Source: Bathymodiolus brooksi
Taxonomy: Eukaryota; Mollusca; Bivalvia; Mytilida; Modiolidae
Reading direction: 5' to 3'
Length of the DNA: 64,000 bases
Assembly: GCA_963680875.1 (NCBI GenBank)
Contig: OY804583.1
Location: forward strand, 34,771,331-34,835,330
Position numbers and translations under genes: made by a program. The notes beneath the pieces are model-generated. The model was given only the letters and a program-made list of their open reading frames with translations. It made no database searches and was not told the origin of the DNA. How positions within the stretch are numbered: position 1 is the first letter of the stretch; each line of letters opens with the position of its first letter. Shown here piece by piece: positions 1 to 64,000 of the stretch.

Positions 1-3000
1 GAGGTATTATCAGATACAACTGTCTCATACAAGTGAGTGAGTGATTGTTGTTTAACACCAAGTCATTAACTTGAGGCATTATCAGATACAACTGTCTCAT
101 ACAAGTGAGTGAGTGATTGTTGTTTAACACCAAGTCATTAACTTGAGGCATTATCAGATACAACTGTCTCATACAAGTGAGTGAGTGATTGTTGTTTAAT
201 CTTTAAACTTGAGGCATTATCAGATACAACTGTCTCATACAAGTAAGTGAGTGATTGTTGTTTAACACCAAGTCATTAACTTGAGGTATTATCAGATACA
301 ACTGTCTCACACAAGTGAGTGAGTGATTGTTGTTTAATCTTTAACTTGAGGCATTATCAGATACAACTGTCTCATACAAGTGAGTGAGTGATTGTTGTTT
401 AATCTTTAACTTGAGGCATTATCAGATACAACTGTCTGATACAAGTGAGTGAGTGATTGTTGTTTAACACCAAGTCATTAACTTGAGGCATTATCAGATA
501 CAACTGTCTCATACAAGTGAGTGAGTGATTGTTGTTTAACACCAAGTCATTAACTTGAGGCATTATCAGATACAACTGTCTCATACAAGTGAGTGAGTGA
601 TTGTTGTTTAACACAAAGTCATTAACTTGAGGCATTATCAGATACAACTGTCTCATACAAGTGAGTGAGTGATTGTTGTCTAACACCAAGTCATTAACTT
701 GAGGCATTATCAGATACAACTGTCTCATACAAGTGAGTGAGTGATTGTTGTTTAACACCAAGTCATTAACTTGAGGCATTATCAGATACAACTGTCTGAT
801 ACAAGTGAGTGAGTGATTGTTGTTTAACACCAAGTCATTAACTTGAGGCATTATCAGATACAACTGTCTCATACAAGTGAGTGAGTGATTGTTGTTTAAC
901 ACCAAGTCATTAACTTGAGGCATTATCAGATACACTGTCTCATACAAGTGAGTGAGTGATTGTTGTTTAATCTTTAACTTGAGGCATTATCAGATACAAC
1001 TGTCTGATACAAGTGAGTGAGTGATTGTTGTTTAACACCAAGTCATTAACTTGAGGTATTATCAGATACAACTGTCTCATACAAGTGAGTGAGTGATTGT
1101 TGTTTAACACCAAGTCATTAACTTGAGGCATTATCAGATACAACTGTCTCATACAAGTGAGTGAGTGATTGTTGTTTAACACCAAGTCATTAACTTGAGG
1201 CATTATCAGATACAACTGTCTCATACAAGTGAGTGAGTGATTGTTGTTTAATCTTTAAACTTGAGGCATTATCAGATACAACTGTCTCATACAAGTAAGT
1301 GAGTGATTGTTGTTTAACACCAAGTCATTAACTTGAGGTATTATCAGATACAACTGTCTCACACAAGTGAGTGAGTGATTGTTGTTTAATCTTTAACTTG
1401 AGGCATTATCAGATACAACTGTCTGATACAAGTGAGTGAGTGATTGTTGTTTAACACCAAGTCATTAACTTGAGGCATTATCAGATACAACTGTCTCATA
1501 CAAGTGAGTGAGTGATTGTTGTTTAACACCAAGTCATTAACTTGAGGCATTATCAGATACAACTGTTTCATACAAGTGAGTGAGTGATTGTTGTTTAACA
1601 CCAAGTCATTAACTTGAGGCATTATCAGATACAACTGTCTCATACAAGTGAGTGAGTGATTGTTGTTTAACACCAAGTCATTAACTTGAGGCATTATCAG
1701 ATACAACTGTCTCATACAAGTGAGTGAGTGATTGTTGTCTAACACCAAGTCATTAACTTGAGGCATTATCAGATACAACTGTCTCATACAAGTGAGTGAG
1801 TGATTGTTGTTTAACACCAAGTCATTAACTTGAGGCATTATCAGATACAACTGTCTGATACAAGTGAGTGAGTGATTGTTGTTTAACACCAAGTCATTAA
1901 CTTGAGGCATTATCAGATACAACTGTCTCATACAAGTGAGTGAGTGATTGTTGTTTAACACCAAGTCATTAACTTGAGGCATTATCAGATACACTGTCTC
2001 ATACAAGTGAGTGATTGTTGTTTAACACCAAGTCATTAACTTGAGGCATTATCAGATAAAACTGTCTCATACAAGTGAGTAAGTGATTGTTGTTTAACAC
2101 CAAGTCTTTAACTTGAGGCATTATCAGATACAACTGTCTCATACAAGTGAGTGAGTGATTGTTGTTTAACACCAAGTCATTAACTTGAGGCATTATCAGA
2201 TACAACTGTCTCATACTAGTGAGTGAGTGATTGTTGTTTAACACCAAGTCATTAACTTGAGGCATTATCAGATACAACTGTCTCATACAAGTGAGTGAGT
2301 GATTGTTGTTTAACACCAAGTCTTTAACTTGAGGCATTATCAGATACAACTGTCTCATACTAGTGAGTGAGTGATTGTTGTTTAACACCAAGTCATTAAC
2401 TTGAGGCATTATCAGATACAACTGTCTCATACAAGTGAGTGAGTGATTGTTGTTTAACACCTAGTCTTTAACTTGAGGTATTATCAGATACAACTGTCTC
2501 ATACAAGTGAGTGAGTGATTGTTGTTTAACACCAAGTCATTAACTTGAGGCATTATCAGATACAACTGTCTGATACAAGTGAGTGAGTGATTGTTGTTTA
2601 ACACCAAGTCTTTAATTTGAGGCATTATCAGATACAACTGTCTCATACAAGTGAGTGAGTGATTGTTGTTTAACACCAAGTCATTAACTTGAGGCATTAT
2701 CAGATACAACTGTCTCCTGCAAGTGAGTGAGTGATTGTTGTTTAACACCAAGTCTTTAACTTGAGGCATTATCAGATACAACTGTCTCATACAAGTGAGT
2801 GAGTGATTGTTGCTTAACACCAAGTCTTTAACTTGAGGCATTATCAGATACAACTGTCTCATACAAGTGAGTGAGTGATTGTTGTTTAACACCAAGTCAT
2901 TAACTTGAGGCATTATCAGATACAACTTGCCTCATACAAGTGAGTGAGTGATTGTTGTTTAACACCAAGTCATTAACTTGAGGCATTATCAGATACAACT

Positions 3001-3799
3001 GTCTCATACAAGTGAGTGAGTGATTGTTGTTTAACACCAAGTCTTTAACTTGAGGTATTATCAGATACAACTGTCTCATACAAGTGAGTGAGTGATTGTT
3101 GTTTAACACCAAGTCTTTAACTTGAGGCATTATCAGATACAACTGTCTGATACAAGTGAGTGAGTGATTGTTGTTTAACACCAAGTCATTAACTTAGGGC
3201 ATTATCAGATACAACTTGCCTCATACAAGTGAGTGAGTGATTGTTGTTTAACACCAAGTCATTAACTTGAGGCATTATCAGATACAACTGTCTCATACAA
3301 GTGAGTGAGTGATTGATGTTTAACACCAAGTCATTAACTTGAGGCATTATCAGATACAACTGTCTCATACAAGTGAGTAAGTGATTGTTGTTTAACACCA
3401 AGTCTTTAACTTGAGGCATTATCAGATACAACTGTCTCATACAAGTGAGTGAGTGATTGTTGTTTAATACCAAATCATTAACTTGAGGCATTATCAGATA
3501 CAACTGTCTCATACTAGTGAGTGAGTGATTGTTGTTTAACACCAAGTCATTAACTTGAGGCATTATCAGATACAACTGTCTCATACAAGTGAGTGAGTGA
3601 TTGTTGTTTAACACCAAGTCATTAACTTGAGGCATTATCAGATACAACTGTCTCATACTAGTGAGTGAGTGATTGTTGTTTAACACCAAGTCATTAACTT
3701 GAGGCATTATCAGATACAACTGTCTCATACAAGTGAGTGAGTGATTGTTGTTTAACACCAAGTCATTAACTTGAGGTATTATCAGATACAACTGTCTCA

Positions 3800-6700
3800 T
3801 ACAAGTGAGTAAGTGATTGTTGTTTAACACCAAGTCATTAACTTGAGGCATTATCAGATACAACTGTCTCATACAAGTGAGTGAGTGATTGTTGTTTAAC
3901 ACCAAGTCTTTAACTTGAGGCATTATCAGATACAACTGTCTCATACTAGTGAGTGAGTGATTGTTGTTTAACACCAAGTCATTAACTTGAGGCATTATCA
4001 GATACAACTGTCTCATACAAGTGAGTGAGTGATTGTTGTTTAACACCAAGTCTTTAACTTGAGGTATTATCAGATACAACTGTCTCATACAAGTGAGTGA
4101 GTGATTGTTGTTTAACACCAAGTCATTAACTTGAGGCATTATCAGATACAACTGTCTGATACAAGTGAGTGAGTGATTGTTGTTTAACACCAAGTCTTTA
4201 ACTTGAGGCATTATCAGATACAACTGTCTCATACAAGTGAGTGAGTGATTGTTGTTTAACACCAAGTCATTAACTTGAGGTATTATCAGATACAACTGTC
4301 TCATACAAGTGAGTGAGTGATTGTTGTTTAACACCAAGTCTTTAACTTGAGGCATTATCAGATACAACTGTCTGATACAAGTGAGTGAGTGATTGTTGTT
4401 TAAGACCAAGTCATTAACTTAGGGCATTATCAGATACAACTTGCCTCATACAAGTGAGTGAGTGATTGTTGTTTAACACCAAGTCATTAACTTGAGGCAT
4501 TATCAGATACAACTGTTTCATACAAGTGAGTGAGTGATTGTTGTTTAACACCAAGTCATTAACTTGAGGCATTATCAGATACAACTGTCTCATACAAGTG
4601 AGTGAGTGATTGTTGTTTAACACCAAGTCTTTAACTTGAGGCATTATCAGATACAACTGTCTCATACAAGTGAGTGAGTGATTGTTGTTTAACACCAAGT
4701 CTTTAACTTGAGGCATTATCAGATACAACTGTCTGATACAAGTGAGTGAGTGATTGTTGTTTAACACCAAGTCATTAACTTAGGGCATTATCAGATACAA
4801 CTTGCCTCATACAAGTGAGTGAGTGATTGTTGTTTAACACCAAGTCATTAACTTGAGGCATTATCAGATACAACTGTCTCATACAAGTGAGTGAGTGATT
4901 GATGTTTAACACCAAGTCATTAACTTGAGGCATTATCAGATACAACTGTCTCATACAAGTGAGTAAGTGATTGTTGTTTAACACCAAGTCTTTAACTTGA
5001 GGCATTATCAGATACAACTGTCTCATACTAGTGAGTGAGTGATTGTTGTTTAACACCAAGTCATTAACTTGAGGCATTATCAGATACAACTGTCTCATAC
5101 TAGTGAGTGAGTGATTGTTGTTTAACACCAAGTCATTAACTTGAGGCATTATCAGATACAACTGTCTCATACAAGTGAGTGAGTGATTGTTGTTTAACAC
5201 CAAGTCATTAACTTGAGGCATTATCAGATACAACTGTCTCATACTAGTGAGTGAGTGATTGTTGTTTAACACCAAGTCATTAACTTGAGGCATTATCAGA
5301 TACAACTGTCTGATACAAGTGAGTGAGTGATTGTTGTTTAACACCAAGTCATTAACTTGAGGTATTATCAGATACAACTGTCTCATACAAGTGAGTAAGT
5401 GATTGTTGTTTAACACCAAGTCATTAACTTGAGGCATTATCAGATACAACTGTCTCATACAAGTGAGTGAGTGATTGTTGTTTAACACCAAGTCTTTAAC
5501 TTGAGGCATTATCAGATACAACTGTCTCATACTAGTGAGTGAGTGATTGTTGTTTAACACCAAGTCATTAACTTGAGGCATTATCAGATACAACTGTCTC
5601 ATACAAGTGAGTGAGTGATTGTTGTTTAACACCAAGTCTTTAACTTGAGGTATTATCAGATACAACTGTCTCATACAAGTGAGTGAGTGATTGTTGTTTA
5701 ACACCAAGTCATTAACTTGAGGCATTATCAGATACAACTGTCTCATACAAGTGAGTGAGTGATTGTTGTTTAACACCAAGTCTTTAACTTGAGGCATTAT
5801 CAGATACAACTGTCTCATACAAGTGAGTGAGTGATTGTTGTTTAACACCAAGTCATTAACTTGAGGCATTATCAGATACAACTGTCTCCTGCAAGTGAGT
5901 GAGTGATTGTTGTTTAACACCAAGTCTTTAACTTGAGGTATTATCAGATACAACTGTCTCATACAAGTGAGTGAGTGATTGTTGTTTAACACCAAGTCTT
6001 TAACTTGAGGCATTATCAGATACAACTGTCTGATACAAGTGAGTGAGTGATTGTTGTTTAAGACCAAGTCATTAACTTAGGGCATTATCAGATACAACTT
6101 GCCTCATACAAGTGAGTGAGTGATTGTTGTTTAACACCAAGTCATTAACTTGAGGCATTATCAGATACAACTGTTTCATACAAGTGAGTGAGGGATTGTT
6201 GTTTAACACCAAGTCATTAACTTGAGGCATTATCAGATACAACTGTCTCATACAAGTGAGTGAGTGATTGTTGTTTAACACCAAGTCATTAACTTGAGGC
6301 ATTATCAGATACAACTGTCTCATACAAGTGAGTGAGTGATTGTTGTTTAACACCAAGTCATTAACTTGAGGCATTATCAGATACAACTGTCTCATACAAG
6401 TGAGTGAGTGATTGTTGTTTAACACCAAGTCATTAACTTGAGGCATTATCAGATACAACTGTCTCATATTAGTGAGTGAGTGATTGTTGTTTAACACCAA
6501 GTCATTAACTTGAGGCATTATCAGATACAACTGTCTCATACAAGTGAGTGAGTGATTGTTGTTTAACACCAAGTCTTTAACTTGAGGTATTATCAGATAC
6601 AACTGTCTGATACAAGTGAGTGAGTGATTGTTGTTTAACACCAAGTCATTAACTTGAGGCATTATCAGATACAACTGTCTCATACAAGTGAGTGAGTGAT

Positions 6701-9700
6701 TGTTGTTTAACACCAAGTCTTTAACTTAGGGCATTATCAGATACAACTTGCCTCATACAAGTGAGTGAGTGATTGTTGTTTAACACCAAGTCATTAACTT
6801 GAGGCATTATCAGATACAACTGTCTCATACAAGTGAGTGAGTGATTGTTGTTTAACACCAAGTCATTAACTTGAGGTATTATCAGATACAACTGTCTCAT
6901 ACAAGTGAGTAAGTGATTGTTGTTTAACACCAAGTCTTTAACTTGAGGCATTATCAGATACAACTGTCTCATACAAGTGAGTGAGTGATTGTTGTTTAAC
7001 ACCAAGTCATTAACTTGAGGCATTATCAGATACAACTGTCTCATACTAGTGAGTGAGTGATTGTTGTTTAACACCAAGTCATTAACTTGAGGCATTATCA
7101 GATACAACTGTCTCATACAAGTGAGTGAGTGATTGTTGTTTAACACCAAGTCATTAACTTGAGGCATTATCAGATACAACTGTCTCATACTAGTGAGTGA
7201 GTGATTGTTGTTTAACACCAAGTCATTAACTTGAGGCATTATCAGATACAACTGTCTCATACAAGTGAGTGAGTGATTGTTGTTTAACACCAAGTCTTTA
7301 ACTTGAGGTATTATCAGATACAACTGTCTGATACAAGTGAGTGAGTGATTGTTGTTTAACACCAAGTCATTAACTTGAGGCATTATCAGATACAACTGTC
7401 TGATACAAGTGAGTGAGTGATTGTTGTTTAACACCAAGTCTTTAACTTGAGGCATTATCAGATACAACTGTCTCATACAAGTGAGTGAGTGATTGTTGTT
7501 TAACACCAAGTCATTAACTTGAGGCATTATCAGATACAACTGTCTCCTGCAAGTGAGTGAGTGATTGTTGTTTAACACCAAGTCTTTAACTTGAGGCATT
7601 ATCAGATACAACTGTCTCATACAAGTGAGTGAGTGATTGTTGTTTAACACCAAGTCTTTAACTTGAGGCATTATCAGATACAACTGTCTGATACAAGTGA
7701 GTGAGTGATTGTTGTTTAACACCAAGTCATTAACTTGAGGCATTATCAGATACAACTTGCCTCATACAAGTGAGTGAGTGATTGTTGTTTAACACCAAGT
7801 CATTAACTTGAGGCATTATCAGATACAACTGTCTCATACAAGTGAGTGAGTGATTGTTGTTTAACACCAAGTCTTTAACTTGAGGCATTATCAGATACAA
7901 CTGTCTCATACAAGTGAGTGAGTGATTGTTGTTTAACACCAAGTCTTTAACTTGAGGCATTATCAGATACAACTGTCTGATACAAGTGATTGAGTGATTG
8001 TTGTTTAACACCAAGTCATTAACTTAGGGCATTATCAGATACAACTTGCCTCATACAAGTGAGTGAGTGATTGTTGTTTAACACCAAGTCATTAACTTGA
8101 GGCATTATCAGATACAACTGTCTCATACAAGTGAGTGAGTGATTGTTGTTTAACACCAAGTCATTAACTTGAGGCATTATCAGATACAACTGTCTCATAC
8201 AAGTGAGTGAGTGATTGTTGTCTAACACCAAGTCTTTAACTTGAGGCATTATCAGATACAACTGTCTCATACTAGTGAGTGAGTGATTGTTGTTTAACAC
8301 CAAGTCATTAACTTGAGGCATTATCAGATACAACTGTCTCATACAAGTGAGTGAGTGATTGTTGTTTAACACCAAGTCTTTAACTTGAGGTATTATCAGA
8401 TACAACTGTCTCATACAAGTGAGTGAGTGATTGTTGTTTAACACCAAGTCATTAACTTGAGGCATTATCAGATACAACTGTCTGATACAAGTGAGTGAGT
8501 GATTGTTGTTTAACACCAAGTCTTTAACTTGAGGCATTATCAGATACAACTGTCTCATACAAGTGAGTGAGTGATTGTTGTTTAACACCAAGTCATTAAC
8601 TTGAGGTATTATCAGATACAACTGTCTCATACAAGTGAGTGAGTGATTGTTGTTTAACACCAAGTCTTTAACTTGAGGCATTATCAGATACAACTGTCTG
8701 ATACAAGTGAGTGAGTGATTGTTGTTTAAGACCAAGTCATTAACTTAGGGCATTATCAGATACAACTTGCCTCATACAAGTGAGTGAGTGATTGTTGTTT
8801 AACACCAAGTCATTAACTTGAGGCATTATCAGATACAACTGTTTCATACAAGTGAGTGAGTGATTGTTGTTTAACACCAAGTCATTAACTTGAGGCATTA
8901 TCAGATACAACTGTCTCATACAAGTGAGTGAGTGATTGTTGTTTAACACCAAGTCTTTAACTTGAGGCATTATCAGATACAACTGTCTCATACAAGTGAG
9001 TGAGTGATTGTTGTTTAACACCAAGTCTTTAACTTGAGGCATTATCAGATACAACTGTCTGATACAAGTGAGTGAGTGATTGTTGTTTAACACCAAGTCA
9101 TTAACTTAGGGCATTATCAGATACAACTTGCCTCATACAAGTGAGTGAGTGATTGTTGTTTAACACCAAGTCATTAACTTGAGGCATTATCAGATACAAC
9201 TGTCTCATACAAGTGAGTGAGTGATTGATGTTTAACACCAAGTCATTAACTTGAGGCATTATCAGATACAACTGTCTCATACAAGTGAGTAAGTGATTGT
9301 TGTTTAACACCAAGTCTTTAACTTGAGGCATTATCAGATACAACTGTCTCATACTAGTGAGTGAGTGATTGTTGTTTAACACCAAGTCATTAACTTGAGG
9401 CATTATCAGATACAACTGTCTCATACTAGTGAGTGAGTGATTGTTGTTTAACACCAAGTCATTAACTTGAGGCATTATCAGATACAACTGTCTCATACAA
9501 GTGAGTGAGTGATTGTTGTTTAACACCAAGTCATTAACTTGAGGCATTATCAGATACAACTGTCTCATACTAGTGAGTGAGTGATTGTTGTTTAACACCA
9601 AGTCATTAACTTGAGGCATTATCAGATACAACTGTCTGATACAAGTGAGTGAGTGATTGTTGTTTAACACCAAGTCATTAACTTGAGGTATTATCAGATA

Positions 9701-12366
9701 CAACTGTCTCATACAAGTGAGTAAGTGATTGTTGTTTAACACCAAGTCATTAACTTGAGGCATTATCAGATACAACTGTCTCATACAAGTGAGTGAGTGA
9801 TTGTTGTTTAACACCAAGTCTTTAACTTGAGGCATTATCAGATACAACTGTCTCATACTAGTGAGTGAGTGATTGTTGTTTAACACCAAGTCATTAACTT
9901 GAGGCATTATCAGATACAACTGTCTCATACAAGTGAGTGAGTGATTGTTGTTTAACACCAAGTCTTTAACTTGAGGTATTATCAGATACAACTGTCTCAT
10001 ACAAGTGAGTGAGTGATTGTTGTTTAACACCAAGTCATTAACTTGAGGCATTATCAGATACAACTGTCTCATACAAGTGAGTGAGTGATTGTTGTTTAAC
10101 ACCAAGTCTTTAACTTGAGGCATTATCAGATACAACTGTCTCATACAAGTGAGTGAGTGATTGTTGTTTAACACCAAGTCATTAACTTGAGGCATTATCA
10201 GATACAACTGTCTCCTGCAAGTGAGTGAGTGATTGTTGTTTAACACCAAGTCTTTAACTTGAGGTATTATCAGATACAACTGTCTCATACAAGTGAGTGA
10301 GTGATTGTTGTTTAACACCAAGTCTTTAACTTGAGGCATTATCAGATACAACTGTCTGATACAAGTGAGTGAGTGATTGTTGTTTAAGACCAAGTCATTA
10401 ACTTAGGGCATTATCAGATACAACTTGCCTCATACAAGTGAGTGAGTGATTGTTGTTTAACACCAAGTCATTAACTTGAGGCATTATCAGATACAACTGT
10501 TTCATACAAGTGAGTGAGGGATTGTTGTTTAACACCAAGTCATTAACTTGAGGCATTATCAGATACAACTGTCTCATACAAGTGAGTGAGTGATTGTTGT
10601 TTAACACCAAGTCATTAACTTGAGGCATTATCAGATACAACTGTCTCATACAAGTGAGTGAGTGATTGTTGTTTAACACCAAGTCATTAACTTGAGGCAT
10701 TATCAGATACAACTGTCTCATACAAGTGAGTGAGTGATTGTTGTTTAACACCAAGTCATTAACTTGAGGCATTATCAGATACAACTGTCTCATATTAGTG
10801 AGTGAGTGATTGTTGTTTAACACCAAGTCATTAACTTGAGGCATTATCAGATACAACTGTCTCATACAAGTGAGTGAGTGATTGTTGTTTAACACCAAGT
10901 CTTTAACTTGAGGTATTATCAGATACAACTGTCTGATACAAGTGAGTGAGTGATTGTTGTTTAACACCAAGTCATTAACTTGAGGCATTATCAGATACAA
11001 CTGTCTCATACAAGTGAGTGAGTGATTGTTGTTTAACACCAAGTCTTTAACTTAGGGCATTATCAGATACAACTTGCCTCATACAAGTGAGTGAGTGATT
11101 GTTGTTTAACACCAAGTCATTAACTTGAGGCATTATCAGATACAACTGTCTCATACAAGTGAGTGAGTGATTGTTGTTTAACACCAAGTCATTAACTTGA
11201 GGTATTATCAGATACAACTGTCTCATACAAGTGAGTAAGTGATTGTTGTTTAACACCAAGTCTTTAACTTGAGGCATTATCAGATACAACTGTCTCATAC
11301 AAGTGAGTGAGTGATTGTTGTTTAACACCAAGTCATTAACTTGAGGCATTATCAGATACAACTGTCTCATACTAGTGAGTGAGTGATTGTTGTTTAACAC
11401 CAAGTCATTAACTTGAGGCATTATCAGATACAACTGTCTCATACAAGTGAGTGAGTGATTGTTGTTTAACACCAAGTCATTAACTTGAGGCATTATCAGA
11501 TACAACTGTCTCATACTAGTGAGTGAGTGATTGTTGTTTAACACCAAGTCATTAACTTGAGGCATTATCAGATACAACTGTCTCATACAAGTGAGTGAGT
11601 GATTGTTGTTTAACACCAAGTCTTTAACTTGAGGTATTATCAGATACAACTGTCTGATACAAGTGAGTGAGTGATTGTTGTTTAACACCAAGTCATTAAC
11701 TTGAGGCATTATCAGATACAACTGTCTGATACAAGTGAGTGAGTGATTGTTGTTTAACACCAAGTCTTTAACTTGAGGCATTATCAGATACAACTGTCTC
11801 ATACAAGTGAGTGAGTGATTGTTGTTTAACACCAAGTCATTAACTTGAGGCATTATCAGATACAACTGTCTCCTGCAAGTGAGTGAGTGATTGTTGTTTA
11901 ACACCAAGTCTTTAACTTGAGGCATTATCAGATACAACTGTCTCATACAAGTGAGTGAGTGATTGTTGTTTAACACCAAGTCTTTAACTTGAGGCATTAT
12001 CAGATACAACTGTCTGATACAAGTGAGTGAGTGATTGTTGTTTAACACCAAGTCATTAACTTGAGGCATTATCAGATACAACTTGCCTCATACAAGTGAG
12101 TGAGTGATTGTTGTTTAACACCAAGTCATTAACTTGAGGCATTATCAGATACAACTGTCTCATACAAGTGAGTGAGTGATTGTTGTTTAACACCAAGTCT
12201 TTAACTTGAGGCATTATCAGATACAACTGTCTCATACAAGTGAGTGAGTGATTGTTGTTTAACACCAAGTCTTTAACTTGAGGCATTATCAGATACAACT
12301 GTCTGATACAAGTGAGTGAGTGATTGTTGTTTAACACCAAGTCATTAACTTAGGGCATTATCAGAT
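3800..12366. repeat. 4,326-bp higher-order duplication inside the satellite
   Basis: The pattern of unit variants at about 3.8-8.0 kb recurs 4,326 bp later at about 8.1-12.4 kb. Matching landmarks are 4414 with 8740, 4775 with 9101, 6072 with 10398, 6721 with 11047 and 7730 with 12056. The order of rare variants is kept, including the ACTTAGGG and ACTTGCCTC units, a TGAGGGATTG unit and a CATATTAGTG unit. This indicates a recent block duplication of about 60 units. Confidence 0.85.
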
Positions 12367-13049
12367 ACAACTTGCCTCATACAAGTGAGTGAGTGATTGT
12401 TGTTTAACACCAAGTCATTAACTTGAGGCATTATCAGATACAACTGTCTCATACAAGTGAGTGAGTGATTGTTGTTTAACACCAAGTCATTAACTTGAGG
12501 CATTATCAGATACAACTGTCTCATACAAGTGAGTGAGTGATTGTTGTCTAACACCAAGTCTTTAACTTGAGGCATTATCAGATACAACTGTCTCATACAA
12601 GTGAGTGAGTGATTGTTGTTTAACACCAAGTCATTAACTTGAGGCATTATCAGATACAACTGTCTGATACAAGTGAGTGAGTGATTGTTGTTTAACACCA
12701 AGTCATTAACTTGAGGTATTATCAGATACAACTGTCTGATAGAAGTGAGTGAGTGATTGTTGTTTAACACCAAGTCATTAACTTGAGGCATTATCAGATA
12801 CAACTTGCCTCATACAAGTGAGTGAGTGATTGTTGTTTAACACCAAGTCATTAACTTGAGGCATTATCAGATACAACTGTCTCATACAAGTGAGTGAGTG
12901 ATTGTTGTTTAACACCAAGTCTTTAACTTGAGGCATTATCAGATACAACTGTCTCATACAAGTGAGTGAGTGATTGTTGTTTAACACCAAGTCTTTAACT
13001 TGAGGCATTATCAGATACAACTGTCTGATACAAGTGAGTGAGTGATTGT

Positions 13050-16000
13050 TGTTTAACACCAAGTCATTAACTTAGGGCATTATCAGATACAACTTGCCTC
13101 ATACAAGTGAGTGAGTGATTGTTGTTTAACACCAAGTCATTAACTTGAGGCATTATCAGATACAACTGTCTCATACAAGTGAGTGAGTGATTGTTGTTTA
13201 ACACCAAGTTTTTAACTTGAGGTATTATCAGATACAACTGTCTGATACAAGTGAGTGAGTGATTGTTGTTTAACACCAAGTCATTAACTTGAGGCATTAT
13301 CAGATACAACTGTCTCATACAAGTGAGTGAGTGATTGTTGTTTAACACCAAGTCATTAACTTGAGGCATTATCAGATACAACTGTCTCATACAAGTGAGT
13401 GAGTGATTGTTGTTTAACACCAAGTCTTTAACTTGAGGTATTATCAGATACAACTGTCTCATACAAGTGAGTGAGTGATTGTTGTTTAACACCAAGTCAT
13501 TAACTTGAGGCATTATCAGATACAACTGTCTCATACAAGTGAGTGAGTGATTGTTGTCTAACACCAAGTCTTTAACTTGAGGCATTATCAGATACAACTG
13601 TCTCATACAAGTGAGTGAGTGATTGTTGTTTAACACCAAGTCATTAACTTGAGGCATTATCAGATACAACTGTCTCATACAAGTGAGTGAGTGATTGTTG
13701 TCTAACACCAAGTCATTAACTTGAGGCATTATCAGATACAACTGTCTGATACAAGTGAGTGAGTGATTGTTGTTTAACACCAAGTCATTAACTTGAGGTA
13801 TTATCAGATACAACTGTCTGATAGAAGTGAGTGAGTGATTGTTGTTTAACACCAAGTCTTTAACTTGAGGTATTATCAGATACAACTGTCTCATACAAGT
13901 GAGTGAGTGATTGTTGTTTAACACCAAGTCATTAACTTGAGGTATTATCAGATACAACTGTCTCATACAAGTGAGTGAGTGATTGTTGTTTAACACCAAG
14001 TCTTTAACTTGAGGTATTATCAGATACAACTGTCTCATACAAATGAGTGAGTGATTGTTGTTTAACACCAAGTCATTAACTTGAGGCATTATCAGATACA
14101 ACTGTCTGATACAAGTGAGTGAGTGATTGTTGTTTAACACCAAGTCTTTAACTTGAGGTATTATCAGACACAACTGTCTCATACAAGTGAGTGAGTGATT
14201 GTTGTTTAACACCAAGTCTTTAACTTGAGGTATTATCAGATACAACTGTCTCATACAAGTGAGTGAGTGATTGTTGTTTAACACCAAGTCATTAACTTGT
14301 GGCATTATCAGATACAACTGCCTCATACAAGTGAGTGAGTGATTGTTGTTTAACACCAAGTCTTTAACTTGAGGTATTATCAGATACAACTGTCTGATAC
14401 AAGTGAGTGAGTGATTGTTGTTTAACACCAAGTCATTAACTTGAGGCATTATCAGATACAACTGTCTCATACAAGTGAGTGAGTGATTGTTGTTTAACAC
14501 CAAGTCATTAACTTGAGGCATTATCAGATACAACTGTCTCATACTAGTGAGTGAGTGATTGTTGTTTAACACCAAGTCATTAACTTGAGGCATTATCAGA
14601 TACAACTGTCTCATACAAGTGAGTGAGTGATTGTTGTTTAACACCAAGTCTTTAACTTGAGGTATTATCAGATACAACTGTCTGATACAAGTGAGTGAGT
14701 GATTGTTGTTTAACACCAAGTCATTAACTTGAGGCATTATCAGATACAACTGTCTGATACAAGTGAGTGAGTGATTGTTGTTTAACACCAAGTCTTTAAC
14801 TTGAGGCATTATCAGATACAACTGTCTCATACAAGTGAGTGAGTGATTGTTGTTTAACACCAAGTCATTAACTTGAGGCATTATCAGATACAACTGTCTC
14901 CTGCAAGTGAGTGAGTGATTGTTGTTTAACACCAAGTCTTTAACTTGAGGCATTATCAGATACAACTGTCTCATACAAGTGAGTGAGTGATTGTTGTTTA
15001 ACACCAAGTCTTTAACTTGAGGCATTATCAGATACAACTGTCTGATACAAGTGAGTGAGTGATTGTTGTTTAACACCAAGTCATTAACTTGAGGCATTAT
15101 CAGATACAACTTGCCTCATACAAGTGAGTGAGTGATTGTTGTTTAACACCAAGTCATTAACTTGAGGCATTATCAGATACAACTGTCTCATACAAGTGAG
15201 TGAGTGATTGTTGTTTAACACCAAGTCTTTAACTTGAGGCATTATCAGATACAACTGTCTCATACAAGTGAGTGAGTGATTGTTGTTTAACACCAAGTCT
15301 TTAACTTGAGGCATTATCAGATACAACTGTCTCATACAAGTGAGTGAGTGATTGTTGTTTAACACCAAGTCATTAACTTAGGGCATTATCAGATACAACT
15401 TGCCTCATACAAGTGAGTGAGTGATTGTTGTTTAACACCAAGTCATTAACTTGAGGCATTATCAGATACAACTGTCTCATACAAGTGAGTGTGTGATTGT
15501 TGTTTAACACCAAGTTTTTAACTTGAGGTATTATCAGATACAACTGTCTGATACAAGTGAGTGAGTGATTGTTGTTTAACACCAAGTCATTAACTTGAGG
15601 CATTATCAGATACAACTGTCTCATACAAGTGAGTGAGTGATTGTTGTTTAACACCAAGTCATTAACTTGAGGCATTATCAGATACAACTGTCTCATACAA
15701 GTGAGTGAGTGATTGTTGTTTAACACCAAGTCTTTAACTTGAGGTATTATCAGATACAACTGTCTCATACAAGTGAGTGAGTGATTGTTGTTTAACACCA
15801 AGTCATTAACTTGAGGCATTATCAGATACAACTGTCTCATACAAGTGAGTGAGTGATTGTTGTCTAACACCAAGTCTTTAACTTGAGGCATTATCAGATA
15901 CAACTGTCTCATACACGTGAGTGAGTGATTGTTGTTTAACACCAAGTCATTAACTTGAGGCATTATCAGATACAACTGTCTGATACAAGTGAGTGAGTGA

Positions 16001-19000
16001 TTGTTGTTTAACACCAAGTCATTAACTTGAGGTATTATCAGATACAACTGTCTGATAGAAGTGAGTGAGTGATTGTTGTTTAACACCAAGTCATTAACTT
16101 GAGGCATTATCAGATACAACTTGCCTCATACAAGTGAGTGAGTGATTGTTGTTTAACACCAAGTCATTAACTTGAGGCATTATCAGATACAACTGTCTCA
16201 TACAAGTGAGTGAGTGATTGTTGTTTAACACCAAGTCTTTAACTTGAGGCATTATCAGATACAACTGTCTCATACAAGTGAGTGAGTGATTGTTGTTTAA
16301 CACCAAGTCTTTAACTTGAGGCATTATCAGATACAACTGTCTGATACAAGTGAGTGAGTGATTGTTGTTTAACACCAAGTCATTAACTTGAGGCATTATC
16401 AGATACAACTGTCTCATACAAGTGAGTGAGTGATTGTTGTTTAACACCAAGTCATTAACTTGAGGCATTATCAGATACAACTGTCTCATACAAGTGAGTG
16501 AGTGATTGTTGTTTAACACCAAGTCTTTAACTTGAGGTATTATCAGATACAACTGTCTCATACAAGTGAGTGAGTGATTGTTGTTTAACACCAAGTCATT
16601 AACTTGAGGCATTATCAGATACAACTGTCTCATACAAGTGAGTGAGTGATTGTTGTCTAACACCAAGTCTTTAACTTGAGGCATTATCAGATACAACTGT
16701 CTCATACAAGTGAGTGAGTGATTGTTGTTTAACACCAAGTCATTAACTTGAGGCATTATCAGATACAACTGTCTCATACAAGTGAGTGAGTGATTGTTGT
16801 CTAACACCAAGTCATTAACTTGAGGCATTATCAGATACAACTGTCTGATACAAGTGAGTGAGTGATTGTTGTTTAACACCAAGTCATTAACTTGAGGTAT
16901 TATCAGATACAACTGTCTGATAGAAGTGAGTGAGTGATTGTTGTTTAACACCAAGTCTTTAACTTGAGGTATTATCAGATACAACTGTCTCATACAAGTG
17001 AGTGAGTGATTGTTGTTTAACACCAAGTCATTAACTTGAGGTATTATCAGATACAACTGTCTCATACAAGTGAGTGAGTGATTGTTGTTTAACACCAAGT
17101 CTTTAACTTGAGGTATTATCAGATACAACTGTCTCATACAAATGAGTGAGTGATTGTTGTTTAACACCAAGTCATTAACTTGAGGTATTATCAGATACAA
17201 CTGTCTGATACAAGTGAGTGAGTGATTGTTGTTTAACACCAAGTCTTTAACTTGAGGTATTATCAGACACAACTGTCTCATACAAGTGAGTGAGTGATTG
17301 TTGTTTAACACCAAGTCTTTAACTTGAGGTATTATCAGATACAACTGTCTCATACAAGTGAGTGAGTGATTGTTGTTTAACACCAAGTCATTAACTTGAG
17401 GCATTATCAGATACAACTGCCTCATACAAGTGAGTGAGTGATTGTTGTTTAACACCAAGTCTTTAACTTGAGGTATTATCAGATACAACTGTCTGATACA
17501 AGTGAGTGAGTGATTGTTGTTTAACACCAAGTCATTAACTTGAGGCATTATCAGATACAACTGTCTCATACAAGTGAGTGAGTGATTGTTGTTTAACACC
17601 AAGTCATTAACTTGAGGCATTATCAGATACAACTGTCTGATACAAGTGAGTGAGTGATTGTTGTTTAACACCAAGTCATTAACTTGAGGCATTATCAGAT
17701 ACAACTGTCTCATACAAGTGAGTGAGTGATTGTTATTTAACACCAAGTCATTAACTTGAGGCATTATCAGATACAACTGTCTCATACAAGTGAGTGAGTG
17801 ATTGTTGTTTAACACCAAGTCATTAACTTGAGGTATTATCAGATACAACTGTCTCATACAAGTGAGTGAGTGATTGTTGTTTAACACCAAGTCATTAACT
17901 TGAGGCATTATCAGATACAACTTGCCTCATACAAGTGAGTGAGTGATTGTTGTTTAACACCAAGTCATTAACTTGAGGCATTATCAGATACAACTGTCTC
18001 ATACAAGTGAGTGAGTGATTGTTGTTTAACACCAAGTCTTTAACTTGAGGCATTATCAGATACAACTGTCTCATACAAGTGAGTGAGTGATTGTTGTTTA
18101 ACACCAAGTCTTTAACTTGAGGCATTATCAGATACAACTGTCTGATACAAGTGAGTGAGTGATTGTTGTTTAACACCAAGTCATTAACTTAGGGCATTAT
18201 CAGATACAACTTGCCTCATACAAGTGAGTGAGTGATTGTTGTTTAACACCAAGTCATTAACTTGAGGCATTATCAGATACAACTGTCTCATACAAGTGAG
18301 TGAGTGATTGTTGTTTAACACCAAGTTTTTAACTTGAGGTATTATCAGATACAACTGTCTGATACAAGTGAGTGAGTGATTGTTGTTTAACACCAAGTCA
18401 TTAACTTGAGGCATTATCAGATACAACTGTCTCATACAAGTGAGTGAGTGATTGTTGTTTAACACCAAGTCATTAACTTGAGGCATTATCAGATACAACT
18501 GTCTCATACAAGTGAGTGAGTGATTGTTGTTTAACACCAAGTCATTAACTTGAGGCATTATCAGATACAACTGTCTCATACAAGTGAGTGAGTGATTGTT
18601 GTCTAACACCAAGTCTTTAACTTGAGGCATTATCAGATACAACTGTCTCATACAAGTGAGTGAGTGATTGTTGTTTAACACCAAGTCATTAACTTGAGGC
18701 ATTATCAGATACAACTGTCTCATACAAGTGAGTGAGTGATTGTTGTCTAACACCAAGTCATTAACTTGAGGCATTATCAGATACAACTGTCTGATACAAG
18801 TGAGTGAGTGATTGTTGTTTAACACCAAGTCATTAACTTGAGGTATTATCAGATACAACTGTCTGATAGAAGTGAGTGAGTGATTGTTGTTTAACACCAA
18901 GTCTTTAACTTGAGGTATTATCAGATACAACTGTCTCATACAAGTGAGTGAGTGATTGTTGTTTAACACCAAGTCATTAACTTGAGGTATTATCAGATAC

Positions 19001-22000
19001 AACTGTCTCATACAAGTGAGTGAGTGATTGTTGTTTAACACCAAGTCTTTAACTTGAGGTATTATCAGATACAACTGTCTCATACAAATGAGTGAGTGAT
19101 TGTTGTTTAACACCAAGTCATTAACTTGAGGCATTATCAGATACAACTGTCTGATACAAGTGAGTGAGTGATTGTTGTTTAACACCAAGTCTTTAACTTG
19201 AGGTATTATCAGACACAACTGTCTCATACAAGTGAGTGAGTGATTGTTGTTTAACACCAAGTCTTTAACTTGAGGTATTATCAGATACAACTGTCTCATA
19301 CAAGTGAGTGAGTGATTGTTGTTTAACACCAAGTCATTAACTTGTGGCATTATCAGATACAACTGCCTCATACAAGTGAGTGAGTGATTGTTGTTTAACA
19401 CCAAGTCTTTAACTTGAGGTATTATCAGATACAACTGTCTGATACAAGTGAGTGAGTGATTGTTGTTTAACACCAAGTCATTAACTTGAGGCATTATCAG
19501 ATACAACTGTCTCATACAAGTGAGTGAGTGATTGTTGTTTAACACCAAGTCATTAACTTGAGGCATTATCAGATACAACTGTCTCATACTAGTGAGTGAG
19601 TGATTGTTGTTTAACACCAAGTCATTAACTTGAGGCATTATCAGATACAACTGTCTCATACAAGTGAGTGAGTGATTGTTGTTTAACACCAAGTCTTTAA
19701 CTTGAGGTATTATCAGATACAACTGTCTGATACAAGTGAGTGAGTGATTGTTGTTTAACACCAAGTCATTAACTTGAGGCATTATCAGATACAACTGTCT
19801 GATACAAGTGAGTGAGTGATTGTTGTTTAACACCAAGTCTTTAACTTGAGGCATTATCAGATACAACTGTCTCATACAAGTGAGTGAGTGATTGTTGTTT
19901 AACACCAAGTCATTAACTTGAGGCATTATCAGATACAACTGTCTCCTGCAAGTGAGTGAGTGATTGTTGTTTAACACCAAGTCTTTAACTTGAGGCATTA
20001 TCAGATACAACTGTCTCATACAAGTGAGTGAGTGATTGTTGTTTAACACCAAGTCTTTAACTTGAGGCATTATCAGATACAACTGTCTGATACAAGTGAG
20101 TGAGTGATTGTTGTTTAACACCAAGTCATTAACTTGAGGCATTATCAGATACAACTTGCCTCATACAAGTGAGTGAGTGATTGTTGTTTAACACCAAGTC
20201 ATTAACTTGAGGCATTATCAGATACAACTGTCTCATACAAGTGAGTGAGTGATTGTTGTTTAACACCAAGTCTTTAACTTGAGGCATTATCAGATACAAC
20301 TGTCTCATACAAGTGAGTGAGTGATTGTTGTTTAACACCAAGTCTTTAACTTGAGGCATTATCAGATACAACTGTCTGATACAAGTGAGTGAGTGATTGT
20401 TGTTTAACACCAAGTCATTAACTTAGGGCATTATCAGATACAACTTGCCTCATACAAGTGAGTGAGTGATTGTTGTTTAACACCAAGTCATTAACTTGAG
20501 GCATTATCAGATACAACTGTCTCATACAAGTGAGTGTGTGATTGTTGTTTAACACCAAGTTTTTAACTTGAGGTATTATCAGATACAACTGTCTGATACA
20601 AGTGAGTGAGTGATTGTTGTTTAACACCAAGTCATTAACTTGAGGCATTATCAGATACAACTGTCTCATACAAGTGAGTGAGTGATTGTTGTTTAACACC
20701 AAGTCATTAACTTGAGGCATTATCAGATACAACTGTCTCATACAAGTGAGTGAGTGATTGTTGTTTAACACCAAGTCTTTAACTTGAGGTATTATCAGAT
20801 ACAACTGTCTCATACAAGTGAGTGAGTGATTGTTGTTTAACACCAAGTCATTAACTTGAGGCATTATCAGATACAACTGTCTCATACAAGTGAGTGAGTG
20901 ATTGTTGTCTAACACCAAGTCTTTAACTTGAGGCATTATCAGATACAACTGTCTCATACAAGTGAGTGAGTGATTGTTGTTTAACACCAAGTCATTAACT
21001 TGAGGCATTATCAGATACAACTGTCTGATACAAGTGAGTGAGTGATTGTTGTTTAACACCAAGTCATTAACTTGAGGTATTATCAGATACAACTGTCTGA
21101 TAGAAGTGAGTGAGTGATTGTTGTTTAACACCAAGTCTTTAACTTGAGGCATTATCAGATACAACTTGCCTCATACAAGTGAGTGAGTGATTGTTGTTTA
21201 ACACCAAGTCATTAACTTGAGGCATTATCAGATACAACTGTCTCATACAAGTGAGTGAGTGATTGTTGTTTAACACCAAGTCTTTAACTTGAGGCATTAT
21301 CAGATACAACTGTCTCATACAAGTGAGTGAGTGATTGTTGTTTAACACCAAGTCTTTAACTTGAGGCATTATCAGATACAACTGTCTGATACAAGTGAGT
21401 GAGTGATTGTTGTTTAACACCAAGTCATTAACTTGAGGCATTATCAGATACAACTGTCTCATACAAGTGAGTGAGTGATTGTTGTTTAACACCAAGTCAT
21501 TAACTTGAGGCATTATCAGATACAACTGTCTCATACAAGTGAGTGAGTGATTGTTGTTTAACACCAAGTCTTTAACTTGAGGTATTATCAGATACAACTG
21601 TCTCATACAAGTGAGTGAGTGATTGTTGTTTAACACCAAGTCATTAACTTGAGGCATTATCAGATACAACTGTCTCATACAAGTGAGTGAGTGATTGTTG
21701 TCTAACACCAAGTCTTTAACTTGAGGCATTATCAGATACAACTGTCTCATACAAGTGAGTGAGTGATTGTTGTTTAACACCAAGTCATTAACTTGAGGCA
21801 TTATCAGATACAACTGTCTCATACAAGTGAGTGAGTGATTGTTGTCTAACACCAAGTCATTAACTTGAGGCATTATCAGATACAACTGTCTGATACAAGT
21901 GAGTGAGTGATTGTTGTTTAACACCAAGTCATTAACTTGAGGTATTATCAGATACAACTGTCTGATAGAAGTGAGTGAGTGATTGTTGTTTAACACCAAG

Positions 22001-23115
22001 TCTTTAACTTGAGGTATTATCAGATACAACTGTCTCATACAAGTGAGTGAGTGATTGTTGTTTAACACCAAGTCATTAACTTGAGGTATTATCAGATACA
22101 ACTGTCTCATACAAGTGAGTGAGTGATTGTTGTTTAACACCAAGTCTTTAACTTGAGGTATTATCAGATACAACTGTCTCATACAAATGAGTGAGTGATT
22201 GTTGTTTAACACCAAGTCATTAACTTGAGGTATTATCAGATACAACTGTCTGATACAAGTGAGTGAGTGATTGTTGTTTAACACCAAGTCTTTAACTTGA
22301 GGTATTATCAGACACAACTGTCTCATACAAGTGAGTGAGTGATTGTTGTTTAACACCAAGTCTTTAACTTGAGGTATTATCAGATACAACTGTCTCATAC
22401 AAGTGAGTGAGTGATTGTTGTTTAACACCAAGTCATTAACTTGTGGCATTATCAGATACAACTGCCTCATACAAGTGAGTGAGTGATTGTTGTTTAACAC
22501 CAAGTCTTTAACTTGAGGTATTATCAGATACAACTGTCTGATACAAGTGAGTGAGTGATTGTTGTTTAACACCAAGTCATTAACTTGAGGCATTATCAGA
22601 TACAACTGTCTCATACAAGTGAGTGAGTGATTGTTGTTTAACACCAAGTCATTAACTTGAGGCATTATCAGATACAACTGTCTGATACAAGTGAGTGAGT
22701 GATTGTTGTTTAACACCAAGTCATTAACTTGAGGCATTATCAGATACAACTGTCTCATACAAGTGAGTGAGTGATTGTTATTTAACACCAAGTCATTAAC
22801 TTGAGGCATTATCAGATACAACTGTCTCATACAAGTGAGTGAGTGATTGTTGTTTAACACCAAGTCATTAACTTGAGGTATTATCAGATACAACTGTCTC
22901 ACACAAGTGAGTGAGTGATTGTTGTTTAACACCAAGTCATTAACTTGAGGTATTATCAGATACAACTGTCTCATACAAGTGAGTGAGTGATTGTTGTTTA
23001 ACACCAAGTCATTAACTTGAGGTATTATCAGATACAACTGTCTCATACAAGTGAGTGAGTGATTGTTGTTTAACACCAAGTCTTTTACTTGAGGTATTAT
23101 CAGATACAACTGTCT
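13050..23115. repeat. About 5,045-bp higher-order duplication inside the satellite
   Basis: Variant order at about 13.1-18.1 kb recurs about 5,045 bp later at about 18.2-23.1 kb. Landmark pairs are 15084 with 20129, 15373 with 20418 and 16094 with 21139. The copies differ by gain or loss of a few 72-bp units: the pair starting at 13067 and 18184 is offset by 5,117, one unit more. Shared rare variants include TCAGACACAAC, GATAGAAGTG and CAAATGAGTG. The period of about 70 units differs from the 4,326-bp block to its left, so at least two separate block duplications occurred. Confidence 0.8.
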
Positions 23116-23453
23116 CACACAAGTGAGTGAGTGATTGTTGTTTAATCTTTAACTTGAGGCATTATCAGATACAACTGTCTCATACAAGTGAGTGAGTGAT
23201 TGTTGTTTAATCTTTAACTTGAGGCATTATCAGATACAACTGCCTCCTGCAAGTGAGTGAGCGATTGTTGTTTAATCTTTAACTTGAGGCATTATCAGAT
23301 ACAACTGCCTCATACAAGTGAGTGAGTGATTGTTGTTTAATCTTTAACTTGAGGCATTATCAGATACAACTTGCTTCATACAAGTGAGTGAGTGATTGTT
23401 CTTTAACACCAAGTCATTAACTTGAGGCATTATCAGATACAACTGCCTCATAC

Positions 23454-23650
23454 AAGTGATTGAGTGATTGTTGTTTAACACCAAGTCAGCAATTTTCAGC
23501 TATATCATGATGAGAACAAGCTACAAGTTATATTTCGATGAACTGACAGATTCCGAGCCAAACAATCTTTGGTCTTCATCCTTAATGCTGCTTGCTCAGC
23601 AGAGAAACAACAAATACCTTTGGTCTTTGGTTTGACCGATCTGATGTGAA
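23454..23650 (-). repeat. Decayed tRNA-type SINE (family A) at the satellite edge
   Basis: Directly after the last satellite unit the plus strand reads GCAATTTTCAGCTATATC and then ATGATGAGAACAAG. This matches the reverse complement of the 3' part of the SINE at 47,970-48,335. Further right, AACAACAAATACC and CTTTGGTCTTTGGTTTGACC match the middle of that SINE. The copy is on the minus strand, internally deleted, and lacks its tRNA-like head. Its 3' terminus (AGTGATTGTTGTTTAACACC) is the same sequence that is repeated in every 72-bp unit to the left. Confidence 0.75.
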
Positions 23651-24011
23651 ATCTATTTTGTCTAGTTGATATATGGATGTTCCTTTTATTTTCCATTTCA
23701 ATATGACTGGATTTGAATGTCTACTATGAAATTCTTTACAAATAGGGCCAAGTAAAATATGATTTGATTATACAATGTATATATTTATGCTGTCATTCAT
23801 TTTTGTGAGTGTGTGGTGTTTTTTAAATGGAAGTGATCATGTTTGTTGTGAACCAGACCAACACGCTTAGTTTGATTGTTATAAAGCTAACTCACTGAAA
23901 TAAACAGTCCGTGGGTAGACATATTGTTCCTATCGAATAAATTATTCTGATTCCTGTGCTGTTGTTTTATTGTTTGTATATATCTGAATTATTACTATGA
24001 CTCTTGGATAA
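23651..24011. other. AT-rich stretch without recognised features
   Basis: No exon, RNA gene or repeat was recognised here. The sequence is AT-rich and, given the exostosin exons to the right, is probably intronic on the minus strand. Confidence 0.4.
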
Positions 24012-24240
24012 GCCACCGTGATCGTGATCGTATGGTAGTTGGGATTTATAACTACCTATGCAATCAGAGCCTATTGCCACTAGTGCTCAGGCGATGTGTA
24101 CTCGATACATTATCTGATAAAGTTTGTCAGTGACTTGTGACAGATCGGTGGTTTTCTTCAGGTATTCTGGTTTCCTCCACCAATAAAACTGACTGCCACG
24201 ATATAACTGAAATATTGTTGAAAGTGGTGTTAAACACTAA
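24012..24240 (+). repeat. tRNA-derived SINE (family B) copy
   Basis: The head (GTGATCGTGATCGTATGGTAG) and body (GATAAAGTTTGTCAGTGACT, GTTTCCTCCACCAATAAAAC) end in CGATATAACTGAAATATTG and GTGTTAAACAC. The same order recurs at 37,374, 40,037 and 62,522 on the plus strand and at 59,451 and 63,118 on the minus strand. Other copies show a B-box-like GTTCGAATCTC, which supports a tRNA origin; this copy has lost part of that region. Confidence 0.75.
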
Positions 24241-24305
24241 AACCCTAACCCTTGTATTACTTGGTATTTTTTCATATCATATGTAAACTGAGATTCCACC
24301 ATTAC

Positions 24306-24466
24306 CTGTGATACACTGCAGCACCAGTTAAAACCATTGAATATTCATTTGTATATTTAGACGTGTAACTCCAACGGTTTTTAATTTTGTCATAAAAATG
24401 TTCCCTTGCTGGATAACCAACGATTCTATCTGGAAATTCCTTCCATACTTGAAACGCAAAATCAAT
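24306..24466 (-). CDS. EXT1: Exostosin (EXT1-like) internal exon, GT64 domain
   Basis: This 161-bp exon enters in phase 0 after an acceptor ending TTTGTAG and leaves after two bases of a codon at a GTAATG donor. The translation begins [20 protein letters not shown], continues with a [10 protein letters not shown] segment and includes [11 protein letters not shown]. These are hallmark stretches of the C-terminal GT64 domain of exostosins, which in EXT1/EXT2 acts in the Golgi to polymerise heparan sulfate. SMVLTGAA is shared by EXT1, EXT2 and EXTL3; the surrounding residues look closest to EXT1, judged from memory of the family. No downstream exon was found to the left, where the SINEs and satellite begin, so the gene must continue beyond the window or be broken. 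Confidence 0.85.
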
Positions 24467-25264
24467 CTACAAAATTAGAAAAATAAAATGTTTAGTGTGA
24501 TACATGTAGATTACACAATTTGTTTATTATCTGTGTCACTGATGGTTAACGACTAGGGAAAGGTGACACCAGTTTATGGCTTAACCCTACTACATGTCAG
24601 AACTTACATTTTGTTTTGCTTGCATTTATAAATAAACTAATATGCAAAGGGAGATAAACACATTTTTCATACAAAATATAGGTTAAAAGTTATTTCCCTT
24701 TCATGCTTTAAGTACTTCGCCATTCATTTCAATTCTCACAATATTTTTCTAAACTTAATTTTTTTTTAACTTTCTTCATTGATTTGACAGATCTATTCTA
24801 TTACAATTATTTCTTTGTAATAAATGTTCAAACAATAGTAAATACTATAAACAGTTCTAAATTTACATTGATTCCTGTCTATTTCACAGGTTTCTTCACA
24901 GAAAAGTTGGCGTATTATTTTTGTGTCTTTGTGCAGTCATAAGAAATGATTTTCTATCTAATTATTCCTTTAGACACACTTTCAATAAAAGTCGAATGTT
25001 AAAAGTCAAATCAAAACATCGCTTCAAATTGGTTGGCATCTGATTTCAATCTGACAGTCTGATTAGAATCGTATAGTGTGAACAGTAAAAGAAGATTAAA
25101 ATCGTCTCAAAACGAATGGAAAGGCAGACTTTGTGAACATTTGGTCATTTGACTTACTTGTGGTGCAAATACGGAATCGCTTGCAAATATGACGAAAAAT
25201 TGTATCGTGTATATCAAATACAAAATAAGTTATAATGACCTCATACACAAAACATTTCCACATT
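24467..25264. other. Intron between two exostosin exons
   Basis: This is AT-rich non-coding sequence between the two EXT1-like exons. I see no further exon or named repeat in it, only poly-T and poly-A tracts. Confidence 0.6.
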
Positions 25265-25440
25265 TAAAAGTATTCAAGAACTAATGAGAGATACAGTGAT
25301 GACCATTGACCCTATGACCTCAAAGTATTCAAGAACTAATGATATATATAGTAATGACCTATGACCCTATGACCTCAAAGTATTCAAGGACTTGAATGAG
25401 ATATACAGTGATGATCTATGACCCTATGACCTCAAGTTTT
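25265..25440. repeat. Three-copy tandem repeat (about 56 bp) next to a splice donor
   Basis: GTATTCAAG, a variable middle and CCTATGACCTCAA recur three times with a spacing of about 55-59 bp. The rightmost copy ends in CTCAAGTTTTACC, so on the minus strand the array starts within about 6 nt of the GTAAAA donor of the exon at 25,443-25,532. Confidence 0.85.
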
Positions 25441-25442
25441 AC

Positions 25443-25532
25443 CTCATCTGTAGTTATTAAGGCATCTTCATCTAAGCTAAACACAGCCTCTGTCTCTATA
25501 TCAGTAAAAGGTTGAAATCTAGCACTAATAGA
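25443..25532 (-). CDS. EXT1: Exostosin (EXT1-like) exon with the GT64 DxD motif
   Basis: This 90-bp exon is 30 codons long, in phase 0 at both ends, with acceptor TTTTTCAG and donor GTAAAA. The translation includes SARFQPFTDIETEAVFSLDE, followed by D-A-L-I-T-T-D-E. The D-E-D triplet corresponds to the DxD metal and UDP-sugar binding motif of GT64 exostosins, and the whole exon aligns with the segment just upstream of the exon at 24,306. The two exons join in frame. The exon that should precede it was not found in 25.6-32.7 kb, which is tandem repeat. Splicing directly from the EGF exon at 32,733 would give a stop after two codons, so the exons belong to a separate gene or to a rearranged locus. 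Confidence 0.85.
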
Positions 25533-25743
25533 CTGAAAAATAAAACACAGCATTTATAAGATTACTTCACACATATTTTATTTTCTTGTTCATAATAAAT
25601 TATATACTCTGAATGACATCGAAATGTCCAGATGAAGAGTTTATCAGTAGAATTAAATAGAATTGCTCAACTGCATTTCACACTCCATTTTATGATAGGA
25701 GCTATGCTCATTGTTGAAGACCATACTGAGACTGTGAAATGTA

Positions 25744-26214
25744 GAACAGCAATGAAAGAACTGTTCCTTTACTTTAATTTGTGTATAAGTGAACAGCAAT
25801 GAAAGCACTGTTCCTTTACTTTAATTTGTGTCTAAGTGAACAGCAATGAAAGCACTGTTCCTTTACTTTAATTTGTGTCTAAGTGAACAGCAATGAAAGC
25901 ACTGTTCCTTTACTTTAATTTGTTTCTAAATGAACAGCAATGAAAGCACTGTTGCTTTACTTTAATTTGTGTCTAAGTGAACAGCAATGCAAGCACTGTT
26001 CCTTTACTTTAATTTGTGTCTAAATGAACAGCAATTAAAGCACTGTTCCTTTACTTTGATCTATGTCTAAGTGAACAGCAATTAAAGCACTGTTTCTTTA
26101 CTTTAATTTATGTCTAAGTGAACAGCAATTAAAGCACTGTTCCTTTACTTTAATTTATGTCTAAGTGAACAGCAATGAAAGCACTGTTCCTTTACTTTAA
26201 TTTGTGTCTAAGTG
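25744..26214. repeat. 47-bp tandem array, about 10 units
   Basis: Units begin GAACAGCAATGAAAGCACTG and end CTTTAATTTGTGTCTAAGT. Ten units fit the length almost exactly. The array lies between the exostosin exon at 25,443 and the 51-bp array. No coding role is seen. Confidence 0.95.
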
Positions 26215-26305
26215 TTTTTTTGGACCAAACCGCTCCTCTTAGTGAATGATTTAAACAATTATCAAAATCAGTTTAATTTGCATATTTCCCGATAATTGAC
26301 AAAAA

Positions 26306-29300
26306 TCTACTCCCAGAGGTAAGTACAAATTGGATAAAGGGGTACTCATCCTATTATTTACTCCCAGTGCTAAGTACAAACAGAAAAAAGGGGTACTCAT
26401 CATATTAGTTACTCCCAGACCTCAGTACAAACAGGATAAATGGGTACTCATCCTATTACTTACTCCCAGAGCTAAGTACAAACAGGATAAATGGGTACTC
26501 ATCCTATTACTTACTCCCAGAGCTAAGTACAAACAGGATAAAGGGGTACTCATCATATTACTTACTCCCAGAACTAAGTACAAATAGAATAAAGGGGTAC
26601 TCATCCTATTACTTACTCCCAGAACTAAGTACAAACAGGATAAAGGGGTACTCATCATATTACTTACTCCCAGAGCTAAGTACAAACAAGATAAAGGGGT
26701 ACTCATCATATTACTTACTCCCAGAGCTAAGTACAAACAAGATAAAGGGGTACTTATCATATTACTTACTCCCAGAGCTAAGTACAAACATGATAAAGGG
26801 GTACTCATCCTATTACTTACTTCCTGAGCTAAGCATAAACAGAATAAAGGGTTACTCATTCTATTACATACTCCCAGAGCTAAGTACAAACAGAATAAAG
26901 TGGTACTCATCATATTCCTTACTCACAGAGCTAAGTACAAACATGATAAAGGTGTACTCATCATATTACTTACTCCCTGAGCTAAGTACAAACATGATAA
27001 AGGGGTGCTCATCCTATTTCTTACTCGTAGAGCTAAATACAAACAGGATAAAGGGTATTCATCCTATTATTTACCCCCAGAGCTAGGTACAAACATGATA
27101 AATGGGTACTCATCATATTACTTACTCCCAGAGCTAAGTACAAAGAAGATAAAGGGGTACACATCATATTACTTACTCCCAGGGCTAAGAACAAACATGA
27201 TAAAGGGGTACTCATCATATTATTTACTCCCAGAGCTAAGAACAAACAGGATAAAGGGGTCTTCATCATATTACTTACTCTCAGAGCTAAGTACAAACAG
27301 GATAAATGGTTACTCATCATATTACTTATTCACGGAGCAAAGTACAAAAAAGATAAATGGGTACTCATCATATTACTTACTCCCAGAGTTAAGTACAAAC
27401 ATGATAAAGAGGTACTCATCATATTACTTACTCCCAGGGCTAAGTACAAACATGATTAAGGTGTACTCATCATATTACTTACTCCCAGACCTAAGTACAA
27501 ACAGGATAAATGGGTATTCATCATAATACTTACTCCCAGAGCTAAGTACAAACAGGATAAAGTGGTATTCATCATATTACTTACTCCCAGAGCTAAGTAC
27601 AAACAGGATAAAGGGATACTCATCATATTAGTTACTCCTAGAGCTAAGTACAAACAGGATAAAGTGGTACTCATCATATTACTTATTCATGGAGCAAAGT
27701 ACAAAAAAGATAAATGGGTACTCATCATATTAGTTACTCCCTGAGCTAAATACAAACAGGATAAATGGATACTCATCCTATTACTTACTCCTAGAGCTAA
27801 GTACAAACAAGATAAAGGTGTACTCATCATATTACTTACTCCCAGAGCTAAGAACAAACATGATAAAGAGGTACTCATCATATTACTTACTCCCAGAGCT
27901 AAGTGCAAACATGATTAAGGTGTACTCATCATATTACTTACTCCCAGAGCTAAGTACAAACATGATAAAGGGGTACTCATCCTATTACTTACTTCCTGAG
28001 CTAAGTACAAACAGGACAAAGTGGTATTCATCATATTACTTACTCCCAGAGCTAAGTACAAATATGATAAAGGGATACTCATCATATTAGTTACTCCTAG
28101 AGCTAAGTACAAACAGGATAAAGGGATACTCATCATATTACTTACTCCCAAAGCTAAGTACAAACAAGATAAAGGGGTACTCATCCTATTACTTACTCCC
28201 AGAGCTAAGTACAAACATGATAAAGGGGTACTCATCATATTACTTACTCCCAAAGCTAAGTACAAACAAGATAAAGGGGTACTCATCATATTACTTACTC
28301 CCAGAGCTAAGTACAAACAGGATAAAATGGTATTCATCGTATTACTTACTCCCAGAGCTAAGTACAAACATGATAAAGGTGTACTCATCATATTACTTAC
28401 TCCCTGAGCTAAGTACAAACATGATAAAGGGGTGCTCATCCTATTTCTTACTCGTAGAGCTAAATACAAACAGGATAAAGGGTATTCATCCTATTATTTA
28501 CCCCCAGAGCTAGGTACAAACATGATAAATGGGTACTCATCATATTACTTACTCCCAGAGCTAAGTACAAAGAAGATAAAGGGGTACACATCATATTACT
28601 TACTCCCAGGGCTAAGAACAAACATGATAAAGGGGTACTCATCATATTATTTACTCCCAGAGCTAAGAACAAACAGGATAAAGGGGTCTTCATCATATTA
28701 CTTACTCTCAGAGCTAAGTACAAACAGGATAAATGGTTACTCATCATATTACTTATTCACGGAGCAAAGTACAAAAAAGATAAATGGGTACTCATCATAT
28801 TACTTACTCCCAGAGTTAAGTACAAACATGATAAAGAGGTACTCATCATATTACTTACTCCCAGGGCTAAGTACAAACATGATTAAGGTGTACTCATCAT
28901 ATTACTTACTCCCAGACCTAAGTACAAACAGGATAAATGGGTATTCATCATAATACTTACTCCCAGAGCTAAGTACAAACAGGATAAAGTGGTATTCATC
29001 ATATTACTTACTCCCAGAGCTAAGTACAAACAGGATAAAGGGATACTCATCATATTAGTTACTCCTAGAGCTAAGTACAAACAGGATAAAGTGGTACTCA
29101 TCATATTACTTATTCATGGAGCAAAGTACAAAAAAGATAAATGGGTACTCATCATATTAGTTACTCCCTGAGCTAAATACAAACAGGATAAATGGATACT
29201 CATCCTATTACTTACTCCTAGAGCTAAGTACAAACAAGATAAAGGTGTACTCATCATATTACTTACTCCCAGAGCTAAGAACAAACATGATAAAGAGGTA

Positions 29301-32300
29301 CTCATCATATTACTTACTCCCAGAGCTAAGTGCAAACATGATTAAGGTGTACTCATCATATTACTTACTCCCAGAGCTAAGTACAAACATGATAAAGGGG
29401 TACTCATCCTATTACTTACTTCCTGAGCTAAGTACAAACAGGACAAAGTGGTATTCATCATATTACTTACTCCCAGAGCTAAGTACAAATATGATAAAGG
29501 GATACTCATCATATTAGTTACTCCTAGAGCTAAGTACAAACAGGATAAAGGGATACTCATCATATTACTTACTCCCAAAGCTAAGTACAAACAAGATAAA
29601 GGGGTACTCATCCTATTACTTACTCCCAGAGCTAAGTACAAACATGATAAAGGGGTACTCATCATATTACTTACTCCCAAAGCTAAGTACAAACAAGATA
29701 AAGGGGTACTCATCATATTACTTACTCCCAGAGCTAAGTACAAACAGGATAAAATGGTATTCATCGTATTACTTACTCCCAGAGCTAAGTACAAACATGA
29801 TAAAGGTGTACTCATCATATTACTTACTCCCTGAGCTAAGTACAAACATGATAAAGGGGTGCTCATCCTATTTCTTACTCGTAGAGCTAAATACAAACAG
29901 GATAAAGGGTATTCATCCTATTATTTACCCCCAGAGCTAGGTACAAACATGATAAATGGGTACTCATCATATTACTTACTCCCAGAGCTAAGTACAAAGA
30001 AGATAAAGGGGTACACATCATATTACTTACTCCCAGGGCTAAGAACAAACATGATAAAGGGGTACTCATCATATTATTTACTCCCAGAGCTAAGAACAAA
30101 CAGGATAAAGGGGTCTTCATCATATTACTTACTCTCAGAGCTAAGTACAAACAGGATAAATGGTTACTCATCATATTACTTATTCACGGAGCAAAGTACA
30201 AAAAAGATAAATGGGTACTCATCATATTACTTACTCCCAGAGTTAAGTACAAACATGATAAAGAGGTACTCATCATATTACTTACTCCCAGGGCTAAGTA
30301 CAAACATGATTAAGGTGTACTCATCATATTACTTACTCCCAGACCTAAGTACAAACAGGATAAATGGGTATTCATCATAATACTTACTCCCAGAGCTAAG
30401 TACAAACAGGATAAAGTGGTATTCATCATATTACTTACTCCCAGAGCTAAGTACAAACAGGATAAAGGGATACTCATCATATTAGTTACTCCTAGAGCTA
30501 AGTACAAACAGGATAAAGTGGTACTCATCATATTACTTATTCATGGAGCAAAGTACAAAAAAGATAAATGGGTACTCATCATATTAGTTACTCCCTGAGC
30601 TAAATACAAACAGGATAAATGGGTACTCATCCTATTACTTACTCCTAGAGCTAAGTACAAACAAGATAAAGGTGTACTCATCATATTACTTACTCCCAGA
30701 GCTAAGAACAAACATGATAAAGAGGTACTCATCATATTACTTACTCCCAGAGCTAAGTACAAACATGATTAAGGTGTACTCATCATATTACTTACTCCCA
30801 GAGCTAAGTACAAACATGATAAAGGGGTACTCATCCTATTACTTACTTCCTGAGCTAAGTACAAACAGGACAAAGTGGTATTCATCATATTACTTACTCC
30901 CAGAGCTAAGTACAAATATGATAAAGGGATACTCATCATATTAGTTACTCCTAGAGCTAAGTAGAAACAGGATAAAGGGATACTCATCACATTACTTACT
31001 CCCAAAGCTAAGTACAAACAAGATAAAGGGGTACTCATCCTATTACTTACTCCCAGAGCTAAGTACAAACATGATAAAGGGGTACTCATCATATTACTTA
31101 CTCCCAAAGCTAAGTACAAACAAGATAAAGGGGTACTCATCATATTACTTACTCCCAGAGCTAAGTACAAACAGGATAAAATGGTATTCATCGTATTACT
31201 TACTCCCAGAGCTAAGTACAAACATGATAAAGGTGTACTCATCATATTACTTACTCCCTGAGCTAAGTACAAACATGATAAAGGGGTGCTCATCCTATTT
31301 CTTACTCGTAGAGCTAAATACAAACAGGATAAAGGGTATTCATCCTATTATTTACCCCCAGAGCTAGGTACAAACATGATAAATGGGTACTCATCATATT
31401 ACTTACTCCCAGAGCTAAGTACAAAGAAGATAAAGGGGTACACATCATATTACTTACTCCCAGGGCTAAGTACAAACATGATTAAGGTGTACTCATCATA
31501 TTACTTACTCCCAGACCTAAGTACAAACAGGATAAATGGGTATTCATCATAATACTTACTCCCAGAGCTAAGTACAAACAGGACAAAGTGGTATTCATCA
31601 TATTACTTACTCCCAGAGCTAAGTACAAACAGGATAAAGGGATACTCATCATATTACCTACTCCTAGAGCTAAGTACAAACAGGATAAAGTGGTACTCAT
31701 CATATTACTTATTCATGGAGCAAAGTACAAAAAAGATAAATGGGTACTCATCATATTAGTTACTCCCTGAGCTAAATACAAACAGGATAAATGGGTACTC
31801 ATCCTATTACTTACTCCTAGAGCTAAGTACAAACAAGATAAAGGTGTACTCATCATATTACTTACTCCCAGAGCTAAGAACAAACATGATAAAGAGGTAC
31901 TCATCATATTACTTACTCCCAGAGCTAAGTACAAATATGATTAAGGTGTACTCATCATATTACTTACTCCCAGAGCTAAGTACAAAAAAGATAAATGGGT
32001 ATTCATCATATTACTTACTCCCAGAGCTAAGTACAAACAGGACAAAGTGGTATTCATCATATTACTTACTCCCAGAGCTAAGTACAAATATGATAAAGGG
32101 ATACTCATCATATTAGTTACTCCTAGAGCTAAGTACAAACAGGATAAAGGGATACTCATCATATTACTTACTCCCAAAGCTAAGTACAAACAAGATAAAG
32201 AGGTACTCATCATATTACTTACTCCCAGAGCTAAGTACAAACATGATTAAGGTGTACTCATCATATTACTTACTCCCAGAGCTAAGTACAAACAGGATAA

Positions 32301-32735
32301 ATGGGTATTCATCATATTACTTACTCCCAGAGCTAAGTACAAACAGGACAAAGTGGTATTCATCATATTACTTACTCCCAGAGCTAAGTACAAATATGAT
32401 AAAGGGATACTCATCATATTAGTTACTCCTAGAGCTAAGTACAAACAGGATAAAGGGATACTCATCATATTACTTACTCCCAAAGCTAAGTACAAACAAG
32501 ATAAAGGGGTACTCATCCTATTACTTACTCCCAGAGCTAAGTACAAACATGATAAAGGGGTACTCATCATATTACTTACTCCCAAAGCTAAGTACAAACA
32601 AGATAAAGGGGTACTCATCATATTACTTACTCCCAGAGCTAAGTACAAACAGGATAAAATGGTATTCATCGTATTACTTACTCCCAGAACTAAGTACAAA
32701 CAAGATAAAGTGGTACTCATCATAATACTTACTCC
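26306..32735. repeat. 51-bp minisatellite, about 126 units, carrying splice-site copies
   Basis: On the minus strand each unit reads GGGAGTAAGTAATATGATGA, then GTACCCCTTTATCC, then TGTTTGTACTTAGCTCT. The right edge is the actual donor of the EGF exon (32,733-32,840): the exon ends ...AAAAGGGA and the intron starts GTAAGTATTATGATGAG, which is already array sequence. Every unit therefore carries a strong 5' splice-site consensus (GGGA|GTAAGT). Eight bases before it is a pyrimidine-rich tract ending TACTTAG, a plausible 3' splice site. The unit length is divisible by 3, so both strands show repetitive open frames (17-residue period) with no sign of being genes. Confidence 0.95.
27005..32000. repeat. 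1,427-bp higher-order repeat in the 51-bp array
   Basis: Blocks of about 28 units recur at intervals of 1,427 bp, with equivalent positions at 27005, 28432, 29859 and 31286. The first three copies are nearly identical, including rare variants such as GTAGAGCTAAATAC and TTATTCACGGAGC. The fourth copy lacks an internal block of about five units. This points to recent unequal exchange. Confidence 0.9.
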
Positions 32736-32840
32736 CTTTTGTGTCTTCACATGAAGTACCCTGCAAAACATCTGGACAGTAGCATTCACACTTCCAGTTG
32801 ATGAATCCAGCATTTTGACAATCTATGGATGCACAGTTAC
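32733..32840 (-). CDS. Astacin-like protease exon 10: EGF-like domain
   Basis: This 108-bp exon has acceptor TTCTACTTAG and donor GTAAGT. With the G carried over from exon 9 it encodes GNCASIDCQNAGFINWKCEC and then YCPDVLQGTSCEDTKG. The six cysteines in the spacing C-x4-C-x9-C-x-C-x-C-x8-C fit an EGF-like domain directly after the catalytic domain, as in many astacins. The exon leaves one base (A) of the next codon, so the following exon must start in phase 1. None was recognised. The donor is the first copy in the 51-bp array, so downstream splicing of this gene is the least certain part of the model. Confidence 0.85.
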
Positions 32841-32907
32841 CTAAGTAGAATAATAATAAACAAACTTTAAGTATGCTATTTTATTTCAGCAATATTCATA
32901 ATCAGAA

Positions 32908-33380
32908 GATTGATGCTTAACGTCCAGCGAGCAATTTTTCAGCTATATTCAGGACGAGAGAAAAAAATTAAACGCCACTGGACTCGAAACAAGGAAAGGT
33001 GATGGGTATGGACGGATAATTTAGCCAGTGCAACAGGTCTCCTATGGACCACTCATCATGACCATAATGAGCTGTTACATTGGGTTCTTTAACGTGCGAA
33101 GAGGGTGGCACTCTCTCAACACGTGACCTCGGTTTTATTTACGTCTCATCCGAAGGACGGGTTGGTTGTTAATTTATACATCCCGCACAACCGACGGATG
33201 CCCCTGCAAGCCGAAGAAGCTCTCGGTCCCATTTCTATACCCCGGGGTTCCCGCGGGGTTGGCCCCTTTTAAAGAACTAGTGCCTCTAGGACGGAGAAAC
33301 CTGGTGCCTGTTCTACCCCCAGCACACCCTCTAGACGCTACGCGCGCTATTGGTGATACTTTGACTAAATAGAACATGAA
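32908..33380 (-). repeat. Dispersed repeat sharing the SINE 3' end
   Basis: The left end (GCTTAACGTCCAGCGAGCAA, TTTCAGCTATATTC) resembles the 3' end of the SINEs elsewhere in the window. The continuation (GGTTCTTTAACGTGCGAAGA, CTCATCCGAAGGACGG) differs from families A and B and looks like a further dispersed family. A GC-rich stretch follows (about 33,180-33,360) with a 68-codon plus-strand frame and an 88-codon minus-strand frame. Neither has splice sites or a recognisable domain, so neither is called a gene. Confidence 0.5.
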
Positions 33381-34148
33381 ATAAGTATTTAAACGAATGT
33401 AGATTTTTGTTAGATTGATAGATTTTGATTTCCGATACATGCTTGTTAGGGAATTATACGTATAATTGTTTTATTATATTAGATTAAGTTTAATTTTGCT
33501 TTTGAAAACGAATTTATTGGATAAAAACGTCGTTAACGCACAATTTTCTCATGTAACGCGTTACAAAATATCCATATGTCTTTTACATTTTTCTCAGTAA
33601 AAACCTAAAAATACGTTTTTCGGACCATTTTTTAGTAGGCCCGGAAGCAGAGTCAGTGTACTCTATGACCTTATTAACGATTTCTGATTAAAGGAATGCT
33701 TGAAGGGAAAAAATCTGTGAGTTCCTGGAAATAAAAGAATGTAACGCTGAAGGAAAAACATCTGCATGCCAAAAAAACAAGCTTTATTTCAGCTATGTTT
33801 TACAAAATTTTCACAAAAAAATATACATATCAAATGTGATTATCTTAAAAAACGAAAAAATCTTTTCAAAAATGATTTTTTTAAAGAGTTTAAAAAATAT
33901 TCCTAAAAGAGTAAGGTCAACAAAAATGTCCAGTTGCAACTTGACGTAAAAAAATCACGAAATATAAAACTTTACACATTCGAAACTATATTTGTCGCTC
34001 GTAATTTTCGTGCTAAATCCAAATAGCAAAAATGTACATTTTCAGTGGAAGAGAATGAACTTAACAAACTTGATTTCGGATAAAAATTTTGATTTCTACG
34101 TAAAATTGTAGAAGTTCAACCAATTTGTCCAGTAAACGTTTTATCTTA
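33381..34148. other. AT-rich intron sequence
   Basis: No exon, RNA gene or known repeat was seen. The stretch is rich in A and T runs and lies in the intron between astacin exons 9 and 10. Confidence 0.5.
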
Positions 34149-34704
34149 GACCCTGTTCACACTAAGCGTATTTAGATCGATCGCGATCACTTCGAGATCG
34201 ATTTCAATGTTCACACCAAAGAAAGATCGATTGCAATCGGTCTAATTTGAGACCCATAAAATATGTGGTCTAAATTAGATCGCTCTAAACTAGAGCGCTT
34301 CACATTTAGATGAGAACAACTAAATCGATTCGAGATCGGTTCAAAACGTGTTCATTAGGCATGCGTTGAATAAAAAGTCTGTAGATTCTCCTTTGAAGCA
34401 GTCTTCTGGTCATAAAGTCAACTATCATTGCATTTAAAATGCAAATATGCATAAACAACACTGTTTGCAAGATCAGCCATGATTATATCCAAGCAACAGT
34501 CTGCTGATGGCAAGTGCCCGGAAGACAACAGAAAATTGAATCGATTCGAGATCGAATCAGATGAGCAGTGCATGTGAACAGTGGTTATTACCGGAAACGA
34601 TTGCAATCGGTTCGAGATCGATCCAATCTGAACACAAAGCAGTTTCAAACTGAATCGAACTAACCTAAACCGATCGCAATCGATCTATTCATGTGAACAC
34701 GGTC
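34149..34704. mobile_element. PIF/Harbinger-like MITE, 556 bp
   Basis: The left end GACCCTGTTCACAC and the right end GTGAACACGGTC are inverted repeats, and the element is flanked on both sides by TTA (34,146-34,148 and 34,705-34,707). A 3-bp TTA/TAA target duplication is characteristic of PIF/Harbinger transposons. The interior has no transposase frame and is unusually rich in CGATC, TCGAGATCG and GATTGCAATCGG motifs on both sides of the centre. The superfamily assignment rests on the duplication and TIR only. Confidence 0.65.
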
Positions 34705-34707
34705 TTA

Positions 34708-35722
34708 TCGACTACAAAATAACGTCGCACTATACATACAATCTTGCTATATTTTTCAAAGTTTGCTATTTTAAAAATGAAAACAAATAAACAACAACAC
34801 GATATTACGATATTTTTTTAAGAATACAACGTATACAATCAATCAATAAACAAACAGAATATGATAATCTCATTTTAGAGCAACATATACTTTCAAAGAA
34901 AAAATTATAAAGTACAGTCACATAACATAAACAATAAATAAATATAAAAAGGGAATACAAACGAAATAAAACAACAAAACAAATGAGCAAACAAACAAAC
35001 ATTGAAACAAACACCGTAAAGGAAAACATAAATTACACATATATAGACAAGCACGCGAAAATAAAATAAAAATCATTAAAAACAAAAAATGAAATTCCGA
35101 AATGAAAAGTAGAATAAGTACTAAATTGGTGTTCTACCTGTGTCGTTGGCCTATGGGTTGGTGGTTGTTTCCGCAAATTGCATGCAGGACAGGAAGAATG
35201 AGCTACATTTAAAATCCACCAGTTATGTAAATCTATTGTCAAAACTCTCCATTATTTTTAAGGAATGGAGAGTTATTGTTCTCTTTGTTCTTTAGATAAT
35301 ATACACAGGCTTTTTTTTTGTTACAAGATTAATAATTAATAAAATTAATAAAGTACAATGGGTGGATTTTAAGTTGGAAAATGTCCTCGGCTCCATTATT
35401 TTTAAGGAATGGAGAGTTACTCGGACATTCTCCTATACGTATTAACGGCAACGTTCAACTGTACCCTACGGATGTTTGCGACATTTAAAAACGCAATGTG
35501 CTAAAAAATATGTTTTATCAATTTAAATTATGTACATGTACATGCAACTGACTCAATCATTAGCATTACGATTTTTTTTTATAAATTAATTCATTAAAAA
35601 ACTTTTAAAATTTCAAATGAAGTTTTCCTCAACTATAACTTTGTGCTTTAACAGATCGAACAACCTTTTATTGCATAACTCAAAGTCCATTTCATCTCAA
35701 ACTAGCTGCTTATGTACATGTA
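34708..35722. other. AT-rich intron with a duplicated small hairpin
   Basis: The sequence CTCCATTATTTTTAAGGAAT followed by GGAGAG occurs at 35,247-35,272 and again at 35,391-35,416. Each copy is itself a short inverted repeat (CTCTCCATT with AATGGAGAG). No exon is seen; minus-strand frames of 69-74 codons here are low-complexity and lack domain signals. Confidence 0.5.
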
Positions 35723-36208
35723 CAGTCCATGGACATAAGTATTCGTCACCCTCGATTTTAAGCTATATATTTCATATAAAACCACATTTTTCAAAAATAT
35801 TATTGTGAAGTCATTTCTAAACGGATTTTGATCATTTTTGCACCAGAAGAAGCAGAAATATTTAAAGATTATTTCTTTATTTTAGCATGATTTTCCGTTA
35901 GATTGCCTTTATTCCCTTATGATTTAAAGACATTTTTTTTCTGACGTCAAATTTGTTATATATTTTAACAAAAATAAAATCGGAAAAATCAACATTTGTG
36001 TTTAAATCACTAGAAAACAAAAACCATGCAGACAAAAATTACTATCAGATAAACAAATAAAATTCAAAGAATTCTGCGTTTCTTGAAATAAATTTCATAA
36101 AAATCTGCCCAGAGATAGCTTTAAAAAAAAATTGTTTTTGAAAATGTGGTTTTATATGAAATATACAGTAAAAAATCGAAGGTGACGAATACTTCTGTCC
36201 ATGGACTG
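35723..36208. mobile_element. Tc1/mariner-like MITE, 486 bp
   Basis: The left end CAGTCCATGGACATAAGTAT then TCGTCACC and the right end, read in reverse complement, match over about 28 bp with one difference (ACATAAG versus ACAGAAG). The element is flanked by TA on both sides (35,721-35,722 and 36,209-36,210), the target duplication of Tc1/mariner elements. Inner portions (AAACCACATTTTTCAAAAAT and its complement near 36,140) are also inverted. There is no transposase, so it is non-autonomous. Confidence 0.75.
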
Positions 36209-37373
36209 TACTTATCTTAATACTCCCTCTACATTCTATAGTAATCTACGCAAATATTATTCAGGTGAATACATGCACTTGATGAAAAGCGAAAATCGAA
36301 GAGTATGAATAGGGATCATTCACCAAATTCCTTTCGACAGACGTCGCTGTTGTTCCATAAGTGGTTAGCGGAACGTTTTAATCTCAATGACGCTTGAATT
36401 GTTAACGTTGGGTACAAGAACACGTCAATATATAATGCCCTTATAACATAAATATGAAAATTCTGTTCATTTCGTTCACAAACAAAACTGTTCTCACGAC
36501 TTTTTTTATTTTATAAATTATAACATTATTGTACAAGTTAGATAAACTACTATGAAACAAAAGAAGTTACCCGTATTGCGGGATATTCAATACAGGTCGC
36601 TTTTTTTTTTTAATAGTACTGTATCTGTACTGTATGTTATAACCATTGCGCTGGAACAGTTGATTACAGTACGACAGGGATATTAGGTTATTAATTAAAT
36701 TCCTAACGGTGTATACGTGTATCACATTGTATTCCTTTGCTTTAGCATTAGGGGGAAAGGGTGTATTTTACTCTGATAAAAAGATTTCGATGCTACATTT
36801 TTGTACCTGAAAAAAAAATGCATTCTGAAACAGAATATTTGTTCTGGGAAAAAATTGTCCCTTTATGACTAATAATAAAAATCTGGGTAAAAGGATACAA
36901 AATCAAAACCATACATGTACAATACACAGGAACACAACAAATTCATCTATACCTTAGGCAGTAATATACAATTTTCAACAAACACTGTATGATATATCCA
37001 GTTCACAGAAAAGCAAAACTTAATTTACCTTCCCTACCTAGATCAAGGAATAGTAATTCTACTACACAAATCCTTGCCTAGATGATCAGTTTTTATTTTT
37101 GAAACATATTTTCCTTTTCTCATTTTTGTTTCAATTTTTAGTTTAAGCCACACCAAAAAAAACTTTTTTAGATTCTCATCCCCTCCCTTCCCATTTTTTA
37201 CCATTAAATTCACGATTTTCTATTTTCAATCAATTTATTTTCAAAATTTAACAAATTCTTCATTAGGGTATCAGTATACCAAATAAAGTATATTTTTTTT
37301 CTTATGTAATGTTCTATCACGATAGTTACCATATATGTATCTAGTTCTACAATATTTATTTCAGTAGTCCGTA

Positions 37374-37606
37374 AGGGGCTTTCGTGGTGATCGTTTGGTA
37401 GCTGGATTTACAACTACCTATGCAATCAGTACCTATCACCACTAACGTTACGAGTTCGAATCTCGCCCAGGCGATACAACATTATGTGATCAAGTTTGCC
37501 AGTGACTTGTGGCAAGTCCGTGGTTTTCTCTGTGCTCTCCGTTTTACTCCACCAATAAATCTGACCCCCACTGAAATTTGGTGAAAGTGGTGTTAGACAC
37601 CAAATC
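37374..37606 (+). repeat. Complete SINE (family B) with a 12-bp target-site duplication
   Basis: The element is flanked by identical 12-mers CAGTAGTCCGTA (37,362-37,373 and 37,607-37,618), the signature of reverse-transcriptase-mediated insertion. The head contains TGGTGATCGTTTGGTAG, and a B-box-like GAGTTCGAATCTC supports a tRNA-derived Pol III promoter. The body and end (GTGAAAGTGGTGTTAGACAC) match the other family B copies. Confidence 0.85.
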
Positions 37607-37954
37607 CAGTAGTCCGTACGTTTCCAATCGTGTACGTTTACATTTTTTTATGTTTTTTTTTTTTTTTTATTGTATAGAACGCTGCGTTTTATGCAAATTC
37701 CCGATTTTTTTCGTAGCATTACTGAAATTGTAATTTAAATCGTTTGACTTCATTTCAATAACAAGTAGCTAACTAAAGTTATCAATGACGTTTTTACCTG
37801 CATTAGAATAGAATAAACCTACAACAATTATGTGCTTTGCCTTTAGTCCTTTACCATTAAAAAGTTCATTATGCCAAATAATTGTAATCTTCAATATATT
37901 TGTACATATATATTACAATGAAATAAATTTGATAATTGGAATAGCATAGCGGTG

Positions 37955-38150
37955 CGTGTATAGGTCAACAGATAAGAAAAGTTTGTAGATGCCAAAAGGG
38001 TTATCGGAAGTCACAAATCGAAGAAGGGCAGGCAATGCAATGGCCAAACGAAAAAGGACAAAATGATAAACAGTGCTCTACAAAAAACTACAAAGAAAAC
38101 TGAAGATTGAGCAGCACAAATCCCGCTTGTTGTCGAATCTTTAACAGTTA
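37955..38150. repeat. Dispersed repeat fragment related to 61,277-61,490
   Basis: AGTTTGTAGATGCCAAAAGG, CGAAGAAGGGCAGGCAATGC and TACAAAGAAAACTGAAGATT resemble the repeat near 61.3 kb. The string of GGACA, CAATGCAATGGCC and AAACTA(C)A elements is like a repeat I associate with mytilid bivalve genomes. That recollection is the basis for the family statement. Confidence 0.45.
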
Positions 38151-38983
38151 ATAACACTACACGAAGAAGGAATATATTATGTGTATAATTGTGTCCCAAA
38201 TAATTTTAAAGAGTGTGATTTAGATTTGAAGATTGCCTAAATATAGATAGACCTAGATAATATTCATTCAAAATTTGGTATGTGGAGACAGGGACTTTAT
38301 TATTCTATTTTGTTCACTTGGAGGTAGTATTTCCCAAAATTCAGGTATACTTTAAAATGTTAGAATGAAGTTCATCAGTATTGCAGTGTGAGTAACCAAA
38401 CATCATGTACGCCTTTTATGAACATGTATAGGCTACACCAAGGTACATGCCGATATGGCTTGTAAACAGCCGTTTTATTTCTTAATATGGTCATAATAAA
38501 ACTCTTTTCTTGCTACTTAAAGATAATACTTTTATTTTACATATACTCGTCAACTAAATTTATACTTCTAAGAGGTAATATCACCCTCGCTGTACTAGCT
38601 AAGCTTCAATGTTTGCATCATCCAAGTTTTATAATTCAGTGCCGTCATTAGGTTAACGTTAAGATACAAGCGTCTGAGTGATTCAAACGCACAATTAACC
38701 ACTTATGGAACAGTAGCGTCACCAAACGGCAGAAGCGGTAAATGATCCCTATTGCGCGACGTCAGAACGATTTAATTTATTTGGCGCCGAGACGTCTGAT
38801 GACGTGGTATAATTCGGCAACGTTGCAAACGTTATAATTTTGAATCTGGCAATGAAAGGGTTAAAGCTTAAGGTTTTTGTCTCCGCATTTGTTATTCTTT
38901 TACCGATATATACCGAGGGGGAAATGATAAGAAATCCTCGGATTTTATCATAGACTTTCATTATAAAAATATGCGATCAATGA

Positions 38984-39148
38984 ATAAAGTTGTGAGCTCG
39001 AATCCCGCTCATGGCGAGGTGTACTCGATACAACATTATGTGATAAGGTTTGTCAGTGACTTGCGACAGGTCGGTGGTTATCTCCAGGTACTCCGGTTTC
39101 CTCCATCAATAAAACTGACTGCCATTATATAACTGATATTATGTTTAT
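38984..39148 (+). repeat. 5'-truncated SINE (family B)
   Basis: The copy starts near the B-box (GTTGTGAGCTCGAATCCCGC) and continues with GGCGAGGTGTACTCGATACA, the GACTTGCGACAGGTCGGTGG block and TATATAACTGATATT, where it ends without the GTTAAACAC terminus. Confidence 0.75.
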
Positions 39149-39281
39149 TGAGGATTTGTCAAGACGACCTTAGTGACATCACATAACGACTGATGATATG
39201 TTTGTGTCATGCGTGTGGCTTCATAACAGGTATCATCACGTGTAAAGATCAAAGACCAAAATTACAAAATATATAACGTAC

Positions 39282-39408
39282 CTGCACAATTATAAGCCGT
39301 GTTAACATCTAGTACATCATAGAACATTAACCCATCAGCTATGTTGGCAAGAAATTCTAATCTCCAGTCCTTAAATCTCATGGTTTGTCCCCCGGTAGAT
39401 GAAAATGC
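39282..39408 (-). CDS. Astacin-like protease exon 9: end of the catalytic domain
   Basis: This 127-bp exon has an acceptor ending TTTTAAAAG and donor GTACGT, enters in phase 0 and carries one base over. It encodes AFSSTGGQTMRFKDWRLEFL, A-N-I-A-D-G-L-M-F-Y-D-V-L-D-V, then NTAYNCA. In astacins the segment after the Met-turn runs AFSxxGxxT...DxxxIN.xYxC; the match at both ends fixes the register. The final cysteine is the partner of the first catalytic-domain cysteine in exon 6. The stretch between TM and GLMFYD is shorter and less hydrophilic than usual and lacks an obvious GQxxxLS motif, so this subdomain is divergent. Confidence 0.85.
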
Positions 39409-40036
39409 CTTTTAAAATGAATAATAAATATTTAATATAGAAGGGTAAAATCATCATTAAAGTATATTACTATGGTGAAACCTGTCTTCACCGAACATAC
39501 TTGCGGACAACTTTTGTGTTAGTAAAAGACAGGTGTTTGGTTTATACAGGTAAAATTTAAAATGCTATCCTACATTGGGACTTTATCTAAAATTCGGTTT
39601 AAACAGGATTCCAGTTTATACAGGGTTCGGTTCAGACAGGTTTCACTATATTAGCATAGGAAAGATAACTTGTTATTATACCCCAGTATAAGTTTTCATA
39701 TTAGGGACCGTTCAATATTTATCAGATTACTGGGCCATTGCATTGGTATACTTGGCACATACTTTTTTTCTTGTATACGCCCACAGAGCAAGTAGATTTT
39801 TTTTTTAATTCCTCAGGAACTGGGCACAGACATTTTTTCACACACATTTTGTTTAAAAAAAATTAAATAAACAAAATTATTCTGATATCATTTTATTCTA
39901 AGTTGCATACTCTGACTGGGCAATTAGTTTTTTTTTTTTTTTGTTCAACAGTTGACTGGGACTTGATTTTATTCTATCAATTCAATTGACGGGCAAATGG
40001 ATATTTTGAAGAAGGTAAAAGATGAGGACATTGTAA
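39409..40036. other. Intron sequence between astacin exons 8 and 9
   Basis: No exon is seen. Poly-T tracts occur at about 39,800 and 39,930. Short motifs such as GGTTTATACAGG, GTTTAAACAGGATT and GGTTCAGACAGGTTTC near 39,540-39,650 are variants of one another. Confidence 0.5.
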
Positions 40037-40238
40037 GGACCGCCGTGGTCGTGATCTCATTGTAGTTGGATTTACAACTACCTGTGCAATCGATACAACA
40101 TTATGTGATAAAGTTTATCAGTGACTTGCGACAGGTCGGTGGTTTTCCCCGAGTACTCCAGTTTCCTCCACCAGTTAAACTGACCGCCACGATATAACTG
40201 AAATATTGTTGAAAGTGGCGTTAAACACACATAAACCA
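40037..40238 (+). repeat. SINE (family B) with an internal deletion
   Basis: The head CCGCCGTGGTCGTGATC and GTAGTTGGATTTACAACTAC is followed directly by ATCGATACAACATTATGTGA, so the B-box segment is missing. The body and the GTGGCGTTAAACACA end are intact. Confidence 0.8.
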
Positions 40239-40508
40239 ACCAAACTATTTATTAACATTGTAGTTACATTTTTTGTATATTTTATTCAGTATCGTTTCCG
40301 CATTATTGTCCTCTTTTTATAACATTTCCATATTTCGGCAAAAATTTACATAAACGTAGTATATACAGTTTTTTTATCTCAGCTGCCGACACAAAAGCTA
40401 TTCAAACAAGGCTACGCTGCTCATTGGTTGAACAAATTTTATGGTCGTCATCACAATCCGCTTGACCGTTACGAAATACATCTATATATCAAATGACAAT
40501 GGATCTTT

Positions 40509-40701
40509 TACTATCCTCATGAGTGGGATTCGAACTCACAACTTAAGTAGTGATAGACATAGGTAATTATAAAATCCAACCATCATTCGATCACGCAACA
40601 AATACCAATTTTATAATCTTTGGTTTGACCCGACCGAGGCTCGAACCCACGATCTACCGCACTCGAGGTGAGCACGCTAACCATTACGCCACCGATGCGG
40701 T
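40509..40701 (-). repeat. Two adjacent SINE heads (family B, then family A), minus strand
   Basis: GAGTGGGATTCGAACTCACA at 40,522 is the family B B-box region in reverse. From about 40,585, AACAAATACCAATTTTATAA and GGCTCGAACCCACGATCTAC then CACGCTAACCATTACGCCAC form the tRNA-like head of family A in reverse, with B-box GGGTTCGAGCC and an A-box-like GGCGTAATGG. Only the 5' halves are present. Confidence 0.7.
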
Positions 40702-40753
40702 TTCAGTGATTTTAGGCAATAGGTTATGTTGAACCTTAATCAAATTAACTAAC

Positions 40754-40945
40754 CCGTAGACTATATTGAAGATCTGATGACCCATCATAGGCATGCTTAT
40801 CCGTTGTTGAATACTTTTTAAAGGTAGAATATCGGTTCTCCGCCATATTTTTGTACATTATTTCTATGTACTTGTCACGGTCTGTTCTACTTTGTTCATG
40901 GTGTGCACCCAAGGCGTGGAGCATTTCATGAACTGCTGTCGATAC
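40754..40945 (-). CDS. Astacin-like protease exon 8: zinc-binding active site
   Basis: This 192-bp exon is 64 codons, phase 0 at both ends, with an acceptor ending ATTAAAG and donor GTTAGT. It encodes VSTAVHEMLHALGAHHEQSR then TDRDKYIEIMYKNM. The motif HEMLHALGAHH supplies the three zinc-ligand histidines and the catalytic glutamate of HExxHxxGxxH, and the following E-Q-S-R-T-D-R-D is diagnostic of astacins. The exon ends H-A-Y-D-G-S-S-D-L-Q-Y-S-L-R, where astacins have the Met-turn SxMHY. Here it is S-D-L-Q-Y: the tyrosine that acts as a fifth zinc ligand is kept but Met is Leu and His is Gln. The usual aromatic before the third histidine (GFxHE/GFWHE) is Ala. Confidence 0.95.
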
Positions 40946-41075
40946 CTTTAATAAATTCAAATAAATAAATGTTATCAAACTTCTTGCATTTATAATTGAA
41001 TACATGTAAAAGTTCGTTCATGGTAGTAATGCATGTAGAACAAAGCATGACACAATCACACCGTGTCGACAATTA

Positions 41076-41242
41076 GGAGATAACTGTATTGTATTTGAAA
41101 ATTTCACGGCATCAATTGGAGATTTGATGGTTGCAAATTAAGCTTACTGGTGACGCGTTAGCGGAGCCAGTAAACGGATATTTGCGACCATGAAATCGAC
41201 AATTGATGCCGTGAAACATTCATATATAATACAGTTATCTCC
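41076..41242. mobile_element. Hairpin MITE, about 167 bp
   Basis: GGAGATAACTGTATTGTAT and TTTCACGGCATCAATTG at the left are mirrored by CAATTGATGCCGTGAAA and ATACAGTTATCTCC at the right. The arms are about 45 bp with a CG-containing centre (GTGACGCGTTAGCGGAGCC). No coding capacity. It lies in the intron between astacin exons 7 and 8. Confidence 0.7.
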
Positions 41243-41914
41243 ATTCTAATGCAATACTGAACATAAAAATGTATTCTTGAATATCCCCGAGTCTAAAAAT
41301 CACACAAATTAAAATTCCGCGAAATATTGTTGACGACTTTGACATATAAACAACATGACGTCATATGAAGACTTCCAGTTTAAAATGTAAAGATCATACG
41401 TTATTTGGCTTCGTGTACGCTTCAACTTTGATAAAATTTAACTAAAATAAGTTTTCAAGGTAGGCATTTTATTATTTGTGTGTTGTAAATATGACATGTA
41501 TGATTTCACGTTTTCAAGATGTCGGATCCTTCCAGCTGAATCTCTAATTCTAAGAAAAAAGCTCATGCTATTTCAACAGTGGAATTGATACCGTGAAAAT
41601 TAGAGCATTGTCCAATCACAAACCAGGAATATTAAACAACTACATTTTAGAATGCCAAGCTGAACTAGTAAATTGAATATTAAAAGCAAGCGTGGATACA
41701 ATAGTTCGCTTGAAACAGTAAATTGCTGGACACAGTAATATGATGGAAACAGTCATTTGGTGAGCCCATTGCATTTTGGAAATTTGTCTTACTATTTCAA
41801 GTGTTAAATATGCCGTCCAAATATGTGATTTTTTAAATTTAGATCCCTTTTAGACCAATTTTCAAAATAAAATAGCCAAAACAATTTAATGGTCCACCAA
41901 TAGCCTATAAAGAT
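41243..41914. other. Intron sequence left of the 37-bp array
   Basis: No exon was recognised. At about 41,778-41,905 the sequence CCCATTGCATTTTGGAAATT and the following bases up to CCACCAATAGCC resemble 45,008-45,150 on the other side of the array in the same orientation. Confidence 0.45.
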
Positions 41915-44703
41915 GATAAGAGTGATAACCAACAGACATACATCTAGGTGTGGTAAGAGTGATGACTTACAGACATACATCTAGGTGTGGTAAGAGTGAT
42001 AACTTACAGACATACATCTAGGTGTGGTAAGAGTGATAACTTACAGACATACATCTAGGTGTGGTAAGAGTGATAACTTACAGACATACATCCTGGTGTG
42101 GTAAGAGTGATAACTCACAGACATACATCCTGGTGTGGTAAGAGTGATAACTCACAGACATACATCCTGGCGTGGTAAGAGTGAGAACATACAGACATAC
42201 ATCCAGGTGTGGTAAGAGTGAGAACTCACAGACATACATCCATGTGTGGTAAGAGTGAGAACTCACACACATACATCCTGGTGTGGTAAGAGTGATAACT
42301 CACAGACATACATCCTGGTGTGGTAAGAGTGATAACTCACAGACACACATCCAGGTGTGGTAAGAGTGATAACTCACAGACATACATCAAGGTGTGGTAA
42401 GAGTGATAACTCACAGACATACATCCTGGTGTGGTAAGAGTGAGAACTTACAGACATACATCCTGGTGTAGTAAGAGTGAGAACTTACAGACATACATCC
42501 TGGTGTGGTAAGAGTGATAACTCACAGACATACATCCTGGTGTGGTAAGAGTGATAACTTACAGAGATACATCCTGGTGTGGTAAGAGTGATAACTTACA
42601 GATATACATCAAGGTGTGGTAAGAGTGAGAACTCACAAACATACATCTTGGTGTAGTAAGAGTGAGAACTTACAGACATAAATCCTGGTGTGGTAAGAGT
42701 GAGAACTCACAGACATACATCCTGGTGTGGTAAGAGTGAGAAATCACAGACATACATCCTGGTTTGATAAGAGTGATAACTCACAGACATACATCCAGTT
42801 GTGGTAAGAGTGAAAACTCACAGACATACATCCAGATGTGGTAAGAGTGAGAACTTAAAGACATACATCCAGGTGTGATGAGAATAAGAACTTACAGACA
42901 TACATCCAGGCGTGGTCAGAATAAGAAATTACAGACATACATCCAGGTGTGGTAAGAGTGATAACTTACAGAGATACATCCTGGTGTGGTAAGAGTGATA
43001 ACTTACAGATATACATCAAGGTGTGGTAAGAGTGAGAACTCACAGACATACATCTTGGTGTAGTAAGAGTGAGAACTTACAGACATACATCCTGGTGTGG
43101 TAAGAGTGAGAACTCACAGACATACATCCTGGTGTGATAAGAGTGATAACTCACAGACATACATCCAGGTGTGGTAAGAGTGAAAACTCACAGACATACA
43201 TCCAGATGTGGTAAGAGTGAGAACTTAAAGACATACATCCAGGTGTGATGAGAATAAGAACATACAGACATACATTCAGGCGTGGTTAGAATAAGAACTT
43301 ACAGACATACATCCAGGTGTGGTTAGAATAAGAACTTACAGACATACATCCAGGTGTGATTAGAATAAGAACTTTCCGACATACATCCAGGTGTGGTAAG
43401 AGTGATAACTTACAGACATACATCCTGGTGTGGTTAGAATAAGAACTTACAGACATACATCCAGGTGTGGTTAGAATAAGAACTTACAGACATACATCCA
43501 GGTGTGATTAGAATATGAACTTACCGACATACATCCAGGTATGGTAAGAGTAAGAACTTACAGACATACATCCAGGGGTGGTTAGAATAAGAACTTACAG
43601 ACATACATCCAGGTGTGATTAGAATAAGAACTTACACACATACATCCAGATATGGTAAGAGTAAGAACTTACCGATATACATCCAGGTGTAATTAGAATA
43701 AGAACTTACAGACATACATCCAGGTGTGGTAAGAGTAAGAACTTACCGACATACATCCTGGTGTGGTTAGAATAAGAACTTACCGACATACATCCAGGTG
43801 TGATTAGAATAAGAACTTACCGACATACATCCAGGTATGGTAAGAGTAAGAACTTACCGACATGCATCCAGGTGTGGTTAGAATTAGAACTTACAGACAT
43901 ACATCCAGGTGTGATTAGAATAAGAACTTAGAGACACATACATCCAGGTATGGTAAGAGTAAGAACTTACCGACATACATCCAGGTGTGGTTAGAATAAT
44001 TACTTACAGACATACATCCAGGTGTGGTAAGAATAAGAACTTACAGACATACATCCAGGTGTGATTAGAATAAGAACTTACCGACATACATCCAGGTGTG
44101 ATTAGAATAAGAACTTACCGACATACATCCAGGTGTGATTAGTATAAGAACTTACAGACATACATCCAGGTGTGATTAGAATAAGAACTTACCGACATAC
44201 ATCCAGGTGTGGTAAGAGTGATAACTTATAGACATACATCCTGGTGTGGTAAGAGTAAGAACTCACAGACATACATCGTGGTGTGGTAAGAGTGAGAACT
44301 CACAGAAATACATCCAGGTGTGGTAAGAGTGATTACTTACCGACATACATCCAGGTGTGGTAAGAGTAAGAACTTACAGACATACATCCAGGTGTGGTAA
44401 GAGTAAGAACTTACAGACATACATCCAGGTGTGGTTAGAATAAGAACTTACAGACATACATCCAGGTGTGATTAGAATAAGAACTTACCGACATACATCC
44501 AGGTGTGGTAAGAGTGATAACTTACAGACATACATCCTGGTGTGGTAAGAGTAAGAACTCACAGACATACATCGTGTTGTGGTAAGAGTGAGAACTCACA
44601 GACATACATCCAGGTGTGGTAAGAGTGATAACTTACAGATATACATCCAGGTGTGGTAAGAGTAAGAACTTACCGACATACATCCAGGTGTGGTAAGAGT
44701 CAG
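41915..44703. repeat. 37-bp minisatellite, about 75 units, derived from an exon-intron junction
   Basis: On the minus strand each unit reads CTCTTACCACACCTGG, ATGTATGTC and (G/T)GTAAGTTATCA or close variants. The rightmost copy is not free repeat but the 3' end of astacin exon 7 (44,674-44,770): ACTCTTACCACACCTGGATG codes for T-L-T-T-P-G-C and is followed by the exon's donor GTAAGT. The unit therefore consists of about 26 nt of coding exon plus about 11 nt of intron including the donor. Two main subtypes alternate: GTAAGAGTGATAAC and TTAGAATAAGAAC on the plus strand. A block near 42,560-42,900 recurs near 42,970-43,260. Confidence 0.97.
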
Positions 44704-44770
44704 AGGTTGGTACTTGTAATTATATTTATACAGAAGGTGAGCAACATTTCCTACATAAGAACTGCAACCA
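44674..44770 (-). CDS. Astacin-like protease exon 7: central catalytic domain
   Basis: This 97-bp exon has acceptor TTTTTTTTCAG and donor GTAAGT, enters in phase 2 and ends in phase 0. It encodes SGCSSYVGNVAHLLYKYNYK then YQPLTLTTPGCMS. Astacins have GCxSxVGxxxxxQxxxLxxGC here; the two cysteines form the short disulfide of the family. The last 8 codons and the donor are the template of the 37-bp array, so this exon faces about 75 copies of its own 5' splice site downstream. Reading through the donor stays open for only about 20 further residues before a stop. Confidence 0.92.
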
Positions 44771-45507
44771 CTGAAAAAAAATGTCATCATTATAATTATA
44801 TAAAATCTTATACTTATTTAAAACAAAATGAAGACGAGACAGAGCTGTTTCTTATATATAATAAAATAAAGGGCAACCTAGAGTGAAGCATGATGTATCA
44901 GTAATATGTATACAAGGGAAAGTTGAGCAAGTATATATTAAAGGCATGTGAGGACATGGTGTAAACAATACACACAATAATGTGTTGAATACAGTAATAC
45001 TCTAGACCCATTGCACTTTGGACATTTGTCTTCTTTATCTACTTAAGGTGTTACATGTGCCTTACATATGGGACATTACTAATTTTGGGTCTTTTCAGAT
45101 TCCTTTTCGAATTAAATAACAAACAATATTTAAAGCCCACCAATAACCCATCAAATGATCATTTAGCAAACAACTGCATTAAAATTCTATGTAAAATTTC
45201 TAATTTCAATTTTTTGAATTTTGATTTTATTATTCCCTTGCGCCTGAGTTTATCTCCGAAACCAGAAGGAATAGAGGAAATTTATGTACATAATACCAAA
45301 AACTCTTGGTCTTGTCAATTCAATATTTTTTTTCTTGACAACATCAATCTCCGCCCTTATTAACATCTCAGTGCTATCTTTTTACCTACACGATTTATTT
45401 GTTTCATAACTTGTTCTCATCGTGAATATAACTTAAATATGGTTCAATTGATTGCTAAATAATCAATAAATCTAAAAAGAACATCACATTTATATATATA
45501 CATGTAC
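44771..45507. other. Intron between astacin exons 6 and 7
   Basis: No exon is seen. A 102-codon plus-strand frame at 45,055-45,363 has no recognisable domain or start context and is treated as chance. The 45,008-45,150 segment resembles 41,778-41,905. Confidence 0.5.
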
Positions 45508-45649
45508 CTGGTGCTGACGATTTTCACGTAGGAGTCATGTCCAAGATTAGCCTCTGTATTTCTCACGTCATTTCGATCAACCCAGCGAACACACGTAAGA
45601 TCATCAAACTGCTTTATAGCTTGATAAATTATACCTGCCTCCTCGACAG
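45508..45649 (-). CDS. Astacin-like protease exon 6: N-terminal catalytic subdomain
   Basis: This 142-bp exon has acceptor ATTTACAG and donor GTACAT, entering in phase 1 and leaving in phase 2. It encodes, after the split T, VEEAGIIYQAIKQFDDLTCV then RWVDRNDVRNTEAN and LGHDSYVKIVST. The pattern IxxAixxfxxxTCirfvxR...dyvxi is that of the astacin N-terminal subdomain; the cysteine of T-C-V-R-W is the first of the four conserved ones. Frame and spacing fit exons 5 and 7 exactly. Confidence 0.93.
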
Positions 45650-46073
45650 CTGTAAATTATTCATGGACATGATATCAATTCATTAGATTTAATGTTGATT
45701 TATTTTAGATACATATAAAATATCGGCAGTTTTGAAGGTCGAAACAGACATTATCACAAGAATCGCATCGAGCCCGATAGGATTAGTCGTGATATTAGTA
45801 AAACTTTATGTCGAGACCGCCTAAGCAGACGTTATTGTTATATATTACATATGGTGTGGTTTTCGTACAATTTCATTGGCTAAATCAGTCACGTGATATA
45901 CAGAATATTTAATGCATTTTGTCCACTGTGAAGAAACCAGACGTCTTGTTTCTATTTTTTAAAAATATTGACGCTATGTTTCTATTTTTAAGTATATTGA
46001 CGCTATGTTACTAAATTTAGATCCGGATATTGTCCGTTCCGGATCGCGTTTACACTCCACCTGTAGTAAACAA

Positions 46074-46519
46074 CCATTCTCTATCCAGAGTTGTCGTTCC
46101 TGCTACGCTAGACTCTATCTCTGTCAACGCCCATTTTACAAGATTTTTGTAAAATTTAGAAACAGTAAAAAAATGTACTTAAAATTGTTTTAATTATTGT
46201 AAATATCATTAAAGATGAAAAAAAATCACTCATTTCAAATCAATTCTCTCTTAAAAATGATTTGTGATCGTTTTTTACTTTTTAATTTTTACCTCCGCAA
46301 AATAGTTCTCCAAGAAGTGTGGGGGGGGGGGGGGGGTGATTTTTAAGAGAGAATTGATTTGAAATGAGTGATTTATTTTCATCTCTATTGATATTTACAA
46401 TAATTAAAACAATTTTAAGTACATTTACTGTTTCTAACTTTTACAAGAATCTTGTAAAATGGGCGTTGACAGAGATAGAGTCTAGCGTAGCAGGAACGAC
46501 AACTCTGGATAGAGAATGG
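46074..46519. mobile_element. Foldback element with about 180-bp arms and a G16 run in the loop
   Basis: The left arm (46,074-46,259) and right arm (46,341-46,519) are near-perfect inverted copies. For example CTGCTACGCTAGACTCTATC on the left is matched by GATAGAGTCTAGCGTAGCAG on the right, and CATTTCAAATCAATTCTCTC by GAGAGAATTGATTTGAAATG. The roughly 80-bp spacer contains 16 consecutive G (46,321-46,336). No coding capacity. A TTTCTATTTTT...TTGACGCTATGTT duplication lies just left of it. Confidence 0.88.
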
Positions 46520-46778
46520 TAAACAACATGGCAGAAGCGCCAGTTCATCAGCAGACGAAAAGAAAAATTTTTAATTTATCAGTATTCAAAAATTTCATAA
46601 AATTTCAAAATTTTCAAAAATTTTTAAAAAAATCAAAATTTCAAAAATTTCTAAAAAATTCAAAATTTTTATAAGATTTCAAAATTTTACAATTTTTTCA
46701 AAAATTTCAGTTTTCATAAAATTTCAAAATTTTAATATTTAAATAATAATATTGAAAAACATGTAATATAAAAATTAA

Positions 46779-46939
46779 GGACTTTTTACTCTGTCAATAT
46801 GTTATATATGGACCTGTTAGGATTATATTGACCGAGGACGAATATGGAACTGTTAGGATTATATTGACCTCGGATTTCGTCCTCGGTCAATATAATCCTA
46901 ACAGGTCCATATATAACATATTGACCTCGTGAAAAGTCC
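46779..46939. mobile_element. Hairpin MITE, about 161 bp
   Basis: GGACTTTTTACTCTGTCAAT and ATGTTATATATGGACCTGTT on the left are mirrored by AACAGGTCCATATATAACAT and ATTGACCTCGTGAAAAGTCC on the right. The GGATTATATTGACC segment occurs twice in the left half. The centre carries GACCGAGGACGAA and its complement. Confidence 0.8.
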
Positions 46940-47969
46940 ATAATTGATAAATATTGTTATTACACGTAATGATGTGATGTGACACTGACCGATATATTCC
47001 AGTATCAGAGTTACTAAGTTGATAATGACAATATATCTAATTGAATTCAAACGGAGAAGTGTTCAATTTACCTATCGAAATGTACTAGTATATGATATTG
47101 TAACATGAATGCATTCTTTTCTTTTGATCTTTTTATGGTTTATATACTAGAAAGTAGGCAAGATCTCAGAATTATGAAATAATACAAGCAGGTACGAGAT
47201 ATTGCACACTTTAACTCAGGGATGTAGCTTTGATACTCTCGAGAGCCGTGCAGTAATCAACGATCTACATGTGATATTGCATGACTTTGTGCTACAAATC
47301 ATTTATACGACGGCTTTCCGAGTTAAACTGTTTAACAATCTCACGCTTCGCGGTCGACAGTTTAATTTGAAAACCACGGTATAAATATTACTTGTCACAT
47401 TAATGCATAAAAAATACACGTACTATGTCTCTAAATATAATTTATTTGTATGAGTCTTTCAAAATTAGGGTTGATCATTTTTTACACCAATGCTTCTCAT
47501 CCTGTTATATGTGAGAGTTGGCATTTTACTCGCAAGGGGAAAATATTTGTATGGTTACATATTTTTACTAAGAAAAGCTATAAAACCAGTTTAACCACGC
47601 ACTATTTATTGAAGTGTCTGCACTAAGCCAGAATAGTAATCGTTCATGTGCATGCATACAAGGGGGTATCAATTTTGCACGTTGTTTTAATGATTTTCCA
47701 ATTGCATTTTGGATTTTGTGATGATCTTTATTTCTCATTTTATTACTTATATGTAAACTCTATATTCGTTCCTTTCAATTTTAATTATAACAATTGTTAT
47801 GCATATGTAATAAATTTGATGTATTATTTTACTAATGTAAAATATTTTTGTTCACAAAGATAAAGGTAGGTTTGCATTATCAGTGCAAATAGGTTGCCGA
47901 AAATAGAAAACGTTGTTTACAAGTTTTTACTATGGACAGCAAGACAGATGTCAAACCTGAACAAACCAC
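46940..47969. other. AT-rich intron sequence
   Basis: No exon, RNA gene or recognised repeat. Short open frames on both strands (60-71 codons) have no supporting features. Confidence 0.45.
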
Positions 47970-48335
47970 ATAGGTGGTGTAATGGTTAGCTTTCTCGCCT
48001 CGAGTGCAGTAGATCGTGGTTTCAAGCCCCGATCGCATCAAACCAAAGACTATAAAATTGGTATTTGTTGCTTCTCCCCTAAGCACGCGGCATTAAGCAG
48101 TAAGAGCAAAGATTGGTTGGTTCGGAATCAGGATAATGTGTCCGAGTGGAGCGACATATCTAACCTCGGACTGTTATTTCAGTGAGCTAGCACTATAAAA
48201 ATCCAACTATGCGTGTTGATCTAGTACAAAGTGGACCTCAGCATCATCGCATTGAAAATTAACTTGTTCTCGTCATGATATAGCTGAAATATTGCTGAGT
48301 TGGCGTTAAGCAAGAATCACTCATTCAATCATACC
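47970..48335 (+). repeat. Full-length tRNA-derived SINE (family A)
   Basis: The head AGGTGGTGTAATGGTTAGC contains an A-box-like TGGTGTAATGG, and GTGGTTTCAAGCCCCGATC is B-box-like. The body has ACCAAAGACTATAAAATTGG, TATTTGTTGCTTCTCCCCTA and GTTGGTTCGGAATCAGGATA. The 3' end is TCATGATATAGCTGAAATAT, GCGTTAAGCAAGAATC and a short (ACTC)/(AATC)-type tail. It is the reference copy for the fragments at 23,454, 40,585 and 50,590. The short frames across it are not genes. Confidence 0.85.
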
Positions 48336-48599
48336 TGAATGTTCTAGATGTTTCTGCATACCTATATAAGGATGAACAAATTACTGTGGGTTTCCTCAGA
48401 TCTCCCATGGCGGAACATATCAGTAACGGGGAGGAAGAGAGATATCTTATTTTAATTAGATTGTATGTTTATGTTCTTTGTTGATAACATTTACTACTAA
48501 TTCCTTGATAGTAGTAATGGCCAGAAAAACAGAAATTATTTATTTACGAAACATCTTCTTGAAATGGTATGGACTAAATGCGTATAATTTTGCAGCATA

Positions 48600-48620
48600 A
48601 ATTGATTGGTTGATTGATTG

Positions 48621-48671
<51 letters not shown>

Positions 48672-49005
48672 TGTGCTTAATGCCAACTTAAGGGGGTACC
48701 ATACACTACAGGGAGATAACTCTTTAAAATCAGTTGAACGTTTTGATCATATGATGTTTGTATGCAGATTTCAAGCATCTGGGTGATCAAAACCACAGAG
48801 AGAAAAGCTGCTATGTGGCTAGTGAATTTATAGTTCTGAGTCTGTTGGTTGGAATTTGTTAAAATTTTGATATTTATTACAGTGGATATATTCAAACACA
48901 CTGCCAAAAAGATAAGAAAATTAAACGAGCAGATCAAATTTTACCTGAAGTGTATGGTACCACCTTAAGCACTATTTCAGATATATTGTGATGTTTTCAA
49001 ATTTG
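48600..49005 (-). repeat. SINE 3' end with (AATC)n tail, split by a MITE
   Basis: An ATTG-type tail of about 17 units (48,600-48,671) is followed by TGTGCTTAATGCCAAC. After the inserted element (48,692-48,964) the sequence resumes with GCACTATTTCAGATATATTG, the SINE 3' region in reverse orientation. Removing the insert and one TTAA restores continuous SINE sequence. Confidence 0.7.
48692..48964. mobile_element. TTAA-flanked MITE, 273 bp, nested in a SINE
   Basis: The ends GGGGGTACCATACACT and AGTGTATGGTACCACC are inverted repeats of about 20 bp, flanked on both sides by TTAA (48,688-48,691 and 48,965-48,968). A TTAA duplication is typical of piggyBac-type elements, though the terminal bases here (GGGGG rather than CCC) are not the textbook ones. 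An 86-codon minus-strand frame crosses it without recognisable domains. Confidence 0.7.
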
Positions 49006-49041
49006 ACGATTTTGTTGCAATTATTTGATAAATTTACTTAC

Positions 49042-49132
49042 TATATCCTGCAGATGAGTCGATTTCAAAGGGGACAATGCCTTTTGTCCAGTATCTAGAT
49101 GTCTGTGTTATAAAGTTCCTCTTTTTATCGTC
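49042..49132 (-). CDS. Astacin-like protease exon 5: propeptide boundary and start of the mature enzyme
   Basis: This 91-bp exon has an acceptor ending CATCTTAG and donor GTAAGT, enters in phase 0 and leaves in phase 1. It encodes DDKKRNFITQTSRYWTKGIV then PFEIDSSAGY. Astacin domains start RNxxxxxxxxWxxGxIPYxIdxs; the conserved Trp and Gly and the P-F-E-I-D are present. The K-K-R before N-F would suit cleavage by a furin or trypsin-type enzyme to release the mature N-terminus. This activation route is known for the family and is inferred here. Confidence 0.93.
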
Positions 49133-49215
49133 CTAAGATGAAAAATTAGTGAGATTGACAGAAATTGGAAAGAAAAACTTTATGTTGGTGTTTATTTTAG
49201 AAAAAAAATAAAACA

Positions 49216-49402
49216 AGAGACTATCATACACCTGTAATCGTTCACCTGATTTATATCAGCAATGACTGAAAAATCAGAAACACCTCATCAGAGTGTTTAT
49301 GCTTAAAACCAGAGATTATCATGCACCTATAATCGTTCACCAGATTTATATCGACAATGACAAAAAATCTGAAACTCCTCGTCAGAGCGTTTATACTCAA
49401 TG
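49216..49402. repeat. Two-copy tandem duplication, about 95 bp
   Basis: AGAGACTATCATACACCTGT onward (49,216) is repeated with about 85% identity from 49,311 (AGAGATTATCATGCACCTAT). Both copies contain AATCGTTCACC and GATTTATATC. It lies just right of astacin exon 5, in the intron. Confidence 0.85.
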
Positions 49403-50266
49403 TTCTATTTACTGTAAACGCAACCATGTTGAGTGGTTGGAGGGAATATTGGAGGCATACTCAAGACAAGTTTAGTTTAAATTGTCTAAGAGTTTACAGA
49501 GCAGAATATCTTCTAATAATTGTTTGCTATAATAGGCTAAATTTGCATATTCTTCAAAAAAGGCAGTCACAATTACAAATTTCATTGAAAAATTCTAAAT
49601 AAATTACAGTTCATAACATAAAATTACACCTTAAATGTCAGATCATCTCAGATTAAAATGTAGCAGTTTTTCCCATTGAAGAATCTTTTATTTTTATTTA
49701 CTGTGGTCATCTTAGATGAGGATCACAGCTGTCGGATACAAATTTGAATGGGGGTTACCCATGATCCATCCCTGCAAGGTGTGGTTTAGATTGTTTAGTG
49801 GTTCAGATTAGAAAATGTTCACATGATGTTTTTCCAAAATCAGCCTAATTTGAACATTATCGTTAACAACAAATAAAAACCATAGTGCTTCGACAAAAAC
49901 AGTATCACATGTAATACTACTCATTGAAAGTCAACCTACTATTATTATTATACCTCATATATTAATTACCATAAATAGATTAATTTGATTGGACAATGGT
50001 TAAAAATCAGAACACGTGATCACACAGGACAAAAATCACATTCCGTGAAATAAAAATCATATTCCACCACTTCGGAAGCCTCGCGGGTTTTCCCGCCATA
50101 GTTATCCTTCTTTGACAGGACAACGTCAGAGGCACTCGGAACGCATCCTTTGAAGGCGACCGTTAACAATGTGGTTTTTAAATATCTGAGACAACGTTCC
50201 AATGGACATAAAATATGTTTGCCAGCAGTATTATACATACTGGTATATGTGTTTTCTTGGTTTCAT
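49403..50266. other. Intron between astacin exons 4 and 5
   Basis: No exon or RNA gene is recognised. Frames of 60-81 codons occur on both strands without domain or splice support. Confidence 0.45.
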
Positions 50267-50430
50267 TCGGTATAATAAAACATTTATAGCATGCGGGTAT
50301 AGGAAATGTGAAAATTTATTCACCCACGAGTATCATATACCCCTCGGGCGTTGCCCTCAGGGAATATGATACTCTTGGGTGAATAAATTTTCATATTTCC
50401 CTCACCAGCATGCATTAAATGTATAATATT
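50267..50430. mobile_element. Hairpin MITE (copy 1 of a two-copy family)
   Basis: GAAATGTGAAAATTTATTCA, CCCACGAGTATCATATACCC on the left pairs with GGGAATATGATACTCTTGGG, TGAATAAATTTTCATATTTC on the right. The outer part CGGTATAATAAAACATTTAT and TAGCATGCGGG mirrors CAGCATGC and AAATGTATAATATT. The outer sequence matches the hairpin at 53,576-53,742, so both belong to one family although the inner arms differ. Confidence 0.75.
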
Positions 50431-50440
50431 AATCGCATCT

Positions 50441-50601
50441 CTGGTTTAATGGTAAGCTGGTTTAATGGTAAGCTGGTTTAATGGTAAAGCTGGTTTAATG
50501 GTAAGCTGGTTTAATGGTAAAGCTGGTTTAATGGTAAGCTGGTTTAATGGTAAAGCTGGTTTAATGGTAAGCTGGTTTAATGGTAAGCTGGTTTAATGGT
50601 A
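50441..50601 (+). repeat. 16/17-bp minisatellite made of Pol III A-box copies
   Basis: CTGGTTTAATGGTAAG or CTGGTTTAATGGTAAAG is repeated ten times, the tenth running into the SINE at 50,590. The core TGGTTTAATGG fits the A-box consensus TRGYNNARNGG at every position and corresponds to the A-box position in the SINE head (TGGTGTAATGG at 47,972). Confidence 0.9.
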
Positions 50602-50805
50602 ATCGTGTTCGCCTCACGTGAGATAGATCCTAGGTTGGAGCTACGGTACACTCAAACTAAAAACTATAAATATCGTATTTGCTGCTTCTTCGCTAAGGAC
50701 GCAGCATTAAGGGGTAAGAGAACAGACTGGTTGGTTCGGAATTAGAATAATGTGTTTAAGTGGAACGACATGTCTACCCCCGGGTCGTGTTGTTTCAATG
50801 ATCTC
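50590..50805 (+). repeat. SINE (family A) fragment downstream of the A-box array
   Basis: GTTTAATGGTAATCGTGTTC, GCCTCACGTGAGATAGATCC, ACTCAAACTAAAAACTATAA, TATTTGCTGCTTCTTCGCTA and GGTTGGTTCGGAATTAG follow the order of the full copy at 47,970. The B-box (TAGGTTGGAGCTA) is degenerate. The 3' end is missing after about 50,805. Confidence 0.75.
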
Positions 50806-50932
50806 TATACAAAAGTTCACCAAGAATTGGGTGATCCCTCTTCTAAATTAGATCCAATAGGTTCAAATTCCATCCAATATGGCTGCCGTTATTAATAATT
50901 AATACCTAAAATCTTAATTCAAACACACATAC

Positions 50933-51007
50933 CTCAGGTACAGATAAATGGTCATCACCGTTTTCTCCTCTAAGCTTCTTTTTCTGTCTTGGCTTCGTAC
51001 CCTTTGC
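50933..51007 (-). CDS. Astacin-like protease exon 4: basic propeptide segment
   Basis: This 75-bp exon is 25 codons, phase 0 at both ends, with acceptor TTTATTTACAG and donor GTATGT. It encodes AKGTKPRQKKKLRGENGDDH then LSVPE. The residues are low-complexity and basic and do not identify a family by themselves. The exon is included because frame, splice sites and position fit between exons 3 and 5. Confidence 0.8.
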
Positions 51008-51061
51008 CTGTAAATAAACAAAGCCACTATACTATTATAATGTTAACATTCACGATGTTCT

Positions 51062-51348
51062 ATATATAATTGGTTGATTGATTGATTTTTGGTGCTTAAC
51101 GCCACTTTCAGCAATATTTCAGCTATATCAAGGCGACCAGTTTTAGTGGTGGAAGAAGCCGGAGTACCCTGAGAGAACCACCGACCATGGGCAACCAACT
51201 GGTAAACTTTATCACTTGCGGCTGCGAGTCGAGTGCACCTTTTTTGTAATTTACAAAGCTGGGCGCGAACCCACACCGTATTGGTGATAGGTTTGTATGA
51301 GTTGTTAGGTAATCCAACTACCTAACTCATTGAGCCATCCGGGCCCCT
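51062..51348 (-). repeat. SINE, full length, minus strand
   Basis: On the plus strand it reads from an ATTG-type tail through GGTGCTTAACGCCACTTTCA, GCAATATTTCAGCTATATCA, a CCGGAGTACC block and GCGCGAACCCACACC to CATTGAGCCATCCGGGCCCC. In reverse, the head GGATGGCTCAATGAG is A-box-like and GGTTCGCGC is B-box-like. The body is family B but the head is distinct. Frames of 64 and 77 codons across it are not genes. Confidence 0.8.
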
Positions 51349-51605
51349 GTTCTATATACGAAAGTGAACTTGTAATCCTATGATTATCACTACTACAACT
51401 ACTATTTCCATTATGAATGGTTAGGTACGAACCCAGCTATATGTAAATTAGGGTGTTCTCGATTTGCACCCTTTAGTGAGAAAGCATAACAGATATTAAA
51501 CAACCAACATTCTCTGGTTTTCGTCGAAAAATATGAATTCCTTAACGAGTCAAAACTATATCGGAAAAATTTCCAGAAGTGGTGCACAATAAATATTCAA
51601 TCAAT

Positions 51606-52257
51606 ATATGTTACTAAGTAACAGCTAACTATATATTATCTATGTGTTGCTAAGTAGCAACTAACTAGTAATATCTAATATTTGTTTTGCTATGTAATAA
51701 TATTATCAATGTGTTGCTAATTGACGGCTAATATTATGTTATCAATGTGTTCATAACTAACGCTAATATTATGTTATCAATGTGTTGCTAAGTGACGGCT
51801 AATATTATGTTATCAATGTGTTCATAACTAACGGCTAATATTATGTTATCAATGTGTTCATAACTAACGGCTAATATTATGTTATCAATGTGTTCATAAC
51901 TAACGGCTAATATTATGTTATCAATGTGTTCATAACTAACGGCTAATATTATGTTATCAGTGTGTTCATAGCTAACGGCTAATATTATATTATCAATGTG
52001 TTCATAACTAACGGCTAATATTATGTTATCAATGTGTTCATAACTAACGGCTAATATTATGTTATCAATGTGTTGCTAAGTGACGCCTAATATTATGTTA
52101 TCAGTGTGTTCATAGCTAACGGCTAATATTATGTTATCAATGTGTTCATAACTAACGGCTAATATTATGTTATCAATGTGTTCATAACTAACGGCTAATA
52201 TTATGTTATCAATGTGTTCAAAACTAACGGCTAATATTATGTTATCAATGAATTCCT
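51606..52257. repeat. 36-bp tandem array, about 17-18 units
   Basis: Units read TAACGGCTAATATTATGTTA then TCAATGTGTTCATAAC. The left units (51,606-51,760) are more diverged, with GTTGCTAAGTAGCAACTAAC. It lies in the intron between astacin exons 3 and 4. Confidence 0.93.
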
Positions 52258-52497
52258 AAGTATTGTTTTTCAAAGTATCATCAATGACCACAACAAACTG
52301 TCACTAATGTAATAGAAAGGTAGAAATCTAAAATTAGTTTGCCTGACGCGTTTCTGGAATAACCTTCATATGTTACGCTCAATATCGAAAGATTGGAAAA
52401 CCAATTAATTTAAAAGTGTTTGGGAGCAATAAAAAAAGGGGGGCTAAACAGGATAGCCTAAACAGGATAGACAAAATCATGCTAAGGTTACCTATTT

Positions 52498-52707
52498 CTG
52501 AGGGAGGAGAACCTTAGTTTTAATAATAATTACATTATTTAGGAACTATAAATTTCGATGAAAAATATATCTAATAAACCATATCAGTGTCGAAGCAGTG
52601 ACTACTGGTCGGATGATATCATCGAGGACTAATAGTCCACCAGCAGAGGTGTCGAACCGGTTGTAGTGATAAGAAGGTAGATATCTAATTTAGTGTGCAC
52701 GACGCGT
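52498..52707. repeat. Dispersed repeat, inverse copy at 62,882-63,090
   Basis: GAGAACCTTAGTTTTAATAA, GACTACTGGTCGGATGATAT and CTAATAGTCCACCAGCAGAG match the reverse complement of 62,882-63,090 over about 200 bp at roughly 80% identity. No coding capacity and no identified family. Confidence 0.75.
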
Positions 52708-52812
52708 TGCTGTAAGATATAACAGTTTTGAATTTCCCTTTGTAAGATTGTTCTGAGTTCGGTAATTTTGTTATTACCCTTATGTACAAGGAGCGTCAAC
52801 AAACAATACCGT

Positions 52813-52911
52813 ACATGTGATCGTATGGTTGGACTTACAACTACCTGTGCAATATGTGCCTTTCACCATTAAAGTTGTGAGTTCTGATCTCGCTCATAGC
52901 GAGGTGTAAGA
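52813..52911 (+). repeat. SINE (family B) 5' fragment
   Basis: GTGATCGTATGGTTGGACTT, ACAACTACCTGTGCAAT and GAGTTCTGATCTCGCTCA then GCGAGGTGTA match the head of family B. The remainder is missing. Confidence 0.7.
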
Positions 52912-53575
52912 TTGATATCATTGTGCTCTGCAACTTCAGTACCTGTGCTTAAAAAGCAACAAGGATTTGAGTGCCTGGTAGTTTTCATTAGTAGCTGTCT
53001 GTGTACATGTTTTTGACAGTTACAAATAATTTCCCGTTGCTTTCATTTCACATACAAGTATGGTTAAAAATGCTTATATTGTATTATTGTACCTCAGTAT
53101 ATGAACATCACTACAAAATTTTCTACATTAAAATTGCTATTCTTCTTCTTTTCCAGTTGTTTGACTATTGAGCGGTCCATAGGTTTTAAGACTATGGACC
53201 GGCAATGTGAATCGTTTTCGCGGACTTTTAGTTCCGCGACTGGATTGGATAAAAGCTTTATATTTATTCGGAACACTCGGACTTCATCGTCTATTAACGA
53301 AAACTCTGAAATTTTTTAAAAAATTTCAAAATTTCTAGAATTTCAAAAAATTTCAAAATTTCAAAAATTTCAAAAAAAATTCAAAATTTTCATAAGATTT
53401 GTAGGCACCATGCAAATGTATGTTGAAGTCTACTTTCTCAAAAGAAATAGCATAAAAATTAAATGTCCATGAGACAATATTCAGATTTATAATGCAAAAT
53501 ACTGGCAAAAGATGCGTGATTTTATTGGTCTTTATCATTTTGAGGTGATCATTCAACTATGAGTCTAATGTTTTT
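52912..53575. other. Intron sequence with a small palindrome
   Basis: No exon is recognised. GCGGTCCATAG at 53,171 and CTATGGACCGGC at 53,193 form a short hairpin. A TTTCAAAATTTC-type low-complexity tract runs from about 53,310 to 53,400; a similar one is at about 46,570-46,740. Confidence 0.45.
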
Positions 53576-53742
53576 CGGTATAATAAAATACTTATAGACT
53601 GTGTATTCGGGAATAGCAAGTTTGTTGTCCCCTCGACCTTGACTATTGACCGAGGCGAAGCCGAGGTCAATAGTCAGTGTCTCGGGGACAACAAACTTGC
53701 TATTCCCTCATACCCAGTCAATAAGTATATATTATTTCATGC
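53576..53742. mobile_element. Hairpin MITE (copy 2 of the family at 50,267)
   Basis: GGGAATAGCAAGTTTGTTGT, CCCC and TTGACTATTGACC on the left pair with GGTCAATAGTCAG, GGGGACAACAAACTTGCTAT and TCCC on the right. The outer part CGGTATAATAAAATACTTAT matches the outer part of 50,267-50,430. The tip is CGAGGCGAAGCCGAGG. Confidence 0.8.
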
Positions 53743-53971
53743 TTTTTTGCTTAGAATTTTTTTTCATTTTTCATAAGTGGCAAGAATTTATAATTTATAA
53801 TGTTGCATATTGTCTTATACTATTGCTGACGTATGTATTATTGTAAATTGATATAATTTGTGTCCAATCCAATTGTTAAAATATTTAGTAATGAAATTTG
53901 TTTTTGTCTAATCTAACAAATGATAAAAGCAAAAACAAACATTAGCAGAGAACTAAACCGATAATACAAAC

Positions 53972-54046
53972 CCGATGTTCCTTTTTTCCATTCTCTATAA
54001 CCTCTCCTTCTAAGATAGCCTCAAGAAAAGAGTCTGCATCTATGTT
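53972..54046 (-). CDS. Astacin-like protease exon 3: propeptide segment
   Basis: This 75-bp exon is 25 codons, phase 0 at both ends, with an acceptor ending TATTCTTAG and donor GTTTGT, the weakest donor in the gene. It encodes NIDADSFLEAILEGEVIENG then KKEHR. Astacin propeptides carry an FxGD motif whose aspartate blocks the zinc. L-E-G-E-V-I could be its counterpart with Glu for Asp; this is a tentative reading. Confidence 0.82.
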
Positions 54047-54404
54047 CTAAGAATACAAATATTTCTATATATTAGGTGATCATTTGTGAATATTAATAAT
54101 CAGATTAACAGTTCCAAATATCAAAATACTATACAAAAAACAATCAAGAGTACAAGCAAAAACATAGTGTTCTGACATGGAAACCATGTGTTTGATACCT
54201 CTTATTGTGTGTACCATCCAGTATACAGCCAAACCTGTAATAAGAGGTCACTTTTAGGACAAGAAATAAAGAGGTCTTTTAAGACAGGTGACTTATTGTT
54301 CAATTCATATTAATTTTTCTATGTCAGGACAAGAAAAAGGTGACCGCTGAATAGAGTGTGATCGCGCGGACAGGTTTAATTCTAAATCAATGATACAGCT
54401 CATT

Positions 54405-55497
54405 CTACATAGGACTTATTAATGATAAAAAAAAATTCATGTAAGTATTATGCCATGCATTACTATGTATTATTTTGTTAGTTTTACACTTATAGCAGAA
54501 TTAAAAATCAAATATGACTTCCCATTCACAAAATCAACAAAAAAAATCATATAATTTCTTTGACCGTTTTTTGTTTTTGTTTTGTTTTGGTTTTTTTTCG
54601 TTTTTCCATTTTATATTTGCTTTCAGGTTTTTTTTTAATTTTTATTGCTTTTATCTATGTTCTGGTGTCTAACACGTATTGTCTTGTGTTTTTTGCTTTG
54701 CTTTGCTATGTTCTGGTGTCTAACACGTATTGCGTTGTGTTTTTTGCTTTGTTTTGCCATGTTCTGGTGTCTAACACGTATTGTCTTGTGTTTTTTGCTT
54801 TGTTTTGCTATGTTCTGGTGTCTAACACGTATTGCGTTGTGTTTTTTGCTTTGTTTTGCTTAGCTTTGCTATGTTCTGGTGTCTAACACGTATTGTGTTG
54901 TGTTTTTTTGCTTTGTTTTGCTTTGTTTTGCTATGTTCTGGTGCCTAACACGTATTGCGTTGTGTTTTTTGCTTTGTTTTGCCATGTTCTGGTGTCTAAC
55001 ACGTATTGCGTTGTGTTTTTTGCTTTGTTTTGCCATGTTCTGGTGTCCAACACGTATTGCGTTGTGTTTTTTGCTTTGCTTTGCTATGTTCTGGTGTCCA
55101 ACACGTATTGCGTTGTGTTTTTTGCTTTGTTTTGCTATGTTCTGGTGTCCAACACGTATTGTGTTGTGTTTTTTGCTTTGTTTTGCTTTGTTCTGGTGTC
55201 TAACACGTATTGCGTTGCGTTTTTTGCTTTGCTTTGCCATGTTCTGGTGTCTAACACGCATCGCGTTGTGTTTTTTGCTTTGTTTTGGCTTTGTTCTGGT
55301 GTCCAACATGTATTGTGTTGTGTTTCTTGTTTTGTTTTGCTATGTTCTTGTGTCTAACACGTATTCCGTTGTGTTTTTTGCTTTGTTTTGCTATATTCTG
55401 GTGTCCAACACGTATTGCGTTGTGTTTTTTGCTTTGTTTTGCTGTGTTCTGGTGTCCAACACATATTGCTTTGTGTTTTTGCTTTGTTTTTCTTCGT
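54405..55497. repeat. 1,093-bp tandem duplication unit containing a 51-bp array
   Basis: The flank 54,405-54,656 (CTACATAGGACTTATTAATG, GTTTTACACTTATAGCAGAA, AATCATATAATTTCTTTGAC) is repeated at 55,498-55,749, and each copy leads into a 51-bp array. The whole block of flank plus array was therefore duplicated in tandem, and the right-hand array later grew to 3.1 kb. The second flank has an extra ATTACTATGT unit. Confidence 0.88.
54657..55492. repeat. 51-bp minisatellite, first block, about 16 units
   Basis: Units read ATGTTCTGGTGTCTAACACG, TATTGCGTTGTGTTTTTTGC and TTTGTTTTGCT. It is unrelated in sequence to the 51-bp array at 26.3-32.7 kb. Open frames on both strands follow from the 17-codon period. 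Confidence 0.95.
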
Positions 55498-55749
55498 CTA
55501 CATAGGACTTATTAATGATGAAAACAATCCATGTAAGTACTATGCTATGTATTACTATGTATTACTATGTATTATTTTGTTAGTTTTACACTTATAGCAG
55601 AATTAAAAATCAAATATGACTTTCCATTCACGAAATCAACAAAAAAAATCATATAATTTCTTTGACTGTTTTTTTTTTTTTTTTTTTTTATTCGTTTTTC
55701 CATTTTATATTTGTTTTCAGGTTTATTTTATTTTTTATTGCTTTTATCT

Positions 55750-58700
55750 ATGTTCTGGTGTCTAACACGTATTGTGTTGTGTTGCTATGTTCTGGTGTTC
55801 ACGTATTGTGTTGCGTTTTTTGCTTTGCTTTGCTATGTCCTGGTGTCTAACACGTATTGCATTGTGTTGCTATGTTCTGGTGTCTAACACGTATTGCGTT
55901 GTGTTTTTTGCTTTGTTTCGCTATGTTCTGGTGTCTAACACGTATTGCGTTGTGTTTTTTGCTTTGTTTTGCTATGTTCTGGTGTCCAACACGTATTGCG
56001 TTGTGTTTTTGCTTTGTTTTGCTATGTTCTGGTGTCAAACATGTATTGCGTTGTGTTTTTTGCTTTGTTTTGCTATGTTCTGGTGTCTAACACGTATTGT
56101 GTTGTGTTTTTTGCTTTGTTTTGCTATGTTCTGGTGTCCAACACGTATTGCGTTGTGTTTTTTGCTTTGTTTTGCTATGTTCTGGTGTCTAACACGTATT
56201 GCGTTGTGTTTTTTGCTTTGTTTTGCTATGTTCTGATGTCCAACACGTATTGCGTTGTGTTTTTTGCTTTGTTTTGCTATGTTCTGGTGTCTAACACGTA
56301 TTGCATTGTGTGTTTTGCTTTGTTTTGCTATGTTCTGGTGTCTAACACGTATTGCGTTGTGTTTTTTGCTTTGTTTTGCCATGTTCTGGTGTCTAACACG
56401 TATTGCATTGTGTGTTTTGCTTTGTTTTGCTATGTTCTGGTGTCTAACATGTATTGCGTTGTGTTTTTTGCTTTGTTTTGCTATGTTCTGGTGTCCAACA
56501 CGTATTGCGTTGTGTTTTTTGTTTTGTTTTGCTATGTTCTGGTGTCCAACACGTATTGCGTTGTGTTTTTGCTTTGTTTTGCTATGTTCTGGTGTCTAAC
56601 ACGTATTGCATTGTGTGTTTTGCTTTGTTTTGCTATGTTCTGGTGTCTAACATGTATTGCGTTGTGTTTTTTGCTTTGTTTTGCTATGTTCTGGTGTCTA
56701 ACACGTATTGTGTTGTGTTTTTTGCTTTGTTTTGCTATGTTCTGGTGTCTAACACGTATTGCATTGTGTGTTTTGCTTTGTTTTGCTATGTTCTGGTGTC
56801 TAACATGTATTGCGTTGTGTTTTTTGCTTTGTTTTGCTATGTTCTGGTGTCTAACATGTATTGCATTGTGTTTTTTGCTTTGTTTTGCTATGTTCTGGTG
56901 TCTAACATGTATTGCGTTGTGTTTTTTGCTTTGTTTTGCTATGTTCTGGTGTCTAACATGTATTGCGTTGTGTTTTTTGCTTTGTTTTGCGTTGTGTTTT
57001 TTGTTTTGTTTTGCTATGTTCTGGTGTCCAACACGTATTGCGTTGTGTTTTTGCTTTGTTTTGCTATGTTCTGGTGTCTAACACGTATTGCGTTGTGTTT
57101 TTGCTTTGTTTTGCTATGTTCTGGTGTCTAACACGTTTTGCGTTGTGTTTTTTGTTTTGTTTTGCTATGTTCTGGTGTCTAACATGTATTGCGTTGTGTT
57201 TTTTGCTTTGTTTTGCTATGTTCTGGTGTCTAACACGTATTGCGTTGTGTTTTTGCTTTGTTTTGCTATGTTCTGGTGTCCAACACGTATTGCGTTGTGT
57301 TTTTGCTTTGTTTTGCTATGTTCTGGTGTCTAACATGTATTGCGTTGTGTTTTTGCTTTGTTTTGCTATGTTCTGGTGTCCAACACGTATTGCGTTGTGT
57401 TTTTGCTTTGTTTTGCTATGTTCTGGTGTCTAACATGTATTGCGTTGTGTTTTTTGCTTTGTTTTGCTATGTTCTGGTGTCTAACACGTATTGTGTTGTG
57501 TTTTTTGCTTTGTTTTGCTATGTTCTGGTGTCCAACACGTATTGCGTTGTGTTTTTGCTTTGTTTTGCTATGTTCTGGTCTAACATGTATTGCGTTGTGT
57601 TTTTTGCTTTGTTTTGCTATGTTCTGGTGTCCAACACGTATTGCGTTGTGTTTTTTGCTTTGTTTTGCTATGTTCTGGTGTCTAACACGTATTGCATTGT
57701 GTGTTTTGCTTTGTTTTGCTATGTTCTGGTGTCTAACATGTATTGCGTTGTGTTTTTTGCTTTGTTTTGCTATGTTCTGGTGTCTAACACGTATTGTGTT
57801 GTGTTTTTTGCTTTGTTTTGCTATGTTCTGGTGTCTAACACGTATTGCATTGTGTGTTTTGCTTTGTTTTGCTATGTTCTGGTGTCTAACATGTATTGCG
57901 TTGTGTTTTTTGCTTTGTTTTGCTATGTTCTGGTGTCTAACATGTATTGCATTGTGTTTTTTGCTTTGTTTTGCTATGTTCTGGTGTCTAACATGTATTG
58001 CGTTGTGTTTTTTGCTTTGTTTTGCTATGTTCTGGTGTCTAACATGTATTGCGTTGTGTTTTTTGCTTTGTTTTGCGTTGTGTTTTTTGTTTTGTTTTGC
58101 TATGTTCTGGTGTCCAACACGTATTGCGTTGTGTTTTTGCTTTGTTTTGCTATGTTCTGGTGTCTAACACGTATTGCGTTGTGTTTTTGCTTTGTTTTGC
58201 TATGTTCTGGTGTCTAACATGTATTGCGTTGTGTTTTTTGCTTTGTTTTGCTATGTTCTGGTGTCCAACACGTTTTGCGTTGTGTTTTTTGTTTTGTTTT
58301 GCTATGTTCTGGTGTCCAACACGTATTGCGTTGTGTTTTTGCTTTGTTTTGCTATGTTCTGGTGTCTAACATGTATTGCGTTGTGTTTTTGCTTTGTTTT
58401 GCTATGTTCTGGTGTCCAACACGTATTGCGTTGTGTTTTTGCTTTGTTTTGCTATGTTCTGGTGTCTAACATGTATTGCGTTGTGTTTTTTGCTTTGTTT
58501 TGCTATGTTCTGGTGTCTAACACGTATTGTGTTGTGTTTTTTGCTTTGTTTTGCTATGTTCTGGTGTCCAACACGTATTGCGTTGTGTTTTTGCTTTGTT
58601 TTGCTATGTTCTGGTCTAACATGTATTGCGTTGTGTTTTTTGCTTTGTTTTGCTATGTTCTGGTGTCCAACACGTATTGCGTTGTGTTTTTTGCTTTGTT

Positions 58701-58857
58701 TTGCTATGTTCTGGTGTCTAACACATATTGCGTTGTGTTTGTTTGCTTTGTTTTGCTATGTTCTGGTATCCAACAGGTATTGCATTGTGTTTTTTGCTTT
58801 GTTTTGCTATGTTCTGGTGTCCAACACGTATTGCTTTGTGTTTTTGCTTTGTTTTTT
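55750..58857. repeat. 51-bp minisatellite, second block, about 61 units, with a 1.04-1.09-kb higher-order repeat
   Basis: It has the same unit as 54,657-55,492, with 50-bp variants (five T instead of six) and TGTGTTTTGC variants. A block at about 56.45-57.6 kb recurs at about 57.54-58.65 kb. The TTTTGCGTTG truncated unit at 56,985 matches 58,071 (offset 1,086), and the shortened CTGGTCTAAC unit at 57,575 matches 58,611 (offset 1,036). Open frames reach 378 codons but encode only a hydrophobic 17-residue repeat. Confidence 0.95.
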
Positions 58858-58999
58858 TCGTCTTGTGTGCCCCGTGTTGCCAGTTTCTCTAGATTTTCCA
58901 TGTTTGATTGCCCCGTCGGTAATCTCTACCGTTTATTTTTGTTTTGAAAACACAGGAATTCAATGATATCTAAAAAGTACTAGGACAATAAAAATGTAC

Positions 59000-59203
59000 C
59001 TCTAGTGTGTCCAACATGAATCCGTCTCCCAGTCCTTGTCCTCTTCCCAATTGTTTGTCTTTTTTTCTCTTATGCAAATCATACAATGATGTAATATGGC
59101 GATAATGGTTCTGGTTTAGACTTCCACGAAGACGTTTTTCTCTGCCATAATTAGAATCGTGAACATTTCTTTGACTTTCATGCCAGTGTTCTTCATTACC
59201 AGT
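59000..59203 (-). CDS. Astacin-like protease exon 2: propeptide
   Basis: This 204-bp exon is 68 codons, phase 0 at both ends, with an acceptor ending CTTTTTAG and donor GTACAT. It encodes TGNEEHWHESQRNVHDSNYG, then R-E-K-R-L-R-G-S-L-N, and ends GRGQGLGDGFMLDTLE. It is hydrophilic, rich in His, Arg and Lys, with dibasic sites (EKR, HKRKKDK), as expected for a propeptide. It is not diagnostic alone; open frame across its full length and fitting phases support it. Confidence 0.82.
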
Positions 59204-59229
59204 CTAAAAAGTGAAAGGTTAGGGTAATG

Positions 59230-59310
59230 GGGTTTAACGCCACCTTCAACAATATTTCAGTTATATCGTGGCGGTGAGTTTTATTGGTGGAGGAAACCGG
59301 AGTACCGAAA
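59230..59310 (-). repeat. SINE (family B) 3' fragment
   Basis: GGTTTAACGCCACCTTCAAC, AATATTTCAGTTATATCGTG and GGTGGAGGAAACCGGAGTAC are the 3' third of family B in reverse. Confidence 0.75.
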
Positions 59311-59450
59311 TACAGCAAATGTAATGATATGTATATAGCATGTTTTAGATTTTGACTTAATCTTAATCATTTAAAAAAAAAACAAAGCAGCACACTGTCA
59401 GAACCGTTCCAAAATACAATATAAAAATCAGACAAAATCAATAAGTGTTA

Positions 59451-59642
59451 TGATGTTAAACGTTACTTTCAACTACTAGTATATTTTAGCTATATTGTGG
59501 TGGTCAGTTTTATTAGTGGAGGAAATCGGAGTACCCGGAGGATACCACCAACCTTCCATAAGTCACTAACAAACTTTATCACATAATGATGTATCGAATA
59601 CACCTCGCCATGAGCGGGATTCAAACTCACCTCTTTAGTAAA
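59451..59642 (-). repeat. SINE (family B), minus strand
   Basis: GTTAAACGTTACTTTCAACT, ATTTTAGCTATATTGTGGTG, ACAAACTTTATCACATAATG and ATGAGCGGGATTCAAACTCA follow the reverse order of family B up to the B-box; the tRNA-like 5' end beyond it is missing. Confidence 0.78.
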
Positions 59643-61276
59643 TAAAGAGATGCGTTCAACATATTTTCAGCTCGTGCGTTTGATAATCTAATAATTTGTT
59701 CACTTTGATTTCAATTGCGGTGAACGCAGCACTGAACTGCATTCGTTTGCTATAACTCACAAGTAACACTCTTGTAATGTTTAGATATTTCATATAAACA
59801 CTAAAGAGGAAAGATTTCAATATAACTAGCTTATCCCTGCCACTTTTTATTCAAATGCTTGTACCAAGCCATGAAAGTGAGTGACCATGTATTTGTGGTA
59901 GATGTATCGATTTTGCCTCTTTCTAAAACTTTGATGTTTGATTTTTGGAGTTGTTGCGACTTGTGGTATTTTTTGTTTTTCATTTTCTAAAACACATTTT
60001 ATTCAAATCAATTCATTTTTAAGCCAACCGTGACGGATTTCTCTTGATTCAATTATATAGAAAATAACATATCCCAATTCGTTCTGAACCTCCCCTCCTC
60101 CAGGATGTTCTGAACCTCCCCTCCTCCAGGATGCTTTCTGTGCAATAATATCAGCTCCAAAATGTGATATTCGGCTTTATTATACGACTAAAAATATTTC
60201 TTTTATCTGATTGGCTAAAATCATGAGATTTTTTCTTGATAGAATTTCATGAACACTGTCTAAGCCTTCAATTTTCGCAAAGATTAATTTATATCGTACC
60301 AGAGGAGCCTTTGGAACGTTATATTAACCTCACGTGACTCTAAAATTAAGAGTAGCGGTTTTCCGATTTTCTGCCTAAATCTTGTTATCACTAAAATTTA
60401 CAAAAAAACACATGTAGTGTTTAATGCCAATTTATAAAACAAGACCCAAAGGACATTAATAACAGTTGTATATAATAAAATAATTACTGACTTTCATTCC
60501 GATTTATATATTATACGTTTATTGACCACAGGCGCTCGTGGCACGGACCACCCCCCTTTTTCTAACTTTCTGTTTACAAATTTATTTTCAATAAAATTTC
60601 TTTATTTCTTTATTATTTCATCTCTTTTTCCTTATTTTAACTTGTTCGTGTCAATATTCACACAATCTTATGTTAACATCAAATTGCATGTGTCGACCCT
60701 ATATAGATACTAATAATCCACAAGGCATGCAACTCGGCAGGTTTAAAAATTTTAAAAAAAGTTCCAAATTTGAATATGGAACTCTTCTGACCCTATCGTT
60801 GAAGCTAATGCAGTAGTACGTCACTTCCGTCAGCCGTGGGTCCTTATACGAAACATTTGGCAATAAATGTGTGAAAATCTTAAAATTCTGGAGAACTGAG
60901 CTATCGTATGCACAAAACAAAAACAGGGGCATAAAGATGCGTCTTTTAGGAATGTTGTCCTTTTTCTTTTGATCATTGTGTTGTCTGTTCATCTTCAATA
61001 TACGAAATCTGATTACCCCTTTGGTATCTTTAAGCTCTTCTTTCATCAAAAATCGTAGTAAGTGTAAACAAGTAGTCTCTGATTTTACAGTCATGTATAT
61101 TAGTGAAAATTGTTTTCTCAAAAAGAATCCAAATTATTTTTACCTTTCTTTTTTAATACCCATATCCTGAGACAATGGATATGATATGTCCCAATGGTAT
61201 AAATGATTTTATTGAATGGTCAAGTAAACAGGAACAAGCAGATACACGCATAGGGTTAAACATGCCATGTATGGTG
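59643..61276. other. Intron sequence between astacin exons 1 and 2
   Basis: No exon is recognised. A 24-bp duplication (GTTCTGAACCTCCCCTCCTC then CAGGAT) lies at about 60,083-60,131. A 140-codon minus-strand frame at 60,699-61,121 has no recognisable domain; its C-terminal part lies in a FKNFKKVPNLNMELF-like low-complexity segment that may be repeat-derived, so I do not call it. Confidence 0.4.
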
Positions 61277-61490
61277 TGAAAAGTTTGAAGATACCAAAGA
61301 GATAATCAGAAGCCGTAAATCAATGAAGGACAGACAATGCAATGACCAACAGTTTGAAGATGCAAAAGGGGTAATCAGAAGCCGTAAATCAAAGGACAGA
61401 CAATGCAATGACCAACAGTTTGAAGATGCAAAAGGGGTAATCAGAAGCCGTAAATCAAAGAAGGACAGACAATGCAATGGCTAAAAAGGA
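61277..61490. repeat. 66-bp tandem repeat, about three units
   Basis: CAGTTTGAAGATGCAAAAGG, GGTAATCAGAAGCCGTAAAT and GACAGACAATGCAATG recur about every 66 bp. The array lies within a dispersed repeat that also occurs near 37,955 and resembles mytilid-type repeats. Confidence 0.85.
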
Positions 61491-62093
61491 AAAGGAAATA
61501 AGACAAACAAGGATCCACAAAGCACTACACAGAAAACTAAAGAATTAACTATTTGTACATAATTTCTGCAAATCATTAAATTCAGTTATATATGATATCT
61601 TACCAGTTGCATATGTGGAATCATTCCACTCTTACATGGAATCGGGAAAATATATACGCTTAAAATGAGCAAGAAATATCCTCAATCAATTTAAAAACCC
61701 AGACATAGAGATTTCAGTAATATCAAGTGAAAATTGATAGAAAACAATATAGGATCCAAAAATCCGTAATGAAATAATCACTGATAAAAATATGTTTAGT
61801 TCCCCTTACGAATTAGCATTAATGTAACAGGTTGTGAGGCGTTATTTCCAAACAAAACTCTAGATAAATCCACATGAAAGTAATGTGGGTATTGTAGTAT
61901 CCTTTTCAGCTTGGCTGGTTTGCAAGCAGTCTTATTAGCGAGTCAAATGTCATTTGTCTTTCTTCGTGCGTTTATTTGTACGTTCAAAGGAAAATCAGTT
62001 TGCAGTTAGGGTTGTACGTGTTTTTTGTTCAAAATTTGTCCTGTACTGAACTCAACACAGTTGAAATACTAGTAAACGTCAGAGAAAACCGAA

Positions 62094-62237
62094 ATGATTA
62101 CTAAGAATGGACAACCAACGAGACACAGGGCGAAGACAAATAAAACAAAAAGGGCAACACAAAAGGGGGAAAATGATGAGGAATACGGACCCCCCCCCAA
62201 AAAAAAACCAAAGGGTAAACCTAGGTGCACGCGAAAG
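62094..62237 (+). CDS. Possible first coding exon of an unknown basic protein
   Basis: An ATG in fair context (CCGAAATGA) opens 48 codons ending at a good donor (GCGAAAG|GTAAGC). The translation starts MITKNGQPTRHRAKTNKTKR and later contains PPPKKKPKGKPRCTRK, a strongly basic, nuclear-localisation-like tail. No family is recognised. It lies on the opposite strand inside the astacin intron 1. A run of nine C and nine A (about 62,190-62,207) makes the frame error-prone. The absence of any recognised second exon to the right keeps this uncertain. Confidence 0.3.
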
Positions 62238-62341
62238 GTAAGCTGTTTCTGCTCTCTTGTAAGATACCGGTTGTGTTACTCATAAAGTCAATTCTAGCTA
62301 AGGTCTTGTTAATGTTAGTTGTGAATTAAGATACAGCTTAC

Positions 62342-62406
62342 CGACTGGCTTTTCCTTCTTTCAATGAGATGTCTCAGTAGCTTTATATCTTTTTCTATGT
62401 CTTCAT
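62342..62406 (-). CDS. Astacin-like protease exon 1 of those found: N-terminal propeptide
   Basis: This 65-bp exon has acceptor GGTCATACAG and donor GTAAGC, and completes a codon with its first two bases, so at least one more exon lies upstream. It encodes EDIEKDIKLLRHLIERRKSQ and S, predicted to be a short charged helix. A signal peptide exon must precede it; I could not identify one between 62,407 and 64,000. The assignment rests on phase, splice sites and position. Confidence 0.7.
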
Positions 62407-62521
62407 CTGTATGACCGAATGGTAAAAACAAACCAATGACAATGTGAACATACTAATTAAATAATACTTGTTATTACGTGTTACAATAACCCCTAGTTTT
62501 ATTGATTCGTATTGTTAGTTC

Positions 62522-62815
62522 CAGGGGCCGGCGTGGTCGTGATCGTATAGTAGTTGGACTGGATTTATAGCTACCTTTGCAATCAGTGCCTCGGGTTTCC
62601 TCCACCAATAAAACTGACCGCCACGATATAACTGAATTATTGTTGAAAGTCGCTCACCCCTCCGTCGATTCTGTGCGGTGGTTTTTAGTTAAAAGTTGCT
62701 CACCCCTCCATCGATTCTGTGCGGTGGTTTTTAGATATTGATGAACCTGTTTTCGCCCTGAATTTGCATGAATTATTTACCACTGAGTGTTAAACAAAAA
62801 TCAATCAATCAATCA
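62522..62815 (+). repeat. SINE (family B) with an internal insertion and (AATC)n tail
   Basis: The head GGGGCCGGCGTGGTCGTGAT and body CCTCCACCAATAAAACTGAC, CGATATAACTGAATTATTG are followed by an inserted segment with a direct repeat (GCTCACCCCTCCGTCGATTC and GCTCACCCCTCCATCGATTC). The end is GTGTTAAACAAAAATCAATC and further AATC units. Confidence 0.8.
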
Positions 62816-62881
62816 AACATTACAAAATAATAACAATATCAACAAAATATGTTACTAGTTTAAGACACATAATGATAACAA

Positions 62882-63090
62882 TATCAACGTTCACACTAAA
62901 TTAGATATCTACGTTATAATTACTATCACAGGGTCCATACCTCTGCTGGTGGACTATTAATCCTCGAGAGTATCATCCGCCCAGTAGTCAGTGTTTCGGG
63001 ACTGACACGATGCATTATATATAATAATCATTGAAATTTACAGTTCCTATATAATGTAATTATTATTAAAAACAAGGTTCTCTTCTCTCA
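62882..63090. repeat. Dispersed repeat, inverse copy of 52,498-52,707
   Basis: CTCTGCTGGTGGACTATTAA, GAGTATCATCCGCCCAGTAG and TAATTATTATTAAAAACAAG match the other copy in reverse complement. Further bits of the left end (TTAGATATCTACG) recur at 63,711. Confidence 0.75.
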
Positions 63091-63117
63091 GACATACATG
63101 TATATGTAGGTTCCATT

Positions 63118-63352
63118 GGTTGGTTTATGATGCTTAACGCCACTTTCGACAAATATTTCGGTTGTATCGTGGTGGTCAGTTTTCATGATGGAGGAAACCG
63201 GAGAAAACCGCCGACCTGTCGCAAGTTACTGACAAACTTTATCACATAATGTTGTATCGTGTACACCTCGCCATGAACGTGGTTTGAACTCACAACTTTA
63301 GTGGTGATAGGCACTGATTGCACTGGTAGGTAATTATAGCCTATATTGACTA
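63118..63352 (-). repeat. SINE (family B), near full length, minus strand
   Basis: GATGCTTAACGCCACTTTCG, TTGTATCGTGGTGGTCAGTT, CGACCTGTCGCAAGTTACTG, GTGGTTTGAACTCACAACTT and GTAGGTAATTATA follow family B in reverse including the degenerate B-box. Confidence 0.8.
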
Positions 63353-64000
63353 TCATGTTTCTGCCCTTTGGTTTTCATGCTCCTAAAGAGTTAAATTATT
63401 TGGCTTCCCAATTTTCTACATTTGAGTGTACCTGGTGAAGATTTTTTTATTTTTTTTTAATCACTGATAATTTTATTGCACTAATTGCTGTTAACAATTC
63501 ACTAGGTATACAGCTTTTACCAGTATCCCTAGTTGCTATTTAGTGAAGCTTAGTTCAAAATAAATGTTGTTAGTACATTTATACAGTTAATATACAGTAT
63601 ATATTGTAATTCTGACATGTAACAAACATATAATAGCTGTCTATGGTGATTTCACATGCTTTTTACCTGGTGAAGATTATACCGGAAGCTTGCTAGCATG
63701 CGCACTATATTAGATATCTACGTTTTTATTAACAACTAAAGTAACGAAACGAAACATGTAATTGTGTGAATTAATAAGTTTACGTCACAATGGTGGGTCT
63801 TCGTGAAACTTTTTTGACGAACAGGAAATAGTAAATTAACCTTATAATGTCAATTGAAAAATTCTATTAATTTATTTTTAAAGTTACATCAGCAAATAAA
63901 AAAAATAAAATAAAAAATAAGAATTATTTATTGGAAACTAAAAAGTATAAATATAATTGATTACTTTAAATAAAAAAAACACCACTTGTAAAATTGAATC
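63353..64000. other. AT-rich sequence at the right edge
   Basis: No exon was recognised. ACCTGGTGAAGATT occurs at 63,430 and again at 63,666, on the minus strand a CTTCACCAGGTA string that could be a splice donor. An ATG 33 nt upstream of the second copy gives MLASFRYNLHQ, which does not look like a signal peptide, so I do not call it. Confidence 0.4.

Follow-up and report, generated by a model that had tools for sequence, protein, structure and literature searches.

What becomes of a gene when the end of one of its exons, together with its 5' splice site, is repeated in tandem dozens of times in the following intron? This question is raised by an astacin gene in the DNA analysed here, a stretch of 64,000 nucleotides from Bathymodiolus brooksi that is referred to as the window. 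The explanation we favour, with a probability of roughly three in four, is that a minisatellite was seeded on an exon-intron junction of a gene whose catalytic-domain exons are intact, that the real donor is mainly used, and that the array is close to neutral.

The gene lies on the minus strand, and four exons of the catalytic domain could be placed.

45508..45649 (-), astacin exon A, 142 nt, with donor AG/GTACAT; it is placed by the open joined frame and by the match of the joined product to Pfam Astacin
44674..44770 (-), astacin exon B, the repeat-bearing exon, 97 nt, ending in PGCMS; 100% identity in two further copies of the gene (L009 and L010)
44700-44674 (-), 27 nt at the end of exon B that make up the exonic portion of the 37-bp repeat unit
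40754..40945 (-), astacin exon C, the zinc-site exon with HEMLHALGAHHEQSR, 192 nt
39283..39408 (-), astacin exon D, the end of the catalytic domain, 126 nt

When joined, exons A-D form one open frame, and the product matches the Pfam Astacin (M12A) family with 116.8 bits (cut-off 22.5, E=1.2e-33). It can be aligned with solved astacins (17 distinct sequences), including the segment encoded by the repeat, where LTLTTPGCMS of exon B pairs with LSINRGGCMY of the solved astacin 3vtg. The zinc-site motif of astacins, HExxHxxGxxHE, is intact in exon C (HEMLHALGAHHE). The Met-turn motif of the family is SxMHY; here it reads SDLQY, with leucine in place of the methionine, as also in the paralogues L017 and L024. 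Judged by its sequence, the protein is a member of the astacin (M12A) family and a putative peptidase. The repeat-bearing exon had been called exon 7 in the initial annotation, a number that could not be established: it is the second of the four exons placed, and the N-terminal exons were not found. When ORFs were compared with those of the sister loci, the best 30 pairs listed consisted of repeat-like peptides only. A search for N-terminal motifs gave no match in the window, nor in the five sister loci, and is therefore uninformative. It is thus the four catalytic-domain exons of the gene to which the intactness applies.

Comparison with the five sister loci gave pN of 0.31-0.33 and pS of 0.85-0.89 (five pairs with the window). 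As the comparison with that cluster is saturated at synonymous sites, we give pN and pS and no dN/dS. On these values, the astacin protein is historically constrained relative to the sister cluster. Within that cluster, pN is larger than pS in some near-identical pairs (L013 with L014 and with L015), in which there are very few differences.

The repeat next to exon B is reported by TRF as a 37-bp array of 75.3 copies at 41917-44704. Walking outward from exon B, from 44673 down to 41934, gives 2,740 nt, with a single 2-nt insertion before unit 20. The features of the array are as follows.

41934..44673 (-), intronic 37-bp array of 74 units, each opening with a donor or a mutated donor; the first is the authentic donor and the other 73 are decoys
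44668..44673 (-), the authentic 5' splice site, TCG/GTAAGT, the sole frame-keeping donor of the 74, with a predicted U1 duplex of -9.3 kcal/mol
41914..41933 (-), a distal partial unit of 20 nt, where ACTCTTATCA equals the exon's ACTCTTACCA at 9/10 positions; a candidate founder direct repeat

Each unit corresponds to the final 27 nt of exon B followed by the first 10 bases of the intron, and exon B is itself the terminal unit, in the window as well as in L009 and L010. The initial annotation had described the repeat in this way, as an exon end with its 5' splice site in which the true exon is the last unit, and both observations hold. The 27-nt end of exon B has one mismatch to the unit consensus, while the best of 20,000 shuffles of the exon has 7. 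Two other repeats are present in the window: a 72-bp satellite at 1-23488 (~327 copies, 96% match) and a 16-bp array, CTGGTTTAATGGTAAG, at 50441-50602 (~10 copies), whose unit contains the donor-like GGTAAG.

The near-identity of exon and array could also be read in the opposite direction, with an intronic repeat as the starting point and the exon end derived from it by capture. This order of events appears extremely unlikely to us, as the exon segment encoded by the repeat aligns with solved astacins, and the exon end is found without the array in all five sister genes examined. These astacin loci, L011-L015 on the same contig, have an equivalent exon end and donor, ...T/GTAAGTTTCTT, at the same place, and TRF detects no exon-derived 37-bp array in any of them. 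The exon-intron junction is therefore older than the array. Four of the five (L011, L012, L014 and L015) carry a different minisatellite, of 32 bp, 300-340 bp into the homologous intron.

Starting from this junction, we suggest that a founder event could have duplicated 37 bp in tandem between a pair of short direct repeats, exonic ACTCTTACCA and intronic ACTCTTATCA, of which the second now lies at the distal flank. The identification of the founder repeat involves some circularity, because truncation of the last copy would give the same appearance. The array would then have grown by slippage or unequal exchange, including blocks of several units. The two halves of the array differ in composition: G at -1 occurs in 13/37 proximal and 0/37 distal units, T at -1 is present in all 37 distal units, and CCA is found in 18/37 distal vs 6/37 proximal units. 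The exon ends of eight outgroup loci read CCA, and T stands at -1 in the five for which the donor was aligned. The exon end of the paralogue L024 is CCT, and present-day exon B has CCT together with G at -1. This pattern suggests that an older state of the exon may be kept in the array; the alternative would be recurrent mutation.

L009 and L010, two near-identical copies of the gene located on the same contig, allow the history of the array to be followed further. They contain 90 and 73 units vs 74 in the window, counts that compare paralogous copies. Exons B-D show no difference among the three copies (0/415 nt), which is not significant alone at a divergence of ~0.55%. Exon A of L009 and L010 differs from the window at 6/142 nt; all six changes are nonsynonymous and the frame is open in both copies. 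This pattern may reflect diversifying selection or conversion. The flanks of the array, exons included, differ between the window and L009 or L010 at 16-18 of ~2,820 upstream sites and 16-17 of 3,189 downstream sites, and between L009 and L010 at 2/2,823 and 1/3,190 sites (3 of 6,013). Within the array, 72 units could be aligned between the window and L010; they differ by 17 substitutions (0.0064 per site, similar to the flanks), and units have been gained and lost in addition. L009 has an exact tandem block of 18 units that is missing from L010. Thus, the exon unit is constant at one edge while the length and the content of the array change among the three copies.

In a whole-genome DNA search the full exon B was found at three loci (three candidate places were scored), and among the matches listed of the 236 obtained, all are within these three. 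A protein search gave two matches among 29 candidates. One of them, P0001, is an ORF on a public ENA contig of 1,780 bases, in which the same exon is followed by different unit variants. The join of exon and array is therefore seen outside the assembly, and its units vary; that this record is independent of the assembly we infer from its different units. Tandem arrays are hard to assemble, and the flanks of L009 and L010 differ at only 3/6,013 sites, so an assembly artefact has to be considered. However, the array is present at three loci, the one in the window is unlike the other two, and a separate public record contains the same join, which makes this the least probable of the explanations weighed here.

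How would the splicing machinery see these units? The dinucleotide GT is present in 68/73 decoys, GT with G at +5 in 66/73 and GTRAGT in 64/73. At -1, most decoys carry T where the real donor has G, the variant T/GTGAGT alone occurring in 21/73, and only 12/73 equal the real donor over -3..+6. The idea of a natural test of donor choice, from the initial annotation, stands, but not that the choice is among identical sites. All units were also scored as splice sites by predicted U1 pairing, a check suggested together with that idea. The mean over decoys is -5.74 kcal/mol vs -9.3 kcal/mol for the real donor, which is equalled by 12/73 decoys in the window, 11/89 in L009 and 11/72 in L010. The nearest such decoy in the window is unit 5, 185 nt downstream of the real donor. 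The lack of an equal decoy in units 1-4 of the window and 1-8 of L009 and L010 is, by a hand estimate, not statistically notable. A possible acceptor, CCAGG, is found within 20/74 units.

It had been claimed that most choices shift the frame or hit a stop; in fact all 73 alternatives lead to a premature stop, and the real donor alone keeps the frame. The same holds for L009 and L010, where the exons of the window were combined with the units of each copy and only the authentic donor leaves the frame open.

The mean minor fraction is 0.070 for the donor columns and 0.095 for the other columns (64 distinct units), and 4/17 of the differences between the window and L010 arrays fall inside +1..+6. 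Neither the column variation nor the window-L010 differences give a signal for removal or retention of the decoys. The donor columns show no particular conservation or degradation, which suggests that selection hardly sees the decoys. Close to the exon, a GT has been lost in both L009 and L010 (position +1 of unit 1 is G in the window and C in L010), which counts as one event.

These observations bear on whether the array affects splicing, i.e., whether downstream donors are used to an appreciable extent, giving frame-shifted transcripts and a lower output, so that the length of the array tunes expression. The GTRAGT of 64/73 decoys and the premature stops from 73/73 speak for such an effect, and downstream repeat donors are used in human IFI6 (PMC4526556). 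For this reason some leakage to the array donors is plausible. However, variation in the donor columns is similar to that elsewhere in the unit, with neither retention nor removal favoured, and exons B-D are identical in the three copies. We therefore regard an effect on output as unlikely.

A stronger version of this idea, put forward in the initial annotation, is that mis-splicing or titration of U1 shuts the gene down. The retention of GT with G at +5 in 66/73 decoys would agree with it, but the four-exon frame is open, the protein has been historically constrained relative to the five sister loci, exons B-D of the two other copies are the same and the decoys carry no signal of selection. 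U1 is very abundant, and its titration by one gene is therefore unlikely. Silencing is not supported and appears very unlikely.

Instead, we propose that the spliceosome would mainly take the donor adjacent to the exon, as predicted from three of its properties: it is the first of the series, it completes the normal 97-nt exon, and it pairs with U1 better than most of the copies. The array would then be removed with the intron and would therefore be close to neutral.

Is the astacin array an isolated accident? Minisatellites (period >=10, >=3 copies, score >=100) account for 13.4% of 118,812 bases from the loci of 12 astacin paralogues, and tandem repeats occupy 60% of the window. At such a density of minisatellites, occasional strikes on a junction are expected. 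Two further arrays were met while surveying and not via a designed scan, and no rate is claimed from them. In the astacin paralogue L024 (positions 4977-5684; G000:C5:76343500-76353400), the 3' splice site and the body of exon B are present in 8 copies at 90-92-bp spacing, with a GTAAGT donor in the last copy alone. In L031 (positions 648-1235; G000:C8:11566800-11569200), a trypsin-like exon fragment, CGGTIVSPTWIVTAAHC, is present in 5.7 copies with a period of 104 bp, with six donor-like ACAGTAAG sites and acceptor-like CTACAG sites between them. Among 95 p450 matches inspected by eye, there was no case of one portion of the domain recurring within 1 kb. Six p450-like matches at G000:C19:9514605-9534036 have a near-constant spacing of 3,749 bp and frames of 489 aa (five) and 488 aa (one), i.e., they form a tandem gene array.

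From these cases it can be speculated, with some doubt, that minisatellites seeded on exons or junctions are recurrent in this genome, at at least three loci: a donor in the window, an acceptor with exon in L024, and an exon with both signals in L031. They might supply ready-made series of exons, donors and acceptors, a nursery for new isoforms or introns that could be caught at different stages. In the astacin gene, the three natural copies provide 73, 89 and 72 decoy positions after the same real donor, with a defined spacing and a graded strength (T or G at -1, A or G at +3). With these copies, the effects of position, strength and exon length on the choice of a 5' splice site can be told apart.

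Arrays of this kind have precedents. The minisatellite of human IFI6 (6-16, G1P3), reportedly described by Turri in 1995 as containing multiple splice donors, has a 12-nt unit in ~26 repeats and keeps the frame. The 37-nt unit of the astacin array, in contrast, breaks the frame, and all 73 alternatives truncate the protein. The likeness lies in the arrangement: in both genes a minisatellite at the exon end supplies repeated 5' splice sites, and in IFI6 two of the downstream repeat units serve as donors (PMC4526556). In human FAM20C, too, a tandem repeat crosses a junction, and an effect on alternative splicing is indicated, in a disease context (PMC5941971).

The closest relatives are the mirages of amphioxus, which a 2010 paper on amphioxus globins describes as minisatellite-like tandem duplications of exon-intron boundaries, at either boundary and unstable in length, with GT/AG signals kept in many, but not all, copies (PMC3087553). 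The examples given there are BflGb6 with 6 or 3 units of 150-160 bp, BflGb9 with a 157-bp duplicate, and Adh3 with units of 10-72 bp, and RT-PCR suggests that regular splicing is not disturbed. On the features described there, the astacin unit likewise spans an exon-intron boundary (27 exon and 10 intron nt), the authentic gene section is at the edge of the cluster (exon B in three copies), splice signals are present in many but not all units (GT in 68/73, GTRAGT in 64/73), and the length is unstable, with 74, 90 and 73 units in paralogous copies and the 18-unit block in L009. The differences are that 73-90 copies are present, that the gene is an astacin, and that it is known here from genomic DNA, while splicing in amphioxus is known from RT-PCR. 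The copy number exceeds any that we found described in these texts, the copy number of Adh3 lying outside the comparison. By its sequence features, the astacin array is a long member of the known mirage class. It fits the idea that junction minisatellites feed the gain of introns and isoforms, and it probably extends such minisatellites beyond amphioxus and human.
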